Origin: Georhizobium profundi
GTDB taxonomy: Bacteria > Pseudomonadota > Alphaproteobacteria > Rhizobiales > Rhizobiaceae
Direction of reading: 5' to 3'
Assembly (NCBI RefSeq): GCF_003952725.1
Contig: NZ_CP032509.1
Span: forward strand, 3,930,001-3,994,000
DNA length: 64,000 nt
Shown: positions 1-64,000 of the stretch, one piece after another
Layout of the letters: every line of letters begins with the position of its first letter
Numbering within the stretch: the stretch's first letter is position 1
Program-made: the position numbers and the translations under genes
The notes under the pieces: model-generated
Databases searched by the model: none
What the model saw: only the letters and a program-made list of their open reading frames with translations
Told to the model about the DNA's origin: nothing

Positions 1-205
1 GCAACGTTCCGGTGAATGTCGCGAACTCGCCGGCAATGCCGCCGCCGCCAACCTGGCCGACCGAGAACCGGATCTGCGAATTGTCGGCCACCCGGTAGCT
101 GCCCGCTGCCTCTTCCAAAGTGATCGCGAATGACGGTGAGACGGCGGTAGGGCCGTATAGCGTCGCACCGGCGACAGCCATTGCTCCGATTACCCACGCA
201 CGCAT
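1..205 (-). CDS. YceI-family protein, 5' part only (runs off the window)
   Basis: Only the first 68 codons are present; the gene continues past base 1. The product opens with a signal peptide (MRAWVIGAMAVAGATLYG, hydrophobic, Ala-rich), then YRVADNSQIRFSVGQVGGGG followed by a Gly-Glu-Phe stretch, which is the start of the YceI lipocalin-like fold (first strand Y-x-V/A-D-x-x-S-x-I-x-F). YceI proteins are periplasmic binders of polyisoprenoids such as quinones. The cytochrome b561 gene 33 bp upstream on the same strand supports this, because yceI and cytochrome b561 genes are often paired. The ATG at 205 is the natural start. Confidence is limited by the truncation. Confidence 0.75.
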   Translation of the reverse strand, partial: MRAWVIGAMAVAGATLYGPTAVSPSFAITLEEAAGSYRVADNSQIRFSVGQVGGGGIAGEFATFTGTL

Positions 206-238
206 GGCAGCATCCTCCAGAGCTCAATCCCGTTCGTT

Positions 239-817
239 CTACCGGTCGTTTCCGGCAGATTGGCGGCACCGCGGCAGCATTCGCGCCATCGTGCCATCCC
301 GCCACCGGAAATGATGCATGAGGGCGGCAGCGATGTGGATGGCGACGACGATCGCCGTGCCATAGGCGAGCCAGCGATGCACGGCGATCGCCCGCCTTTC
401 CGCATCGTCGCCGGGAACGAGTGGCAGATGCGGCACGACGAAAAGGTTGAAGGCGAAGGTCGGGACGGCCAGCGGCGAAACCGACACGATGATCCATCCT
501 GCAAACGCGATGAGGATCGGGGCAAAGAGCAGGGAGCGATGCACCACGTGTGCCGCCAGCACCGAACCGCGAACATTCAGGTTCACTGGCCTTGTTTCAA
601 CCAGCACCCAAACCAGTCGTAGCGCGCTCAAGAGAAGAAGCAGAAGGCCGAAGCTCTTGTGCCACTGATAGGCCCAGAACGTCGCGACAGCCGTTTCCGG
701 CAAAATTCGCGTCATGACAACGCCGAGCAGGATCTGCGCCAGGAAAACGAGTGCGATCAGCCAGTGAAGGCCGATCGACACGCTGCCGTAACCCGCTCGG
801 TCGTTCCGCAACCGCAT
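239..817 (-). CDS. Cytochrome b561 family protein
   Basis: 192 residues with four hydrophobic segments (about residues 14-35, 50-70, 88-112 and 148-168), the usual topology and length of bacterial cytochrome b561. Histidines placed for b-type haem ligation are visible: His18 in GLHWL, His53 in WHKSF, and His146/His160 in the last two helices. The expected role is electron transfer from quinol in the inner membrane. It is followed on the same strand by the yceI-like gene after 33 bp, so the two are probably co-transcribed. The last ~15 residues (after RDGTMARML) are unremarkable. Confidence 0.85.
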   Translation of the reverse strand: MRLRNDRAGYGSVSIGLHWLIALVFLAQILLGVVMTRILPETAVATFWAYQWHKSFGLLLLLLSALRLVWVLVETRPVNLNVRGSVLAAHVVHRSLLFAPILIAFAGWIIVSVSPLAVPTFAFNLFVVPHLPLVPGDDAERRAIAVHRWLAYGTAIVVAIHIAAALMHHFRWRDGTMARMLPRCRQSAGNDR

Positions 818-880
818 GACGCACAGCCTTCAAGCACTGAAGCTCGTTCAGCGACCGGCCATGTCCAGGCGGTACCGGTC

Positions 881-3412
<2,532 letters not shown>

Positions 3413-3481
3413 TCGGAAGCTCTGTCTTTCTTGTCGGCCGCCGGTAAATCCGTGCGACGCACTGCGTCCCTGGTCCGCAAA

Positions 3482-4780
<1,299 letters not shown>

Positions 4781-4994
4781 CGGAACCCTTTCAGCGGTAC
4801 TGGCGGCCGAGAATCCTCGCCGCAGCCAAATCGCCGCATCTATAGTCACTCGGATACGGGAAAGCGACCCCATGCGGCAGGCTCTCCCGGATTGCAACTG
4901 TGTTGGACATCTGCCCTTCCCTCAGGGGCACTGAAGCGTCTAGAAGACGCCCACACAGTGCGGTTCCGAAGACCGCGTCCAAGGACAGCCACCC

Positions 4995-5882
4995 GTGCAG
5001 CGTCGCGCTTATATCCTTTTGACATTGACCGCATTGATCTGGGGCGCAAATGCCGTTGCCGGCAAGCTCGCGGTCGGCCATGTGAGCCCGCTGCTCCTCA
5101 CGCTTTTCAGATGGCTGTTTGCGCTTCTGGCGGTTCTGCCCTTCGCCTGGCCGCACATCAGGCGCGATCTGCCCGTCATCCGCGAGAACCTGACCTATCT
5201 GATGCTGCTTGGCGGCGCAGGCTTCACGGGCTTCAATGCAACGCTCTATCTCGCGCTCAATTACACCAGCACCATCAACGCGGTGATCGAGCAGGCCGGC
5301 ATGCCGCTCATCATCTTCGCCGCAAACTTCATCCTGCTGCGCATCGCGGTCAGCAGCCTGCAGATCATCGGCTTTGCCTTGACGCTGGTCGGTGTCGCCG
5401 TGACCGTGTCGGGCGGCGATTTCAACGCGCTTCTCGCCTTGCAGCTCAACCGGGGCGACGCGTTGATGCTGGTCGCCATCGTCTTCTACGGTGGCTACAC
5501 GGTTGCGCTTCGCTGGAAGCCGCCGATCCACTGGCTGAGCCTGATGGCGGTTCTCTGCCTCGGAGCAGCGCTCGGTGCGCTGCCGCTCGCCATCGCGGAA
5601 GCGGCAACCGACAGCATGATCACGCCGGATGCGACCGGCTGGGCAATCATTCTGTTCACGGCGATCCTGCCCTCACTCGTGGCGCAGGCGCTCTATATCC
5701 GCGGAAACGAGATCATCGGCGCCAACCGCGCCGGCCTGTTCGTCAATCTGGTGCCGATCTTCGGAACGGTGCTCGCGGTCGCCGTCGTCGGTGAACAGCT
5801 TTATCCGTTCCACCTGGTCGGGCTGGGGCTCGTTCTCGGCGGCATCGCGATCGCCGAAAAGGGCAAGCCCAAAGTCGCGTAA
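4995..5882 (+). CDS. EamA/DMT-family permease
   Basis: 295 residues with ten predicted transmembrane segments arranged as two EamA repeats of five helices, the standard drug/metabolite transporter layout. The first helix carries LTALIWGANAVAGKLAVG and the second repeat ends with LVPIFGTVLAVAVVGEQ, both typical of EamA domains. The start is GTG at 4995 with an AAGGA about ten bases before it. The substrate cannot be told from sequence; members export amino acids or metabolites or take up nucleotide sugars. It is transcribed divergently from purA and converges on the GNAT gene 11 bp away. Confidence 0.88.
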   Translation: MQRRAYILLTLTALIWGANAVAGKLAVGHVSPLLLTLFRWLFALLAVLPFAWPHIRRDLPVIRENLTYLMLLGGAGFTGFNATLYLALNYTSTINAVIEQAGMPLIIFAANFILLRIAVSSLQIIGFALTLVGVAVTVSGGDFNALLALQLNRGDALMLVAIVFYGGYTVALRWKPPIHWLSLMAVLCLGAALGALPLAIAEAATDSMITPDATGWAIILFTAILPSLVAQALYIRGNEIIGANRAGLFVNLVPIFGTVLAVAVVGEQLYPFHLVGLGLVLGGIAIAEKGKPKVA

Positions 5883-5892
5883 GGCCTGACGA

Positions 5893-6390
5893 TCAGGCTC
5901 GGCGCTCCATGTAGATCGCGTCGTCGCCATAGCTTGCGATGCCGTCGGGTCCCGCTTGCGGCTCCAACGGCTCAAAGCCCTGGGCGCGCCAGAAACCGCC
6001 TGCGCCATTGACCGCCACCAGCGCCACGTCGTCCAGGCCTGCTGCCCGCGCCGCTTCTGCCGCAAGCTGCACGGCTTCGCGTGCCGCGCCAAAGCCGCGT
6101 GCCTCTTCCAGCAGACTGAGATCATGGAGGTACCAGCAATCCGGACGTTCCGGCAGCGTGCCGATCGTCTGGTTTAGCGCCGGCGGGCGGCCCTTCATCC
6201 ATGGGTGCCCGACCAGATAACCGACGATCACTCCATCCATTTCCATCACAAAGCAGCCACCCGGCGCCAGCGCGAGAAGCTCGTGGAAAATCGCTGGTTC
6301 CTCCGGATATCCCGCAAGCGCGATGGACGAAATTTCGGCGATGTGCGGGACGTCATCGGGCACGGCGCGGCGCCACTGATAGTTGGGCAT
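5893..6390 (-). CDS. GNAT-family N-acetyltransferase
   Basis: 165 residues with a compact GNAT fold. The N-terminus (MPNYQWRRAVPDDVPHIAEI) has the common beta1-alpha1 opening. The segment WYLHDLSLLEEARGFGAARE near residues 85-105 covers beta4 and the acetyl-CoA pyrophosphate-binding loop (a loose R-G-x-G-x-A variant), and FWRAQGFEPL near residue 134 is the usual 'FY...GF' end of the fold. The protein transfers an acetyl group from acetyl-CoA to an amine, but the acceptor is unknown. It converges with the EamA gene. Confidence 0.85.
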   Translation of the reverse strand: MPNYQWRRAVPDDVPHIAEISSIALAGYPEEPAIFHELLALAPGGCFVMEMDGVIVGYLVGHPWMKGRPPALNQTIGTLPERPDCWYLHDLSLLEEARGFGAAREAVQLAAEAARAAGLDDVALVAVNGAGGFWRAQGFEPLEPQAGPDGIASYGDDAIYMERRA

Positions 6391-6545
6391 TTTTGGATAG
6401 TCCTGTGCAAAGCTTCACTGGTCGGGTCGATTACAAGCGTTCTTATATGTCCACGAGTAAGACCGCCAATTTGTAGATGGTGCGATAAGCGTTGATTAAC
6501 CGGAATCCATAAGATTGCGGTCTCTACCATCAAGGGGTCGGGATC

Positions 6546-8531
6546 GTGAAATCATTGAAAATTGGGGCACGCATCTATCTGCTGGCGTGCCTGGCACTCG
6601 TCATCATGGCGGCGGCTGTCGCCTATCAAACCTATGTAGGCTTTAATTCCACCGTCGAGGAGCGCAAGGCAAAACTTGCGCAGATGAACGACGCCGCCAT
6701 CACCATCATCCAGAATTTTCACGCTGCCGAACAGTCCGGCGCGATGAGCCAGGAAGAAGCGCAAGCGGGGGCTCTGCGCGCTGTCATGGCCGTGCGTTAC
6801 GGTGCCGACGGCTATTTCTGGGTCAACGACATGAACCACATCATGGTCGCACACCCAATCAACGAGAAACTCGTGGGTCAGGATGTCAGCGGCATGCAGG
6901 ACCCGACGGGAAAGTATTTCTTCCAGGAGTTCGTGGACGTCGTTCAGGCCAATGGCTCGGGCTTCGTCGAATATTACTGGCCAAAGCCTGGGTTCGAGGA
7001 AGCGGTTGAGAAATACTCCCATGTCGCCGGCTTCGCGCCTTGGGGTTGGGTTGTTGGAAACGGCGTCTATGCGGACGACCTGCAGGCGCTTCTCGTGCAG
7101 GAGACCTCGGTTGCGGCAGGGACCATCCTCTTTGCAGCGCTTCTTACGCTCGCCAGCGCCTTCTTCATCAGCCGCTCGATCGCCACGCCCGTCATGGAAC
7201 TGAAATCGGTCATGCGTGAAGTGGCGGAGAACAATACGTCGACGGACGTGCCGCACATCGACCGTCGGGACGAGATCGGCGAGATGGCCAAGGCGCTCGT
7301 GCTGTTGCGCCAGTCGGTCATCGACCGCAACCTGCTGGAAAGCAGCAAGGCCGAACAACAGGCGCAGATCGACGCCGAGCGCAGCGACAACGAACTGACC
7401 CGCCGTCGCCACGCAGAAGAGGTGCAACTCGCCATCGACGGCATCGGTCAGGCGCTGAGCGAACTTGCCGATGGCAATCTGCTCTATCGCATCGACACCC
7501 GGTTCAGCGGCCAGCTCGATGTGCTGCGCGAGAACTTCAACCACTCGGTCGCCAAGCTCGATGACGCGATGCGGGCGGTTGGCGAGAATGCGCGCGGCAT
7601 CGATGCCGGTTCGCGCGAGATCCAGTCGGCGGCTGACGATCTGTCCCGCCGCACGGAGCAGCAGGCAGCCTCGGTCGAAGAAACGGCAGCGGCTCTTGAA
7701 GAAATCACGACCACAGTCAAGGACAGCGCACGCCGCGCCGAAGAGGCACGCCAGCTGGTGGCGCGCACCAAGGACGGTGCCGAGCGCTCGGGCGCCATCG
7801 TGCGCGATGCCGTGCACGCGATGGAAAAGATCGAGAACTCATCGGTCGAGATCGCCAACATCATTGGCCTGATCGACGACATCGCGTTCCAGACCAACCT
7901 GCTTGCACTGAATGCCGGTGTTGAAGCGGCCCGAGCCGGTGATGCCGGCAAGGGCTTTGCCGTCGTCGCCCAGGAAGTGCGGGAGCTTGCCCAGCGCTCC
8001 GCTTCGGCGGCCCGCGAGATCAAGACGCTGATCAGCTCATCCGGCGATCAGGTCAAGCAGGGCGTCGATCTCGTCGGCCGCACCGGCGATGCGCTGCAGG
8101 CAATCGTGACCGAGGTTCAGGAGATCAACGCACATGTTGCCGCGATCGCGGAGAGCGCCAAGGAACAATCGATCGGGCTCGGTGAGATCAACAGCGCCGT
8201 GAACACGATGGATCAGGGTACGCAGCAGAACGCCGCGATGGTGGAGCAGTCAACGGCTGCAAGCCATAATCTCGCCCGGGAAGCGGCCGAGCTGAACGCG
8301 CTGCTTTCACAGTTCAGGATGGGGGACGACGCTGCATCCAAGCTTGCCCCGAGCCAACCCACGCCGTCACGGGTCGCCAAAGCCAGGGGCCCTGCGCATG
8401 TCAGCGCCAGCACGAACTCACGTCCCTCACCTGCTCGTGCGCTCGGACGGCGACTAGCCGGAGCGTTTGGCGGTGGCGCAGCGACGGCAGCTGCGGCTCG
8501 TCCGAGCGAGGAGAACTGGGAAGAGTTCTGA
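6546..8531 (+). CDS. Methyl-accepting chemotaxis protein with a single Cache sensor
   Basis: 661 residues. Order: TM1 at ~8-28; periplasmic sCache-2 domain at ~35-185 ([19 protein letters not shown] near 88-106 and a late [13 protein letters not shown]); TM2 at ~192-214; HAMP at ~213-265; a second HAMP-like segment near 305-345 ([11 protein letters not shown]); then the long signalling coiled coil with the conserved hairpin tip near 434-464 ([20 protein letters not shown]). The last five residues, NWEEF, match the C-terminal tether bound by CheR/CheB in high-abundance receptors. Cache-2 receptors commonly sense small organic acids; the ligand here is unknown. No other che genes are in the window. 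The start has AAGGGG upstream. Confidence 0.95.
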
Positions 8532-8572
8532 GAAGAGATGCCTCGGCTAGACCGATCAGTGAGTGAATAAAT

Positions 8573-8604
8573 ACGGCGCGCTCCTCATGGGGCGCGCCGT
8601 TTTG
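8573..8604. terminator. Bidirectional hairpin terminator
   Basis: Perfect 9-bp stem ACGGCGCGC / GCGCGCCGT with a ten-base loop, followed by TTTT on the + strand. It lies between the converging chemoreceptor gene and the DUF2945 gene. The + side has the better T-run. Confidence 0.75.
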
Positions 8605-8606
8605 CA

Positions 8607-8840
8607 TCAGGAGGCCTTCTTCAATTCGCTGTGGCCCTTCAGCACGCGGTCACCGTCTTCCTGTTCGATGAGATAAGCCGGATCGTCCTTGGACGCATCG
8701 CGGGTGATCTTCTCGCCCTTGATCGTGCGCGTGACTTTTTCGGTGAAGCTTTCGGCGACCTTCCCCGTGCCCTTGCCGTTGCCCCACTTCCACTCGACCT
8801 TGGTGCCCTTGCGGTATTTTTCCACGTCACTTGTCTCCAT
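8607..8840 (-). CDS. DUF2945 (hypervirulence-associated Tudor-like) small protein
   Basis: 77 residues. It starts ...RKGTKVEWKWGNGKGTGKV and ends ...YLIEQEDGDRVLKGHSELKK. This is the compact beta-barrel pattern of the DUF2945/HVA1 family: a 'G-x-x-V-x-W' opening strand, a G-x-G-x-G-x-V turn, and a 'Y-x-I-x-x-x-D-G-x-x-V-x-K' end. The family is widespread in rhizobia and fungi and has no settled molecular role. It is a single gene with its stop three bases from the shared terminator hairpin. Confidence 0.82.
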   Translation of the reverse strand: METSDVEKYRKGTKVEWKWGNGKGTGKVAESFTEKVTRTIKGEKITRDASKDDPAYLIEQEDGDRVLKGHSELKKAS

Positions 8841-8891
8841 GACTTGATCGTGGCGATCAACGTGAGGTCACGGTCGTGGTTCCCATCCAAC

Positions 8892-8918
8892 AAAAAAGGC
8901 CGGCAAAGCCGACCTTTT
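8892..8918 (-). terminator. Rho-independent terminator of the FKBP gene
   Basis: On the minus strand: AAAAGG-TCGGC, a three-base loop, GCCGGCC and then TTTTTT. It begins 24 bp past the stop codon at 8942 of the FKBP-type isomerase gene. Confidence 0.75.
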
Positions 8919-8941
8919 GAAAAGCACGCCGTCAAACCAGA

Positions 8942-9379
8942 TCACGCAGCCTTGACGATCTCCACCAGCTCGACCGCGAAGACGAGATCACGGCCGGCCA
9001 GCGGATGGTTGCCGTCCACCGTCACGCTGTCCTCGTCGACTTCGACCACCGTCAGCTGAACGGTTTGGCCACTCTGCGTCTGAGCCTGAAGCTGCGCACC
9101 GGGCTGTATGTTCACTTCCGAGGGGATCGCGTCGCGCGGAACCTGCTGGATGCTCTGCGGATCGTGCGGGCCATAGGCCTGCTCGGCCGGGATCGTGACC
9201 GTCGACTTTTCACCAACCGCCATGCCCTGCACTTCCTGATCGAGACCGGGGATGATCTGGCCAGAACCCACCGTGAATTCCAGCGGATCGCGACCTTCGG
9301 AGCTGTCGAACTGGGTGCCGTCGGTCAGCGTACCCGTGTAGTGGATGCGTACGAGATCGCCGGTTTTTGCCTGTGCCAT
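8942..9379 (-). CDS. FKBP-type peptidyl-prolyl cis-trans isomerase (SlyD-like)
   Basis: 145 residues from the ATG at 9379; a longer open frame upstream has no family similarity. The opening MAQAKTGDLVRIHYTGTLTD with FDSSEGRDPLEFTVGSGQII is the FKBP half, followed by an insert-in-flap region (AYGPHDPQSIQQVPRDAIPS) that places it in the SlyD/FkpA-type subgroup. DGNHPLAGRDLVFAVELVEI closes the fold, as in SlyD. It lacks the His-rich metal-binding tail of E. coli SlyD. It speeds proline isomerisation during folding and is expected in the cytoplasm because there is no signal peptide. Confidence 0.92.
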   Translation of the reverse strand: MAQAKTGDLVRIHYTGTLTDGTQFDSSEGRDPLEFTVGSGQIIPGLDQEVQGMAVGEKSTVTIPAEQAYGPHDPQSIQQVPRDAIPSEVNIQPGAQLQAQTQSGQTVQLTVVEVDEDSVTVDGNHPLAGRDLVFAVELVEIVKAA

Positions 9380-9553
9380 GCGCAGACCTTTCTCTTGCGG
9401 AACGCGGCTCGGGAGATCGCGCTTGAGAACGATCACCGCGTTGTTTCGTGTGAATTCGAACCCACAAGATAGGCATTCATGCGCAGATTGAAACATTTCG
9501 CGCGATAAAATCGGACAACCGGCCGTCATGTACCGCGCAGAATGGGCATTTTC

Positions 9554-9582
9554 GGTCGCCGGCAGCTGGACCGCCGGCGACC
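9554..9582 (-). terminator. GC-rich hairpin after serA
   Basis: A perfect 10-bp inverted repeat (GGTCGCCGGC / GCCGGCGACC) with a nine-base loop, 12 bp past the serA stop. It has no T-run, so it may act as a 3' stabiliser or a Rho-assisted end rather than a classic terminator. Confidence 0.5.
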
Positions 9583-9593
9583 ATGGTTGAAGA

Positions 9594-11189
9594 TCAATCG
9601 ACGTTGAACTGCAGGGCCTTGGCGGACTGAACCTGCGGATGGCTGCGCAGTTCGTCCAGAACGCTCTCGTCCACCGGTCCGTCGACATAGAGAAGCGCAA
9701 TCGCATTGCCGCCGGCGACATCGCGGCCCAGCTGGAAGTTCGCGATGTTGACGCCGGCCTTGCCGAAGATGGTGCCGAGGAGGCCGATGAAGCCCGGCTT
9801 GTCCTCGTTCGTGGTGTAGACCATGTGGCGGCCGATCTCCGCGTCGAGATTGATGCCCTTGATCTGGATGAAACGCGGCTTGCCGTCGGAGAAGACAGTG
9901 CCGGCGATCGAGCGGGTCTGGTTCTCCGTCTTGACGGTGAGACGAATGTAGCCGTCGAAAATGCCCGACTTGTCGCGCTTCACCTCGGAGAAGAGAATGC
10001 CGCGCTCCTTGGCCATGATCGGCGCCGAAACCATGTTGACGTCGGCGACCTGCGCCCGGATCAGACCGGCGAGAACTGCGGACGACAGGGCCTTGGTGTT
10101 GAGTTCGGCCGTGACGCCGTCATAGAGAACCTCGACCTCCTGGATGGAGCTCTCGGTCGCCTGCCCCACAAAGGCACCGAGCATATCGGCGAGCTTGACG
10201 AAAGGCTTGAGGCGCGGTGCTTCTTCCGCCGAGATCGACGGCATGTTGATGGCGTTGGTGACGGCGCCCTTCAGGAGATAATCGGCCATCTGCTCGGCCA
10301 CCTGCAGCGCGACGTTTTCCTGGGCTTCCGTCGTGGAGGCGCCCAGATGCGGCGTGCAGACCACGTTTTCGAGGCCGAAGAGCGGGCTTTCCGTCGCCGG
10401 CTCGGTTTCGAACACATCGAAGCCAGCCCCGGCCACCTTGCCGGATTTCAGCGCTTCGGCGAGATCGGCTTCCACGACGAGACCGCCACGGGCGCAGTTG
10501 ATGATGCGCACGCCGTCCTTCATCTTGGCGATCGCCGCCGCATTGATGATGTTGCGGGTCTTGTCGGTCAGCGGCACGTGCATGGTGATGAAGTCGGCGC
10601 GGGCAAACAGCGTGTCCAGATCGACCTTCTCAACGCCCAGCTGGTCTGCACGCTCGGGCGACAGGAACGGATCGAAGGCGACGACGTGCATCTTGAGGCC
10701 GATGGCGCGGGTCGCGACGATCGAACCAATGTTGCCGCAGCCGATGACACCGAGGGTCTTGCCGGTGATTTCCACGCCCATGAAGCGGTTCTTTTCCCAC
10801 TTGCCGGCTTGGGTGGAAACGTCGGCCGCGGGCAGCTGGCGGGCGACGGCGAACATGAGCGCGATGGCGTGCTCGGCCGTCGTGATCGAATTGCCGAAGG
10901 GCGTGTTCATCACGATGATGCCCTTGCGGCTTGCTGCAGGGATATCGACGTTGTCGACGCCGATGCCGGCGCGTCCGATGACCTTGAGGTTGCCAGCGGC
11001 TTCGATGATCTTTTCGGTCACCTTGGTGGCCGAGCGGATGGCGAGACCATCATAGTTGCCGATGATCTCGAGTAGCTTTTCCTTGTCCTTGCCGAGCTTC
11101 GGCTGGAAATCGACGTCGATGCCCCGATCCTTGAATATCTGGACGGCGGTTTCGGAGAGAGCGTCGGATACGAGTACGCGCGGTGCCAT
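9594..11189 (-). CDS. serA: D-3-phosphoglycerate dehydrogenase
   Basis: 531 residues, the long three-domain form. SerA oxidises 3-phosphoglycerate with NAD+, the first step of serine synthesis. The substrate domain starts MAPRVLVSDALSETA; the NAD domain includes GRAGIGVDNVD (~residues 74-84), GVIGCGNIGSIVA (~147-159) and the catalytic stretch NCARGGLVVEADL (~228-240); CTPHLGASTTEAQ follows near 280. An intervening ASB domain (~310-450) and a C-terminal ACT domain (DKPGFIGLLGTIFGKAGVNI, ~455 onward) complete it, so serine feedback is plausible. It lies 86 bp downstream of serC on the same strand. Confidence 0.97.
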   Translation of the reverse strand: MAPRVLVSDALSETAVQIFKDRGIDVDFQPKLGKDKEKLLEIIGNYDGLAIRSATKVTEKIIEAAGNLKVIGRAGIGVDNVDIPAASRKGIIVMNTPFGNSITTAEHAIALMFAVARQLPAADVSTQAGKWEKNRFMGVEITGKTLGVIGCGNIGSIVATRAIGLKMHVVAFDPFLSPERADQLGVEKVDLDTLFARADFITMHVPLTDKTRNIINAAAIAKMKDGVRIINCARGGLVVEADLAEALKSGKVAGAGFDVFETEPATESPLFGLENVVCTPHLGASTTEAQENVALQVAEQMADYLLKGAVTNAINMPSISAEEAPRLKPFVKLADMLGAFVGQATESSIQEVEVLYDGVTAELNTKALSSAVLAGLIRAQVADVNMVSAPIMAKERGILFSEVKRDKSGIFDGYIRLTVKTENQTRSIAGTVFSDGKPRFIQIKGINLDAEIGRHMVYTTNEDKPGFIGLLGTIFGKAGVNIANFQLGRDVAGGNAIALLYVDGPVDESVLDELRSHPQVQSAKALQFNVD

Positions 11190-11235
11190 GTCTGGCCTCC
11201 TGAAATGATGAACGAATTTTTGGATGTGTGCGGAT

Positions 11236-11261
11236 CGGCCAGCGCTCGGGAACGCTGGCCG
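11236..11261 (-). other. Hairpin in the serC-serA gap
   Basis: Perfect 9-bp inverted repeat CGGCCAGCG / CGCTGGCCG with an eight-base loop in the 86-bp gap between serC and serA. On the minus strand it is followed by an A-rich rather than a T-rich stretch, so it is more likely a processing or stability element in a shared transcript than a terminator. Confidence 0.5.
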
Positions 11262-11275
11262 TATCGATCAAGCGA

Positions 11276-12451
11276 TCAGGCGGCAGCCTTGAGCGTCGCC
11301 TTCTCAGCCTGGAAAGCCCAGTCGAGCCACGGCATCAGCGCTTCGAGATCGGAGGTCTCGACGGTTGCGCCACACCAGATGCGAAGACCGGCCGGCGCAT
11401 CGCGATAGGCGCCGATGTCATAGGCGACGCCCTGCTTGTCGAGAGCGGTGACGATGCCCTTGGCGAAGGCAGCCTGTTCGTCGTCGGAGAGCGCGGTGAC
11501 GTCCGGATCGGCGATCGTCAGGCACACGGAGGTGTTCGACCGGGTCTCGTCGACCTTCGCCAGATTGGCGATCCACGGCGTCTCGGCGACGAAATCGAAG
11601 ATCACCTTGGCGTTTGCGTCGGCGCGCGCCACAAGCGCATCGAGACCACCGAGGGACTTCGCCCATTTCAGCGCATCGACATAGTCCTCGACGCAGAGCA
11701 TCGACGGGGTGTTGATCGTTTCACCCTTGAAGATGCCTTCGATGAGCTTGCCGCCCTTCGTCATGCGGAAGATCTTCGGCAGTGGCCAGGTGGGCTGGTA
11801 GCTCTCGAGCCGTGCGACAGCGCGGGGGCTGAGGATCAAGACGCCGTGACCGCCCTCGCCGCCTAGAACCTTCTGCCAGGAGAAGGTGACGACATCGAGC
11901 TTGGCGAAATCGAGCTTCTGGGCGAATGCCGCGGAGGTCGCGTCGCAGATCGTCAGGCCCTGGCGGTCGGTGGGGATGAAATCGGCGTTCGGCACGCGCA
12001 CGCCAGAGGTCGTGCCGTTCCAGGTGAAGACGACGTCGCGATCGAAATCGATGGACGCCAGATCCGGCAGCTCGCCATAGGCAGCTTCGATCTTGCGGGT
12101 GTCGGCGATCTTCAGCTGCTTGACGGCATCCGTCACCCAGCCGGCGCCGAAGCTTTCCCAGGCGACCATGTCGACACCGCGCTCGCCGAGCAACGACCAC
12201 ATGGCCATTTCGACAGCGCCCGTATCGGAGGCCGGAACGATGCCGATGCGGTAATCGGCCGGCACCTGCAGCACTTCGCGCGTCAGGTCGATCGCCTCGG
12301 CGAGGCGCGTTTTGCCGATCTTGGAACGGTGGGAGCGGCCGAGCGTGTCCGTGGACAACCGGTCCAGCGACCATCCGGGTCGCTTGGCGCAAGGGCCTGA
12401 GGAGAAATTGGGGTTTTGCGGACGCAACTCGGGCGTCGGGAAATTGCTCAT
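11276..12451 (-). CDS. serC: Phosphoserine aminotransferase
   Basis: 391 residues, the alphaproteobacterial length. SerC uses PLP to convert 3-phosphohydroxypyruvate and glutamate to phosphoserine, the second serine step, and also serves pyridoxine synthesis. Signatures: [20 protein letters not shown] near the N-terminus, the PLP-lysine segment [20 protein letters not shown] (~residues 185-205), and [20 protein letters not shown] near the end. It precedes serA and carries a structured leader upstream, so the pair is probably an operon controlled at the serC leader. Confidence 0.96.
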
Positions 12452-12461
12452 CGCGGTCTAT

Positions 12462-12540
12462 CCTTCCAGATAGTAAGCCTCTCGGTGGGGAGAGGTGGCC
12501 CGCGACGGGAATTACTGCAGAGCGCATCACTCTGCAAGAG
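12462..12540 (-). promoter_or_regulatory. Structured serC leader (serC RNA motif candidate)
   Basis: On the minus strand the serC 5' region can form three successive stems: GCAGAG/CTCTGC, CCCG/CGGG, and CCTCTC/GAGAGG (six-base loop), with the last ending about 30 bases before the ATG. A conserved 'serC' leader RNA has been described upstream of serC in alphaproteobacteria. The location and paired-hairpin layout fit, but I could not compare it with the family model. Confidence 0.5.
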
Positions 12541-12552
12541 GCCGCTAAAAAG

Positions 12553-12586
12553 AAAAGCCGCCGCTCCAGGGAGAGCGACGGCTTTT
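12553..12586 (-). terminator. Terminator of the small secreted protein operon
   Basis: Arms AAAAGCCG and CGGCTTTT flank an inner CGCTC/GAGCG pairing. It lies 30 bp past the stop at 12616 of the first small secreted protein gene. The T-run after the stem is short. Confidence 0.65.
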
Positions 12587-12615
12587 GGAGGTCAGATGCT
12601 CAGTGACGCCAATGA

Positions 12616-12825
12616 TTACTGGCGGACGACCGGACCCGAGAAGTCGTTGAAGCGGGCTTCATCCGTTGCATAGCTTGCCGGTGCGTTCATCGTCACGACG
12701 CCAGAAGCGGCATTGTAGTCGTTTGCAACCGGGCCGCGGAAATCGGAGATCGAGGTCTGGGCGGCTGCGACCGTGGCGGTGGTTGCGACGATGGCGGCTG
12801 CGAGTGCGAGTACAGAGTTCTTCAT
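12616..12825 (-). CDS. Tiny secreted protein, tandem paralogue 1
   Basis: 69 residues from the ATG at 12825, which has AAGGAT upstream. A signal peptide (MKNSVLALAAAIVATTATVAAA) should be cleaved before QTSISDFRGP, leaving ~47 residues. The mature part holds two related segments, SDFRGPV near the start and NDFSGPVVRQ at the very end. I recognise no described family. It is the last of three genes of identical length (69 codons) read in the same direction, with gaps of 83 and 86 bp, and is followed by a hairpin terminator. There are no cysteines, so no disulfides. Likely periplasmic or secreted; function unknown. Confidence 0.8.
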   Translation of the reverse strand: MKNSVLALAAAIVATTATVAAAQTSISDFRGPVANDYNAASGVVTMNAPASYATDEARFNDFSGPVVRQ

Positions 12826-12859
12826 GTTCAAGATCCTTATGTTTTTGGTCACCACGCCA

Positions 12860-12886
12860 GTGACGGGGAGATACTCAACCCGTCAC
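12860..12886 (-). other. Intergenic hairpin between paralogues 1 and 2
   Basis: Perfect 8-bp inverted repeat GTGACGGG / CCCGTCAC with an 11-base loop and no T-run, in the 83-bp gap. It could protect or process a shared mRNA. Confidence 0.55.
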
Positions 12887-12908
12887 GGCCATGAGGGAAG
12901 TTCGACGA

Positions 12909-13118
12909 TTACTGGCGGACGACCGGGCCGGAGAAGTCGTTGAAGCGACCTTCATCGGACATGATCGAGGCAGGAGCATCCATGCCGATGGCGCCCGAAG
13001 AGGTGGTGTAATCATTGGCGAGCGGGCCACGGAACTCAGAAATCGGGGTCTGAGCGGCAGCAACCGTTGCGGTCGTTGCGATGATGGCGGCGGCAAGTGC
13101 AAACACAGAGTTTTTCAT
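12909..13118 (-). CDS. Tiny secreted protein, tandem paralogue 2
   Basis: 69 residues. The signal peptide MKNSVFALAAAIIATTATVA is nearly identical to that of paralogue 1, followed by AQTPISEFRGPLANDY, a variable Ser/Ala/Met middle, and the same last 11 residues, FNDFSGPVVRQ. An AAGGAAAA ribosome-binding site lies just upstream. The middle (TTSSGAIGMDAPASIMSDEG) is where the paralogues differ, so the two ends are the conserved functional parts. No known domain; function unknown. Confidence 0.8.
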   Translation of the reverse strand: MKNSVFALAAAIIATTATVAAAQTPISEFRGPLANDYTTSSGAIGMDAPASIMSDEGRFNDFSGPVVRQ

Positions 13119-13149
13119 GATCGTTTTCCTTTTTTCTTACGTTTGTTCA

Positions 13150-13183
13150 CTCGGCAGAGGACGGTTCATCGCCCGCCGCCGAG
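13150..13183 (-). other. Intergenic hairpin between paralogues 2 and 3
   Basis: Inverted repeat CTCGGC / GCCGAG with a GC-rich 22-base loop, in the 86-bp gap. It occupies the same relative place as the hairpin between paralogues 1 and 2 but differs in sequence. Confidence 0.4.
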
Positions 13184-13204
13184 AGATCCTTCTGATTGGT
13201 CGCC

Positions 13205-13414
13205 TTACTGACGGACGACAGGACCAGAGAAGTCGTTGAAGCGGTTTTCGCTACCGAAGGTGCCGTAAGCACCATCGACGCTTGGGCCAGCCGAGTAGGT
13301 TGTGGCATCAGCACCTACGGGTCCACGGAACTCGGAGATTGGCGTCTGAGCAACGGCGACCGATGCAGAAGCTGCAATGACGGCGGCGGCAAGTGCAAAC
13401 ACAGAATTTTTCAT
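13205..13414 (-). CDS. Tiny secreted protein, tandem paralogue 3
   Basis: 69 residues, first gene of the probable three-gene unit. The signal peptide MKNSVFALAAAVIAASASVA is followed by AQTPISEFRGPVGADATTYS and the shared end RFNDFSGPVVRQ. The middle is Gly/Ser/Tyr-rich and differs from paralogues 1 and 2. A GAAAGG ribosome-binding site precedes the ATG. A 17-bp element found again upstream of paralogue 4 lies 120 bp before this start (separate entry). Function unknown. Confidence 0.8.
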   Translation of the reverse strand: MKNSVFALAAAVIAASASVAVAQTPISEFRGPVGADATTYSAGPSVDGAYGTFGSENRFNDFSGPVVRQ

Positions 13415-13533
13415 TTTAGTGGCCTTTCTATTCTTCTTCTTTGATCAGTGAGCGTAACAGAGGGCTCAAAGCTTTTGCCCTGCTCCATGACTGTAACTTG
13501 GTGCGCCTCTGGGAGGATTGTCAGTGCGCAAAC

Positions 13534-13550
13534 TGTGAACGCTGTGTGAC
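13534..13550 (-). promoter_or_regulatory. 17-bp repeated upstream element, copy A
   Basis: TGTGAACGCTGTGTGAC on the + strand, identical to copy B at 13915. It lies 120-136 bp upstream of the ATG of paralogue 3. It contains TGTGA twice as a direct repeat with starts 11 bp apart, the one-helical-turn spacing used by OmpR/PhoB-type regulators. It is a candidate operator; the regulator is unknown. Confidence 0.6.
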
Positions 13551-13592
13551 GACTTTCTTTTGAAACTTTTTCGAGAGCGCGATGTGAGCCAG

Positions 13593-13805
13593 TCAGCGAC
13601 CGACCGCACCGGACGTGTGATAGAAGCGCGGCGCATCGTTGAAATTGCCGTAGTCGGCTTCCATCCGGGTTGGCGCGGCATAACTTGCGTGATTGTCGGC
13701 AAACGTCCCGCGCGGGGCGCACAGCAGGCCCTCAGCGGATGCGGACTGGTGGTAAAGGGTGGCTGCCAGCAAAGCCGCGACAACCGCAAACACAGAATTC
13801 TTCAT
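13593..13805 (-). CDS. Tiny secreted protein, diverged paralogue 4
   Basis: 70 residues from the ATG at 13805 (AAGGA upstream). It shares the start MKNSVFAVVAALLAAT with paralogues 1-3, and weaker echoes of their mature part: APRGTFADNHASYAAP in the middle and RFYHTSGAVGR at the end. The first mature motif contains one cysteine, unlike the others. It has its own copy of the 17-bp upstream element, so it is probably a separate transcription unit. Function unknown. Confidence 0.72.
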   Translation of the reverse strand: MKNSVFAVVAALLAATLYHQSASAEGLLCAPRGTFADNHASYAAPTRMEADYGNFNDAPRFYHTSGAVGR

Positions 13806-13914
13806 GAAGATGGTCCTTGGAATTTTCTTGTTTTTGACAGGCATGCGCGCCGAGGCGCTGCTCGCTGTTGGCGACCATGTGGTTTGTGGCAGGCTCGGTC
13901 GGAAGAGCCGATAT

Positions 13915-13931
13915 TGTGAACGCTGTGTGAC
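13915..13931 (-). promoter_or_regulatory. 17-bp repeated upstream element, copy B
   Basis: Second exact copy of TGTGAACGCTGTGTGAC, 110-126 bp upstream of the ATG of paralogue 4, nearly the same distance as copy A from paralogue 3. Flanking bases do not match beyond a few positions, so the conserved block stands out from background. Confidence 0.6.
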
Positions 13932-14045
13932 AGCGCTCATGAAAACAATCGCGTGATCGCGCTTTCGAAGACGTGAGGCGAGACACCTTGCCTTGCAGGC
14001 AACGAACGCGCAAAAAGCGCGGTGAGAAGCACAGGGAGCAGCCAT

Positions 14046-14273
14046 ATGCGGCCATCATTCTTACCCCGGCTCGCCGGGCTCATCGTTCTGACAGGTCTTG
14101 CAGCCGGCTGCAGCAGCGGTGGCGGCTATGCCGGCTACACCGAATATCGTGTTGCCCCCGTCAAGACGGAGCTCGAGATCCGCCAAGAGCAGGCAGAAGC
14201 GCGGCAGCGCAGCAGTACGAACCGTGGACGTATCGTCGACACGGGCGGGACTGGAATTCTTTTCGGCAAGTAA
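14046..14273 (+). CDS. Small lipoprotein of unknown function
   Basis: 75 residues from the ATG at 14046, preceded by AGGGAG; an upstream ATG at 14022 is less well placed. The signal peptide ends in a clear lipobox, LTGLAAGC, so the cysteine should be lipidated, followed by Ser-Ser-Gly-Gly-Gly, which favours the outer membrane. The mature part is short and charged (VKTELEIRQEQAEARQRSS) and ends GRIVDTGGTGILFGK. No known family. It is followed by a strong terminator and converges on the first Omp25-like gene. Confidence 0.8.
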   Translation: MRPSFLPRLAGLIVLTGLAAGCSSGGGYAGYTEYRVAPVKTELEIRQEQAEARQRSSTNRGRIVDTGGTGILFGK

Positions 14274-14302
14274 GCGTTACCTGGCCCACCAAGCCAATAA
14301 AA

Positions 14303-14336
14303 AAGGCGGCTGAGGTATCCTCGCCGCCTTTCTGTT
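14303..14336. terminator. Hairpin terminator between lipoprotein and omp genes
   Basis: Stem AAAGGCGGC-GAGG / CCTC-GCCGCCTTT with a small loop, then TCTGTTT on the + strand. It serves the lipoprotein gene and probably also the converging omp gene. Confidence 0.8.
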
Positions 14337-14352
14337 TAATGCGTGGGTCCGA

Positions 14353-15051
14353 CTACCAGAGAGAGTAGCGCAGACCTGCGCGAACTTCGTGACGCGTGAA
14401 CCCATCGTCGTCGAGGGTCCCCGCAAGCGTATCGACCACGGCGCCCCCATCGACATCCATATAGCGATAGCCGAAATCGACCTTCAGGCTTTTCGAGACG
14501 TCGTAGGACACGCCGGCCATCAGGGCGTAGGTGAAGCGCCAGTCGTCTCCGCCGCCGAAGCGGGCAAGGCCAACGTCCACGTCGTCGAAGCCAGCATAGG
14601 TGTAGCCGGCGCCGGCGCCGACGTAAGGCGTGAAGCCGGCGATTGTGCCTAGGTCAACATAGGCGTTGGCCAGCAGCGCAAAGGCATCGTAGCCGCAGGG
14701 CTGAGCGACGTTGCAGAAGCCACCGGCCACCACACCTTCGGCATCACCCTTCATGTAGTCCGCCGTCAGATCGGTGCGGATAAGATCGGTCCACTGATAC
14801 CCGACGCCCAACCCGCCGGATACTTCTGACTTCATGCGGAAACTGTCGAAATCGCCATTGCCGGTCTCATCGTCAACCGCATAGCCGATGTCGCCACGCA
14901 AGTACCAGCCGTTGCCGATTTCGACAGGGCGGGTGCGATCGATTTCCGGGGAATAGATGATCCTGTCCAGATCGGCTGCCGCGCTCGTACCGGAAAAACC
15001 AGCGATCACCGCTGCGGATACGACCAGAGAAGAGATGATGTGCTTGACCAT
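14353..15051 (-). CDS. Omp25/31-type outer-membrane protein A
   Basis: 232 residues from the ATG at 15051. Signal peptide MVKHIISSLVVSAAVIAGFSG ends at an Ala-Ala-Ala-Asp site. The mature part is a small beta-barrel: alternating strands such as NGWYLRGDIGYAVDD, SGGLGVGYQWTDLIRTDLTA, FTPYVGAGAGYTYAG and FGYRYMDVDGGA, ending in the outer-membrane signature RAGLRYSLW with terminal aromatic Trp. This is the Omp25/Omp31/porin-like family of Rhizobiales. Two cysteines (CNVAQPC) lie in one loop and could form a disulfide. A perfect CtrA-type box lies ~90 bp upstream. Confidence 0.9.
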   Translation of the reverse strand: MVKHIISSLVVSAAVIAGFSGTSAAADLDRIIYSPEIDRTRPVEIGNGWYLRGDIGYAVDDETGNGDFDSFRMKSEVSGGLGVGYQWTDLIRTDLTADYMKGDAEGVVAGGFCNVAQPCGYDAFALLANAYVDLGTIAGFTPYVGAGAGYTYAGFDDVDVGLARFGGGDDWRFTYALMAGVSYDVSKSLKVDFGYRYMDVDGGAVVDTLAGTLDDDGFTRHEVRAGLRYSLW

Positions 15052-15121
15052 GGATTGCCTCTCAAAATAGCCGCTCACAGGAAAGCCGGTGGCCTTTGCC
15101 GGTCTCGGGCTTGATGGTGCA

Positions 15122-15154
15122 ATCATGAGTGGAGAGTGGTTAAGTCCCGGTTAA
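15122..15154 (-). promoter_or_regulatory. CtrA-type box and putative -10 for omp A
   Basis: On the minus strand TTAA-N7-TTAA (TTAACCGGGACTTAA, 15140-15154) is perfect. After a 12-base gap comes CATGAT (15122-15127), about 70 bp before the ATG. The second omp gene has the same order (box, CC, 11-12 bases, CATGAT), so this is probably a shared promoter design. CtrA is the alphaproteobacterial cell-cycle regulator. Confidence 0.65.
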
Positions 15155-15205
15155 GCATGTTCATTAAGTATGTTTTTTAACCGCCAGGGCTTGTGAGCGG
15201 ACAGC

Positions 15206-15235
15206 AAAAACCCCGCCTCGGTGCGAGACGGGGTT
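15206..15235 (-). terminator. Terminator of omp B
   Basis: On the minus strand: AACCCCGTCTCG, a three-base loop, CGAGGCGGGG and TTTTT. It starts 33 bp past the stop at 15269. Stem and T-run are both good. Confidence 0.85.
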
Positions 15236-15268
15236 TGATTGTGCCCTGCCCTGACAGCAGTGATCGGA

Positions 15269-16060
15269 TCAGTGGAATGCGTAACGGACGCCGACCTTGA
15301 AGTCATGCGAGCTGATGTCGCGGAATTCCATCGGGTTGACGATGTTGTTCGTGCCATCGAAGGTCGTGATGTCGCCGCTCTGGCCATCACCCAGATGGAC
15401 ATAGGAATAGCCGAAATCGACCGTCAGCTGGTCGGTGACTTCATAGCCGACACCGGCGTGCAGCGCCCAGGCAAGGTCCCACTTGCTGTCGGCATCCGCA
15501 TAGGCGAGCGTGGGCGAACCTGTTGCCGGGTCGATGCCAGCGTCGCGGAAGGAGTGGATCGAGTTGCGCGAAGCACCGATACCGGCTCCGACGTAAGGCA
15601 CGATGCCGTTGAAGTTGCCGAGATCGGCGTAGAGGTTGGCGAGGAACAGCCACTCCGACTTCTTGGCTGTGTAGTTGTTGAACCGGGCATTGCCTCCAGC
15701 GTCGGTGAAGGTATCGAGGCCGTGGAAGCCTGCCTCGCCGCGATATTCGGCCGTTGCGTCGAGACGCAGCCAGTTGTTGACGGCATACCCGACGCCGCCA
15801 CCACCCAGTACACCGGCTTCGAAGTTCTTGTCGCGGATGACGAGATCGGCGGTCGTATCGAAGAGCACGTTGTAGAGCGAGCCAACGCGCTGGTTGCTCA
15901 TTCCCAGATAACCCTTGAGGTAGAACCCGCCGAGTTCGATCTTGGGAGCCGGTTCATAGACCGGCGGTACATAGATATCGGCCGCCTGCGCAGGCAGGCT
16001 GACGCCGGCAAACAAAGTTACGACCGCGGTCGCCGTTGCCCATCGCAGCATTTTGTCCAT
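15269..16060 (-). CDS. Omp25/31-type outer-membrane protein B
   Basis: 263 residues. Signal peptide MDKMLRWATATAVVTLFAGV ending PAQAADIYVPP, then a beta-barrel of the same class as its neighbour: GGFYLKGYLGMSN, GGGGVGYAVNNWLRLDATAE, IVPYVGAGIGASR, WALHAGVGYEVTDQLTVDFG and the terminal HDFKVGVRYAFH (last residue His after the aromatic, slightly unusual for a barrel end). It was probably duplicated with gene A and then diverged strongly. Its upstream region has a perfect TTAA-N7-TTAA box and it has its own terminator, so it is monocistronic. Confidence 0.9.
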   Translation of the reverse strand: MDKMLRWATATAVVTLFAGVSLPAQAADIYVPPVYEPAPKIELGGFYLKGYLGMSNQRVGSLYNVLFDTTADLVIRDKNFEAGVLGGGGVGYAVNNWLRLDATAEYRGEAGFHGLDTFTDAGGNARFNNYTAKKSEWLFLANLYADLGNFNGIVPYVGAGIGASRNSIHSFRDAGIDPATGSPTLAYADADSKWDLAWALHAGVGYEVTDQLTVDFGYSYVHLGDGQSGDITTFDGTNNIVNPMEFRDISSHDFKVGVRYAFH

Positions 16061-16104
16061 CCTTCACAAATAAACCGGCACGGCCGGTCGCTGTCTCGGA
16101 ATGG

Positions 16105-16136
16105 ATCATGATTTCGAATGGTTAAATTGGATTTAA
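16105..16136 (-). promoter_or_regulatory. CtrA-type box and putative -10 for omp B
   Basis: On the minus strand TTAAATCCAATTTAA (16122-16136) is a perfect TTAA-N7-TTAA site, followed by CC, nine more bases and CATGAT (16105-16110), 45 bp before the ATG. The match in layout with the omp A promoter region makes chance less likely. Confidence 0.65.
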
Positions 16137-16252
16137 CCACGTCTGTTTACCAGGATTATTATCAGTTTTCTCACCATGACAAAGACAAGACCCCCGACCT
16201 GGAATGGATCGAGGGCCTTGAGCAATTCGATGCTTGATTGATCGTTAAGAAG

Positions 16253-17605
16253 TTAGGCGGCCTGCCGCACACCTGCAATGACCCCGACGAGATCATCGAC
16301 GATCTTTTCGATCTGAGCGCGGTCGTCGCCTTCCGCCATCACCCGGATCAGGGGTTCGGTGCCGGACGCACGGATGACGAGCCGGCCGGAATTGTCGAGC
16401 GCCGCCGTGGCATCGGCGATCGCCTCCTGGACGGACTTGTCCTCGAGCGGCTTCCCGCCGGTGACACGTACGTTCCGCAGCAATTGCGGGACGGGCTCGA
16501 AGCGACGGCAGACTTCGCTCACCGGCTTGTTCATGCGCTTGACGCAGGCCAGCACCTGCAGCGCGGCGACGAGTCCATCCCCGGTCGTTGCAAAATCTGA
16601 CAGCACGATATGGCCGGACTGCTCGCCGCCGACGTTGAAATTGTGGCTGCGCATATGCTCGACCACGTAGCGATCCCCCACCTTGGTGCGCTGGAGCGAC
16701 AGGCCCTTGTCACCGAGGAAGCGCTCCAGGCCGAGGTTCGACATGACGGTGGCAACGACGCCGCCGCCGACGAGTCGCTCATCGGCTGCCCAGGATTCGG
16801 CGATCACGGCCATCAGCTGGTCGCCATCCACCACCGTGCCGTTCTCGTCGACGATCAGCACGCGGTCTGCGTCACCATCGAGCGCAATGCCGATATCGGC
16901 ACGAACTTCGTGAACTTTCTTGGCGAGCGCCACCGGGCTTGTCGACCCGCAATCGAGATTGATGTTGCGGCCATTGGGTTCGACGCCGAGCGGCACGACT
17001 TCGGCGCCCAGTTCCCAAAGTGCTGCCGGTGCCACCTTGTAGGCTGCACCATTGGCGCAATCGATCGCAATGCGCAGCCCGTTCAGGGTGACGTCGCGCG
17101 GCAGTGTGCGCTTCACGAACTCGATGTAGCGATAGATGTCGCCATCGACGCGCTTGGCCCGTCCGATCTTGTCGGCTGGTGCCAGCAGCTTCGCCATGTC
17201 GTCGTCGATCAGGCTTTCGATCGTCGCCTCGACATCGTCGGACAGCTTGTAGCCGTCCGGGCCGAAGAGTTTTATCCCGTTGTCCTGATAGGGATTGTGC
17301 GAGGCGGAGATCATCACACCGATGTCGCAGCGCATCGAGCGGGTCAGCATCGCGACGGCAGGCGTCGGGATCGGACCAAGCAAGAAGACATCGAGCCCGG
17401 CCGCCGTGAAGCCCGCGACCAGCGCGTTTTCCAGCATGTAGCCCGACAGGCGCGTATCCTTGCCGATCACTACCCGATGCCGATGGTCGCCACGGCGAAA
17501 CAGCGTGCCAACGGCCAGACCGACACGCATAGCGACGTCGGGTGTCATGTTGCCGGTGTTGGAGGTGCCCCTGATGCCATCGGTGCCAAAGTAACGACGC
17601 GTCAT
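16253..17605 (-). CDS. glmM: Phosphoglucosamine mutase
   Basis: 450 residues from the ATG at 17605 ([13 protein letters not shown]). GlmM turns glucosamine-6-P into glucosamine-1-P, for peptidoglycan and lipopolysaccharide precursors. Visible features: the opening [11 protein letters not shown], the phosphoserine loop [18 protein letters not shown] near residue 100, the metal-binding loop [13 protein letters not shown] near 240, GGEQSGHIV near 325, and [15 protein letters not shown] near the C-terminus. Length is normal. It is the last gene of the envelope cluster, 178 bp after ftsH, with a terminator in between, so it likely has its own promoter. Confidence 0.97.
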
Positions 17606-17718
17606 GAATGTCCCGCTTTTTCTAAAATACCGCTTCACGAACCCGGAGTGAGTGCTTGGTGACGGCTCTTCGCATCAGATTATGCGCAGTTATGGTCATA
17701 ATAGGTTGATTGAAGTCA

Positions 17719-17744
17719 AAAGGCCGCCCATGAGGGCGGCCTTT
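17719..17744 (-). terminator. Terminator of ftsH
   Basis: Perfect 11-bp stem AAAGGCCGCCC / GGGCGGCCTTT with a four-base loop, 39 bp past the ftsH stop on the minus strand, ending in TTTTGA. Confidence 0.85.
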
Positions 17745-17782
17745 CCACAGTTGTGGTAAAAGAAGTCAGGCAGCGAACGCCG

Positions 17783-19714
<1,932 letters not shown>

Positions 19715-19804
19715 TGAACTCCCCAGGGCGGCATTGGCTCGCCGGTCAATCGAACTGCTCGTCGAGAGCTAACATAGGTTTGGCGCAGCCCCTTGCCAAG
19801 GCGG

Positions 19805-21181
19805 CTATTGTCGCATCATTCGATCAAGGTTCACAGTGCCAAGCGGTGGCGCCGGATAAAGCTCCAAACCCAGCAATCGCGTCAGCGAACGACCAATTGT
19901 CCGCTCGAATACCGGCAGAAAGGTGTCGTAGCGCGCGATCGCCGGAATTGGCTGGATACCTCGCCCATGGCCCCTGCTCTCACCGAGTTCGGGCGACGTG
20001 AAGTGCGCCCTTGGCAGGGCTGAACGGGCTGCTGCCGCGATGGAAGCCGTTGCGGCATCGGGAACGTCCAAATCCTCGCTGTCAGTCATGGGCGCCATCC
20101 GGGTGATCAGGACTGGGCGGTCTGTTGGATTTTCGACGCGAAACCTCCCGTCCCACAACCCGACGCTCCGCGGCTCAACGATCAGATCGGCAAAACCCCG
20201 ATCCTCGCGCCAGATGAGAACATTGCCCGCGCGACGCATGACGATGCATCGGCCCAGCGCCAGTCGGCTGCCCGGTTTGGCCTCATCCAGAAATGTCCGT
20301 AGCTTCACTATCTTCGGGCCGGCAATAGGATAGACGAGCCCACCGGCGAGCGCGATTAGTTCAGCCACGACCTCGGCGAATAGGGATCGGCTCAATGTGC
20401 CGTCGTCACGCATGACGAACAAGGCGCAGCGCCACTGGCTGGCATGGGCCTCGATCGCAGCGGCAACCAGCTCGGCGCGATCGCCGCGCATGACTGCGGC
20501 AGTCTCGGTCCGACGCAGAAACTCCCCCACATCGGTATTGTTGAGCGGTGCCTTGCTCCGTTGCCGCACGCGTTCGTAGCGGTGGTCTGCATTGCTTGGA
20601 TCGTCGATCCAGTCCACGCCCTGCGCCTCGAGATAATTCCGGAGGTCGGCGCGCCGACAGTTCAGGAACGGGCGGACGACCCAGGTTTTCTTCTCGAACA
20701 GCATCTGTGGTGCCATGCCGGCGGATCCGAATGCATCGGTGTCGCCTTGTCGGTCGGCGCGCATCTGAATGGTCTCGAACTGGTCGTCGATCGTGTGCGC
20801 CGTCAACACTGCGCCCGCACTGATCCGCCCTGCTTCATCTGCAAGCAGACGGTAGCGGGCCAGGCGCGCCGCGGCCTGGATGCCGCTTGACGGTTTTGCG
20901 CCGATCCAAGGCAGGATACGATGATCGATGCCCAGGCTTGCGCAGAAAGCGGCGACCGCTGCAGCTTCATCTGCGGCTTCGGCACGCAGGCGGTGATCGA
21001 TAGTGGCCGCTGAAATGCGGATCGCAGGATACGCGCGCGTCACCGTTCGGTGAAAGGCGAGGAGCATCGCCATGGAATCGCTGCCGCCGGAAACGGCCAG
21101 GAGCAGCGGGCGCGATGGGTCGATCACATTCTCGAGGCAACGCGCAGCGGCAAATTCAGGTGCCGGACCGCGCTCCGCCAT
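19805..21181 (-). CDS. tilS: tRNA(Ile)-lysidine synthetase
   Basis: 458 residues from the ATG at 21181, which overlaps the cpoB stop as TGATG; a TTG two codons earlier is possible. TilS attaches lysine to C34 of the CAU-anticodon tRNA-Ile, which then reads AUA. Evidence: the PP-loop LLAVSGGSDSMAML near residues 28-41, TIDHRLR, TAHTIDDQFETI near 125-136, and DWIDDPSN near 193, all family landmarks. The central and C-terminal parts are more variable. The overlap with cpoB shows translational coupling in the tol-pal / ftsH cluster. Confidence 0.94.
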   Translation of the reverse strand: MAERGPAPEFAAARCLENVIDPSRPLLLAVSGGSDSMAMLLAFHRTVTRAYPAIRISAATIDHRLRAEAADEAAAVAAFCASLGIDHRILPWIGAKPSSGIQAAARLARYRLLADEAGRISAGAVLTAHTIDDQFETIQMRADRQGDTDAFGSAGMAPQMLFEKKTWVVRPFLNCRRADLRNYLEAQGVDWIDDPSNADHRYERVRQRSKAPLNNTDVGEFLRRTETAAVMRGDRAELVAAAIEAHASQWRCALFVMRDDGTLSRSLFAEVVAELIALAGGLVYPIAGPKIVKLRTFLDEAKPGSRLALGRCIVMRRAGNVLIWREDRGFADLIVEPRSVGLWDGRFRVENPTDRPVLITRMAPMTDSEDLDVPDAATASIAAAARSALPRAHFTSPELGESRGHGRGIQPIPAIARYDTFLPVFERTIGRSLTRLLGLELYPAPPLGTVNLDRMMRQ

Positions 21182-22170
21182 CAGCAACTGGCGTTGGACT
21201 GCTCGCGCGTCACTTTGTCTCTGACCGTTGCCGGAGCGTCCGGATAGCGCGACAGCACTTCACGATATGTCGCACAGGCCGTGTCCCGGTTGTCGAGCGC
21301 GGCCAGCGACATGCCGAGCTTCAGCAGCATTTCCGGAGCCTTGTCCGCCTGGGGAAAGTTCTGGTGCGCATTGAGGAACGTGCGCGCGGAATCGCTGAAG
21401 CTACCTTGCGAGAACTGGCTTTCGCCCAGCCAGAAATGCGCGTCGGCGATCTGTCCGCCATCCGGAAAAATATCGATATAGTCGCGGAATGCCGCCTCGG
21501 CGTCCGCGTAATCGCCAGCGAGAACGAGGTTGTAGGCATCGCGGTAGAGCGCATCGGGATCATCAAGCGACAGCGATGCCATCTGCCCGGTACCGGCCGC
21601 ATTGGCGCCGCTCGTGGCCGTGTCCAGCGTGCGGGACAGATTGCCCTGCTCATCGAAGGTCAAGGAGCCCAACTGCGTTTCACCGGGCGCGACCGTGGAT
21701 GACGGCTGTGTCGGCGGTGTGGGCGCGGCGGCGACATCCGGCTGGATCCCCGGAAGATCGGCCGAAGCGCCATCGTTACTTGAAGCGCCCGTTCCATTGG
21801 TGATGCTGTTGGTCCGGGTCGCATCGCCCGACGGCGCCCCGCCCTCGAGCGCCTGGAACCGGAACTCGTTGTCTTCCTGCACCTGGCGCATCTGCTCCTG
21901 GATCTGCAGCATCTGGAAGCCGAGCTCTTCGATGCGGCCATTCAGGCGGCGGATCTCTTCCTGGAGCTGACCGATCTGGTACTGAGCGTCAGCGCCCTGC
22001 ACCTGAACGATCTGTGCGCCGCCCATGCCGGGCGCGGTTCCAACAGGTGCCGGTGGCGCGGGCCGCATGAGAAAATCGAGCGGTCCGGCCTGTGCTGCGG
22101 ACGCCGTCATCACCGCCGTCAGCGCGACGACAGAAGCACGCAGAAATGAAGTACGAGATACGACAGCCAT
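21181..22170 (-). CDS. cpoB: Tol-Pal coordinator CpoB (YbgF)
   Basis: 329 residues. A signal peptide (...AVMTASAAQA|GPLDF) precedes a short trimerising coiled coil at ~60-110 (QLQEEIRRLNGRIEELGFQ). A low-complexity Ser/Thr/Pro-rich linker runs to ~200, then come three TPR-like repeats (LYRDAYNLVLAGDYADAEAA; AHFWLGESQFSQGSFSDSAR; the last ending in the C-terminal DKVTREQSNASC). CpoB links Tol-Pal to peptidoglycan synthesis in the periplasm during division. It lies downstream of pal, as in most Proteobacteria, but a hairpin separates the two. Confidence 0.95.
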   Translation of the reverse strand: MAVVSRTSFLRASVVALTAVMTASAAQAGPLDFLMRPAPPAPVGTAPGMGGAQIVQVQGADAQYQIGQLQEEIRRLNGRIEELGFQMLQIQEQMRQVQEDNEFRFQALEGGAPSGDATRTNSITNGTGASSNDGASADLPGIQPDVAAAPTPPTQPSSTVAPGETQLGSLTFDEQGNLSRTLDTATSGANAAGTGQMASLSLDDPDALYRDAYNLVLAGDYADAEAAFRDYIDIFPDGGQIADAHFWLGESQFSQGSFSDSARTFLNAHQNFPQADKAPEMLLKLGMSLAALDNRDTACATYREVLSRYPDAPATVRDKVTREQSNASC

Positions 22171-22278
22171 TGTCAGTCAATCCGCTTTGTGGGCCGCGTT
22201 GGTCGAGAGAGACCAACACCTTGTATAACCGGCGCACAGCATTGCAAGCAGAGTTCGGCCAAAGTTTGAAACACAATG

Positions 22279-22307
22279 AATCGGGCGGCCGAAATGGCCG
22301 CCCGATT
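22279..22307 (-). terminator. Hairpin between pal and cpoB
   Basis: Perfect 12-bp arms AATCGGGCGGCC / GGCCGCCCGATT around a five-base loop, 25 bp past the pal stop. It lacks a T-run, so partial termination or 3' protection of the pal transcript is likelier than full termination. Confidence 0.55.
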
Positions 22308-22331
22308 GAAACGACTTGACTGGAGCGTCGC

Positions 22332-22871
22332 TTAGCTGCCGGCGCCGCCGAGCACCGTTACCGCACGGCGGTTCTGGGACCAGCAAGAGATGTCGTCGCA
22401 GACCGCGACTGGGCGTTCCTTACCGTAGGAAATCGTTCGGATACGGTTTGCTGGCACGCCGCGCGAAGCGAGATAGTCGCGAGCGGCAGCGGCACGGCGG
22501 GCGCCGAGCGCAAGGTTGTACTCGCGCGTTCCGCGCTCGTCGGCGTGACCTTCGACCGTGATCGAATAGTTCGAATACTGTGCCAGCCACTGCGCCTGGC
22601 GATCGAGCGTCTGCCCGGCCTGCTGGGTGATGGAGGACGAGTCGGTCTCGAAGAAGATGCGGTCGCCGACATTGACCGTGAAGTCCTGGGTCGAGCCTGG
22701 CGATGCGACGCCGCCCACGCCACCGATGCCACCTGCACCACCGGGGCCGCCAAGGCCGAGGTCAGCAGAGCTGTTGGGCATATTGTTGCGGGATGCACAG
22801 CCGGAAAGGACCAGCATGGCGACGAGAGCGATTGCGCCGGGCGAGCGAGCGAACGATTCCAAACGGCGCAT
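22332..22871 (-). CDS. pal: Peptidoglycan-associated lipoprotein Pal
   Basis: 179 residues. Lipobox LVLSGCAS places the lipidated cysteine at ~25. A Gly-rich linker (GLGGPGGAGGIGGVGG) is followed by an OmpA-like peptidoglycan-binding domain at ~70-175 with VEGHADERGTREYNLALGAR, the diaminopimelate-binding core. Cys-Asp-Asp-Ile-Ser-Cys near the end could form a disulfide. Pal ties the outer membrane to the wall and, with TolB, to the Tol motor. A CtrA-like box lies ~76 bp upstream of its start. Confidence 0.97.
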   Translation of the reverse strand: MRRLESFARSPGAIALVAMLVLSGCASRNNMPNSSADLGLGGPGGAGGIGGVGGVASPGSTQDFTVNVGDRIFFETDSSSITQQAGQTLDRQAQWLAQYSNYSITVEGHADERGTREYNLALGARRAAAARDYLASRGVPANRIRTISYGKERPVAVCDDISCWSQNRRAVTVLGGAGS

Positions 22872-22946
22872 GGCCGATCTCCTTGAAGGTCTCCATGGTT
22901 TCCGAATTATGACCGGAAACCCTAAATGTGGTTACTATGGAGCTGG

Positions 22947-22961
22947 TTAACGGACCATTAC
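22947..22961 (-). promoter_or_regulatory. CtrA-like box upstream of pal
   Basis: TTAACGGACCATTAC on the + strand matches TTAA-N7-TTAA at 7 of 8 fixed bases. It lies 76 bp upstream of the pal ATG in the 186-bp tolB-pal gap. Candidate CtrA site; one mismatch makes it weaker than the omp boxes. Confidence 0.4.
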
Positions 22962-23056
22962 CGGCCCGGTGATTCGCTGTTTGCCGCCCCGGTTTTCAGC
23001 TAGGGGCTCAATGCGGCGGGAAGGCGGCAAAATCGTGCCGCCTTAGCCGTTTTGCC

Positions 23057-24391
23057 TCAGCCTTCGAGCAGCGGCGACCAGGCTGGATCCGAGCCGTAGT
23101 TCGGCGTCTGGACAGGCTGTTCGTTGTAGCCCGTCAGGTCGATCGAATAGAGCTGCGGACCACCGGAGCCCGCCGGCTGACGGAAGAACATGAGCACGCG
23201 GCCATTGGGGGCCCAGGTCGGACCTTCGTTATGGAAGCCTGATGTCAAGATGCGTTCGCCGGAGCCGTCTGGACGCATGACGCCGATCGAGAACCGGCCG
23301 CCCGACTGCTTGGTGAAGGCGATGAGATCACCGCGTGGCGACCAAACCGGCGTCGAATAGGATCCATCGCCGAACGAGATGCGCTGCTGGTTGGAGCCAT
23401 CGGCGTTCATTACGTAAAGCTGCTGGCGACCGCCGCGATCGGACTCGAACACGACGCGGTTGCCGTCCGGCGAATAGGAGGGCGAGGTGTCGATCGCGGT
23501 CGTCGAGGTCAGCCGTGTCGTCTGACGTGAGCGCAGGTCCATCGCATAGATGTTGGCGTTGCCGTCCTGCTGCAGGCTCATGATAACGCGCTGACCATCG
23601 GGCGAGAAGCGCGGCGAGAATGTCATGCCGGGGAAATTGCCGACGATCTCGCGCTGACCCGTTTCCAGTTGCAGCAGGTAGACGCGGGGCTGACCGCCCT
23701 CGAACGACATGTAGGTGATTTCCTGGCGGCTCGGCGAGAAGCGTGGCGTCAGCACAAGCTCGTTGCCCTGGGTTAGGAAGCGCACATTCGCCCCGTCCTG
23801 GTCCATGATGGCGAGGCGCTTCTGGCGGGAATCCTTCGGACCGCTTTCGGAGACGAAGACGACGCGGGTATCGAAATAGCCCTGCTCGCCGGTCAGACGC
23901 TCATAGATCGCATCGGCGATGATGTGCGCGACGCGACGCCAGTTTTCCGGCTGCGTGAAGAATTGCTCGCCCACCAGCTGCTGGCCGGCGACCGTATCCC
24001 ACAGACGAAACTCTGCTTTCAGGCGACCATCCGGCTCGCGCGATACCGCGCCCGTGACCATCGCGTCCGCGCCGATTACGCGCCAATCCTCAAAACGCGG
24101 CGTCGCGTTCGGATCGGTGATCTGCTGAATGAAAGCCGACGGGTTGACCGGGTTGAACAGGCCCGAACGGCGCAGATCGGCCGTGACGACGTCAGCCACC
24201 TGCTGGCCGAGGTCGTCGGTCGACTGGAAACGCGTCACCGCGATCGGCAGGGGCTCGATGTTGCCCTGATTGATGTCGATCTCGACCTGCGCCCTTGCAG
24301 GGACGATCACCGCAACGAGTACGGCGAGCGTATAGAGGAACGATCGGAGAAACGTTGCACCTTGCGGCAATGAGATGGTGTTCATGCGCAT
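23057..24391 (-). CDS. tolB: Tol-Pal translocation protein TolB
   Basis: 444 residues; ATG at 24391 or 24385 (the second has the better spacing from GAAAGG). A signal peptide (...[16 protein letters not shown]) is followed by an N-terminal alpha/beta domain and a six-bladed propeller whose blades show [16 protein letters not shown] and [10 protein letters not shown]. TolB is periplasmic, binds Pal, and is released by TolA. It sits 15 bp after tolA, in the conserved tolQ-tolR-tolA-tolB order. Confidence 0.97.
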
Positions 24392-24406
24392 TCAGCCTTT
24401 CAAAGC

Positions 24407-25528
24407 TCAGAACATCTGGCTCGGATCGAAATTCACGACCACTTCGGACCAGGTCTCGTATTTTTCCGCCGGAAGCGAATAGGGCGCGCAGCGGAGCACG
24501 GCGCGCAGTGCGCTGCCGGACAGCGTGCGCTGCGCCATGTCGGATCCACCGCTTGCCGACACGCTCGGCTGCCCCTGAATAGTGCCGTCCGGCGCAAGCC
24601 GCATGCCCACCCGGATGCGGACATCGGTCGCGTCGGCCATGCCCGGCACGACGTTCCAGCAGCGCTGGATCTGGCCGCGCAAGGCATCGAGCTCGCTCTG
24701 CGACAGCGATTCGCCGCCGGTCGTCTGCTGGCCACCGAGGGCTGCCTGCTGATTTTCGGCCTGACGCTGGCCACCGCCGGATGGTGCCTGCTGGTTCAGC
24801 AGGGCAGCGATCTGGTCGGCGTCGAATTCGCTTTCGCGCTCGGTCGTTTCCTGCTGGGCCTGCTGCGGCTGCTGAGGCGGCGTTTCCTGAGGCCGCTCGG
24901 CGGGCTCGGGTTGTTGGGCGACCTGTGGCCGCGGCGGTTCGGGCCGCGACATGGGCGTCGGAATGTTTTCGGGCAGTGCCGCGACTTCAGGCTCGGCGGG
25001 GGCAGCAGCCTCCGGAGCTTCCGGCAGCGGCTCGGCTTCCGGGGCTTCGGCTTCGGCCGGCTCGGGCAGAGCGGCGATTTCAGGTTCGGGCTGCGGCTCT
25101 GGCGCTTCGGGTTCGGGCGGCGGCGGCGCTTCGGCGGGTTCTACAGGTTCCGGCTCGGGCTCGGTTTCCGGTACTGGCTCCGGCTGAGGCACAGGCTCCG
25201 GTGTCGGCGCAGGCGCTGCCGCCTCTTCGACCGTCTCGGGCCGGGCCTGCGGCGTCGGGGCGCTGTCGAGATCGACAGTGTTGTTGCCGACGTTCTGCGC
25301 GTCCGGCTCGGGTGCGTCCGTCTCGACCGGCTCAGGCGCAGAGGTTTCCGCGATTGGCGCGGTGCGCTCGCCCTGCTGGATCTGGGTCAGCTCGGAGATC
25401 GGCACGATGTCGACCGGCAACGTCTCCATGATGCCCGCGTCCAAGCGCTCGGGGCCGCTCAAGGACAAGAGGCCCCAGCTCAGCAACACTACGTGGACTG
25501 TCGTCGATGTCGCGAGAGACTTTTTCAT
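24407..25528 (-). CDS. tolA: Tol-Pal protein TolA
   Basis: 373 residues. One N-terminal membrane helix (~residues 9-25), then a Pro/Glu/Ala-rich spacer (for example EPVPQPEPVPETEPEPEPVE), and a C-terminal TonB-like domain with QIQRCWNVVPGMADATDVRIR. The spacer is Pro-Glu-rich rather than the long Lys/Ala helix of E. coli TolA, as in other Rhizobiales. TolA spans the periplasm and couples the TolQR motor to TolB-Pal. Gap to tolR is 10 bp. Confidence 0.95.
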   Translation of the reverse strand: MKKSLATSTTVHVVLLSWGLLSLSGPERLDAGIMETLPVDIVPISELTQIQQGERTAPIAETSAPEPVETDAPEPDAQNVGNNTVDLDSAPTPQARPETVEEAAAPAPTPEPVPQPEPVPETEPEPEPVEPAEAPPPPEPEAPEPQPEPEIAALPEPAEAEAPEAEPLPEAPEAAAPAEPEVAALPENIPTPMSRPEPPRPQVAQQPEPAERPQETPPQQPQQAQQETTERESEFDADQIAALLNQQAPSGGGQRQAENQQAALGGQQTTGGESLSQSELDALRGQIQRCWNVVPGMADATDVRIRVGMRLAPDGTIQGQPSVSASGGSDMAQRTLSGSALRAVLRCAPYSLPAEKYETWSEVVVNFDPSQMF

Positions 25529-25538
25529 CGCGGTCCGG

Positions 25539-25988
25539 TCAGTTGACCTGCTCCTGGAGCGAAACGAGGCCCATATTGGTGAAGCCGGCGGCGGAAATGC
25601 GGCCCATGACCTGGATCACGGCGCCGTAATCGGCGCTCTGATCGCCGCGCACGTAGATGCGCTCTTCATAGCCAGTCTCGGCGATCGCCTCGAGGCGCGG
25701 CACGATCTCGTCCATCGTCACTTCGGTTTCCTGGATGAAAACCTGGCCCTCGGCGTTGATGGAAACCGTGATCGGCTGGCTTTCGCTGTTCAGCGCGTTG
25801 GCGCGGCTCTCCGGAAGATCGATCGGGACTCCAACCGTAAGCATCGGCGCGGCCACCATGAAGATGATCAGCAGCACAAGCATGACGTCGACGAACGGCG
25901 TCACGTTGATTTCGCTCATCGGGGCACGCTTGCCGCCGCGCCTTCTGCGCGAACCACCACCACCGGAATTTCCGACCGACATGCCCAT
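25539..25988 (-). CDS. tolR: Tol-Pal proton-channel subunit TolR
   Basis: 149 residues from ATG 25988 (AAGGA nine bases upstream). Features: a Gly/Arg-rich N-terminus, then [20 protein letters not shown], which carries the conserved membrane Asp for proton flow, then a periplasmic domain with [24 protein letters not shown] strands near the end. ExbD/TolR family. It sits 25 bp after tolQ. Confidence 0.97.
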
Positions 25989-26013
25989 GGATCGAGGTCC
26001 TTAATCCAATGCC

Positions 26014-26730
26014 CTATTCGGCCGCCTGGCGCGGCTGAAGCTTCTCGTCAATCTGACGCGAAAGAATGGCGGAAAACTCGTCGGCAAAGGCTTCCATGCG
26101 CCCGGTGATCTTGTTGGCGTCGCCGCTGAGCTTGTTGTAGCCGATGACGGCGGGAATAGCGGCGAGAAGGCCGATGGCCGTTGCGAGAAGCGCTTCCGCG
26201 ATACCGGGCGCGACGACCGCGAGATTGGTGGACTGCGAACCGGCAATGGCCTGAAACGATGTCATGATGCCGACGACGGTACCGAACAGGCCGATGAAAG
26301 GTGCTGCCGAACCGATGGTCGCAAGCGAGCCCAGACGCGACTCAAGCTCTTCCGATTCGCGGGCGAGCGTCACGTCCATGGCCTTTTCGATGCGCTGCTG
26401 CAGACCGATCGGCGTACGGGCGCCGCGCTCGAAAGACTTCTTCCATTCGCGCATGGCGGCCACGAAGATCGCGCCCATGCCGGTGGTTTTCTGCTCGGAC
26501 AAGGTGCGATAGAGCTCTTCGAGAGACTGGCCGGACCAGAAGATTTCTTCGAAATTATCGAGGCGCCGGCGAACGCGGCCATAGCTCATGGTCTTGTCGA
26601 CGATGATGGCCCAGGTCCAGATGGAGGCTGCCACCAGCCCCACCATCACAAGCTTGACGACCAAGCCTGCTTCCATGAACAGCGACCATAGCGTCACGTC
26701 GCTCGTTGCCGCCAAACCCACCTGTTCCAT
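26014..26730 (-). CDS. tolQ: Tol-Pal proton-channel subunit TolQ
   Basis: 238 residues from ATG 26730 (a TTG directly before it is possible). Three membrane helices (~18-38, 132-158 and 168-193) with the family segments GLFGTVVGIMTSFQAIAGSQ and LLATAIGLLAAIPAVIGYN. TolQ forms the stator with TolR and drives TolA. It is the first gene of the tolQ-R-A-B run. Its upstream region is shared with divergent trkH and carries two CtrA-like boxes. Confidence 0.97.
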   Translation of the reverse strand: MEQVGLAATSDVTLWSLFMEAGLVVKLVMVGLVAASIWTWAIIVDKTMSYGRVRRRLDNFEEIFWSGQSLEELYRTLSEQKTTGMGAIFVAAMREWKKSFERGARTPIGLQQRIEKAMDVTLARESEELESRLGSLATIGSAAPFIGLFGTVVGIMTSFQAIAGSQSTNLAVVAPGIAEALLATAIGLLAAIPAVIGYNKLSGDANKITGRMEAFADEFSAILSRQIDEKLQPRQAAE

Positions 26731-26945
26731 CAATACCGCCCTCGAATTGACCTAGCCCGCAAGCGATGTTCACGAACGATACGCTTGTACGGGCGGCGCC
26801 GACTTCAACATTTCATGCTCGAAAGAAGACCCGGCTTTATCACAAGGTCTTTCCGAAGAGCCCCGTGCGCCTGAACCTGCCTTCTTGCCAGTAAATTTGG
26901 TCAAAGGAAGGCGTTACGCGCATGGTTTCATCCATTCGTGCGCCA

Positions 26946-26977
26946 TTAAGCATTCGTTATGGTTAAGCCTTCGTTAG
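26946..26977. promoter_or_regulatory. Two tandem CtrA-like boxes between tolQ and trkH
   Basis: TTAAGCATTCGTTAT (26946-26960) and TTAAGCCTTCGTTAG (26963-26977) are near-identical direct repeats 17 bp apart. Each matches TTAA-N7-TTAA at 7 of 8 bases. They lie in the 343-bp gap between divergent tolQ and trkH, ~97 bp before the trkH start and ~215 bp before the tolQ start. The rest of this gap shows no gene or clear structure. Confidence 0.5.
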
Positions 26978-27073
26978 CGCCGGAAACGTCCAGCGGATAT
27001 CTTTGTGCGGCGCATTCCCGAGGGCGCCGCACTGGTATAAAACCAAGGCGCATCGACATCCGGTTCATAAGCC

Positions 27074-28528
27074 TTGAACAACTCCCCCCTCGCGGCGACT
27101 GCCAATGTTGCAGGCTATTTCTGCCTGTATCTCGCGGTCTTCATGCTCCTGCCCATGCTGGCCGATCTGGTGGCCGGTAACGAGGACTGGCAGGTCTTTG
27201 GCATATCGGCCGTTCTGGTCGGTGGTCTTTCGCTCACCGTCATAGCCATGACACAGGGTGCAACGGTGCGGTTTTCCCCGCGCTTCGGATTCATGCTGCT
27301 CAACGCGCTCTGGCTTTCGACGTCGCTCGTGGCCGCAGTGCCGCTTTATTTCTCGTCGCTCGACATGACCTTCGGTGAAGCGTTCTTCGAGTCGGTCTCG
27401 GGCCTCACGACGACCGGTGCGACGGTGATCGTCGGCCTTGATAATCTTCCGCCCGGCATCTTGTTATGGCGCTCGATCACCCATTTCGTCGGCGGCATCG
27501 GCGTCGTGGCCATGGGCCTTCTGCTGCTGCCGTTCCTCAATGTCGGCGGGATGCAGATCTTCAAACTGGAATCTTCGGGCGCAACCGACAGCCCGTTTCC
27601 GCGCGTCAGGCAGTTTTCGATCGCCCTAATCGGTTTCTACGTCTCGATCACGCTCGCCTGCGCGCTTGCCTATAACGCAACCGGCATGTCGAGCTTCGAT
27701 TCGCTCAATCACGCCATGGCGACCGTTTCGACCGGCGGCTTTGCCACCACGGACGCCTCGTTTCGGAATTACAGTGAAGGCGCCCTCATCGTCGGTACCG
27801 TCTTCATGCTGATCGGCGCGATGCCCTTTGCTGCCTTCATCCGGGCGATCGTGCTCCAAAGCCCCAGGCAAGCTTTTGACCCGCAGATGCCAGTGCTGCT
27901 CGGCATCATCGCGCTCGCAACCGCGACAATCACGATTCTCGCTCTCGAGCATGTGGATGGACCACGCTGGGCAACCGTCATCCATGCTGCGTTCAACGTC
28001 GTGTCGATCATCACGACAACTGGCTTCGTCTCCGCCGATTACGATCTGTGGGGGCCGCTCGCGATCATGCTAATCTTCTTGCTCACATTTCTCGGCGGCT
28101 GTTCCGGCTCTACGTCCGGCGGCATCAAGACCTATCGACTGATGGTGCTTTTCGATGCGCTCCGCGTAAACCTGGCGCAGATGATCCGCCCGAACGCGGT
28201 CCGACCCGTGCGCTTCGGTCGCCAACCCGTCACGCCGCGCGTGGTGCAGTCGGTTGCCGTCTTTGTCGGCGTCTATTTCGCGATTTTTGTCGCGGTCAGC
28301 GTCGCGCTCGCCGCGACGGGCCTCGACTTCACCACCGCCGTTACCGGTGCCATCACGGCCCTGTCCAATGTCGGACCGGGGTTTGGCTCCATCATCGGGC
28401 CCGCTGGTACCTTTGAACCGCTGTCCGAGGCGGCGAAGTGGATCCTGTCGGTCGCCATGCTGCTCGGGCGTCTGGAAATTCTTGCCGTGTTGATTCTGTT
28501 CAGTTCGTCGTTCTGGAAGAATTTCTGA
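27074..28528 (+). CDS. trkH: Potassium uptake protein, TrkH family
   Basis: 484 residues. The start appears to be TTG at 27074, because an in-frame stop lies two codons before it and the first helix follows at once. Four membrane-pore-membrane units are recognisable, with filter-like segments SGLTTTGATV (~115), ATVSTGGFAT (~215), SIITTTGFVS (~313) and LSNVGPGFGS (~430). TrkH forms the K+-conducting subunit, normally with a cytoplasmic TrkA; no trkA gene is near. It lies between ybgC and tolQ, read divergently from tolQ. Confidence 0.93.
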   Translation: MNNSPLAATANVAGYFCLYLAVFMLLPMLADLVAGNEDWQVFGISAVLVGGLSLTVIAMTQGATVRFSPRFGFMLLNALWLSTSLVAAVPLYFSSLDMTFGEAFFESVSGLTTTGATVIVGLDNLPPGILLWRSITHFVGGIGVVAMGLLLLPFLNVGGMQIFKLESSGATDSPFPRVRQFSIALIGFYVSITLACALAYNATGMSSFDSLNHAMATVSTGGFATTDASFRNYSEGALIVGTVFMLIGAMPFAAFIRAIVLQSPRQAFDPQMPVLLGIIALATATITILALEHVDGPRWATVIHAAFNVVSIITTTGFVSADYDLWGPLAIMLIFLLTFLGGCSGSTSGGIKTYRLMVLFDALRVNLAQMIRPNAVRPVRFGRQPVTPRVVQSVAVFVGVYFAIFVAVSVALAATGLDFTTAVTGAITALSNVGPGFGSIIGPAGTFEPLSEAAKWILSVAMLLGRLEILAVLILFSSSFWKNF

Positions 28529-28544
28529 GACATTTCAGAAGACG

Positions 28545-28994
28545 TCAGCGCGGAGCGAAAGCCTTTGCGACATCGACAGGCAGTCGACGAGGCCTGCCCT
28601 GCCCGTCGATGACAGCCACATCGACTGTTGCTTCAATCAGCACGGTGCCGCCGCGATTGATCGTCTGGGACAGCGTCAGCCGCGCACCACGCGCCTCGTT
28701 GGTTTTTGTATCGATAGTCAGCACATCGTCCATGCGGGCCGGCTTCTTAAAATCGATCTCCATGCGGCGAACGACGAAGGTGAGGCGCTCGGCTTCCGAC
28801 ATGGCGCGCTGGGCAATGCCCAGGAGGCGCAGATAGTCCGTGCGTCCGCGCTCCATGAAATGGAGGTAGCGCGCATGGTAGACGACGCCGGAAAAATCAG
28901 TGTCTTCGTAATAGACGCGCTGAAGAAGCCGGTGCCCGAACGGGGTCAACTCCCCGGCCAAAACCATCGGCAGTCTCGTGTCATGCGCATCCAT
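28545..28994 (-). CDS. ybgC: Tol-Pal-associated acyl-CoA thioesterase YbgC
   Basis: 149 residues from ATG 28994. A single hot-dog fold: RVYYEDTDFSGVVYHARYLH contains the 4-hydroxybenzoyl-CoA-thioesterase-type active-site Asp and the following conserved residues, then MERGRTDYLRLLGI. It hydrolyses acyl-CoA or acyl-ACP and may influence phospholipid metabolism. In most Proteobacteria ybgC directly precedes tolQ; here trkH intervenes on the other strand, so it is not co-transcribed with tolQ. Confidence 0.94.
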   Translation of the reverse strand: MDAHDTRLPMVLAGELTPFGHRLLQRVYYEDTDFSGVVYHARYLHFMERGRTDYLRLLGIAQRAMSEAERLTFVVRRMEIDFKKPARMDDVLTIDTKTNEARGARLTLSQTINRGGTVLIEATVDVAVIDGQGRPRRLPVDVAKAFAPR

Positions 28995-29047
28995 TCGGCA
29001 AAATCCTCGTCTGTCCAGTGGAGACTTGTGGAGCAACGCGCTCAGCC

Positions 29048-29075
29048 TTACAAGCACGGCCACCTCCGTTATAGT
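29048..29075 (+). promoter_or_regulatory. Putative sigma-70-type promoter of sqdB
   Basis: TTACAA (29048-29053), a 16-base spacer, and TATAGT (29070-29075), in the 139-bp gap between divergent ybgC and sqdB. The predicted transcription start is ~50 bp before the sqdB ATG at 29134. Confidence 0.4.
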
Positions 29076-29133
29076 GCTGACACAGAGCTGGCCTAACGGA
29101 CGACGCATTACAGCGATTACGGAGTTTCCTCGC

Positions 29134-30354
29134 ATGAAGATTGCGGTACTTGGCGGCGATGGCTTCGTCGGCTGGCCCACTTGCCTTCACCTCTCGGCAC
29201 AGGGCCATGAGGTTCACATCGTCGACAATCTCTCGCGTCGCTGGATCGACACGGAACTGGGCGTCCAGTCGCTGACGCCGATGGATTCGATCCAGGAGCG
29301 CACCCGCATCTGGCATCAGGAAACCGGTCATCGCATCCGTTTCCACCTGATCGACATCGCGCGCGATTATGATGTCTTCAAGCACTGGCTGATCGAACAT
29401 CGCCCCGATGCCGTGATCCATTTCGCCGAACAGCGCGCTGCGCCCTATTCGATGAAGTCGGACCGGCACAAGAACTACACGGTCAACAACAACGTCAACG
29501 CCACGCACAACCTCCTGAACGCGCTGGTCGAGACCGACATCGACGCCCACCTCGTCCATCTCGGCACGATGGGCGTTTATGGCTATTCGACCATCGGCGC
29601 GGCGATCCCGGAAGGTTACCTGCCAGTCGGCATCGAAACGCTGTCCGGGGAAACGGTCAGCCAGGACATTCTCTATCCGGCCAATCCCGGCTCGATCTAC
29701 CACATGACGAAGTGCCTGGATCAGCTGCTGTTCCAGTTCTACGCCAAGAATGACGGTCTGCGGATCACCGACCTTCACCAGGGCATCGTCTGGGGCACGC
29801 ACACGGACCAGACGCGCCGCCACGCGCAGTTGATCAACCGGTTCGACTATGACGGCGACTACGGCACGGTGTTGAACCGCTTCCTCATCCAGGCGGCGAT
29901 CGGCTATCCGCTGACGGTCCATGGCACCGGCGGCCAGACGCGCGCCTTCATCCACATCCAGGATTCGGTGCGCTGCATCGAAATCGCGCTGAAGAACGGC
30001 CCGTCGCGCGGCGACAAGGTCAAGATCTTCAACCAGATGACGGAAACGCACCGGGTGCGGGATCTCGCCGAGATGATCGCCAAGATGACGGGCTCCGAGA
30101 TTGCCTACCTGCCCAATCCACGCAAGGAAGCGCCGGAGAACGAACTGATCGTCAAGAACGAGCAGTTCCTCGCACTCGGCCTCAACCCGACCACGCTGGC
30201 CGAGGGGCTGCTTTCGGAAGTCGTCGACGTGGCGAAGAAATTCGCCTACCGCGTCGACCGCAGCCGCGTGCCGGCCGTCTCCGCCTGGACAAAGGACATC
30301 GCCCCGACGCTCAACCGCGACCCGGAAGGCAAGAAGCTGAAGAGCGTTTCCTAG
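29134..30354 (+). CDS. sqdB: UDP-sulfoquinovose synthase
   Basis: 406 residues from the ATG at 29134. SqdB makes UDP-sulfoquinovose from UDP-glucose and sulfite, the head-group donor for the sulfolipid SQDG. An extended SDR fold: MKIAVLGGDGFVGWPTCLHL (NAD-binding Gly motif at 7-12), the SqdB-typical PDAVIHFAEQRAAPYSMKSD (~90-109), YHMTKCLDQLLFQFYAKN with the catalytic Tyr/Lys, LHQGIVWG, and NRFLIQAAIGYPLTVHGTGG. The next two genes match sqdD and sqdC of the rhizobial sqdBDC operon, which fixes the assignment. Confidence 0.95.
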   Translation: MKIAVLGGDGFVGWPTCLHLSAQGHEVHIVDNLSRRWIDTELGVQSLTPMDSIQERTRIWHQETGHRIRFHLIDIARDYDVFKHWLIEHRPDAVIHFAEQRAAPYSMKSDRHKNYTVNNNVNATHNLLNALVETDIDAHLVHLGTMGVYGYSTIGAAIPEGYLPVGIETLSGETVSQDILYPANPGSIYHMTKCLDQLLFQFYAKNDGLRITDLHQGIVWGTHTDQTRRHAQLINRFDYDGDYGTVLNRFLIQAAIGYPLTVHGTGGQTRAFIHIQDSVRCIEIALKNGPSRGDKVKIFNQMTETHRVRDLAEMIAKMTGSEIAYLPNPRKEAPENELIVKNEQFLALGLNPTTLAEGLLSEVVDVAKKFAYRVDRSRVPAVSAWTKDIAPTLNRDPEGKKLKSVS

Positions 30355-30397
30355 AGCAGAAAGCGCTGTCGCGAGTGGCGTCGCCCGCCCCAAGACG

Positions 30398-30475
30398 TCA
30401 GGGTCGGGCTTGTCCCGACCCTCTACGATGGCGCCGGTTCAGCAGACCCTCGGGACAAGCCCTAGGGTGACGGCT
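30398..30475. repeat. Intergenic palindromic repeat (rhizobial RIME/REP-like)
   Basis: GGTCGGG-CTTGT-CCCGACC (30402-30420) is a small palindrome. TCGGGACAAGCCC (30450-30462) is the reverse complement of the GGGCTTGTCCCGA inside it, so the block can fold in two ways. It is followed by CTAGGGTGACGG. The sequence has the look of the dispersed intergenic palindromes common in rhizobial genomes. It lies between sqdB and sqdD. Confidence 0.55.
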
Positions 30476-30519
30476 GTTAAGTATCGGTCGCAGCAGTAAG
30501 CCGTGTCACGAGAGAGCTG

Positions 30520-31341
30520 ATGCCCCTTCCCTCCCCCTACGCCTACGTCACCCTGGTCACCAATCGGGACTATGCGATGGGGGCTACGGCGCTCGTTCGG
30601 TCGCTGAAGCTAACCGGCACGGCCGCCGACCTGGTGGTCATGCATACGGGTGGTGTCGATCCGCAGGCGCTCGAGCCGCTCGTCGAGCTTGGTGCGAAGC
30701 TCTATCCGGCCGAGCTGCTCGATTGTTCGGATGCGTTCAACGAACGACATAGCCGAGCCCGAATCCATGCGGATGCGCCCTTCACCAAGGGGCGCAAACC
30801 GGCCTTTCATTCGCCGCTCGACAATTTCTGCAAGCTGCGGCTCTGGCAGATGACACAGTATGAACGCGTCGTCTTCATCGACGCCGACGCGGTCGTCCTC
30901 CGCAACATCGACAAGCTCTTCGCCTATCCGGAATTTTCCGCCGCGCCGAATGTCTATGAGAGCGTGGCTGACTTTCACCGGCTGAACTCCGGGGTGTTCG
31001 TGGCAAAACCTTCGGAGGCGACGTTCGATGCGATGCTGGCGCGGTTGGATGAGCCGGACGCGCACTGGCCGCGCACGGATCAGACCTTCCTGCAAACCTT
31101 CTTTCCCGACTGGCACGGCCTGCCGGTCACGATGAACATGCTGCAATATGTGTGGTTCAGCATGCCGGCGCTCTGGCACTGGGGTTCGGTCAACGTGATC
31201 CACTACCAGTATGAAAAGCCCTGGGAGACCGACCATCCGAAGGCGGATCGGTTGCGCCCGCTGATCGACCTCTGGCAGGCTTACTATACCGGCGAAAAAA
31301 TTCCGGATATTGCGTCGCTCCCCAATCCCGCGGACGCCTGA
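30520..31341 (+). CDS. sqdD: Sulfolipid-operon glycosyltransferase (GT8, glycogenin-like)
   Basis: 273 residues. GT8 features: YAYVTLVTNRDYAMGATALV at the start, the metal-binding DxD in VVFIDADAVVLRN (~residue 125), and NSGVFVAKPS (~165). In Rhodobacter and Sinorhizobium, sqdD follows sqdB and its loss causes UDP-sulfoquinovose to build up, so it is thought to transfer sulfoquinovose. The stop and the next ATG are one base apart, so translation with sqdC is probably coupled. Assignment rests on fold plus operon position. Confidence 0.85.
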   Translation: MPLPSPYAYVTLVTNRDYAMGATALVRSLKLTGTAADLVVMHTGGVDPQALEPLVELGAKLYPAELLDCSDAFNERHSRARIHADAPFTKGRKPAFHSPLDNFCKLRLWQMTQYERVVFIDADAVVLRNIDKLFAYPEFSAAPNVYESVADFHRLNSGVFVAKPSEATFDAMLARLDEPDAHWPRTDQTFLQTFFPDWHGLPVTMNMLQYVWFSMPALWHWGSVNVIHYQYEKPWETDHPKADRLRPLIDLWQAYYTGEKIPDIASLPNPADA

Positions 31342-31342
31342 C

Positions 31343-32239
31343 ATGCGCGTTCTGGTGACCGGCGGCACTGGGTATGTCGGACGCTTCATCGTCGAAGCGA
31401 TGCTGCGAGAGGGCTTCGAGGTCATCGTCGCCGGCCGGCAACCGCCGCGGTCCGATCTCTTCAGTGCGCCGGTAGCCTTCAGGCCGCTCGACCTCGATCC
31501 CGATACCGACCAAACCGCCCTCCTCGAGGGTGTCGACTGGATGGTGCATGGCGCGTTCGATCATGTCGCGGGCAAGTATCGAGGCGGCGAAGGCGATGAT
31601 CCGACACGGTTCATCCGGCTCAACCGGGAGGGCAGCATCGCGCTTTTTGAGACAGCAAAGGCCCATGGCGTCCGCCGCGCCCTCTTTCTTTCGAGCCGCG
31701 CCGTTTACGGGCCACAGGGCCGACCAACAGTGCTAACCGAAGAAACTCTCGCCAAGCCCGATACGCGCTATGGCCAGGTGAAGCTCGACGTGGAGCGCGC
31801 GCTGTCCGATCTCGCTTCGGAAGACTTTGTCGCAGCAAGCCTCAGGGTGACAGGTGTCTATGGCGCCCACTGCGCTGGTGCGGACCACAAGTGGCAGAGG
31901 CTGTTTTCGGATTTCCTCGCTGGTCGCAGCATTGCGCCGCGCATTGCCACAGAGGTGCACGGGGACGATGTCGCGCAGGCGGCGCTGCTGCTTCTTCGGC
32001 ACGAAACTGCCGGCAGCGTCGCGGGTCGGACCTTCAATGTGTCGGACATCCTTCTCGACCAACGCGATCTACTCGCTCGCGTGGCCTCGCTGCTCGATGT
32101 TCCAATCCAACTGCCGCCGCCCGGCGATCCGGCAAGCGTGGATGTCATGGATTGCACGGCAATCCAGGGGCTTGGATGGCGGCCGGGGGGCTTCGAGAAA
32201 CTCTATGCCGTTCTTCCAGACCTTGTGCGGACGCTCTGA
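31343..32239 (+). CDS. sqdC: Sulfolipid-operon NAD-dependent epimerase/reductase-like protein
   Basis: 298 residues from ATG 31343. SDR-type: the NAD motif MRVLVTGGTGYVGRF, ALFLSSRAVYGPQG (~110-123), TRYGQVKLDVERAL with the Tyr-x-x-x-Lys pair, and LRVTGVYGAH. In Rhodobacter an sqdC mutant accumulates sulfoquinovosyl-dihydroxyacetone, so SqdC acts after UDP-sulfoquinovose formation. Named from operon order sqdB-sqdD-sqdC; sequence alone would say only 'NAD-dependent epimerase'. Confidence 0.82.
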   Translation: MRVLVTGGTGYVGRFIVEAMLREGFEVIVAGRQPPRSDLFSAPVAFRPLDLDPDTDQTALLEGVDWMVHGAFDHVAGKYRGGEGDDPTRFIRLNREGSIALFETAKAHGVRRALFLSSRAVYGPQGRPTVLTEETLAKPDTRYGQVKLDVERALSDLASEDFVAASLRVTGVYGAHCAGADHKWQRLFSDFLAGRSIAPRIATEVHGDDVAQAALLLLRHETAGSVAGRTFNVSDILLDQRDLLARVASLLDVPIQLPPPGDPASVDVMDCTAIQGLGWRPGGFEKLYAVLPDLVRTL

Positions 32240-32254
32240 ACTGGCGGTCCCTTG

Positions 32255-32575
32255 TCAGGCGTCGAGCGCCTTCTTTTCCTTCTCCGCCCAGTCCTTGCCA
32301 GCCTCGCCACCCCAGAGAAGCCAGGCGACGTAGCCTGCTGAAGGGTTGTCGTCATCGCCGAAATTCTTGGCGCGCTTATCGACCTTATGGCGGGCGAAAT
32401 AGCTGGCCATGCGCTTCACTGTGTCATCAGAGAGCGACTTGCGGTTCTTCAGGTCGCGAGCCCTGGCAACACCGACGTCGGTCCCGCCGCGCTTGAACTT
32501 TGCGCGAAGGTCGAGACCCTTTTCGGCTGCATCCGCCACTGCCTTCGGCGGTACATGATCGGTTGTCTTCGCCAT
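32255..32575 (-). CDS. Small conserved protein with a GYVAWLLWGG motif
   Basis: 106 residues from ATG 32575 (MAKTTDHVPPKAV). Conserved-looking blocks are KSLSDDTVKRMASYFARHKV and AGYVAWLLWGGEAGKDWA. I recall this combination in small bacterial and phage-encoded proteins of unknown role, but cannot name a family. The protein is basic in the middle and has no signal peptide or membrane helix. It converges on sqdC and is read in the same direction as ruvB, whose gene ends 60 bp upstream. Confidence 0.7.
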   Translation of the reverse strand: MAKTTDHVPPKAVADAAEKGLDLRAKFKRGGTDVGVARARDLKNRKSLSDDTVKRMASYFARHKVDKRAKNFGDDDNPSAGYVAWLLWGGEAGKDWAEKEKKALDA

Positions 32576-32634
32576 ATGATGCTCCTTCATCCTGATCGTG
32601 GAGCATCAACTCAAAGGCGCGAAAAAGCGTTCCG

Positions 32635-33675
32635 TCAGTCCTCGTCGAACTGAATGCGGAACTGCGTCGCCTCCAGGTCTTTCGGAGCATTGAGACCAAG
32701 GTGCTTCCAGGCGTTGGCGGTCAGGACGCGGCCACGCGGCGTGCGCTGGATGAAGCCCTGCTGGATCAGATAGGGCTCGATGATGTCCTCGATCGCGTCG
32801 CGCGGTTCAGACAAGCCAGCGGCAATCGTCTCGATGCCCACCGGGCCGCCACCGAAGTTCTTGGCGATCATGAAGAGATAACGCCGGTCGAGCTGGTCGA
32901 GGCCGAGCGCGTCCACTTCAAGGCGCGTCAGCGCCTCGTCGGCGACCTTGCGGTCTACGGCTTCGGCGCGCGCGACCTCGGCGAAATCGCGCACTCGGCG
33001 CAGCAGCCTGCCGGCGATACGCGGCGTGCCACGGGCGCGGCGGGCGACTTCCAGCGCGCCATCCTCGGTCATCGGCAAGCCCATGATGCGGGCGCCACGC
33101 CGGACGATGCTTTCGAGTTCCGCCACCGTATAGAAGTTGAGCCGCACCGGAATGCCGAAGCGGTCGCGCAGCGGCGTGGTCAAAAGCCCAAGCCGTGTCG
33201 TTGCCGCCACCAGCGTGAATTTCGCCAGATCGATCTTCACCGACCGCGCGGCCGGACCTTCGCCGATGATGAGATCGAGCTGGAAGTCCTCCATAGCCGG
33301 ATAGAGAATTTCTTCCACCGCCGGGCTCAAACGATGGATCTCGTCGATGAAGAGCACATCGCGCTCTTCGAGATTGGTCAGAAGAGCAGCGAGATCGCCG
33401 GCCTTGGCGATGACGGGGCCGGACGTCGCGCGGAAATTGACGCCGAGTTCCTTGGCCATGATCTGCGCGAGCGTCGTCTTGCCGAGACCGGGCGGGCCGA
33501 CGAAGAGCACGTGATCCAACGCCTCGCCACGTGCCTTGGCAGCCTCGATGAAGATCTTGAGGTTCGCGCGCGCTTCTGCCTGGCCGGTGAAATCATCAAG
33601 CGTCTGCGGCCGCAGCGACGCCTCCGCATCCTCGCCACGCTTTTCCGGGTCAATCAGACGGGCGGGATCACTCAT
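32635..33675 (-). CDS. ruvB: Holliday junction branch-migration helicase RuvB
   Basis: 346 residues. AAA+ motor: Walker [21 protein letters not shown] (~65-84), Walker [24 protein letters not shown] arginine-finger region, and a C-terminal winged helix ending [11 protein letters not shown]. RuvB powers branch migration with RuvA and RuvC. Gap from ruvA is 78 bp, same strand. Confidence 0.97.
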
Positions 33676-33753
33676 GGGCGTTGGCCAAGGTCGGTAAATG
33701 GGTCATGCCGTCGGTGTAGTCCAGCCGCCCCGCGCCCGCAATCGCACCGCAGC

Positions 33754-34368
33754 TCACCGCGCCAGCTCCTTCAGCCCCAGCCGGATGAGCTTGGCGCTGT
33801 CGGCGTCTTCGCCGGCAGTCCTTACCGCGGCGGCGACGGCGCTGGCGGCCTGGTCGCGGGAATAGCCGAGATTGGTGAGCGCGGAGACAGCGTCCGAGAT
33901 GGGTGCGGAGGCGACGCCTTCGCCGAGTTCTTGCTTGAAGCCGATCGAGCCCGCGGCATCGCCGGCGAAGGCCGGCGCCTTCGCTTTCAGTTCCGTGACG
34001 ATGCGCAAGGCGACCTTTGGGCCGATGCCGGGTGCGCGCGCCACGGTCGCTTTATCCTGCAGCGCAATGGCATTGGCGAGCTCGGATGCCGTCAGCGTGG
34101 TCAACACAGCAAGCGCCACCTTGGAGCCGACGCCCTGCACGCTTTGCAGCAGGCGGAACCATTCGCGCTCCAGCATGCTCAGGAAACCATAGAGCCGGAA
34201 CACATCCTCGCGCACATAGGTCTCGATATGGAGGATCACGGCTTCGCCGACGGTCAGTTTCGACAATGTGCGGCCGGAGCAGTAGGCGACATAGCCGACG
34301 CCATGCACGTCGATGACGACATGGTCCTCGCCGATTTCGTCCACCGTGCCTTTCAGTTTTCCGATCAT
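33754..34368 (-). CDS. ruvA: Holliday junction protein RuvA
   Basis: 204 residues. Domain I ([20 protein letters not shown] with VGYVAYCSG), domain II with two helix-hairpin-helix motifs ([16 protein letters not shown] and [14 protein letters not shown]), and a C-terminal UBA-like domain ([20 protein letters not shown]) that contacts RuvB. Normal length. 19 bp after ruvC. Confidence 0.97.
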
Positions 34369-34387
34369 CGAACAGCTATCCGGTTCT

Positions 34388-34900
34388 CTAAGCGCTCGCG
34401 AGCCTCAACCGGCCGGCTGCGCTCTGGCGATGGTGGGCGTGGCAGATGGCGATGGCAATCGCGTCCGCGGCATCGTCGGTGTCGAACGTCGCCTTGGGCA
34501 GCAGCACCTTCACCATCATGTGAATCTGCGCCTTGTCGCCGTGGCCGACGCCGATCACGGTTTTCTTGACAGCATTGGGCGCGTATTCGGCGACCGGCAG
34601 GCCGGCAAGCGCCGGCACCAGCATGACGACGCCACGCGCCTGGCCGAGCTTCAGGGTCGCGACGGCATCCTTGTTGACGAAAGTCTGTTCCACGGCGGCT
34701 TCATCGGGCTTCATGTCATGAAGAATGGCGGCGAGGCCTTCGTGCAGTTGCTTGAGACGGGTCGCCAGATCGCATTTCTCGTCAGACCTTATCGTGCCTG
34801 ATCCCACGAAGCGCAGCGAGTTGCCGAGCGCATCGACCATCGCCCAGCCGGTACGGCGAAGGCCCGGATCGATACCCATGATGCGAATCGTCTGTTGCAT
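34388..34900 (-). CDS. ruvC: Crossover-junction endonuclease RuvC
   Basis: 170 residues from ATG 34900 ([20 protein letters not shown]). The first catalytic Asp lies in [11 protein letters not shown], a Glu in [20 protein letters not shown], and the late acidic pair in [15 protein letters not shown]. RuvC cuts Holliday junctions. First gene of ruvC-ruvA-ruvB, divergent from the oxidoreductase gene. Confidence 0.97.
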
Positions 34901-35067
34901 GCGCGAAACCCTAGCTGCTGATGCCCTGTTCTGCCACGTATCTCGTGAACAAAAGAGAAACAAAATGGGGATCGAATCGCGGACATCGATCGACGATGGT
35001 GGCGGTGGCGTGTCGCAGCACCTAAATTCCTTTCAACACACACGCTTCCGCTGCCAAAGGACCAGTC

Positions 35068-36072
35068 ATGGTACCCCTTTCCATTCTCGATCTTTCGCCC
35101 ATCGCCGAAAACCAGACGCCGGCCGATGCGCTGAAAGGCTCCCTGAAGCTTGCCCAGAAAGCCGAGGCGCTTGGCTATAATCGCTTCTGGCTTGCCGAAC
35201 ATCACAATATGCACGGTATTGCGTCCGCCGCGACGGCCGTCGTGATCGGCCATGTCGCCGGTGGGACGAAGACGATCCGCGTCGGCTCGGGCGGCGTCAT
35301 GCTGCCGAACCACTCCCCGCTCGTGATCGCCGAACAGTTCGGCACGCTGGAGGCCCTCTATCCCGGCCGCATCGATCTCGGGCTTGGCCGTGCTCCCGGC
35401 ACCGACGGTCTGACCGCACGGGCGTTGCGCCGCAACCTCGATGCCGGTGCGGAGAATTTTCCGAACGACGTGGTGGAATTGATGACGTTGCTCGGACCTG
35501 CGCAGCCCGGCCAGCGCGTGCATGCAGTGCCTGGAGAGAACTCGAACGTGCCGATCTGGCTCTTGGGCTCCAGCCTCTATTCCGCGCAACTCGCGGCCAT
35601 GCTCGGCCTGCCATTCGCCTTCGCGTCGCATTTCGCGCCGGATTCGCTGATGCAGGCGCTTGCCATCTACCGCGAGAAGTTCCAGCCCTCCGCCGTGCTG
35701 GACAAGCCCTATGCCATGGCCGGCGTCATGGCCGCACCTGCCGAGACCGACGAGGAAGGCGCGTTTCTCTTCACCTCGGCGCAACAGCAATTCGTCAATC
35801 TGCGGCGCGGCACGCCGGGACGGACACCGAAGCCGGTCCACTCTATGGACGACATCTGGACCGCGCACGAGAAGATCGGCATCGAGCACACCTTCCAGTA
35901 CGCGCTCGTCGGTTCGCCCGAGACGGTGCGCGAAAAGACCGATCGGTTCCTTGAGCTGACCCAGGTGGACGAGCTGATCGTTTCCTTGCCGATCTACGAT
36001 CTCGACAAGCGGCTGCGGGGCCTCGAAATCCTGGCCGGCATGCGCGACCAGATGGCGAAGCACGCTGCCTGA
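35068..36072 (+). CDS. LLM-class (luciferase-like) flavin-dependent oxidoreductase
   Basis: 334 residues. Single TIM-barrel LLM domain: [20 protein letters not shown] opens it, [20 protein letters not shown] gives the flavin-site His/Asn segment (~43-62), [20 protein letters not shown] (~73-92) and [13 protein letters not shown] follow. This subgroup (alkanal monooxygenase-like) has no assigned substrate. It is divergent from ruvC and probably monocistronic. Confidence 0.88.
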
Positions 36073-36196
36073 AACGCTGATGAACGGCGTATGAACCGGC
36101 GGTCCATCCTTGGTTCAGGATGGGCCCGCTAAATCTCTCTCCATGCTTCGCCCCTGAATGCATCGCAGAGCCGAAAAAGGCCGCAAGGAGAGTGAG

Positions 36197-36844
36197 ATGA
36201 AAAAGTTCGTAATCGCCGCAGCTGCATCGCTGGCCGCACTGGTCGCATTGCCGAGCATCGCGTCCGCAGCGCCAGGCTTTGTCACGACCAATCTGAATGT
36301 GCGGTCCGGTCCCGGCACGCAATATCCCGCCGTCACGGTCTTTCCGGCCGGCGCCCGCGTCGAAGTCATCGGCTGCACGGCCGGCCCCGGCTGGTGCGAC
36401 GTGCAGGGCGGCGGCGTACGCGGCTGGGTTTCGGCCAGCTACCTCGATCTCGCTTATGACAATAGCCGCGTCCGCGCGCCGAGCTATGTCGCACGCATCG
36501 GCATCCCGACGGTCACCTTCTCCATCGGCAATTACTGGGACCGCCACTACCGCGGCCAAGGTTTCTACCGTGACCGCGGGCGTTACGAAGGCCGTCCGGT
36601 CGTTGTCCGTCCCGATCGGCCGGGCCGCCCAGTGATCGTGCAGCCTGACCGCCCGGGTCGCCCCGGCGTTGGCAATCCAGGCCGCCCTGATCGGGTCGAG
36701 CGCCGCGAAGACCGTCGCGAGTTCCGTCAGGATGCCCGCGAGGATCGCCGCGAGTTCCGCCAGGAACGGCGCGAGGATCGCCGGGAATTCCGACAGGAGC
36801 GTCGTGAAGATCGCCAGGAGCGCCGCGAATTCCGGCAGTTTTGA
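36197..36844 (+). CDS. Exported SH3-domain protein with 11-residue charged repeats
   Basis: 215 residues from ATG 36197 (GGAG upstream). Signal peptide MKKFVIAAAASLAALVALPS ending ASA|APGFV. A bacterial SH3 domain at ~28-92 (TTNLNVRSGPGTQYPAVTVF, RGWVSASYLDL). A Pro/Arg/Gly-rich linker contains repeated RPDRPGRP, and the C-terminal ~45 residues are a tandem 11-residue repeat (REDRREFRQDA, REDRREFRQER twice, then a variant). SH3 domains in exported proteins often contact cell-wall peptides. The highly basic/acidic tail is unusual. Terminator follows. Confidence 0.88.
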   Translation: MKKFVIAAAASLAALVALPSIASAAPGFVTTNLNVRSGPGTQYPAVTVFPAGARVEVIGCTAGPGWCDVQGGGVRGWVSASYLDLAYDNSRVRAPSYVARIGIPTVTFSIGNYWDRHYRGQGFYRDRGRYEGRPVVVRPDRPGRPVIVQPDRPGRPGVGNPGRPDRVERREDRREFRQDAREDRREFRQERREDRREFRQERREDRQERREFRQF

Positions 36845-36869
36845 TGGGCATATGACAGAGATCAAATGA

Positions 36870-36903
36870 AAAAGCCCGCATCGGGGAACCGATGCGGGCT
36901 TTT
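36870..36903. terminator. Bidirectional hairpin terminator
   Basis: Perfect 15-bp stem AAAAGCCCGCATCGG / CCGATGCGGGCTTTT with a four-base loop, between converging SH3-protein and yebC genes. Works on both strands. Confidence 0.9.
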
Positions 36904-36922
36904 GCAATCAAAATGCGATGGT

Positions 36923-37669
36923 TCAGGCAGAGAGCTTCGCCATGACCTCGTCGGAAATTTCAAAGTTAGCGTAGACGTTTTGAACGTCATCGTCATCGTC
37001 GAGCACATCGATGAGCTTCATCACCGATACGGCCTTTTCCTCGTCGACAGGCGTCGAGGTCTGTGGCTTCCAGATCGCCTTGACGGACTCGGCTTCACCC
37101 AGCTTTTCTTCGAGCGCCTTGGACACTTCGCCGATGTCCTCGAAGGCGCAGATCACCACGTGGCCGTTCTCGTCGGAGACGACGTCCTCGGCACCCGCTT
37201 CGATCGCGGCTTCCATCACCGCGTCGGCATCGCCGGCCGCCGACTTGTAGACGATTTCGCCAACGCGGTTGAAGCTGAAGGCCACCGAGCCGGTCTCGCC
37301 GAGCGCGCCACCGGATTTGGTGAACGCCGCCCGCACATTCGATGCGGTGCGGTTGCGGTTGTCGGTCAGCGCTTCCACGATCAGCGCGACGCCGCCCGGG
37401 CCGTAGCCTTCGTAACGAATTTCTTCGTAGTTCTCGGCGTCGCCACCGGATGCCTTCTTGATGGCACGCTCAATGTTGTCCTTGGGCATGGACTGCGCCT
37501 TGGCGTTCTGGATCGCCAGCCGCAGGCGCGGGTTCATCGCCGGGTCCGGCAAACCGCCCTTTGCCGCCACGGTGATTTCGCGCGCGAGCTTGGAGAACAT
37601 CTTGGAGCGCACCGCGTCCTGGCGGCCCTTGCGGTGCATGATGTTCTTGAACTGTGAATGGCCTGCCAT
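36923..37669 (-). CDS. yebC: YebC/PmpR-family protein
   Basis: 248 residues from ATG 37669. Opens [20 protein letters not shown], the family's invariant start (usually GHSKWxxI), followed by [20 protein letters not shown] and the acidic C-terminal domain with [18 protein letters not shown]. YebC/TACO1-type proteins have been linked to transcription regulation and to translation of difficult stretches such as proline runs. The latter is of note because this window encodes two Pro-rich tracts and efp. Confidence 0.95.
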
Positions 37670-37888
37670 GTCGCCTCGCCTTGTTCTTTGTCTGTCGCCC
37701 CGCCGCTGGCATCGTGGATCGGGCTTTGCCGCGCTTATAGAAAAAGCGCTGCCCGTCGTCCAGAACCTCCAATCGCGTTGTCTCGTCTTCGATCGCATTC
37801 ACGATGCCGTGACCGTTGCGATGGCCGGTGGACGTTCGTCCGTTTGACCGTAGTCTTGTCCTCCAGGCATTTCAGCTGAGGGCAGGTC

Positions 37889-38728
37889 ATGATGACGAAC
37901 GTGCTTTCGATGTCTGTCGTGGCGAGCCTTCTCGCCTCAGCGTTCCTCATCTCGCCCGCCATCGCACAGGAACAAATGGCGGTGAGCCAGTGCCAGGCGG
38001 TTGCGACGCGGCTTCCAGCAGCGCAGTTCACCAGCCTCGATGGTGCGGACAGTTTTCTCACCCTTGCCCAGTCGTCTGCCGAGGAGGTGCGGATCACCTT
38101 CGTTGCCCATTCCACTTATCTGATCGAAACGCCCGGCGGCGTGTCGATCGCCACGGATTTCAACGGTTATACGGGCGCGGCGGCAACCCCGACGGTGGTG
38201 ACGATGAACAAGGCCCATTCCGGCCACTACACCGCCAGTCCCGACCCGGCCATCGAGCATGTGCTGCGGGGCTGGAACCCGGAAGGCGGGGCGGCCGACC
38301 ACGATATCGTGGTGGGTGATACCTATATCCGCAATGTCACCACCGACATCCGCGCGGGCTATGAGGGGATGGAGGCGGATGGCAACTCGATCTTCATCTT
38401 CGAGGTCGCCGGCCTTTGCATCGGCCACCTCGGCCACCTGCATCACGCACTCACCGACGAGCACTACGGAGAAATCGGCCGGCTCGACATCGTGATGGTG
38501 CCGACCGATGGCGGACTGACCATGGGTGCGGAGGAGATGAGCCAGGTCGTGCGGCGGCTGCGCTCATCGCTCGTCCTGCCCATGCACAGGATGGGACCAT
38601 CGCTCAGCGCCTTCATCGAACTGATGGGAGAAGACTGGGCAAGAGAGTATGTCGCCGAAACGGGCATCACAGTCTCGCTGCGTAGCCTGCCTGAACGACC
38701 GACCGTGATGATCCTTCAAGGCATGTGA
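37889..38728 (+). CDS. Exported UlaG-like metallo-beta-lactamase-fold protein, metal motif degenerate
   Basis: 279 residues with an N-terminal signal peptide (...LLASAFLISPAIA|QEQM). The core resembles UlaG-like MBL hydrolases: VRITFVAHSTYLIETPGGVS followed by ATDFNGY. The place of the HxHxDH metal site reads TMNKAHSGHY, lacking the first His and the Asp. Later candidate ligands are in IGHLGHLHH, VPTDGG and LPMHRMG. It could be a hydrolase with an altered metal site. Start at 37889 or 37892. Confidence 0.75.
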   Translation: MMTNVLSMSVVASLLASAFLISPAIAQEQMAVSQCQAVATRLPAAQFTSLDGADSFLTLAQSSAEEVRITFVAHSTYLIETPGGVSIATDFNGYTGAAATPTVVTMNKAHSGHYTASPDPAIEHVLRGWNPEGGAADHDIVVGDTYIRNVTTDIRAGYEGMEADGNSIFIFEVAGLCIGHLGHLHHALTDEHYGEIGRLDIVMVPTDGGLTMGAEEMSQVVRRLRSSLVLPMHRMGPSLSAFIELMGEDWAREYVAETGITVSLRSLPERPTVMILQGM

Positions 38729-38793
38729 TCGGAACCCGTTTTCGACCCCAGCGTTTGTTTGGGTGATTCCAACAATAGAAGCCGGAGCAATTA

Positions 38794-39291
38794 ATGGCCG
38801 ATCTCAAGAAAGCAGAAACCGATCCGAAGACCCAGCTCTTCGACGAAATCGACGATCTTCACGCCGGCATGCTGGGCGTCGATGGGTCGGGCTTGCACAT
38901 GCAACCGATGGCTCCGCAGCTTGATCGCAACACCAACTCGATCTGGTTCTTCACCAAGAGCGATACGGATCTGGTGCAGGCGATCACTGCGGGAGCGCAC
39001 GCGCATTTCTGTGTTGTCGGTAAGGACCACGACTATCACGCCTGCGTTTCTGGACCGATCAGCGTCAATCTCGATCCGGCGAAGCGCGACGAATACTGGA
39101 ACAGCGTCGTCGAAGCCTGGTTCGATGGCGGCAAGGATGATCCGAAGCTGACGATGCTGCAGATGAAACTCGTCGACGGCAAGATCTGGGCTTCCACAGA
39201 CAGCAAGATCAAGTTCGGCTGGGAAATCGCCAAGGCAAACCTCACCGACGACATGCCGCATGTCGGCGTGACGAAGGACGTTCGGTTCTGA
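38794..39291 (+). CDS. Pyridoxamine 5'-phosphate oxidase-like (general stress protein 26 type)
   Basis: 165 residues. Split-barrel flavin-binding fold: MLGVDGSGLHMQPMAPQLD, NTNSIWFFTKSDTDLVQAI and FCVVGKDHDYHACVSGPISV are the usual strands of the GSP26/YdaG group. It ends IKFGWEIAKANLTDDMPHVG, as in these proteins. They bind FMN/FAD and are induced by stress in other bacteria; enzymatic role uncertain. Strong terminator follows. Confidence 0.88.
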   Translation: MADLKKAETDPKTQLFDEIDDLHAGMLGVDGSGLHMQPMAPQLDRNTNSIWFFTKSDTDLVQAITAGAHAHFCVVGKDHDYHACVSGPISVNLDPAKRDEYWNSVVEAWFDGGKDDPKLTMLQMKLVDGKIWASTDSKIKFGWEIAKANLTDDMPHVGVTKDVRF

Positions 39292-39324
39292 TCGCCTGAG
39301 GCTTCGATACAAAGCGCACAATGC

Positions 39325-39359
39325 AAAAGGGGCTGGTCCACGGACCAGCCCCTTTTTTT
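39325..39359 (+). terminator. Strong rho-independent terminator
   Basis: Stem AAAAGGGGCTGGTCC / GGACCAGCCCCTTTT with a two-base loop region, ending in seven T. It follows the PNPOx-like gene by 33 bp and may also serve the converging terC-like gene. Confidence 0.9.
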
Positions 39360-39403
39360 GTGCTTGGAAATGGCAGCGCCCCGACCCGGGCGCTGCCGAG
39401 GCT

Positions 39404-40171
39404 TCAACGAGCGGCCGGTGCGCCGGCTGCGTTCTTGCGCTGGCGGGCGCGGCGGGCCAGCATGTTGAGCGCTTCGACAAGGCCCGAAAACGCCATGGCG
39501 GCGTAGATGTAGCCCTTAGGCACATGGAAGCCGAGGCCTTCGGCGATCAGCGTCATGCCGATCATCAGCAGGAACGACAGTGCCAGCATGACGATCGTGG
39601 GGTTATTGCCGATGAAGCGCGACAGCGGGTTGGCCGCCAGCAACATGACGGTCACGGCGCCAATAACGGCGATCACCATGATCGGAACGTGATCGGTCAT
39701 GCCGACGGCGGTGATGATCGAGTCGACCGAGAACACGAGGTCGAGCAGCAGGATCTGAACGATCACGCCGGAGAAGGTCACCGTTGCGGCCTTGCCGATC
39801 ATGTTGTCCTTGGAGTCCTCCACATCGACCGTGTGATGGATTTCCTTGGTCGCCTTCCAGACCAGGAAAAGACCACCGACGAGCAGGATGATGTCACGCC
39901 ATGAGAAGTCCTGGCCGAAGGCGGAGAATACCGGTTCGGTCAACTGCACGATGAAGCTGACGAGCGACAGAAGGCCGAGACGAAGGACGAGCGCGAGGAG
40001 AATGCCGATGCGCCGTGCCCGCTCGCGCTGGCCCTCGGGCAGTTTGTTGGACAGAATAGAAATGAAAATCAGATTGTCGATGCCGAGAACGATTTCCATG
40101 ACAAGGAGCGTCGCAAGCGCCACCCATGCCGCAGGATCGTTCATGAAAGAGAACCAGTCAGCCATTGGCAT
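39404..40171 (-). CDS. TerC-family integral membrane protein
   Basis: 255 residues, seven membrane helices. Helix 1 has [20 protein letters not shown] and helix 5 [20 protein letters not shown], the paired acidic 'ExxLGxDN' / 'DxxFSxDS' motifs of TerC. Family members have been tied to metal export (manganese, calcium) and to tellurite resistance. Start at 40171 or the ATG two codons on. No manganese riboswitch is evident in the short upstream stretch. Confidence 0.92.
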
Positions 40172-40248
40172 ATCCGTTCTTGATGATGGCGTGAGAAACA
40201 GAAGTCGAAGTTAGTGCTTGAATCAACGCCCAAGAACGAGGGACCCGT

Positions 40249-41076
40249 TCATGCGTTCCAAAAGGATGGAATGGATTCCGCCAAGCGCGGCCCTAGGCGC
40301 AGCGGCGCCACTTTCTCGGCCAATCCGGTGCGATCGGAAATGTCCACGGCCACACCGCAAATCGTGGCCTCCCCTGCCGCAGCCTCGAAGCGACCCTTGG
40401 GCATCTTGGAGAGGAACCGGTTGAGCGGCTCTTCCTTGTCCATACCAAGCGAGGAATCGTAGTCCCCGCACATGCCGGCGTCCGACATATAGGCCGTGCC
40501 GCCATTGAGGATCTGGCAATCGGCAGTCGGCACATGGGTGTGCGTGCCAACGACGAGGCTTGCCCGTCCGTCGACAAAATGGCCGAAGCACTGCTTTTCG
40601 CTGGTCGCTTCCGCGTGGAAATCAAAAATGACCGCGTCGGCCTGCTCGCCGAGCGGACATGCCGAAAGGATCGCCTCGGCTGCCTGGAACGGGTCGTCCA
40701 GGTCCGGATGCATGAAGACGCGGCCCATGATGTTGGAGACGAGGACCTGGGCTCCATTGCGGGCCCGGTAGAGATTGGCGCCGCGGCCCGGCGTTCCGGC
40801 GGGGAAATTGGCAGGGCGAAGAAACCGCTCCTGGCGCTCGCAAAATTCGATGGCTTCGCGCTGATCCCAGACGTGGTTGCCGGTCGTCATGACGTCCGCT
40901 CCGGCCTGCAGCGTCTGCAGAAGGATTTCCTCGGTCACGCCGAAGCCACCGGCCGCGTTCTCGCCGTTGACGATGACGAAATCGAGCCGGAAATCCGAAA
41001 TCAGTGCGGGAAGTCGATCATAGACGGCCGTGCGCCCGCTGCGCCCGACCATGTCGCCAAGGAAGAGAAGCCTCAT
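40249..41076 (-). CDS. YmdB-like metallophosphoesterase
   Basis: 275 residues. Metal ligands of the TIGR00282 group are all visible: LFLGDMVGRSGR (Asp8), VNGENAAGGFGV, TTGNHVWDQREA, IFDFHAEATSEK and VVGTHTHVPTADC. YmdB-type enzymes hydrolyse cyclic nucleotides (2',3'- or 3',5'-cAMP in Bacillus). It starts 9 bp after the end of the 5-formyl-THF cyclo-ligase gene, probably one operon. Confidence 0.94.
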   Translation of the reverse strand: MRLLFLGDMVGRSGRTAVYDRLPALISDFRLDFVIVNGENAAGGFGVTEEILLQTLQAGADVMTTGNHVWDQREAIEFCERQERFLRPANFPAGTPGRGANLYRARNGAQVLVSNIMGRVFMHPDLDDPFQAAEAILSACPLGEQADAVIFDFHAEATSEKQCFGHFVDGRASLVVGTHTHVPTADCQILNGGTAYMSDAGMCGDYDSSLGMDKEEPLNRFLSKMPKGRFEAAAGEATICGVAVDISDRTGLAEKVAPLRLGPRLAESIPSFWNA

Positions 41077-41085
41077 GGACCGCCT

Positions 41086-41679
41086 CTATACCTGAGGCTT
41101 CGCGGCGTGCAAGCCGGTCTCGGTGAGGATGGCATCGAGCGAAACATCATGTGGCTCGTCCGGCACCCGGTCGACGCGCTGGCTGTCGAAGGCGATGCCG
41201 ACGAGGCGAGGCTTGAGCCCCCTCTCCTGCAGTCTCGCAATCGCGCGGTCGTAATGACCGGCACCGTAGCCAAGTCGATGGCCCCTGGCGTCGAAAGCCG
41301 CCAACGGCACCAGCATGACGTTCGGATCGAGCACTTCGGCTTCCGGACCGGGGCCGACGGTGCCAAACCCGGTATCGACCAGCGGCGCGTGGCGCAGTAA
41401 TTCGCGAAAGACGATCTCCTCGCGGCTGAGGATGGCCGGCACGCAAATGCGTGCGCCGCGATCGCGCAGGTCCGCCATGAGTGGACGAATGTCGACTTCA
41501 GAGCGAATGGGCGAAAAACCCGACACGATTGCGCCGCTTGGCAGATCGATCAAAGTCCGACCGAGGTCGGCGATCGCGATGCTGGCTTCGATGCGTTCTT
41601 CGATCGACATGGCATCCCGGCGTGCCAGCGCCTGTCGTCGCAAATCAGCCTTGTCCGCAGCGCCCGCGTTCATGCCCAT
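41086..41679 (-). CDS. 5-formyltetrahydrofolate cyclo-ligase
   Basis: 197 residues. MTHFS/YgfA family: KADLRRQALARRDAMS near the N-terminus, VSGFSPIRSEVDIRP, and the C-terminal phosphate loop RLGYGAGHYDRAIARLQERG with GIAFDSQRVDRVPDEPHD. It recycles 5-formyl-THF to methenyl-THF with ATP. In alphaproteobacteria and gammaproteobacteria it often follows zapA and the 6S RNA gene, as here (a small HTH gene lies between on the other strand). Confidence 0.94.
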   Translation of the reverse strand: MGMNAGAADKADLRRQALARRDAMSIEERIEASIAIADLGRTLIDLPSGAIVSGFSPIRSEVDIRPLMADLRDRGARICVPAILSREEIVFRELLRHAPLVDTGFGTVGPGPEAEVLDPNVMLVPLAAFDARGHRLGYGAGHYDRAIARLQERGLKPRLVGIAFDSQRVDRVPDEPHDVSLDAILTETGLHAAKPQV

Positions 41680-41789
41680 GTCGCCTGATCCTCACGTCTT
41701 ATTTTCCGTCGATGCGGGGTCATCTTGCAACCATAGGGGGATGGCCGGCCAGACTTTCCGTTCTGATAAGTCGACATCGCTAAAACACA

Positions 41790-42119
41790 ATGCAAATTGA
41801 GCGCCGCCGGACAGCACAATATTTAGCCGACGCCGCTTTTGATGCGCGTCGGTCGCTTCCGGCATCTTCACTTGCCGGGGCGTCGGGGGCAGCGGAGACT
41901 GGTGAAGGAATGCTTTCGGACATTGAAGCGGGCTATCTGAGCCGCATTGCGCGCGGCCAGACGGCAGAGGACATTGCCGCAGAAGACAAAATATCGGTGC
42001 AGGTCGTCCAGGATGCGCTGAGTGCAGCGGAAACGAAGCTGGGTGCGATGAACCTGATGGACGCCGTGACCAAGGCGGCCCGACTCGGACTGCTGAAGGA
42101 TGACAGCAGCCTTCCTTGA
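41790..42119 (+). CDS. Small LuxR/GerE-type helix-turn-helix protein
   Basis: 109 residues. The C-terminal ~65 residues form a GerE-like HTH: LSDIEAGYLSRIARGQTAED, KISVQVVQDALSAAETKLGA, DAVTKAARLGLL. There is no receiver or sensor domain; the first 40 residues are Ala/Ser-rich. A stand-alone DNA-binding protein of unknown target. It lies opposite to the zapA-6S-cyclo-ligase strand. Confidence 0.8.
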   Translation: MQIERRRTAQYLADAAFDARRSLPASSLAGASGAAETGEGMLSDIEAGYLSRIARGQTAEDIAAEDKISVQVVQDALSAAETKLGAMNLMDAVTKAARLGLLKDDSSLP

Positions 42120-42147
42120 AGCAACGTCAGTGCTGGAAAAGAAAAGT

Positions 42148-42300
42148 GCGATCCACGGCGACCGATGGAGTTTTACGATCCCGGGTACCTACAAAGTAGG
42201 TGGGTGCCGTATAACCGAACCCACGGGTCCAGTCAGGGACAGCTCCCTTGGATCGCGTATGGCCCCGGGGAATGTTGTTCCTGTCGAGAAGCGCAGACCG
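42148..42300 (-). ncRNA. ssrS: 6S RNA (candidate)
   Basis: The region between zapA and the cyclo-ligase gene is the usual place of 6S RNA in alphaproteobacteria. On the minus strand GCGATCC (42250-42256) pairs perfectly with GGATCGC (42148-42154). The enclosed sequence has GTGGGT/ACCCAC and CCTAC/GTAGG hairpins flanked by unpaired stretches, an extended rod with a central bubble. TATATT about 10 bp before 42300 could be the -10. Exact ends are uncertain: the closing stem alone gives ~109 nt, while starting near 42300 gives ~150 nt, the usual length. 6S RNA binds the sigma-70 holoenzyme. Confidence 0.62.
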
Positions 42301-42375
42301 CATGCTCAATATATGTCGAGCCGGTGCCTTTAGCCAGTGGCTCTCACCATCGCGAGCTCACATAAATATCCCGCC

Positions 42376-42735
42376 TCAGCGGGCCGTCAGGCGCTCCGAA
42401 AGCTTCTCGACATGATCGGTCACTTCGTTCAAGGCGAGCGCCAGCTGGTGGTCGGCGGTTTCCGACCGGGCGAGTGCCGCGTCGCGGGTCTTGCGCAGGG
42501 TTTCGAGCTCGCCGCGCAGGGATTGGATCGTGCGCTCGTTCTCGGACAGTTCGTCCATCACCATGATTGCCGACATGACGGTGAGCCGCAGGTCGCCGAT
42601 TTCGCCGAACTGGTGCTTGAGGTGCGAAACGTAGCGATCGAACCGCGTCGCGAGGGTTGTCAGGTGTTCTTCCTGGCCCTCCTCGCATGCCATGCGATAA
42701 GCCTTGCCGTCGATATTGACCGTCACCTGTGACAT
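42376..42735 (-). CDS. zapA: Cell-division protein ZapA
   Basis: 119 residues. MSQVTVNIDGKAYRMACEEG is the ZapA opening (Val-x-Ile-x-Gly-x-x-Tyr), then LATRFDRYVSHLKHQFGEIG and a long C-terminal coiled coil (ENERTIQSLRGELETLRKTR). It bundles FtsZ at the division ring. 65 bp downstream of the DUF4164 gene on the same strand. Confidence 0.93.
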   Translation of the reverse strand: MSQVTVNIDGKAYRMACEEGQEEHLTTLATRFDRYVSHLKHQFGEIGDLRLTVMSAIMVMDELSENERTIQSLRGELETLRKTRDAALARSETADHQLALALNEVTDHVEKLSERLTAR

Positions 42736-42799
42736 TGCCGAGGCCCTTTCGTCCGGCTGTCACTGCCGCGCAAGGGCAAGCGACTGGCCAATACCGCAT

Positions 42800-43072
42800 T
42801 CATCGGTCGAGAACCGCCCGGATGGTTTCCATCGATGTGACCAAACGGCGGGACACTTCGCGATTGGCTTCTTCCAACCGGTTCGCGCGGTCCTCGGCCT
42901 TGTCGAGGTCTTGCGCCAGACGGGACCGGTCGGCGTTCATGCGGGCAACTTCCGCCTCGGCGGCGCCGAAATCCTGTTCGTGTTCGAAACGATGCTCGAT
43001 CGCATCATCCAAACCTGCCAGCGCCCGCCGCAGTCGTTCCAACGCCGCACCAACCTCGGACTCGCTCGTCAT
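42800..43072 (-). CDS. DUF4164-type coiled-coil protein
   Basis: 90 residues from ATG 43072. Almost wholly helical coiled coil (VGAALERLRRALAGLDDAIE, RMNADRSRLAQDLDKAEDRA, LEEANREVSRRLVTSMETIR). DUF4164 proteins sit just upstream of zapA in Rhizobiales and may be division-related. Its upstream gap to tkt (314 bp) holds a small inverted repeat and the probable tkt promoter. Confidence 0.8.
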   Translation of the reverse strand: MTSESEVGAALERLRRALAGLDDAIEHRFEHEQDFGAAEAEVARMNADRSRLAQDLDKAEDRANRLEEANREVSRRLVTSMETIRAVLDR

Positions 43073-43172
43073 GGCTCCCCACACTCCGCAACGCCCGGAC
43101 GCTTCGAATCATAGCGGCTCCCGACGTTTAGGCCTTGGAGTTTAGGCGTCGTGCCAACCGAGCGTCAATCAA

Positions 43173-43191
43173 GGGGAAAGACGTTCTCCCC
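43173..43191. other. Small inverted repeat upstream of tkt
   Basis: GGGGA-N9-TCCCC (GGGGAAAGACGTTCTCCCC) lies in the 314-bp tkt upstream region, about 120 bp before the putative promoter. It could be an operator, but nothing else supports this. Confidence 0.3.
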
Positions 43192-43308
43192 TGCAAATCC
43201 AATCCTCTAACCGCAATTCACGCCCAACTGCATTCCGGACTTTCCCTTCCGCCTCCAACCGACAGGCAGCGTTGGATGGGCGCCGGCCGCTGTCTGGCCG
43301 CAGTTTGA

Positions 43309-43336
43309 TTGACTCAAGACCGCCAACTGCTATGTG
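43309..43336 (+). promoter_or_regulatory. Putative sigma-70-type promoter of tkt
   Basis: TTGACT (43309-43314), 16-base spacer, TATGTG (43331-43336). It lies 50 bp before the tkt ATG at 43387. Confidence 0.4.
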
Positions 43337-43386
43337 TCACGCGCCTTCGGGGGAGCCCGCTTTTTCGTCAACGAAGCAGAGAACCA

Positions 43387-45378
43387 ATGACCTCACGCGA
43401 CAAGCACAACAGCATGGCCAATGCGATCCGCTTTCTTTCGATCGATGCGGTCGAGAAAGCCAATTCCGGTCACCCCGGATTGCCCATGGGCGCAGCCGAT
43501 ATCGCGACGGTTCTGTTTACCCGCTATCTCTCGTTCGATCCGAAGAACCCGAACTGGCCCGACCGTGACCGGTTCGTTCTTTCGGCCGGACACGGCTCGA
43601 TGCTGCTTTATTCGCTGCTCTATCTGACCGGCTACGAAGACATCGACATCTCCGATATCGAGAATTTCCGTCAGATGGGCTCGCCGACCGCCGGCCACCC
43701 GGAATACGGCCATGCGGCTGGCATCGAGACAACAACCGGGCCGCTTGGCCAGGGTCTCGCCAATGCCGTGGGCATGGCAATCGCCGAGCGCAAGCTCGAA
43801 GCCGAATTCGGTTCCGACCTTCAGGATCACTACACCTATGCGCTGGTTGGTGATGGCTGCCTCATGGAAGGCATCAGCCAGGAAGCCATTTCGCTGGCCG
43901 GTCACCTCAAGCTGAACAAGCTGATCGTGCTTTGGGATGACAACGGCATCTCGATCGACGGCGCGATCAGCATTTCCGACTCCACCGATCAGATCAAACG
44001 CTTCGCTGCGTCCGGCTGGCACACGCTTGCCGTCGACGGTCATGATCCCGAAGCGATCGGCCGCGCCATCGAAGAGGCGCAGAAGAGCGAGCGCCCGACC
44101 TTCATCGCCTGCAAGACGACGATCGGGTACGGCTCGCCCAACAAGGCCGGCAGTTCCAAGGCGCACGGTTCGCCGCTCGGCGCAGACGAGATCGCGCTGA
44201 CCCGCACGCAGCTTGGCTGGAGTGACGAGCCCTTCGTCGTTCCCTCCGAAATCCTCGACGCCTGGCGCCTCGCCGGCCTGCGGTCCAACAAGGAGCGCAA
44301 GGCATGGGAAGATCGTCTTGCCGGAAAAGACGCCGAGATCCGCTCCACCTTCGAGCGCCGTTTCCGCGGCGAGCTGGCGGGCGCGTTCGAACCGGCGATC
44401 GAGGCCTACAAGAAGAAGCTCGTCGCCGACAAGCCGAAGGTTGCGACCCGCAAGGCATCCGAAATGGTGCTGGAAGTGATCAACGGTGCACTGCCGGAAA
44501 CGCTTGGTGGTTCGGCCGACCTCACCGGTTCGAACAACACGAAGACCAGCCAGACCCAGCCGATCACGCCGGACGACTTCTCCGGCCGCTATCTGCATTA
44601 CGGCATCCGCGAGCACGGCATGGCTTCGGCCATGAACGGCATCGCTCTGCATGGCGGCCTTATTCCTTACGGCGGCACGTTCCTCGTGTTCTCCGACTAT
44701 TCGCGCCCGGCGATCCGCCTTGCGGCTCTTATGGGCATCCGCGTCATCCATGTGCTCACCCACGATTCGATCGGCCTTGGCGAAGACGGCCCGACCCACC
44801 AGCCGGTCGAGCATGTCGCGGCACTGCGTGCGATCCCGAATTTCCAGATGTTCCGCCCCGCCGATGCGGTCGAGACGGCGGAATGCTGGCAGTTGGCGCT
44901 CGAAAGCGAGAACAAGCCGTCTGGCCTTGCGCTCACCCGCCAGAACCTGCCGACGGTTCGCAACGACCATGTCGAGGACAATCTCTGCTCGTTCGGCGCC
45001 TACGACCTCGCTCCGGCATCGGATGCGGACGTGACGATCTTCGCGTCGGGCTCGGAAGTCGAAATCGCGCTGGAAGCCAAGGCGCGGCTGGACGGCATGG
45101 GTCACGCAACGCGCGTCGTGTCCGTGCCCTGCTTCGAGCTCTTCGAAGAGCAGACGGAAGAGTACCGCTCCGCGATCATCGGCCGTTCCAAGGTGAAAGT
45201 CGCCGTGGAAGCCGGCATTCGACAGGGCTGGGATGCGTTCATCGGTTCCGACGGCATCTTCATCGGGATGAATGGCTTCGGTGCTTCGGGTCCCTACCAG
45301 GAACTTTACAAGCATTTCGGCATCACGGCCGATGCGATCGTCGCAGCGGCCGAAGCTCGGCTTCACGGCGATCAGTAA
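43387..45378 (+). CDS. tkt: Transketolase
   Basis: 663 residues from ATG 43387 ([20 protein letters not shown]). Transfers two-carbon units between sugar phosphates in the pentose-phosphate pathway or Calvin cycle, using thiamine diphosphate. Features: [20 protein letters not shown] (~25-44), [16 protein letters not shown], the ThDP motif starting [11 protein letters not shown] (~155), [30 protein letters not shown] (~405-424, catalytic Glu), and [17 protein letters not shown]. Length is standard. First gene of the tkt-gap-pgk-fba cluster. Confidence 0.97.
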
Positions 45379-45400
45379 GCCAGCATCGTCGGCCAGTTAC

Positions 45401-45425
45401 GAAGGCCCGTTTCCAATCGGGCTTC
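45401..45425 (+). other. Hairpin in the tkt-gap gap
   Basis: GAAG-g-CCCG / CGGG-CTTC with an eight-base loop, 20 bp before the gap start codon. Could affect relative expression of tkt and gap; no T-run, so not a standard terminator. Confidence 0.4.
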
Positions 45426-45444
45426 AAGCGGAAGAGGAAATGTC

Positions 45445-46446
45445 ATGACAGTGAAAGTCGCCATCAACGGTTTCGGACGGATCGGCCGCAACGTTCTGCG
45501 GGCCATCGTCGAGTCGGGCCGCACCGATATCGAAGTCGTTGCCATCAACGATCTCGGCCCGGTCGAGACCAATGCGCATCTGGTGCGCTACGACAGCGTG
45601 CACGGCCGTTTCCCGGGAAAAGTGACGGTCAATGGCGACACGATCGATGTCGGCCGCGGCCCGATCAAGGTAACGGCGGTCCGCGATCCGAAAGACCTGC
45701 CCTGGGGCGATGTCGACATCGCCTTGGAGTGCACGGGCATTTTCACCGATCGCGACAAGGCGGCACTGCATCTGCAGAACGGATCGAAGCGCGTGCTCGT
45801 CTCCGCGCCGGCGTCTGGTGCCGACAAGACGATCGTCTACGGCGTCAACCATGATGCGCTGACGAAGGACGACCTCGTCGTTTCCAACGCATCCTGCACG
45901 ACGAACTGCCTCTCCCCGGTTGCCTACGTGCTCGACAAAGCCATCGGCATCGAGAAGGGCTTCATGACCACGATCCATTCCTATACGGGGGATCAGCCGA
46001 CGCTCGACACGATGCACAAGGATCTCTACCGCGCCCGCGCGGCGGCGCTCTCGATGATCCCGACCTCGACCGGCGCCGCAAAGGCCGTCGGCCTCGTCCT
46101 GCCGGAACTCAACGGCAAGCTCGATGGCGTTGCGATCCGCGTGCCGACGCCAAACGTCTCGGTGGTGGACCTGACCTTCATCGCCAAGCGCGCGACGTCG
46201 GTTCAAGAAATCAACGATGCGATCCGCAGCGCCGCCGACGGCGAACTGAAGGGCATTCTCGGCTACACCGACGAGCCGCTCGTTTCGACCGACTTCAACC
46301 ACGACCCGCATTCGTCGGTCTTCCACATGGACCAGACGAAGGTGATGGAAGGCACGATGTGCCGCATCCTGACCTGGTACGACAACGAGTGGGGCTTCTC
46401 CAACCGTATGTCGGACACGGCCGTTGCCATGGGCAAGCTCATCTGA
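45445..46446 (+). CDS. gap: Glyceraldehyde-3-phosphate dehydrogenase, type I
   Basis: 333 residues. NAD motif [18 protein letters not shown] (~8-25); catalytic Cys in [15 protein letters not shown] (~151-165); [34 protein letters not shown] at the end. Standard length. 66 bp after tkt, same strand. A terminator follows, then a K+/H+ antiporter gene separates it from pgk. Confidence 0.97.
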
Positions 46447-46496
46447 GCCGAGCAAGCCCGCCCGGCAGAGCCGGATATGTCAAAAGTTATAGAAAA

Positions 46497-46527
46497 CGAA
46501 GCGCCCGACCTTTTCTCGGGCGTTTCG
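46497..46527 (+). terminator. Terminator of gap
   Basis: CGAA-g-CGCCCGA / TCGGGCG-t-TTCG with a seven-base loop, 50 bp past the gap stop. Confidence 0.75.
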
Positions 46528-46821
46528 CGTTCTTAGATTGGGTTGGTGACCTGCCCCTTCAGTCAGGCTCGCTTTCCACCAATATGAGGGACTGTCGCAT
46601 CGCAATCGACGCCTTCGGCAACAGCATCAAGCCGCAATCTCGGCCAAGACGACTGCTCCGAAGATAGACAAAGCGTTTCGATCTAAAGCGCTGCCATGCA
46701 GCGTCGACCTCACGTGGTTCCGAGCCGTGCTGACGGCCCTGGACCGTTTCCCGTCAGCGGAGCCCAGTGTCGTTTCCCGGCCGGTCCATGGATTGGATGA
46801 CCAGGCTGGAGACCCGAACGC
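46528..46821. other. Intergenic stretch with no recognised feature
   Basis: 294 bp between the gap terminator and the antiporter gene. I see no convincing reading frame, hairpin or promoter in it. Confidence 0.5.
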
Positions 46822-48735
46822 ATGATGCTTGAAGCGATGTATCTCGTAATCCTTATCGGGACGCTTCTGGTTCTCATATCAGCCTTTTCGAGCCTTCTCG
46901 CCTTTCGCTTCGGCGCACCGCTCTTGTTGCTCTTCCTCTGCATCGGGCTAGCAGCGGGCGTCGACGGCCTCGGCATCAATTTCAGCAATGCATCTGCGGC
47001 CTATTTCATCGGTTCGCTCGCGCTAGCGATCATCCTGTTCGATTCGGGTTTCGGAACGTCGATCCAGTCCTTCAGGCAAGCGGCCGCGCCGGCGATCGCG
47101 CTGGCGACCATCGGAGTCGTGTTCACGACACTGTTGTTTGCGCTTGCCGCCCGGTTCGTCTTTGACTTCACGTGGCTGGAAGCGCTTCTCTTCGGCGCAA
47201 TCGTCGGTTCGACGGACGCCGCCGCCGTCTTCTTCCTGCTGCGCATCGGCGGCATCAATATCCGCGACAAGGTCCGCTCTACGCTGGAGATCGAATCCAG
47301 TTCCAACGATCCGATGGCGATCTTCCTCACGATCACGCTGGTCGAACTGATCGCCAACGGAACGCCGCTCGGCGAAATGGGCGTTGATCTGCTGATCAGC
47401 TTCGGCCTGCAGATGGGCGTCGGGCTGCTTGCCGGTTTCATCGGCGGCATGATCATCGTCAGCCTGGTCAACCGCCTCAATCTGGAGCGAGGGCTGACGC
47501 CAATCTTCGTCATCGCCTTGTCGCTGCTCGTCTTTTCTGCAACCGGCGTTGCCGGCGGCTCGGGCTTCCTCGCCGTCTATGTGGCGGGTCTCTATGCGGG
47601 CAATCGGCAGATCCGGTCGGCACCGACGTTGAAGCGTTTCCAGGACGGCATGACGTGGCTGGCGCAGATCCTCATGTTCCTGCTTCTGGGACTTCTGGCG
47701 ACGCCGTCGCAGTTTCCGGCCATCGCAGTGCCGGCGATCGCCATGGCGGTCTTCCTGATCTTCATCGCCCGGCCGCTTGCGGTGTGGCTCACGCTTCTGC
47801 CCTTCGACTACAAGCGCGAGGAAACCGCTTTTGTCTCATGGGTGGGATTGCGCGGCGCAGTCTCGATCCTGCTCGCGATCCTGCCGCTGCTCGGCAATCT
47901 CGAGAACGCGACGACGTTCTTCAACGCCGCCTTCATCATCGTTCTGGTGTCGCTCATCGTGCAAGGCTGGACCATCAATCCCCTCGCCCGCCGGCTCGGG
48001 CTCGTGGTTCCGGCGCGGATCGGTCCAGTCGACAAGGTCGAACTTGAGCTGCCGGGAACCGCGCTTCACGAACTTCTCGCCTACCGCGTCGTGCCGGACA
48101 GCCCCGTGGCGACCGGCGAGCGCATACCGCGCTGGGCGCGGCCGTCGCTCGTCATCCGCGATGGCAAGTCCATGCGCTATCAATATGCCGGCCGCCTTCA
48201 GGCGGGCGACTATGTCTATCTCTTCATCTCGTCGCGCTATCCCCGCCTGCTCGACCGGCTTTTCGCCAGCCCACTGCCGGTGCAATCCGACGATGCGGAA
48301 TTCTTCGGCGAGTTTTCGATCGATCCGCAGCGCCCCGCCAAGGACCTACATGCGGCTTATGACATTGGACTTGCGAAGGATGAGCTGGATCTCAGCATCG
48401 ATGCGTTGCTGACGAAAAGGCTTGGAGGCAAGGCCGAGTTCGGTGACCGTGTGGTGCTCAAGAATGTCGAGATCATCGTGCGCGATGTGGACGATCAGGG
48501 CCGGACCACGAGCGCTGGCCTTTCGCTCGATCCGGAAGCAAGCCGGCCGAACATCCCCGTCTTTCTTTCCGCGCGAGAGATCGCGGCGCTGTTGCGCCAG
48601 CGCGTGAAGCGCAGGCAACCGCCGGCCAAGACACCGCTCGGCCCGCCGCCCTCATCATTGACGCCCGCGACAGACACGACTGACGACCGGCAGCCACAGT
48701 CGACTCCCAGCGAGAAGCAGGCGGCAAGCGATTAG
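46822..48735 (+). CDS. Potassium/proton antiporter (CPA1, CvrA/NhaP2-like)
   Basis: 637 residues. 12-13 membrane helices to ~residue 385, with the core VGSTDAAAVFFLLRIGGINI (~131-150) and IESSSNDPMAIFLTITLVEL (~158-177) carrying the paired acidic/Asn residues of the CPA1 exchangers. A TrkA-C (RCK-C) domain at ~400-480 and a CorC/HlyC-like domain at ~490-580 complete the CvrA architecture. Likely exports K+ in exchange for H+. It lies between gap and pgk, unusual company for those genes. Confidence 0.9.
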   Translation: MMLEAMYLVILIGTLLVLISAFSSLLAFRFGAPLLLLFLCIGLAAGVDGLGINFSNASAAYFIGSLALAIILFDSGFGTSIQSFRQAAAPAIALATIGVVFTTLLFALAARFVFDFTWLEALLFGAIVGSTDAAAVFFLLRIGGINIRDKVRSTLEIESSSNDPMAIFLTITLVELIANGTPLGEMGVDLLISFGLQMGVGLLAGFIGGMIIVSLVNRLNLERGLTPIFVIALSLLVFSATGVAGGSGFLAVYVAGLYAGNRQIRSAPTLKRFQDGMTWLAQILMFLLLGLLATPSQFPAIAVPAIAMAVFLIFIARPLAVWLTLLPFDYKREETAFVSWVGLRGAVSILLAILPLLGNLENATTFFNAAFIIVLVSLIVQGWTINPLARRLGLVVPARIGPVDKVELELPGTALHELLAYRVVPDSPVATGERIPRWARPSLVIRDGKSMRYQYAGRLQAGDYVYLFISSRYPRLLDRLFASPLPVQSDDAEFFGEFSIDPQRPAKDLHAAYDIGLAKDELDLSIDALLTKRLGGKAEFGDRVVLKNVEIIVRDVDDQGRTTSAGLSLDPEASRPNIPVFLSAREIAALLRQRVKRRQPPAKTPLGPPPSSLTPATDTTDDRQPQSTPSEKQAASD

Positions 48736-48758
48736 CATTGGGCGGCCCATGGTCCGAC

Positions 48759-48786
48759 TTGCGTCAGCGCAGGGCATTTGTATTGT
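48759..48786 (+). promoter_or_regulatory. Putative promoter of pgk
   Basis: TTGCGT (48759-48764), 16-base spacer, TATTGT (48781-48786), 28 bp before the pgk ATG. Confidence 0.35.
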
Positions 48787-48814
48787 CTCCCGCGCCACAT
48801 AAGGGGAATTCACG

Positions 48815-50011
48815 ATGCCGGCCTTCCGCACTCTCGACGATCTCACCGATGTTTCGGGCAAACGCGTTCTGGTCCGGGTGGATCTCAACGTGCCGATGGA
48901 AAACGGCGATGTCAGCGACATGACTCGCATCGAGCGGGTGCTGCCGACGATCGAGGAACTGTCCGGCAAAGGCGCCAAGGTCATCCTGCTGGCGCATTTC
49001 GGCCGCCCGAAGGGCAAGCGGGTGGACGACATGTCCCTGGCTCCGGTTGCCCACGCTCTGGAAGAGGTTCTGGACCACGACGTGGTCTTCGCCACCGATT
49101 GCATCGGCGAAGCCATGCAGAAGGCCATCGCAAAGATGGACGATGGCGACGTGATGCTGATGGAGAACACCCGCTTCTACGCCGGCGAGGAAGCCAATGA
49201 TCCGGCATTCACGGACGAACTTGCCGCTCTTGGCGACATCTACGTGAATGATGCGTTCTCCGCCGCCCATCGGGCGCATGCTTCTACCGAGGGTCTTGCC
49301 CGGCGCCTGCCCGCCTATGCGGGACGGACGATGGAAGCGGAGCTGAAGGCGCTTGAAAAAGGTCTCGGCAATCCGGAAAAGCCGGTCGTGGCGATCGTCG
49401 GCGGCGCCAAGGTGTCGACGAAGCTCGATCTCCTGATGAACCTCGTGAAAAAGGTCGACGCGCTCGTCATCGGCGGCGGCATGGCCAACACGTTCCTTGC
49501 GGCGCGCGGCACCGATGTCGGCAAATCACTCTGTGAACACGATCTTGCGGCGACGGCCAAGCAGATCATGATCGAGGCCGCTTCCGCCGGCTGCGCGATC
49601 GTCCTGCCCGTCGATGCCGTGGTTGCGCGCGAGTTCAAGGCCGGCGCTGCAAGCGAGACCGTGGATATCGCCAATGTGCCAGCCGACGCAATGATCCTCG
49701 ATGTGGGCCCGCGCTCGGTCGAGGCGATCAATGGCTGGATCGACCGGGCGAAGACGCTCGTCTGGAACGGCCCGCTCGGCGCGTTCGAGATCGAGCCATT
49801 CCACAAGGCGACGGTCAGCGCTGCGCGCCACGCCGCCGAGCGCACGCGCGATGGCAAGCTGGTGTCCGTCGCCGGCGGAGGCGATACTGTCGCGGCGCTG
49901 AACCAAGCGGACGCGACCGCCGAATTCACCTATGTGTCGACGGCCGGCGGCGCCTTTCTGGAGTGGATGGAAGGGAAGGACCTGCCAGGGGTCTCTGCAC
50001 TCAAAGTTTGA
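48815..50011 (+). CDS. pgk: Phosphoglycerate kinase
   Basis: 398 residues. Opening [20 protein letters not shown] (~16-35); [38 protein letters not shown]; nucleotide-binding [13 protein letters not shown] (~190) and GPLGAFE (~320); [12 protein letters not shown] near the end. Normal length. AAGGGG ribosome-binding site. Downstream lies an AT-rich palindrome and then the aldolase gene. Confidence 0.97.
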
Positions 50012-50020
50012 AGCCAACTT

Positions 50021-50051
50021 TTAAACGATTGAAATTTTTTCAATCGTTTAA
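50021..50051. promoter_or_regulatory. AT-rich palindrome upstream of the aldolase gene
   Basis: Perfect 14-bp arms (TTAAACGATTGAAA and its complement) separated by TTT, 9 bp past the pgk stop and 76 bp before the aldolase start. The AT-rich stem, lack of a T-run afterwards and high GC surroundings argue against a terminator. Each arm contains AAACGATT, close to the CG-centred half-palindromes bound by LacI-family regulators, so a double operator is plausible. Confidence 0.55.
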
Positions 50052-50126
50052 GGCGTTTCGGGTGTCATTTCCTCGTCGGGACTAGTCTGCTAACGGCTTA
50101 GCCAATTCGAACAGGAGACGTCTGGA

Positions 50127-51152
50127 ATGGTTGAAAAGCTTCAGGATATTGCGGCTGCAATGGTGGCTCGGGGCAAGGGCATTCTTGCTGCGGACGAGTC
50201 GTCGGGCACCATCAAGAAGCGGTTCGACACGATCGGCCTCACCTCCACTGAAGATGCGCGCCGCGATTACCGCGAGATGCTGTTCCGCGCGGAGCCCGCG
50301 ATGAGCCAGCGCATCTCCGGCGTCATCCTCTACGATGAGACGCTGCGCCAGAAGGCTGGCGATGGCACGCCGCTCGTCGAGCTCATCCGCAATGCGGGTG
50401 CGGTGCCCGGCATCAAGGTCGACATGGGTGCCAAGCCGCTGGCCGGCTATCCGGGCGAAACGGTCACCGAAGGCCTCGACGGTCTGCGCGAGCGGCTCGC
50501 CGAATATTATGAACTCGGCGCGCGCTTTGCCAAATGGCGCGGCGTGATCTCGATCTCCAACGATCTGCCGACGAAAGGCGCTATCCACGCCAACGCTCAT
50601 GCACTCGCCCGCTATGCGGCGCTCTGCCAGGAAGCCGGCATCGTGCCGATCGTTGAGCCGGAAATCCTGATGGACGGCACGCCGGGCGACCATTCTATCG
50701 ACCGCTGCTATGAGGTGACCGACGCGGTGCTGAAAGCCGTGTTTGCGGAACTCGACCTCGCACGCGTCGCGCTCGACGGCATGGTGCTGAAGCCCAACAT
50801 GGTCATCGACGGCAAGAACGCCCGCAAGGCTTCTGTCGAGGAAGTCGCCGAGAAGACCGTGAAGTGCCTCAAGGCGAATGTGCCGAGCGACGTTGCCGGC
50901 ATTGCCTTCCTGTCGGGCGGCCAGTCGGACGAAGAGGCAACCGCGCATCTGTCCGCCATGAACGCCGCCAACGATCTGCCTTGGCCGGTCACGTTCTCCT
51001 ACGGTCGCGCCTTGCAGGCTGCGGCACTGAAGGCTTGGGGCGGACGCTCGGAAAACGTCGCTACCGGTCAGCGCGCGTTCAGCCACCGTGCCGAGATGAA
51101 CGGGCTCGCCGCGATCGGCAACTGGAAGCGTGAGCTGGAAACGGCGGCCTGA
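50127..51152 (+). CDS. Fructose-bisphosphate aldolase, class I
   Basis: 341 residues. Opening VARGKGILAADESSGTIKKR (~17-36), IPxx-like segments VPGIKVDMGAKPLAGYPGE, AKWRGVISISNDLPT (~138), EPEILMDGTPGDHSIDRCYE, and GMVLKPNMVIDGK (~218-230) with the Schiff-base Lys. FSYGRALQAAALKAWGG gives the C-terminal phosphate site. Class I aldolases need no metal. Many bacteria use class II instead; rhizobia commonly have class I. It closes the tkt-gap-pgk cluster. Confidence 0.95.
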   Translation: MVEKLQDIAAAMVARGKGILAADESSGTIKKRFDTIGLTSTEDARRDYREMLFRAEPAMSQRISGVILYDETLRQKAGDGTPLVELIRNAGAVPGIKVDMGAKPLAGYPGETVTEGLDGLRERLAEYYELGARFAKWRGVISISNDLPTKGAIHANAHALARYAALCQEAGIVPIVEPEILMDGTPGDHSIDRCYEVTDAVLKAVFAELDLARVALDGMVLKPNMVIDGKNARKASVEEVAEKTVKCLKANVPSDVAGIAFLSGGQSDEEATAHLSAMNAANDLPWPVTFSYGRALQAAALKAWGGRSENVATGQRAFSHRAEMNGLAAIGNWKRELETAA

Positions 51153-51205
51153 CCTTCTAGACCGGCCTTAGCCGAAGCGTTTGATTGTGCATTGCAAGAT
51201 GTGAC

Positions 51206-51245
51206 CGCCCGCCGCCCCTTCCGAGGGTGGCGGGCGGTTTCATTT
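51206..51245 (+). terminator. Terminator of the aldolase gene
   Basis: CCGCCCGCC / GGCGGGCGG stem with a 15-base loop, then TTTCATTTT, 53 bp past the stop. Confidence 0.8.
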
Positions 51246-51262
51246 TGTGAGACAGGATCGGA

Positions 51263-52066
51263 ATGCGTTATCGGTACAACGGCCTCCTCAGCTGGCTGCT
51301 TTCGCCCATCGCCCTCGCGCAGGGCTTCGGCGTACGTCGACGCACGCCGCGCCTTTCTCCGCCGCCTGGGCGCACCGCCGGTCAGGTCGGGTCGCAATCG
51401 GAGCCTCGCTTCCACATTCTCGTCATGGGCGACTCGTCGGCGGCCGGCGTCGGTGCCGATCACATGGACGAGACGCTGGCACCCAAGCTTGCCGCACGGC
51501 TTTCGGAGCATTTCGGCACGTCGGTGAAGTGGCGCACGATCGGCGCCAACTCGGCCACCACCGAGGAACTGCGCGATCACGTCATCCCGAACATCAGGCG
51601 CGAGCCCTTCACGCACATTCTGGTGCTGGCCGGCACCAACGACATGAAGGATTTCGTCCCACGGCGGCGCTTCGACGATGGGTTCGGCGGGATGCTGTTT
51701 GCGCTGCACGCCAAATGGCCCGATGCGACGCTCATCTGGTCGCCGATCATCGACATGCGCACCGTGCCGGCTTTGCCGAAACTTCTCGGCCAGATTCTCG
51801 AACTGCGCGTCGCGATGATCAACGAGCTTGGCCACCAGCTTTGCCGCGAACGGTTTACGATCGCCGCGCCACGCCTCACCGCCCATGACCGCGAAGGCTT
51901 TGCCATCGACGGCTTTCACGCGAGCGCGAAGGGCTACGGCTACTGGGCGGACCTGGTGGCAGGCGTCATCATCGAATCGGAGACGCGCCGCTCCCGTGGC
52001 CTCTTCCCCGTCCGCGACGCAGAAGCGGAAACGCCGGAACCCGACATCGCTATGTTGGGCGAATAA
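51263..52066 (+). CDS. SGNH/GDSL-family hydrolase
   Basis: 267 residues. Nucleophile block ILVMGDSSAAGVGADHMDET (~52-71; GDSS in place of GDSL), an Asn block around TIGANSATTEELRD, the oxyanion GTND (LVLAGTNDMKDF), and the C-terminal Asp-x-x-His in IDGFHASAKGYGYWADLV (~210-227). All four SGNH positions are filled. The N-terminus is hydrophobic then basic. Substrate unknown (acyl or acetyl ester). Confidence 0.88.
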   Translation: MRYRYNGLLSWLLSPIALAQGFGVRRRTPRLSPPPGRTAGQVGSQSEPRFHILVMGDSSAAGVGADHMDETLAPKLAARLSEHFGTSVKWRTIGANSATTEELRDHVIPNIRREPFTHILVLAGTNDMKDFVPRRRFDDGFGGMLFALHAKWPDATLIWSPIIDMRTVPALPKLLGQILELRVAMINELGHQLCRERFTIAAPRLTAHDREGFAIDGFHASAKGYGYWADLVAGVIIESETRRSRGLFPVRDAEAETPEPDIAMLGE

Positions 52067-52208
52067 GCACCGTCGCCATCGTGACGGCGAGCGCCACCAC
52101 CGCGATCTTCCAGAAGTCCTTGCGGCGTTTGAGGCCGGGGAGCCCGAGTGGACGAATGATGTGAACGATCATCGCCAGCAGGAGCAGAATCGAGATCGCC
52201 TTCGACAT
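52050..52208 (-). CDS. Small conserved membrane protein (52 residues)
   Basis: 52 codons, ATG at 52208, TAG at 52050. Two hydrophobic stretches (ISILLLLAMIVHIIRP and DFWKIAVVALAVTMATVLI) around a basic loop GLPGLKRRKD. The pattern 'PLGLPGLKRRxDFWKIA' is, from memory, shared by short hypothetical proteins in other Rhizobiales. Its 3' end overlaps the end of the SGNH hydrolase gene by 17 bp on the other strand. Likely a two-helix inner-membrane protein. Confidence 0.7.
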   Translation of the reverse strand: MSKAISILLLLAMIVHIIRPLGLPGLKRRKDFWKIAVVALAVTMATVLIRPT

Positions 52209-52449
52209 GCATCGTCTCCTCAATCAGAGTGCCGTACGCCCGCCAGGGCGCTCCGAGCCGCTCCGATTCATTTCAGAACGAGCATCGGAATCTCCGACAA
52301 TCGAATCCCATCGCCGGGCCAACGCCGTGGCACAGCCATAAAGCAGCGCCCGCCTGGGTCAACCGCATCGCATTTTTGAACGTGATGGGTTTTCCTTACC
52401 GGTGAAGTTCTGTATCCGGCGGCTATCGGAATGGATGACGGACTGAGTG

Positions 52450-53733
52450 ATGGCCCGCAACCTGCTACCCATCTTCGCCCTTCTCCTGGGCACGGCCTTC
52501 CTGCTTGCCGGCAATGGTCTTCACGGCCTTTTGCTGCCCATGCGGGGCTCGATGGAGGGTTTTTCCTCCGCCAGCCTTGGTCTTCTCGGCACGTCATGGG
52601 CCAGCGGCTTCGTGCTCGGCTGCCTGCTCGCTCCGCGGCTCGTGAAGCGAATCGGGCATGTGCGGGCATTTTCCGCCTTTGCAGCCGGTGCGGCGATCGT
52701 GGCCTTGCTCACCGGCCTCCTCGTCGACCCGATCGCCTGGATCGTGCTTCGGGCGCTCACGGGCTTTTCGATGGCCGCCGTCTTCATGGTTATCGAAAGC
52801 TGGCTCAACGAGCGCTCGACCAATGACAGCCGCGGCATGGTGTTTTCGCTCTACATGACGATTACCTATGTGGCGATCGTCGCAGGGCAGATGTCGATCG
52901 CCACCGGCGACATCTCGACGCCGACATTCTTCATGATCGCCGGCATACTTTATTGCATGGCATTGCTGCCAACTGCGGTTTCGAGCGCCGTCAGTCCTTC
53001 CCCCCTCAGGGAAGTGCGGCTCGATCTCAAGGGGCTCTATCGGAATTCGCCGGTTGCCTGCGTCTCGATCTTCCTGATCGGCGTCGCCAATGGTGCATTC
53101 GGCACGCTAGGGCCGGTGTTTGCGGCACAGGTTGGCCTTGCGGAAGGCGCAGTTGCCTCGCTGATGAGCGTGACGATCTTTGCGGGTGCCGTCGCCCAGT
53201 TTCCAGCCGGCCGCCTGTCGGACCGTGTGGATCGCCGCTACGTGCTAGCCGCCGTCGCTGCACTTGCCGGCACAGTCGGCATTTTGATGATGGTGACGGT
53301 CGCGACCGATCTCACCGTGCTGTTCGTGCTAATCGCGCTTTATGGCGCCGCGTCCTACACGCTCTACCCGATCGCCGTCGCCCACGCGAACGACTTCGCC
53401 CGTCCGGAGGATTTCGTGAAGGTGTCGGGTGGCCTGCTGCTGCTTTACGGCATCGGAACCATCGTCGGGCCGACGATCGGAGGCCCGGCGATGGATGCCG
53501 GAGGGCCGCATGCGATTTTCGCCATCACCCTCGTCTCGCATCTGTCGATCGCGGTCTACGCCATCCTCAGATCGCGCCGCCGTGCTGCAGTACCAGACGC
53601 CGACAAGGAGGCGTTCAAGACGCTTCCTTCGGTACGCGTTGCGACACAGCAGGGCATCCACCTCGACCCGAGGGCGAATTTGGACAGCCCATCGGAGCCC
53701 GGACCGAGCGACCGACAGTCATCCGCAGCTTGA
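52450..53733 (+). CDS. MFS permease, YcaD-like
   Basis: 427 residues from ATG 52450 (a GTG just before it is possible). 12 membrane helices. MFS landmarks: GTSWASGFVLGCLLAPRLVK and the loop-2 LVKRIGHVRAFSAF, RALTGFSMAAVFMVIESWLN typical of the YcaD group (helix 4-5), and the second-half motif FPAGRLSDRVDRRYVLAA. Substrate unknown. The C-terminal ~40 residues are polar. Its stop is three bases from the converging TPR gene. Confidence 0.9.
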   Translation: MARNLLPIFALLLGTAFLLAGNGLHGLLLPMRGSMEGFSSASLGLLGTSWASGFVLGCLLAPRLVKRIGHVRAFSAFAAGAAIVALLTGLLVDPIAWIVLRALTGFSMAAVFMVIESWLNERSTNDSRGMVFSLYMTITYVAIVAGQMSIATGDISTPTFFMIAGILYCMALLPTAVSSAVSPSPLREVRLDLKGLYRNSPVACVSIFLIGVANGAFGTLGPVFAAQVGLAEGAVASLMSVTIFAGAVAQFPAGRLSDRVDRRYVLAAVAALAGTVGILMMVTVATDLTVLFVLIALYGAASYTLYPIAVAHANDFARPEDFVKVSGGLLLLYGIGTIVGPTIGGPAMDAGGPHAIFAITLVSHLSIAVYAILRSRRRAAVPDADKEAFKTLPSVRVATQQGIHLDPRANLDSPSEPGPSDRQSSAA

Positions 53734-53736
53734 AGA

Positions 53737-54384
53737 TCAGACAGGGTCGCCTTCGATCTTGTCTTCGATCTCGACGACTTTGCCCTGTGCGTTGCGGTCG
53801 GACGGATAGATTTCGAGAACGCGCTCATAGGCACGCAGCGCCAGCCGGTCGTTGCCCGCTTCGGTCATGATCGCCGCCATGCCCGACAGAGCGCCGAAAT
53901 GGCGCGGCTCGAGCGACAGCACACGGTGGATGTCGGCCAGCGACTTGGCATGATCGTCCATCATGAAATGCAGCGTGGCACGCTTGTTGAACCCTTCAGG
54001 AAAGTCCGGCTTCAGCACGGTGACCTGATCGAGCAGATCCAGTGCAGTGCCGTAGCGCTCGTCCTCCATCGCCTCGGTCGCCCATTGCATCAGGACGTTG
54101 ACCGTTGCGCTGCCGGAATCACCCCATTCAGCCCAGATTTCCCTGACGATGCGCCTGCCTTCGGCCGGGTCGCTCACGCGCTTGAGATTGGCGAACAGCC
54201 CGTCCAGTGGATCGGCGTCGCTGATTTCGCCGGTCAAGGCGGCTGCCTGAGGGGAAGTTGGCTGCGCAACCGCGGGACTGTCGGCGGGTGACTGACTGGC
54301 GGCCTGCGCATGCGCGAGCGTGCAGGGCACGACGATCAGCGTCGCGGCGAGCAGAGCGGTTCGGGCGGACAGGGTGCGTTGCAT
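53737..54384 (-). CDS. Exported tetratricopeptide-repeat protein
   Basis: 215 residues from ATG 54384. Signal peptide (...LLAATLIVVPCTLAHA|QAAS), a Ser/Pro/Ala-rich spacer, then three TPR-like pairs (MQWATEAMEDERYGTALDLL; FNKRATLHFMMDDHAKSLAD; LSGMAAIMTEAGNDRLALRA with YERVLEIYPSD). Periplasmic protein-protein contact role is likely; partner unknown. Confidence 0.85.
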   Translation of the reverse strand: MQRTLSARTALLAATLIVVPCTLAHAQAASQSPADSPAVAQPTSPQAAALTGEISDADPLDGLFANLKRVSDPAEGRRIVREIWAEWGDSGSATVNVLMQWATEAMEDERYGTALDLLDQVTVLKPDFPEGFNKRATLHFMMDDHAKSLADIHRVLSLEPRHFGALSGMAAIMTEAGNDRLALRAYERVLEIYPSDRNAQGKVVEIEDKIEGDPV

Positions 54385-54511
54385 GGGAAGAGGGTAGAAC
54401 AGACCCTCCGATTTGCAATCGCAAAATATCGTGAGGACCCGCAAGCGTCAGCTGCGAGCCCTCTGATCTTTCAACAACAATGACATCGCCCCACGAGAGG
54501 GCGACGCGCAA

Positions 54512-54637
54512 TCAGCCCTGACGGGCCTTGAAGCGCGGGTTCTGCTTGTTGATGATGTAGACTCGGCCCTTGCGGCGAACCAGGCGGTTCTCGCGGTGAC
54601 GGGTCTTCAGCGACTTGAGCGAATTCTTGATCTTCAT
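54512..54637 (-). CDS. rpmJ: 50S ribosomal protein L36
   Basis: 41 codons. [20 protein letters not shown] then [20 protein letters not shown] and a final Gly. This is the long 41-residue L36 form common in alphaproteobacteria, which lacks the Cys/His zinc set of the short form; that makes zinc-independent L36 likely. An AGTAAG/AAGAT start context is unremarkable. Confidence 0.95.
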
Positions 54638-54698
54638 CTTACTCTGTCCGCAAAAGGCCCGCTCGACTGCCTGAGGCAAGACCGGGCTTTAAACAATC

Positions 54699-54722
54699 AA
54701 AACGCGCCCAATGAGGCGCGCC
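54699..54722 (-). terminator. Terminator of purK
   Basis: On the minus strand: GGCGCGCC, a loop of about five bases, GGGCGCG and TTTTGATTG. It lies 79 bp past the purK stop. Confidence 0.65.
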
Positions 54723-54800
54723 GGAAACGTTGGGCGGGGTGTATATCCTCCCCCGGAACGTGTCAACCGATGGCAGCCACGTAATCCTGGAAAATCCGGA

Positions 54801-55880
54801 TCAAAGACGCGGTTTCACCCGCGTATAATGTCCCATCTTGCGGCCTGCCCGCGCTTCGCCCTTGCCATAGATATGAAGCGAAACATCCGGTTCGGCGGCG
54901 AGATGAGCAATCTCGGCAACTTCGCGGCCGAGCAGATTGTGCATCTCGCAGTCGCTGTGGCGCGCCGTCGAGCCAAGCGGCAAGCCGGCAACCGCGCGGA
55001 TGTGATTCTCGAATTGCGAGATCAGGCAGGCGGCCTCGGTCCAGTGGCCGGAATTGTGGACGCGCGGCGCCATCTCGTTGGCAATGAGGCTGCCATCGGC
55101 GAGCACGAAGAATTCGATGCCGATGACACCGACATAGCTGATGCTTTCCAGCACGGCAGAGGCGGCAGCGATCGCAGCGTCGGCCGTAGCCGTGGAAATG
55201 GAAGCCGGAACGGTCGACGTGGCCAGAATACCGTCACGATGCACGTTTTCAGCGGGATCGTAGAAGACCATCTCGCCATCGCGGGCGCGCACGGCGATCA
55301 CCGACACTTCGCGTTCGAACGGCACGACCGCTTCGAGGATCGCCGGCACCGCGCCAAGATCGGCGAAAGCGTCGTCGGCGACATCATCTTTGGAAAATCG
55401 GCGCTGTCCTTTGCCATCATAGCCGAGGCGGCGCGTCTTCAAGATGCCTTCACCCTCAAAGTCCGCCAGTGCCGCTTCCAGCATCTGCTGGTCGTCGACG
55501 ACGCGGTAAGGTGCAGTGGCGATACCCGCCTTTTCGAAGAACCGCTTCTCGGCCAGCCGGTCCTGCGAGACTTCCAGGGCGCCCACCGGCGGGAAGACCG
55601 GTACGGAGCGCGACAGATGCGTCAAGCCGCCAACAGGAACATTCTCGAACTCATAAGTGAGCACATGGGCAGAGGACGCCAGTTCTTCCAGCGATTCGAG
55701 GCTATCGTAAGCGCCGATGATCTGGCGGTTGGCGACCTGGGCTGCCGGGCAATCGGCCTGCGGCTCCAGCACCACGGTGCGATAGCCGAGCTTTGCTGCC
55801 GCCATGGCAAGCATGCGCCCAAGCTGACCACCGCCGACGATGCCGATGGTGCTGCCGAGCGGCAGATGGACGGTGCTCAT
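54801..55880 (-). CDS. purK: 5-(carboxyamino)imidazole ribonucleotide synthase
   Basis: 359 residues. ATP-grasp enzyme: [20 protein letters not shown] at the N-terminus, [12 protein letters not shown], the ATP loop [14 protein letters not shown] (~150-163), and [20 protein letters not shown] (~265-284). It carboxylates AIR with ATP and bicarbonate in purine synthesis. Its ATG overlaps the purE stop (ATGA), the usual purEK coupling. Confidence 0.96.
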
Positions 55881-56401
55881 GGATGCTTGCTTTCACTGGC
55901 CGGCTGGGAATCGTCGACCGGGCGCTCGGCAACGGCCTCGGTTTGTTTGCGGCGCCATGCGTCGAGGCGGTCGGCAAGGGCGGCATCGTTAAGCGCAAGA
56001 ACGGCGGCTGCCATCAAGGCGGCGTTGACCGCGCCGGCCCGGCCGATGGCAAGCGTTCCAACCGGTATGCCAGCCGGCATCTGAACGATCGAGAGCAGGC
56101 TGTCCTGGCCGGACAGCGCTTTCGATTCGACCGGCACGCCGAACACGGGCAGCGGCGTCATGGCAGCTGCCATGCCCGGCAGATGCGCCGCGCCGCCGGC
56201 ACCGGCAATCACGACCTTGAAGCCTGCATCGCGGGCACCCTTGGCAAAGGCGACGAGGCGATCGGGCGTCCGATGCGCGGAAACGATGCGCGAATCATAG
56301 GCGACATCCAGGGCATCGAGCGTTTCGGCCGCGTGGCGCATGGTTGCCCAGTCAGACTGGCTGCCCATGATGATGGCGACGGGCGTCCCTGCGGCGCTCA
56401 T
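55877..56401 (-). CDS. purE: N5-carboxyaminoimidazole ribonucleotide mutase
   Basis: 174 residues from ATG 56401. Class I Pur[21 protein letters not shown] (~8-27), [12 protein letters not shown] (~43), [19 protein letters not shown] (~69-87), and [17 protein letters not shown]. It isomerises N5-CAIR to CAIR. Immediately upstream (10 bp) is a DUF465 gene, so three genes may be co-transcribed. Confidence 0.96.
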
Positions 56402-56411
56402 GGCCTGCTCC

Positions 56412-56615
56412 TCACGCAATGATGTCCGGTATGATCTGGTCCTCGATCTGCGAGATCCGGTCCTTGATGATGAGCTTTTTCTTCTTCATACGCTGGATGC
56501 GCAGCGCTTCGCAGCCGATCTGGATCATGGCCTTGATGGCGACGTCATAATCTTCGTGCTCTTGCCGCAGCCGCGCCGCCATGAGGCGCAGTTCACTTTG
56601 ATCCTGATCGGACAT
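56412..56615 (-). CDS. DUF465 (YdcH-like) small protein
   Basis: 67 residues from ATG 56615. Helical hairpin: [20 protein letters not shown] followed by [20 protein letters not shown], the DUF465 pattern 'LxxxHxxLD...LKKxKLxLKDxI'. Function unknown; abundant small proteins. Ten bases ahead of purE on the same strand. Confidence 0.85.
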
Positions 56616-56833
56616 GCCCTTCCCCACTCGACACCGGAAAAGCCACGCTTTGCGCAGCAGCCACAGTGCATTTTCGGGGAGGCTCGTACCACACATTCGG
56701 GCGTAACGGGAAGTTATCAATGGTCATGAAATCACCTTCGACAATCCACATTTCCCATGGCACACTTCCTGTTTCCGCAACCGGCGCTCGCGTCCCAGAC
56801 GGGGCGTCGATAACCGAAGGAAGGAAGTTGTAC

Positions 56834-57010
56834 ATGACCGTTGAGGCTCATCTCGCAACACTGAAGCAGAAGCATGGCTCCCTGGAGGAACAGCTTCACG
56901 CCGAGAGGACCAGACCTTCCGGAAAAGATCAGACGATTGTCGAACTCAAACGTCAGAAGTTGCGTCTCAAGGATGAGATCGAGCGGTTACAGGCAAAGAT
57001 GAGCCACTAG
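56834..57010 (+). CDS. Second DUF465 (YdcH-like) small protein
   Basis: 58 residues from ATG 56834 (GGAAGG upstream). VEAHLATLKQKHGSLEEQLH then IVELKRQKLRLKDEIERLQA, a textbook DUF465 hairpin. It is divergent from, and related to, the DUF465 gene 219 bp away, which suggests an old local duplication. Confidence 0.85.
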   Translation: MTVEAHLATLKQKHGSLEEQLHAERTRPSGKDQTIVELKRQKLRLKDEIERLQAKMSH

Positions 57011-57049
57011 GCTCGTCATCCGCTTTCCAAAGGATCACGCGATAGGGGT

Positions 57050-57310
57050 TCAAGCCCAGAATTGATCGAGCCAGATGTTCAGGCGCATAAAGCCTGCATT
57101 GTCGATCGCGTAGATCCGCCGCGTGCCCTGCGGCTTCACGACGACCAGTCCGCTGTCCAAAAGCGCCTTGAGGTGCTGCGAGACGGCGGGCCGGCTGATT
57201 GGCAGCCCCTGCGCCAGCTCATTTACCGTTTGAGGCGCGCGACGAAGCTCCTCCAGCAGATGGCGGCGATTCGGATCGGCAATGGCTGCAAACGGATCCA
57301 GGGTCGGCAT
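57050..57310 (-). CDS. ArsR-family winged-helix regulator
   Basis: 86 residues from ATG 57310. FAAIADPNRRHLLEELRRAP, ISRPAVSQHLKALLDSGLVV (recognition helix) and VKPQGTRRIYAID (wing) are the ArsR/SmtB landmarks. It has no Cys metal site, so a non-metal signal or a partner protein is likely. It sits 106 bp from the acyl-CoA ligase gene that is read in the same direction, but that gene's stop is closer than its start, so co-regulation is uncertain. Confidence 0.88.
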   Translation of the reverse strand: MPTLDPFAAIADPNRRHLLEELRRAPQTVNELAQGLPISRPAVSQHLKALLDSGLVVVKPQGTRRIYAIDNAGFMRLNIWLDQFWA

Positions 57311-57415
57311 GGCGTGACGGTAAGTCAAAGCCGATTTGCGGGCAAGCGATTTTGTGCACTGCAGCGAAGATGTTCAGTGCGAAATACTTTCCCGCTGCTC
57401 GAGCGCATATGCAGC

Positions 57416-59059
57416 TTAAAGAGCTTTGGCGCGATCCCGTAGAACAAATTTCTGGATTTTGCCGGTCGATGTCTTCGGCACCTCACCGAAAACGATGCTT
57501 TTCGGGCACTTGAAGCGTGCCAGATGCTGCCGGCAGTGTTCGATCAATTCTTCTTCCGTTGCTGCGCGGCCTGCTCGCAATTCGACGAATGCGCAAGGCG
57601 TTTCGCCCCATTTGTCATCCGGACGCGCCACGACGGCCACCGCCTGCACAGCCGGATGCCGATAAAGCGCATCCTCGACTTCGATCGACGAGATGTTTTC
57701 GCCCCCGGAAATGATGATGTCCTTGGACCGGTCCTTCAGCTGGATGTAGCCATCCGGATGCATGACGCCGAGGTCGCCGGAGTGGAACCAGCCGCCCGCA
57801 AAGGCTTCGTCGCTTGCCTTGCGGTTTTTGAGATAGCCTTTCATCACGATGTTTCCGCGAAACATCACCTCCCCAAGCGTCTCGCCGTCGGCCGGCACGC
57901 GTTCCATCGTCGATGGATCGATGACGGCCAGATCCTCGAGCGCGTTGTAGCGCACGCCCTGGCGGGCCTTTTTCGTGGTGCGGGCCTTCGGGTCCAGATC
58001 GTTCCAGTCGCCCTTCCACTCGTTGACGACCGCCGGACCATAGGTTTCCGTCAGTCCGTAGAGATGCACGACCTCAAAGCCTGCATCCGCCATGCCGGAC
58101 AGAACCTGCTCCGGCGGTGGCGCAGCGGCCGTGTTGAAGGAAACCGTCTGCGGAAAATGGCGTTTGTCTTCCTCGGGCGCGTTGATCAGCGTCGACATGA
58201 CGATCGGCGCGCCGCAAAGATGCGTAACGCCGTGATCGGCAATCGCATCGTACATCGCCTTCGCCCGCACCCAGCGCAGGCAGACATGCGTGCCGGCCAC
58301 CACGCCCAGCGTCCAGGGGAAGCACCAGCCGTTGCAGTGGAACATCGGCAGCGTCCAGAGATAGACGGGATGCTTGCCCATGCCGGACGCGACGACGTTG
58401 GAGTAACCCATCAGCGCGGCACCGCGATGGTGATAGACGACGCCCTTGGGGTTTCCCGTGGTGCCGGACGTGTAGTTCAGCGAGAGCGAGTCCCACTCAT
58501 CCTCGGGGCCCGACCAGTGATGGTCGGGATCGCCGGATTGAAGGAACTCCTCGTAGTCGATCGTTCCGAGGCGCGCGCCTTTCGCCGCTGGTGCATCATC
58601 GGGGTAGTTCGGGTCGTCATAATCGATGATCGTCGGCTGCACGGTGGCAAGCTTCAGGGCATCGGCGACCAGACCCGAAAATTCCCGGTCGACGATCAGC
58701 ACCTTGCTGTCGGCATGATCGAGCTGAAAGGCGACGATGGCCGCATCCAGCCGGGTGTTGATCGAATGCAGGACGCCGCCGGACATCGGCACGCCGTGAT
58801 GAGCCTCCAGCATGGCCGGCGTGTTCGACAGCATCACCGACACCGTATCGAAGCGCTTGATGCCGGCAGCCTGAAGCGCGGAGGCGAGCTTGCGGGAGCG
58901 TTCGTAGAAGCTCCGATAGTCCATCTTCATGTCGCCATGGATGATGGCGATGTGATCGGGATGGACGTAGGCGGCACGCGCGAGATGCGCAATCGGCGTC
59001 AGTGGCTGGTAATTGGCCGGGTTGCGATCGAGATCGGTCTCATAGGCACTGCCGCTCAT
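57416..59059 (-). CDS. Acyl-CoA synthetase (AMP-binding)
   Basis: 547 residues from ATG 59059. ANL-superfamily: LNYTSGTTGNPKGVVYHHRG (~184-203, P-loop-like), VVHLYGLTETYGPAVVNEWK (~317-336), WFHSGDLGVMHPDGYIQLKD (~427-446), and the late KTSTGKIQKFVLRDRAK with the catalytic Lys. It resembles 3-methylmercaptopropionyl-CoA ligase/medium-chain ligases of alphaproteobacteria, but substrate cannot be fixed. It activates a carboxylic acid to its CoA thioester. Confidence 0.9.
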   Translation of the reverse strand: MSGSAYETDLDRNPANYQPLTPIAHLARAAYVHPDHIAIIHGDMKMDYRSFYERSRKLASALQAAGIKRFDTVSVMLSNTPAMLEAHHGVPMSGGVLHSINTRLDAAIVAFQLDHADSKVLIVDREFSGLVADALKLATVQPTIIDYDDPNYPDDAPAAKGARLGTIDYEEFLQSGDPDHHWSGPEDEWDSLSLNYTSGTTGNPKGVVYHHRGAALMGYSNVVASGMGKHPVYLWTLPMFHCNGWCFPWTLGVVAGTHVCLRWVRAKAMYDAIADHGVTHLCGAPIVMSTLINAPEEDKRHFPQTVSFNTAAAPPPEQVLSGMADAGFEVVHLYGLTETYGPAVVNEWKGDWNDLDPKARTTKKARQGVRYNALEDLAVIDPSTMERVPADGETLGEVMFRGNIVMKGYLKNRKASDEAFAGGWFHSGDLGVMHPDGYIQLKDRSKDIIISGGENISSIEVEDALYRHPAVQAVAVVARPDDKWGETPCAFVELRAGRAATEEELIEHCRQHLARFKCPKSIVFGEVPKTSTGKIQKFVLRDRAKAL

Positions 59060-59131
59060 TGACGTCTTTCCTCCCCTTCGGCCGCGCTCCCCGCTCGGCT
59101 GACGCACACGATATTGAGATTGTCGCCGCGA

Positions 59132-59905
59132 TCAAGCGAGGAGGCCGCCAAGGCCGTCCCAGATCAGTTTCAGCGCAGCCAGGAAGACCATCCCGTACAT
59201 GAACGGGTAGAAGCGTTCGGCCCGGATGCGGCGCACGATCGCGGCGCCGGCAAGTGTGGCGATCGGCGCGAGCGGCAGGAGCACGAGTGATGCCTGCAGA
59301 TTGGAGGCATCGAACTGCCCGAGGGCCAGATAAGGCACAACCTTGACGGCATTGACGACGGCGAAGAAGCGCACGCTAGTGCCCACATAGGTGCGCGGTT
59401 CCTGACGCAGCGCCAGGGCGTAGACCTGATAGGGCGGGCCGCCGGCATGCGAGATGAAACTGGTGAACCCCGAGACCGTGCCCCAGAACGCACCTTTGAC
59501 GCGATTGTGCGGCCGCTCGCCCGAAGGCGCACCGCCGCGCAGCTGCCAGGCACGGCGCGCATAGTCGAGGGCGAAGATGAGCGCCACGACGCCGACCAGC
59601 AGCTTGATCATGGCATCGGTAACGAAAGCGGCGGTCATCCAGGCGATGCCGATCCCGACCATTGCTCCGGGCAGCATGATCTTCAGGGTCATGCGATCGT
59701 TGTGATGGCGCCACGACCACAGGCCCACCATGTCCATGACGATCAGGATCGGCAGAAGGATCGCAGCCGCCTGAACCGGCGGGACGACGAGCGACATCAA
59801 CGGCACGCCGAGCAATGCCATTGCGCCGCCAAGCCCACCCTTGGAAAGGCCGACCAGCAGGACAGACGGGATTGCGGCGGCGTAGAACCAGGGATCGGAA
59901 AGCAT
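59132..59905 (-). CDS. TauE/SafE-family sulfite exporter-like permease
   Basis: 257 residues from ATG 59905. 7-8 membrane helices. VGLSKGGLGGAMALLGVPLM (~19-38) and the second-repeat GTVSGFTSFISHAGGPPYQV (~141-160) are the paired TauE motifs. Members move sulfonates, sulfite or other organic anions. It lies between an acyl-CoA ligase and a divergent ThiE-like gene; no tau genes are near. Confidence 0.88.
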   Translation of the reverse strand: MLSDPWFYAAAIPSVLLVGLSKGGLGGAMALLGVPLMSLVVPPVQAAAILLPILIVMDMVGLWSWRHHNDRMTLKIMLPGAMVGIGIAWMTAAFVTDAMIKLLVGVVALIFALDYARRAWQLRGGAPSGERPHNRVKGAFWGTVSGFTSFISHAGGPPYQVYALALRQEPRTYVGTSVRFFAVVNAVKVVPYLALGQFDASNLQASLVLLPLAPIATLAGAAIVRRIRAERFYPFMYGMVFLAALKLIWDGLGGLLA

Positions 59906-60004
59906 CGGCGACCAGTTGAACCTTTGTTGCCACGCGTCTATCCGAGATCGGCGGGGATTGCGAGCGGCGACCAGACGGCCCACCCGCGCACAAGGAGCCC
60001 AGGC

Positions 60005-60664
60005 GTGAGCAAGGCAGAGTTCGAAGACAGATGCAGATTGGTTTTGGTGACGCAGCCCGGCGACGACGTCGACGCGCAGGGTGAGGCGCTCTCACAGGCG
60101 CTTTCCGGCGGCGACGTCGCAACGGTGATCGTCCCGCAGGCCGGCCGCGACAATGACCTCTTCCAGACGCTCGCCGAAAAGCTCGTTCCGATCGCACAGG
60201 ACAAGGGCGTTGCCGTCATCATCGCAGGCGACAGCCGCGTGGCCGGGCGCGCCCGCGCCGATGGACTCCATGTGGAAGGCGCCACATCGGATGCGGCCGA
60301 AGCGATCGAAAAATTCTCACCCAAGCTCATCGTCGGCATCGGCAATGCCAAGGACCGGCATGGCGCGCTGGAGCGTGGCGAATTGCGGCCCGACTACATC
60401 TTCTTCGGCAAGCTCGATGGCGACATCAAGCCGGAAGCCAATCCCAAGGTTCTCGATCTTGCCGAATGGTGGTCGGCCATGATCGAGATCCCGTGCATCG
60501 CCATGGGCGGCACCGCCGTATCCTCCGCGCTGGAAGTCGCTGAAGCCGGCGGCGAGTTCGTCGCTCTCGGCAAAGCGATCTTCGATCATCCTTCCGGTCC
60601 CGCTGCCGCCGTTCAGGAAGTGAATGCCCTGCTCGCCGAAAAAGCGCCACGGTTCAGCGATTGA
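60005..60664 (+). CDS. ThiE/TenI-like phosphate-sugar TIM barrel protein
   Basis: 219 residues from GTG 60005, with AAGGAG ten bases upstream. The barrel pattern of thiamine-phosphate synthase is visible: GVAVIIAGDSRVAGRARADG, LHVEGATSDAAEAIEKFSPK, LIVGIGNAKD, PDYIFFGKLDGD, IEIPCIAMGGTAVSSALEVA. Key ThiE residues for HMP-pyrophosphate (the NDR...GVHLGQ block) are altered to GDSR...GLHVEG, so a role outside thiamine synthesis is possible. Its stop overlaps the next start (TGATG). Confidence 0.72.
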   Translation: MSKAEFEDRCRLVLVTQPGDDVDAQGEALSQALSGGDVATVIVPQAGRDNDLFQTLAEKLVPIAQDKGVAVIIAGDSRVAGRARADGLHVEGATSDAAEAIEKFSPKLIVGIGNAKDRHGALERGELRPDYIFFGKLDGDIKPEANPKVLDLAEWWSAMIEIPCIAMGGTAVSSALEVAEAGGEFVALGKAIFDHPSGPAAAVQEVNALLAEKAPRFSD

Positions 60665-61824
60665 TGCCGCTCATGGGGCATGTCGGAACGCCAAGGATCG
60701 ATCGAGCCGAACGACGCGGCATTGCGGCGCTTGTTGCCCTGTCGCTGGTTGCTGCCCTTGGCCTTGGGCAAGCATCGGCGCAAGACGCCGAAGGGGCTCC
60801 GCCGGCTGAGGACACGCAGGCGGCGCCGACCACGGACCGTCTTCTCGGCAATGGCGAAACCGACATCCAGCCCGGCGAACCGGGATTTCTGATCGAACGG
60901 CTTGCCGGCGAGCAGCGCCCCATCGGGCTCATCGGCGGTGCAATCCTGCCGGCACCAAGCGTCGCGGCCTTGCCGGCCGATTTTATGACCGACCCGACAC
61001 CCGCCAAGGCCTATGCCGCTTTTCAGCGGGGCTATTATCTGACCGCCATGGACATGGCGCTTCCGCTGGCCGGAGATGGCGACGCGGCTGCGCAGACGCT
61101 GGTGGCGGAGCTGTTTTCCGAAGGCTTTGCCGTCCCGCGCGATCTCGAACAGGCTGCGTTCTGGTATGGGCAGGCTGCTGCCGGCGGCGATCGCGAAGCT
61201 CAGTTCAAATACGCGATGATGCTTCTGGCGGGGCGCCACACTGAAGCCGATCCAGAGCGCGGCCGGGAGCTGATGAAGCAAGCGGCGGACGCCGGGCATC
61301 CCATGGCATCGTTCAACTACGGCCAGCTTCTCGTCGATCAGCAGCGGGGTCAGGCGGGACTGATCGCGGCAATGCCCTACTTCGAACGCTCGGCGGCTGC
61401 GGGCGTGGCAGACGCGCAATACGCGCTGTCGCAGATCTATGTGAATGCCCGGGATCTCGATGAAGCGCAGCGCGACACCGCGCGCGACTGGCTGGCGCGT
61501 GCTGCCGCTTCCGGCTTCGACACCGCGCAGCTCGATCTCGCCATCTGGCTGATCGACGGTATCGGCGGCGATGTCGATTACGAGGAAGGGTTCCGCTGGA
61601 TGCAGATCGCTGCCAATCGCGGCAATGTGGTTGCCCAGAACCGCCTGGCGCATCTCTACATCAACGCGATCGGCACCCGCCCCAACCCGGTCGCGGCCGG
61701 TCGCTGGTACGTGCTGTCGCGGCGGGCGGGCTACAACGACCCGGTCCTCGACGACTTCTTTCGCGGCCTGACCGACGAGGAACAGCGCCAGGCAATCGAA
61801 GCAGCAAACCGCTTCCTGGGCTGA
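60664..61824 (+). CDS. Exported Sel1-like repeat (TPR) protein
   Basis: 386 residues from ATG 60664 (alternatives nearby). Signal-like helix (AALVALSLVAALGLGQASA|QD). Five to six Sel1-like repeats: FWYGQAAAGGDREAQFKYAM, MKQAADAGHPMASFNYGQLL, YFERSAAAGVADAQYALSQI, WLARAAASGFDTAQLDLAIW and later FRWMQIAANRGNVVAQNRLA. These form superhelical scaffolds for protein contacts in the envelope. Overlaps the ThiE-like gene by four bases. Confidence 0.88.
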   Translation: MPLMGHVGTPRIDRAERRGIAALVALSLVAALGLGQASAQDAEGAPPAEDTQAAPTTDRLLGNGETDIQPGEPGFLIERLAGEQRPIGLIGGAILPAPSVAALPADFMTDPTPAKAYAAFQRGYYLTAMDMALPLAGDGDAAAQTLVAELFSEGFAVPRDLEQAAFWYGQAAAGGDREAQFKYAMMLLAGRHTEADPERGRELMKQAADAGHPMASFNYGQLLVDQQRGQAGLIAAMPYFERSAAAGVADAQYALSQIYVNARDLDEAQRDTARDWLARAAASGFDTAQLDLAIWLIDGIGGDVDYEEGFRWMQIAANRGNVVAQNRLAHLYINAIGTRPNPVAAGRWYVLSRRAGYNDPVLDDFFRGLTDEEQRQAIEAANRFLG

Positions 61825-61983
61825 GCATTCCGCCCTTCAGGCAGCGCCCTGACCGGCACCGGGCTTGAAAGCCGGCCGCATTTGTGGTCTTGAGGCGCGC
61901 AATCCCGGAAAGCGCGCTCCGAGCGATCGCAATCGGACCCATCCGACGTCTTCCGGTCGTCCAGATGTCAACGGAAAAGACTC

Positions 61984-62547
61984 ATGAAGATCAACGGCAA
62001 CGAAATCCGTCCCGGTAACGTCATCGAGCACAATGGCAGCCTCTGGGCCGCGGTGAAGACCAACGCGGTCAAGCCAGGCAAAGGCGGCGCCTTCAACCAA
62101 GTCGAACTGAAGAACCTCCTCGACGGCACCAAGCTCAACGAGCGGTTCCGCGCTTCCGAAACGGTCGAGCGCGTGCGCCTGGAGCAGAAGGACTTCCAGT
62201 TCCTCTACGAGCAGGGCGACATGCTCGTGTTCATGGACAACGAAACCTACGAGCAGCTGGAACTGCAGAAGGATTTCGTCGGCGATCGCGCCGCCTTCCT
62301 GCAGGACGGCATGATGGTGACCGTTGAACTGTACGAAGACAAGCCGATCGGCATCTCGCTGCCGGATCAGGTGGTCTTGGCGATCGTAGAGGCCGATCCG
62401 GTCGTGAAGGGCCAGACGGCGGCGTCGTCCTACAAGCCGGCCGTCATGGAAAACGGCGTGCGCGTCATGGTGCCGCCCTTCATCGAGTCCGGCGAGCGCA
62501 TCCTGGTCGATACCAACGAGATCACTTATATCCGCCGCGCCGACTGA
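61984..62547 (+). CDS. efp: Elongation factor P
   Basis: 187 residues. Three beta-barrel domains: domain I with [19 protein letters not shown], where Lys33 sits at the tip that is beta-lysylated in E. coli; domain [22 protein letters not shown]; domain [26 protein letters not shown] rescues ribosomes stalled on proline runs; the window's own Glu-Pro and TolA Pro-rich proteins would be plausible clients, although strictly alternating Pro is a weaker stall than Pro-Pro. Confidence 0.97.
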
Positions 62548-62583
62548 TCAGGCCGCCCACTCCTCTTCCCGAAAGCTTTCCCG

Positions 62584-63390
62584 ATGGCCCGCTCCGCCCT
62601 CTTGAACGTCATGGTCCAGGCCGCAATGAAGGCCGGGCGCTCGCTGTCGCGAGACTTCGGCGAAGTGCAGAATTTGCAGGTTTCGCTCAAAGGCCCGGGC
62701 GACTATGTCAGCCAAGCCGACCGCAAAGCCGAAGAGATCATTCACTCCGAGCTTCTGCGTGCCCGCCCGACCTACGATTTCCTCGGTGAGGAGGGCGGCG
62801 AGACGAAGGGCACCGACGGTGCGCATCGCTGGATCGTCGATCCGCTGGATGGCACGACGAACTTCCTGCACGGAATTCCGTTCTTCGCGGTCTCGATCGC
62901 GCTGGAGCGCAATGGCGAGATCGTCGGCGCAGTGATCTTCAACCCGGCCATGGACGAGCTCTTCACCGCAGAACGCGGCGGTGGCGCCTTCCTCAACGAT
63001 CGTCGCCTGCGCGTTGCGGCGCGCAAGAAGCTGTCGGATTCCGTCGTTGCGACCGGCATTCCGCATCTCGGCCGCGGCCACCACGGCAAGTTCCTCGTGG
63101 AGTTGCGCAATGTCATGGGCGAAGTCGCCGGCGTTCGCCGCACCGGCTCCGCAGCACTCGACCTTGCCTATACGGCTGCAGGACGGTTCGACGCCTATTG
63201 GGAAAAGAACATCGCTGCCTGGGACATCGCAGCCGGCATGCTTCTGGTGCGCGAGGCCGGGGGCTACGTCACCGACCTCGAAGGCGGCAACCGGATGTTC
63301 GAGAGCGGAACGGTTCTCGCCGGCAACGAGTACATCCACAAGGCGCTGAAGGACGTGGTGCACCGCCCTGCTCCTGCAATCGGCGGTTAA
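62584..63390 (+). CDS. suhB: Inositol-1-monophosphatase family protein
   Basis: 268 residues. Metal-binding motifs EEGGETKG (Glu-Glu, ~76), WIVDPLDGTTNFLHGIPFFA (~92-111) and AWDIAAGMLLVREAGGYVTD (~215-234). SuhB-type enzymes dephosphorylate inositol-1-P and, in some species, act with rRNA transcription complexes. 36 bp after efp, so the two may share a transcript. Confidence 0.93.
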   Translation: MARSALLNVMVQAAMKAGRSLSRDFGEVQNLQVSLKGPGDYVSQADRKAEEIIHSELLRARPTYDFLGEEGGETKGTDGAHRWIVDPLDGTTNFLHGIPFFAVSIALERNGEIVGAVIFNPAMDELFTAERGGGAFLNDRRLRVAARKKLSDSVVATGIPHLGRGHHGKFLVELRNVMGEVAGVRRTGSAALDLAYTAAGRFDAYWEKNIAAWDIAAGMLLVREAGGYVTDLEGGNRMFESGTVLAGNEYIHKALKDVVHRPAPAIGG

Positions 63391-63469
63391 TCTTCCGGCA
63401 CACCGCGGCTTTCTTTCCGTCTTGATTCTCGGTTACTGTCCGACCCTATGACGATTGGAGCTGCTTTTC

Positions 63470-64000
63470 ATGGCAGGATTGAAATTCTCGGGCTGGGGCA
63501 TCTCTGACGACGGCACCGGCGCCGATCCGCATAAATTATCGAGCCCGCTCGTCTTCTTCTGGAGCATGCTGATCTTCCTGATCATCGTCGGTTTCCTGGC
63601 GGCGATCCTCTATCGGCAAATCCAATCGGCTTTCGTGACCAACCCCGGCCTCAATGGCCTGATCTTCGGCGTGCTGCTGATCGGCGTCCTGCTCGCCTTC
63701 AACCAGGTGCTGCGGCTTCGCCCCGAAGTGCGGTGGGTCAACTCCTTCCGAGCCGCCGGCAGTGCCGAGAAAGCCGGGCGTGAGCCGGTGCTTCTCGCAC
63801 CGATGCGCGCGCTGATCGGGCGCCGCCAGGAGATGGCGCTGTCCACCTCGTCGCTCCGGTCTATCCTCGATTCCATCGCGACGCGTCTCGATGAATCCCG
63901 CGACACGTCTCGCTATTTGATCGGCCTGCTCGTCTTTCTCGGCCTGCTCGGCACGTTCTGGGGCCTTCTCGGCACCATCGGCTCGATCAACAACACGATC
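63470..64000 (+). CDS. MotA/TolQ-like membrane protein, 5' part only
   Basis: The first 177 codons are present; the gene runs off the window. Two early helices (~27-47 and ~61-80), then a cytoplasmic coiled stretch (STSSLRSILDSIATRLDESR) and a third helix SRYLIGLLVFLGLLGTFWGL followed by LGTIGSINNTI. The 'GLLGTFWGLLGTI' motif fits MotA/TolQ/ExbB proton-channel relatives; in Rhizobiales this is often annotated as a flagellar-motor or biopolymer-transport-like protein. Confidence 0.8.
   Translation, partial: MAGLKFSGWGISDDGTGADPHKLSSPLVFFWSMLIFLIIVGFLAAILYRQIQSAFVTNPGLNGLIFGVLLIGVLLAFNQVLRLRPEVRWVNSFRAAGSAEKAGREPVLLAPMRALIGRRQEMALSTSSLRSILDSIATRLDESRDTSRYLIGLLVFLGLLGTFWGLLGTIGSINNTI

Follow-up and report, generated by a model that had tools for sequence, protein, structure and literature searches.

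Genomes often contain small exported proteins confined to one lineage, and it is rare for the anatomy of one to hint at how it works. The locus upstream of serC in Georhizobium profundi raises the question of whether the four small genes that lie there are such a case and, if they are, which mode of action their anatomy points to. The genes were studied in a stretch of 64,000 nucleotides, referred to here as the window, whose positions are used throughout. As a preliminary description of the locus stated, they are adjacent, lie between 12616 and 13805, and encode proteins of 69-70 residues with signal peptides at the N-end. All four are on the minus strand. Genes A (12616-12825), B (12909-13118) and C (13205-13414) encode 69 residues each, and gene D (13593-13805), a diverged member with one Cys in its mature part, encodes 70. 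Signal peptides were called by eye and by a simple rule, not by a dedicated predictor, and cleavage was assumed to occur after AxA and before Q. The presumed mature parts are then 46-47 residues long (Q23-Q69, 47 residues, in A).

Identity to A falls from 77% in B to 57% in C and 35% in D. The signal peptides, described earlier as near-identical, are so in A, B and C but not in D, which differs after the start MKNSVFA that it has in common with B and C. The C-end said to be shared by three of the proteins is indeed shared by A, B and C, although it is 12 identical residues long (RFNDFSGPVVRQ) rather than 11. D ends in RFYHTSGAVGR. Aligned with the others, it retains the MKNS start, one RG, one RF and one SG, along with the overall length. 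Is this enough to make D a relative? An alignment of 11 A/B/C-type rows that contains no D matches the D copies of three genomes with E values of 1.5e-8, 7.6e-8 and 3.2e-6. D is therefore a true member of the family, related beyond a shared signal peptide.

It is clear that A-D are real genes kept by purifying selection. The same four, in the same order, are found upstream of serC in all three genomes of the genus that the searches returned (G000, G001 and G002). In each of the 12 orthologue comparisons among these genomes, those of B and those of A with G001 and G002 included, full-gene dN/dS lies within 0.00-0.24. Copy number, which the preliminary description proposed to compare between strains, is constant at four in 3/3 genomes. 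High expression was considered as well and rejected. Codon adaptation pooled over the array is 0.64 against a window median of 0.60, and among 50 window ORFs 5 score above A, 13 above B, 35 above C and 22 above D. This is ordinary, so very high expression of the array is not indicated.

A feature that suggests a way of working is found at the ends of the mature proteins. Close to the mature N-end, A, B and C carry the motif IS[DE]FRGP[VL], which is similar to FNDFSGPV at the C-end. In A these are ISDFRGPV (residues 26-33; 12727-12750) and FNDFSGPV (residues 59-66; 12628-12651), in B ISEFRGPL (13020-13043) and FNDFSGPV (12921-12944), and in C ISEFRGPV (13316-13339) and FNDFSGPV (13217-13240), all on the minus strand. 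The motifs are eight residues each and start 33 residues apart in all three proteins. Indeed, the best ungapped eight-residue self-match of mature A, B and C pairs residues 26-33 with 59-66, and a match as good arises in 0/2000 shuffles of A, 30/2000 of B and 13/2000 of C. These statistics are suggestive rather than proof, because the test was post hoc and the paralogues share ancestry. D does not have this likeness, and its best self-match is not above shuffles (242/2000 as good).

Both end motifs are present in 13/13 distinct A/B/C-type mature sequences. A search of both strands of the 4.36 Mb genome with a DNA pattern for [DE]FxGPV gave six matches, five of them in the array, compared with four for a backward control. 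EFRGPL in B, the remaining motif of the array, falls outside this pattern. The only match elsewhere, at 790736, was judged by eye to be a probable chance match. Taken at the level of sequence, A, B and C look bivalent, with a similar motif at each end. The preliminary description suggested one binding end. The conserved C-end bears this out, but the mature N-end is also conserved and C-end-like in A-C, so that one binding end becomes two similar ends.

What lies between the ends was described as a diversifying centre, in which positive selection was to be looked for. To the extent that the middles of A, B and C are more variable than the ends, this is correct. With A, B and C taken together, omega is 0.00-0.06 for the signal peptide, 0.06-0.11 for the N-block (residues 23-33), 0.11, 0.15 and 0.14 for the middle (34-57) in the three genome pairs, and 0 for the C-tail (58-69), all from small counts and as an informal regional contrast. 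The highest single value for a middle is 0.48 (A, G000-G001), which rests on 5 differences. The middle is thus faster but constrained, and a diversifying or positively selected centre was rejected on these values. The C-tail has 0 replacement versus 3-7 silent differences in each of the three genome pairs. One could imagine that recent gene conversion keeps the tail identical. However, in each of the three genomes its Ser is encoded by TCG in A, by TCC in B and by TCT in C. The codon tracks the paralogue and not the genome, which rules out such conversion and means that the tail has been kept identical by selection ever since an old duplication. Gene D reverses the pattern. Its middle is its most conserved part (omega 0.00-0.07), whereas the ends reach 0.22-0.56 and the signal peptide up to 0.68 (G000-G001).

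What could be done with two similar ends and a spacer that varies? The reading preferred here, offered tentatively and with more doubt than confidence, is that these are flexible exported two-ended peptides that bridge envelope sites under an OmpR/PhoB-type regulator. The Sec pathway would export A-D and signal peptidase would cut between AxA and Q. Outside the cytoplasm the proteins would act as flexible two-ended linkers, each end motif binding the same kind of site, be it an outer-membrane protein, a polysaccharide or another copy. One molecule could thereby bridge two sites, and the three paralogues would vary in the spacer while keeping both ends.

The same anatomy is also what might be expected of precursors of short secreted signalling peptides, from which a protease would free both motifs as signals and the middle would be a discarded spacer. 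Conserved short blocks do flank a faster-evolving spacer, and both blocks are alike within one precursor. Moreover, the mature N-terminal residue is Gln in 13/13 distinct A/B/C-type sequences. An N-terminal Gln can turn into pyroglutamate, so it could do so here. However, the spacer is under purifying selection and nearly fixed in length, as the mature sizes indicate, which counts against this reading. By eye, the flanking ORFs (9000-18000) showed neither a dedicated exporter nor a receptor; two of them were run against Pfam together with a small lipoprotein. Signal precursors are therefore an unlikely explanation.

A third possibility is a self-assembling matrix or surface-layer subunit whose ends would join head to tail into fibres. 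This is consistent with two similar ends per chain, and mature A-C are small, acidic and devoid of lysine. In fact lysine is absent from all 840 residues of 18 distinct mature sequences, compared with 4.5% (195/4326) in ten window ORFs, although this was noticed after the fact. Were the N-terminal Gln cyclised, mature A, B and C would carry no primary amine. Against a fibre, the repeat is limited to two copies, codon adaptation is ordinary, and no curli-type secretion genes were recognised by eye among the flanking ORFs. A matrix role thus seems somewhat less probable than even a signalling one.

The flexibility that linkers would need is in keeping with structure prediction. AlphaFold2 gave mean pLDDT values of 61 (A) and 52 (D); the mature part has no confident fold, and the models contain no strands. 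The mature parts are likely to be disordered, although low pLDDT may instead reflect the shallow alignments of close sequences that were used (11 rows for A, five for D).

Does the family have relatives whose function might decide the matter? The preliminary description had recognised none, and the searches of family libraries, protein collections and genomes agree. A profile search of 297 Rhizobiaceae genomes matched only three, all from one of 109 genera, the family's own, and a class-wide search of 385 genomes matched only that of the window; both searches scored, for each genome, only the best 20 or 15 candidates from a first look. In a collection of about 5.8 billion proteins the A-D profile found 11 entries at E 0.01 and the D profile four at E 0.1, and Rhizobium sp. 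EC-SD404 is the one organism that these entries name. By ANI and AAI, EC-SD404 groups with Georhizobium profundi (PMC11708043), which makes the genus of the three genomes probably Georhizobium.

Weak matches do occur more widely, in 14 of 40 genomes outside the genus (E 0.0027-0.097). Two of them contain stops and 13 overlap the signal-peptide part, leaving one (G033, positions 27-65) in the mature part. Nine of the 14 genomes had no match at E 0.001 in the search of 297. Perhaps a diverged homologue precedes serC in other genera. serC was located in 25/27 genomes outside the genus, and full 1500-base upstream regions were available at 24 of these loci, the 25th (L064) having only about 60 bases. 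Signal-peptide ORFs of 40-130 aa occur at seven of the 24 loci, and none is array-like by eye. The same scan within the genus recovers 4/4, 4/4 and 3/4 array genes, the one missed being a D that sits further off, and the idea of a diverged homologue at these loci was rejected. An origin on a plasmid or phage was also rejected, as gene C used as a query gave no tblastn match in plasmid and phage records. Judged in this way, the family is genus-restricted, with no convincing relative outside the genus in the collections searched. The literature within reach on Georhizobium, Rhizobium album/albus, EC-SD404, Metarhizobium and small secreted rhizobial orphan paralogues, a coverage that leaves out most subscription journals, has nothing on this family in its titles and the openings of its abstracts.

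Family libraries bear on a further alternative, raised in the preliminary description, that small paralogues with signal peptides are secreted toxins or bacteriocins with immunity partners. No family match for A-D was found in Pfam, NCBIfam, PHROGs or PADLOC, the last two of which leave a toxin/immunity role without support. Within the array no candidate immunity gene was seen by eye, the number and order of copies are the same in 3/3 genomes and there is no sign of positive selection. Toxins are accordingly a very improbable answer. In PDB sequences the A/B/C profile had no match either.

Some known families resemble the array more closely. DUF680 (PF05079), which we take to comprise small exported, lineage-restricted paralogues of Mesorhizobium, matched neither A-D nor the 11-row alignment in Pfam. 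YjbE (PF11106, exopolysaccharide production protein) gave a weak match to gene C over residues 1-54 (E 0.032). Membership was rejected, since the 14.9 bits obtained are below the curated cut-off of 27.9 and the other 10 rows of the 11-row alignment have no match at E 0.1. Nor does C match anything in Pfam at E 1 when its mature part is used by itself. A ClpS-adapter model for gene D was likewise dismissed as sub-threshold (E 0.17, 11.9 bits versus a cut-off of 158).

Two further groups are of interest as possible analogues. The first is DUF1471/YhcN/BhsA-McbA of enterobacteria, which is similar in having several small paralogues per genome. Roles in stress response and biofilm are reported for DUF1471 paralogues, and the domain folds as alpha+beta (PMC4092069). 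In contrast to this defined fold, the array models are of low confidence and without strands, from shallow alignments, and A-C carry a similar motif at both ends. Nor did DUF1471 match A-D (E up to 1) or the 11-row alignment (E up to 0.1) in Pfam. The second group is found in Sinorhizobium meliloti, also one of the Rhizobiaceae. In one cluster of 16 genes with lasting acid induction, nine encode proteins with signal peptides, and the hypothetical ones include smb21440 and smc01580 (PMC2651895). ChvI binding has been detected upstream of both (PMC3687685). Acid- and ChvI-induced proteins of this kind in S. meliloti are also dealt with in PMC10659215. The likeness is thus one of hypothetical signal-peptide proteins under an OmpR-family response regulator. 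The array differs in having no relative outside its genus among the 297 Rhizobiaceae genomes searched and no exact ChvI motif in its box.

What if the array proteins, like these analogues, are simply stress-induced small periplasmic proteins? The dose of exported protein would then protect or remodel the envelope, and the likeness of the ends would have no two-site role. This is nearly as likely as the linker proposal, close behind it and just as provisional. The array proteins are small, paralogous and equipped with signal peptides, and a common upstream box would allow for joint control; what is reported of DUF1471 paralogues, the acid-induced cluster and ChvI binding may be taken by analogy to point the same way. 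However, no Pfam match exceeds its cut-off, with just that of gene C to YjbE at E up to 0.1, and the absence of a confident fold contrasts with the alpha+beta domains of DUF1471.

The linker proposal includes a regulator, which brings the upstream region into focus. The same 17-base box, GTCACACAGCGTTCACA, is found upstream of both C (13534-13550, minus strand, starting 136 bases ahead of the ATG) and D (13915-13931, minus strand, 126 bases ahead). It is a TCACA-N6-TCACA direct repeat with an 11-base period. The two copies agree at 17/17 positions, whereas their 40-base flanks agree at only 10/40 and 18/40. Two matches within three mismatches of the box occurred in 0/100 shuffles of the window, and the pair is also present before C and D in G001 and G002. 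A direct repeat with an 11-base period is the layout of OmpR/PhoB-family sites. The box also resembles the Pho box, presumably CTGTCAT-N4-CTGTCAT, which makes that another candidate. ChvI was considered with motifs taken from PMC9731502. Neither GCC-N8-GCC (Sinorhizobium) nor TTGC-N3-GCAA (Caulobacter) occurs in exact form, on either strand, in the 186 bases upstream of C, the 240 bases upstream of D or the gaps between C, B and A. CenR is a further possibility, as the box holds TCA-N8-TCA, the reverse complement of the TGA-N8-TGA direct repeat defined in Rhodobacter sphaeroides (PMC9275681), although that motif has only six fixed bases and comes from that species.

The box does not seem to define a regulon beyond the locus. 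Apart from the two boxes, TGTCACANNNNNTTCACA at one mismatch or fewer is absent from G001 and G002 and occurs at one other site in G000. Loose matches (two mismatches) number 12 versus 21 for a backward control in G000, 13 versus 15 in G001 and 16 versus 12 in G002. A genome-wide regulon was therefore rejected, loose matches being not above the control in two genomes and slightly above it in the third. A putative lipoprotein of 75 residues (LAAGCSS), without a match at E 1 in Pfam or NCBIfam, is encoded by a divergent gene at 14046-14273 (plus strand). Because D and this gene have a common upstream region, the D box might serve both.

The layout read from the DNA is that D has its own box, C-B-A have the second copy and a terminator-like hairpin follows A. 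C-B-A would be one transcript, with C presumably its first gene. The C-B gap is 86 bases and the B-A gap 83 bases, each with a predicted hairpin. That between C and B (13147-13186, minus strand) has a z score of -2.2, with 5/200 shuffles folding as well. That between B and A (12860-12886, minus strand; GTGACGGG/CCCGTCAC) is weak, the whole gap scoring -1.45 with 19/200 shuffles as good. The hairpin downstream of A (12553-12586, minus strand) has 15 pairs, a T-rich tail and a z score of -2.9. The case for a terminator depends on stem length and conservation in G001 and G002, because a pattern scan gave a single terminator-like site, fewer than the mean of 2.5 for shuffled sequence. A scan for sigma-70 promoters found none. 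The serC leader (Rfam RF00517, 60.7 bits) is at 12453-12505 on the minus strand, between this hairpin and serC and outside the array. Since it starts past the hairpin, the array and serC look like separate units. In G002 about 150 extra bases, absent from the other two genomes, lie between gene D and the C box.

With two units and two boxes, the last step of the linker proposal would be that an OmpR/PhoB-type response regulator reads the 17-base direct repeat and switches both units together. The reason to prefer this proposal is that it accounts for the two conserved similar ends, the three spacer variants and the shared box. What it fails to account for is D, which has no repeat and a selection pattern opposite to that of A-C. 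Also counted against it are the lack of an exact ChvI match, the finding that loose box matches are not commoner than the control in G000, the result of the sigma-70 and terminator scans, and the ordinary codon adaptation. A wider formulation, which seems slightly more doubtful again than either leading reading, is that these are genus-specific bivalent, unfolded, lysine-free exported peptides, either tethers of varied spacer between envelope sites or double-copy precursors of peptide signals, with a response-regulator box private to the locus. Two conserved ends, three natural spacer variants and a two-copy box make for a compact, testable case, and one that bears on the origin of a new exported protein family and its regulatory wiring within one genus.

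Two outer-membrane beta-barrel proteins (PF13505) are encoded nearby, at 14353-15126 and 15269-16060 on the minus strand, and might be envelope partners of the array. Elsewhere in the window, 6S RNA (Rfam RF00013, 76.9 bits) is found at 42146-42302, also on the minus strand.
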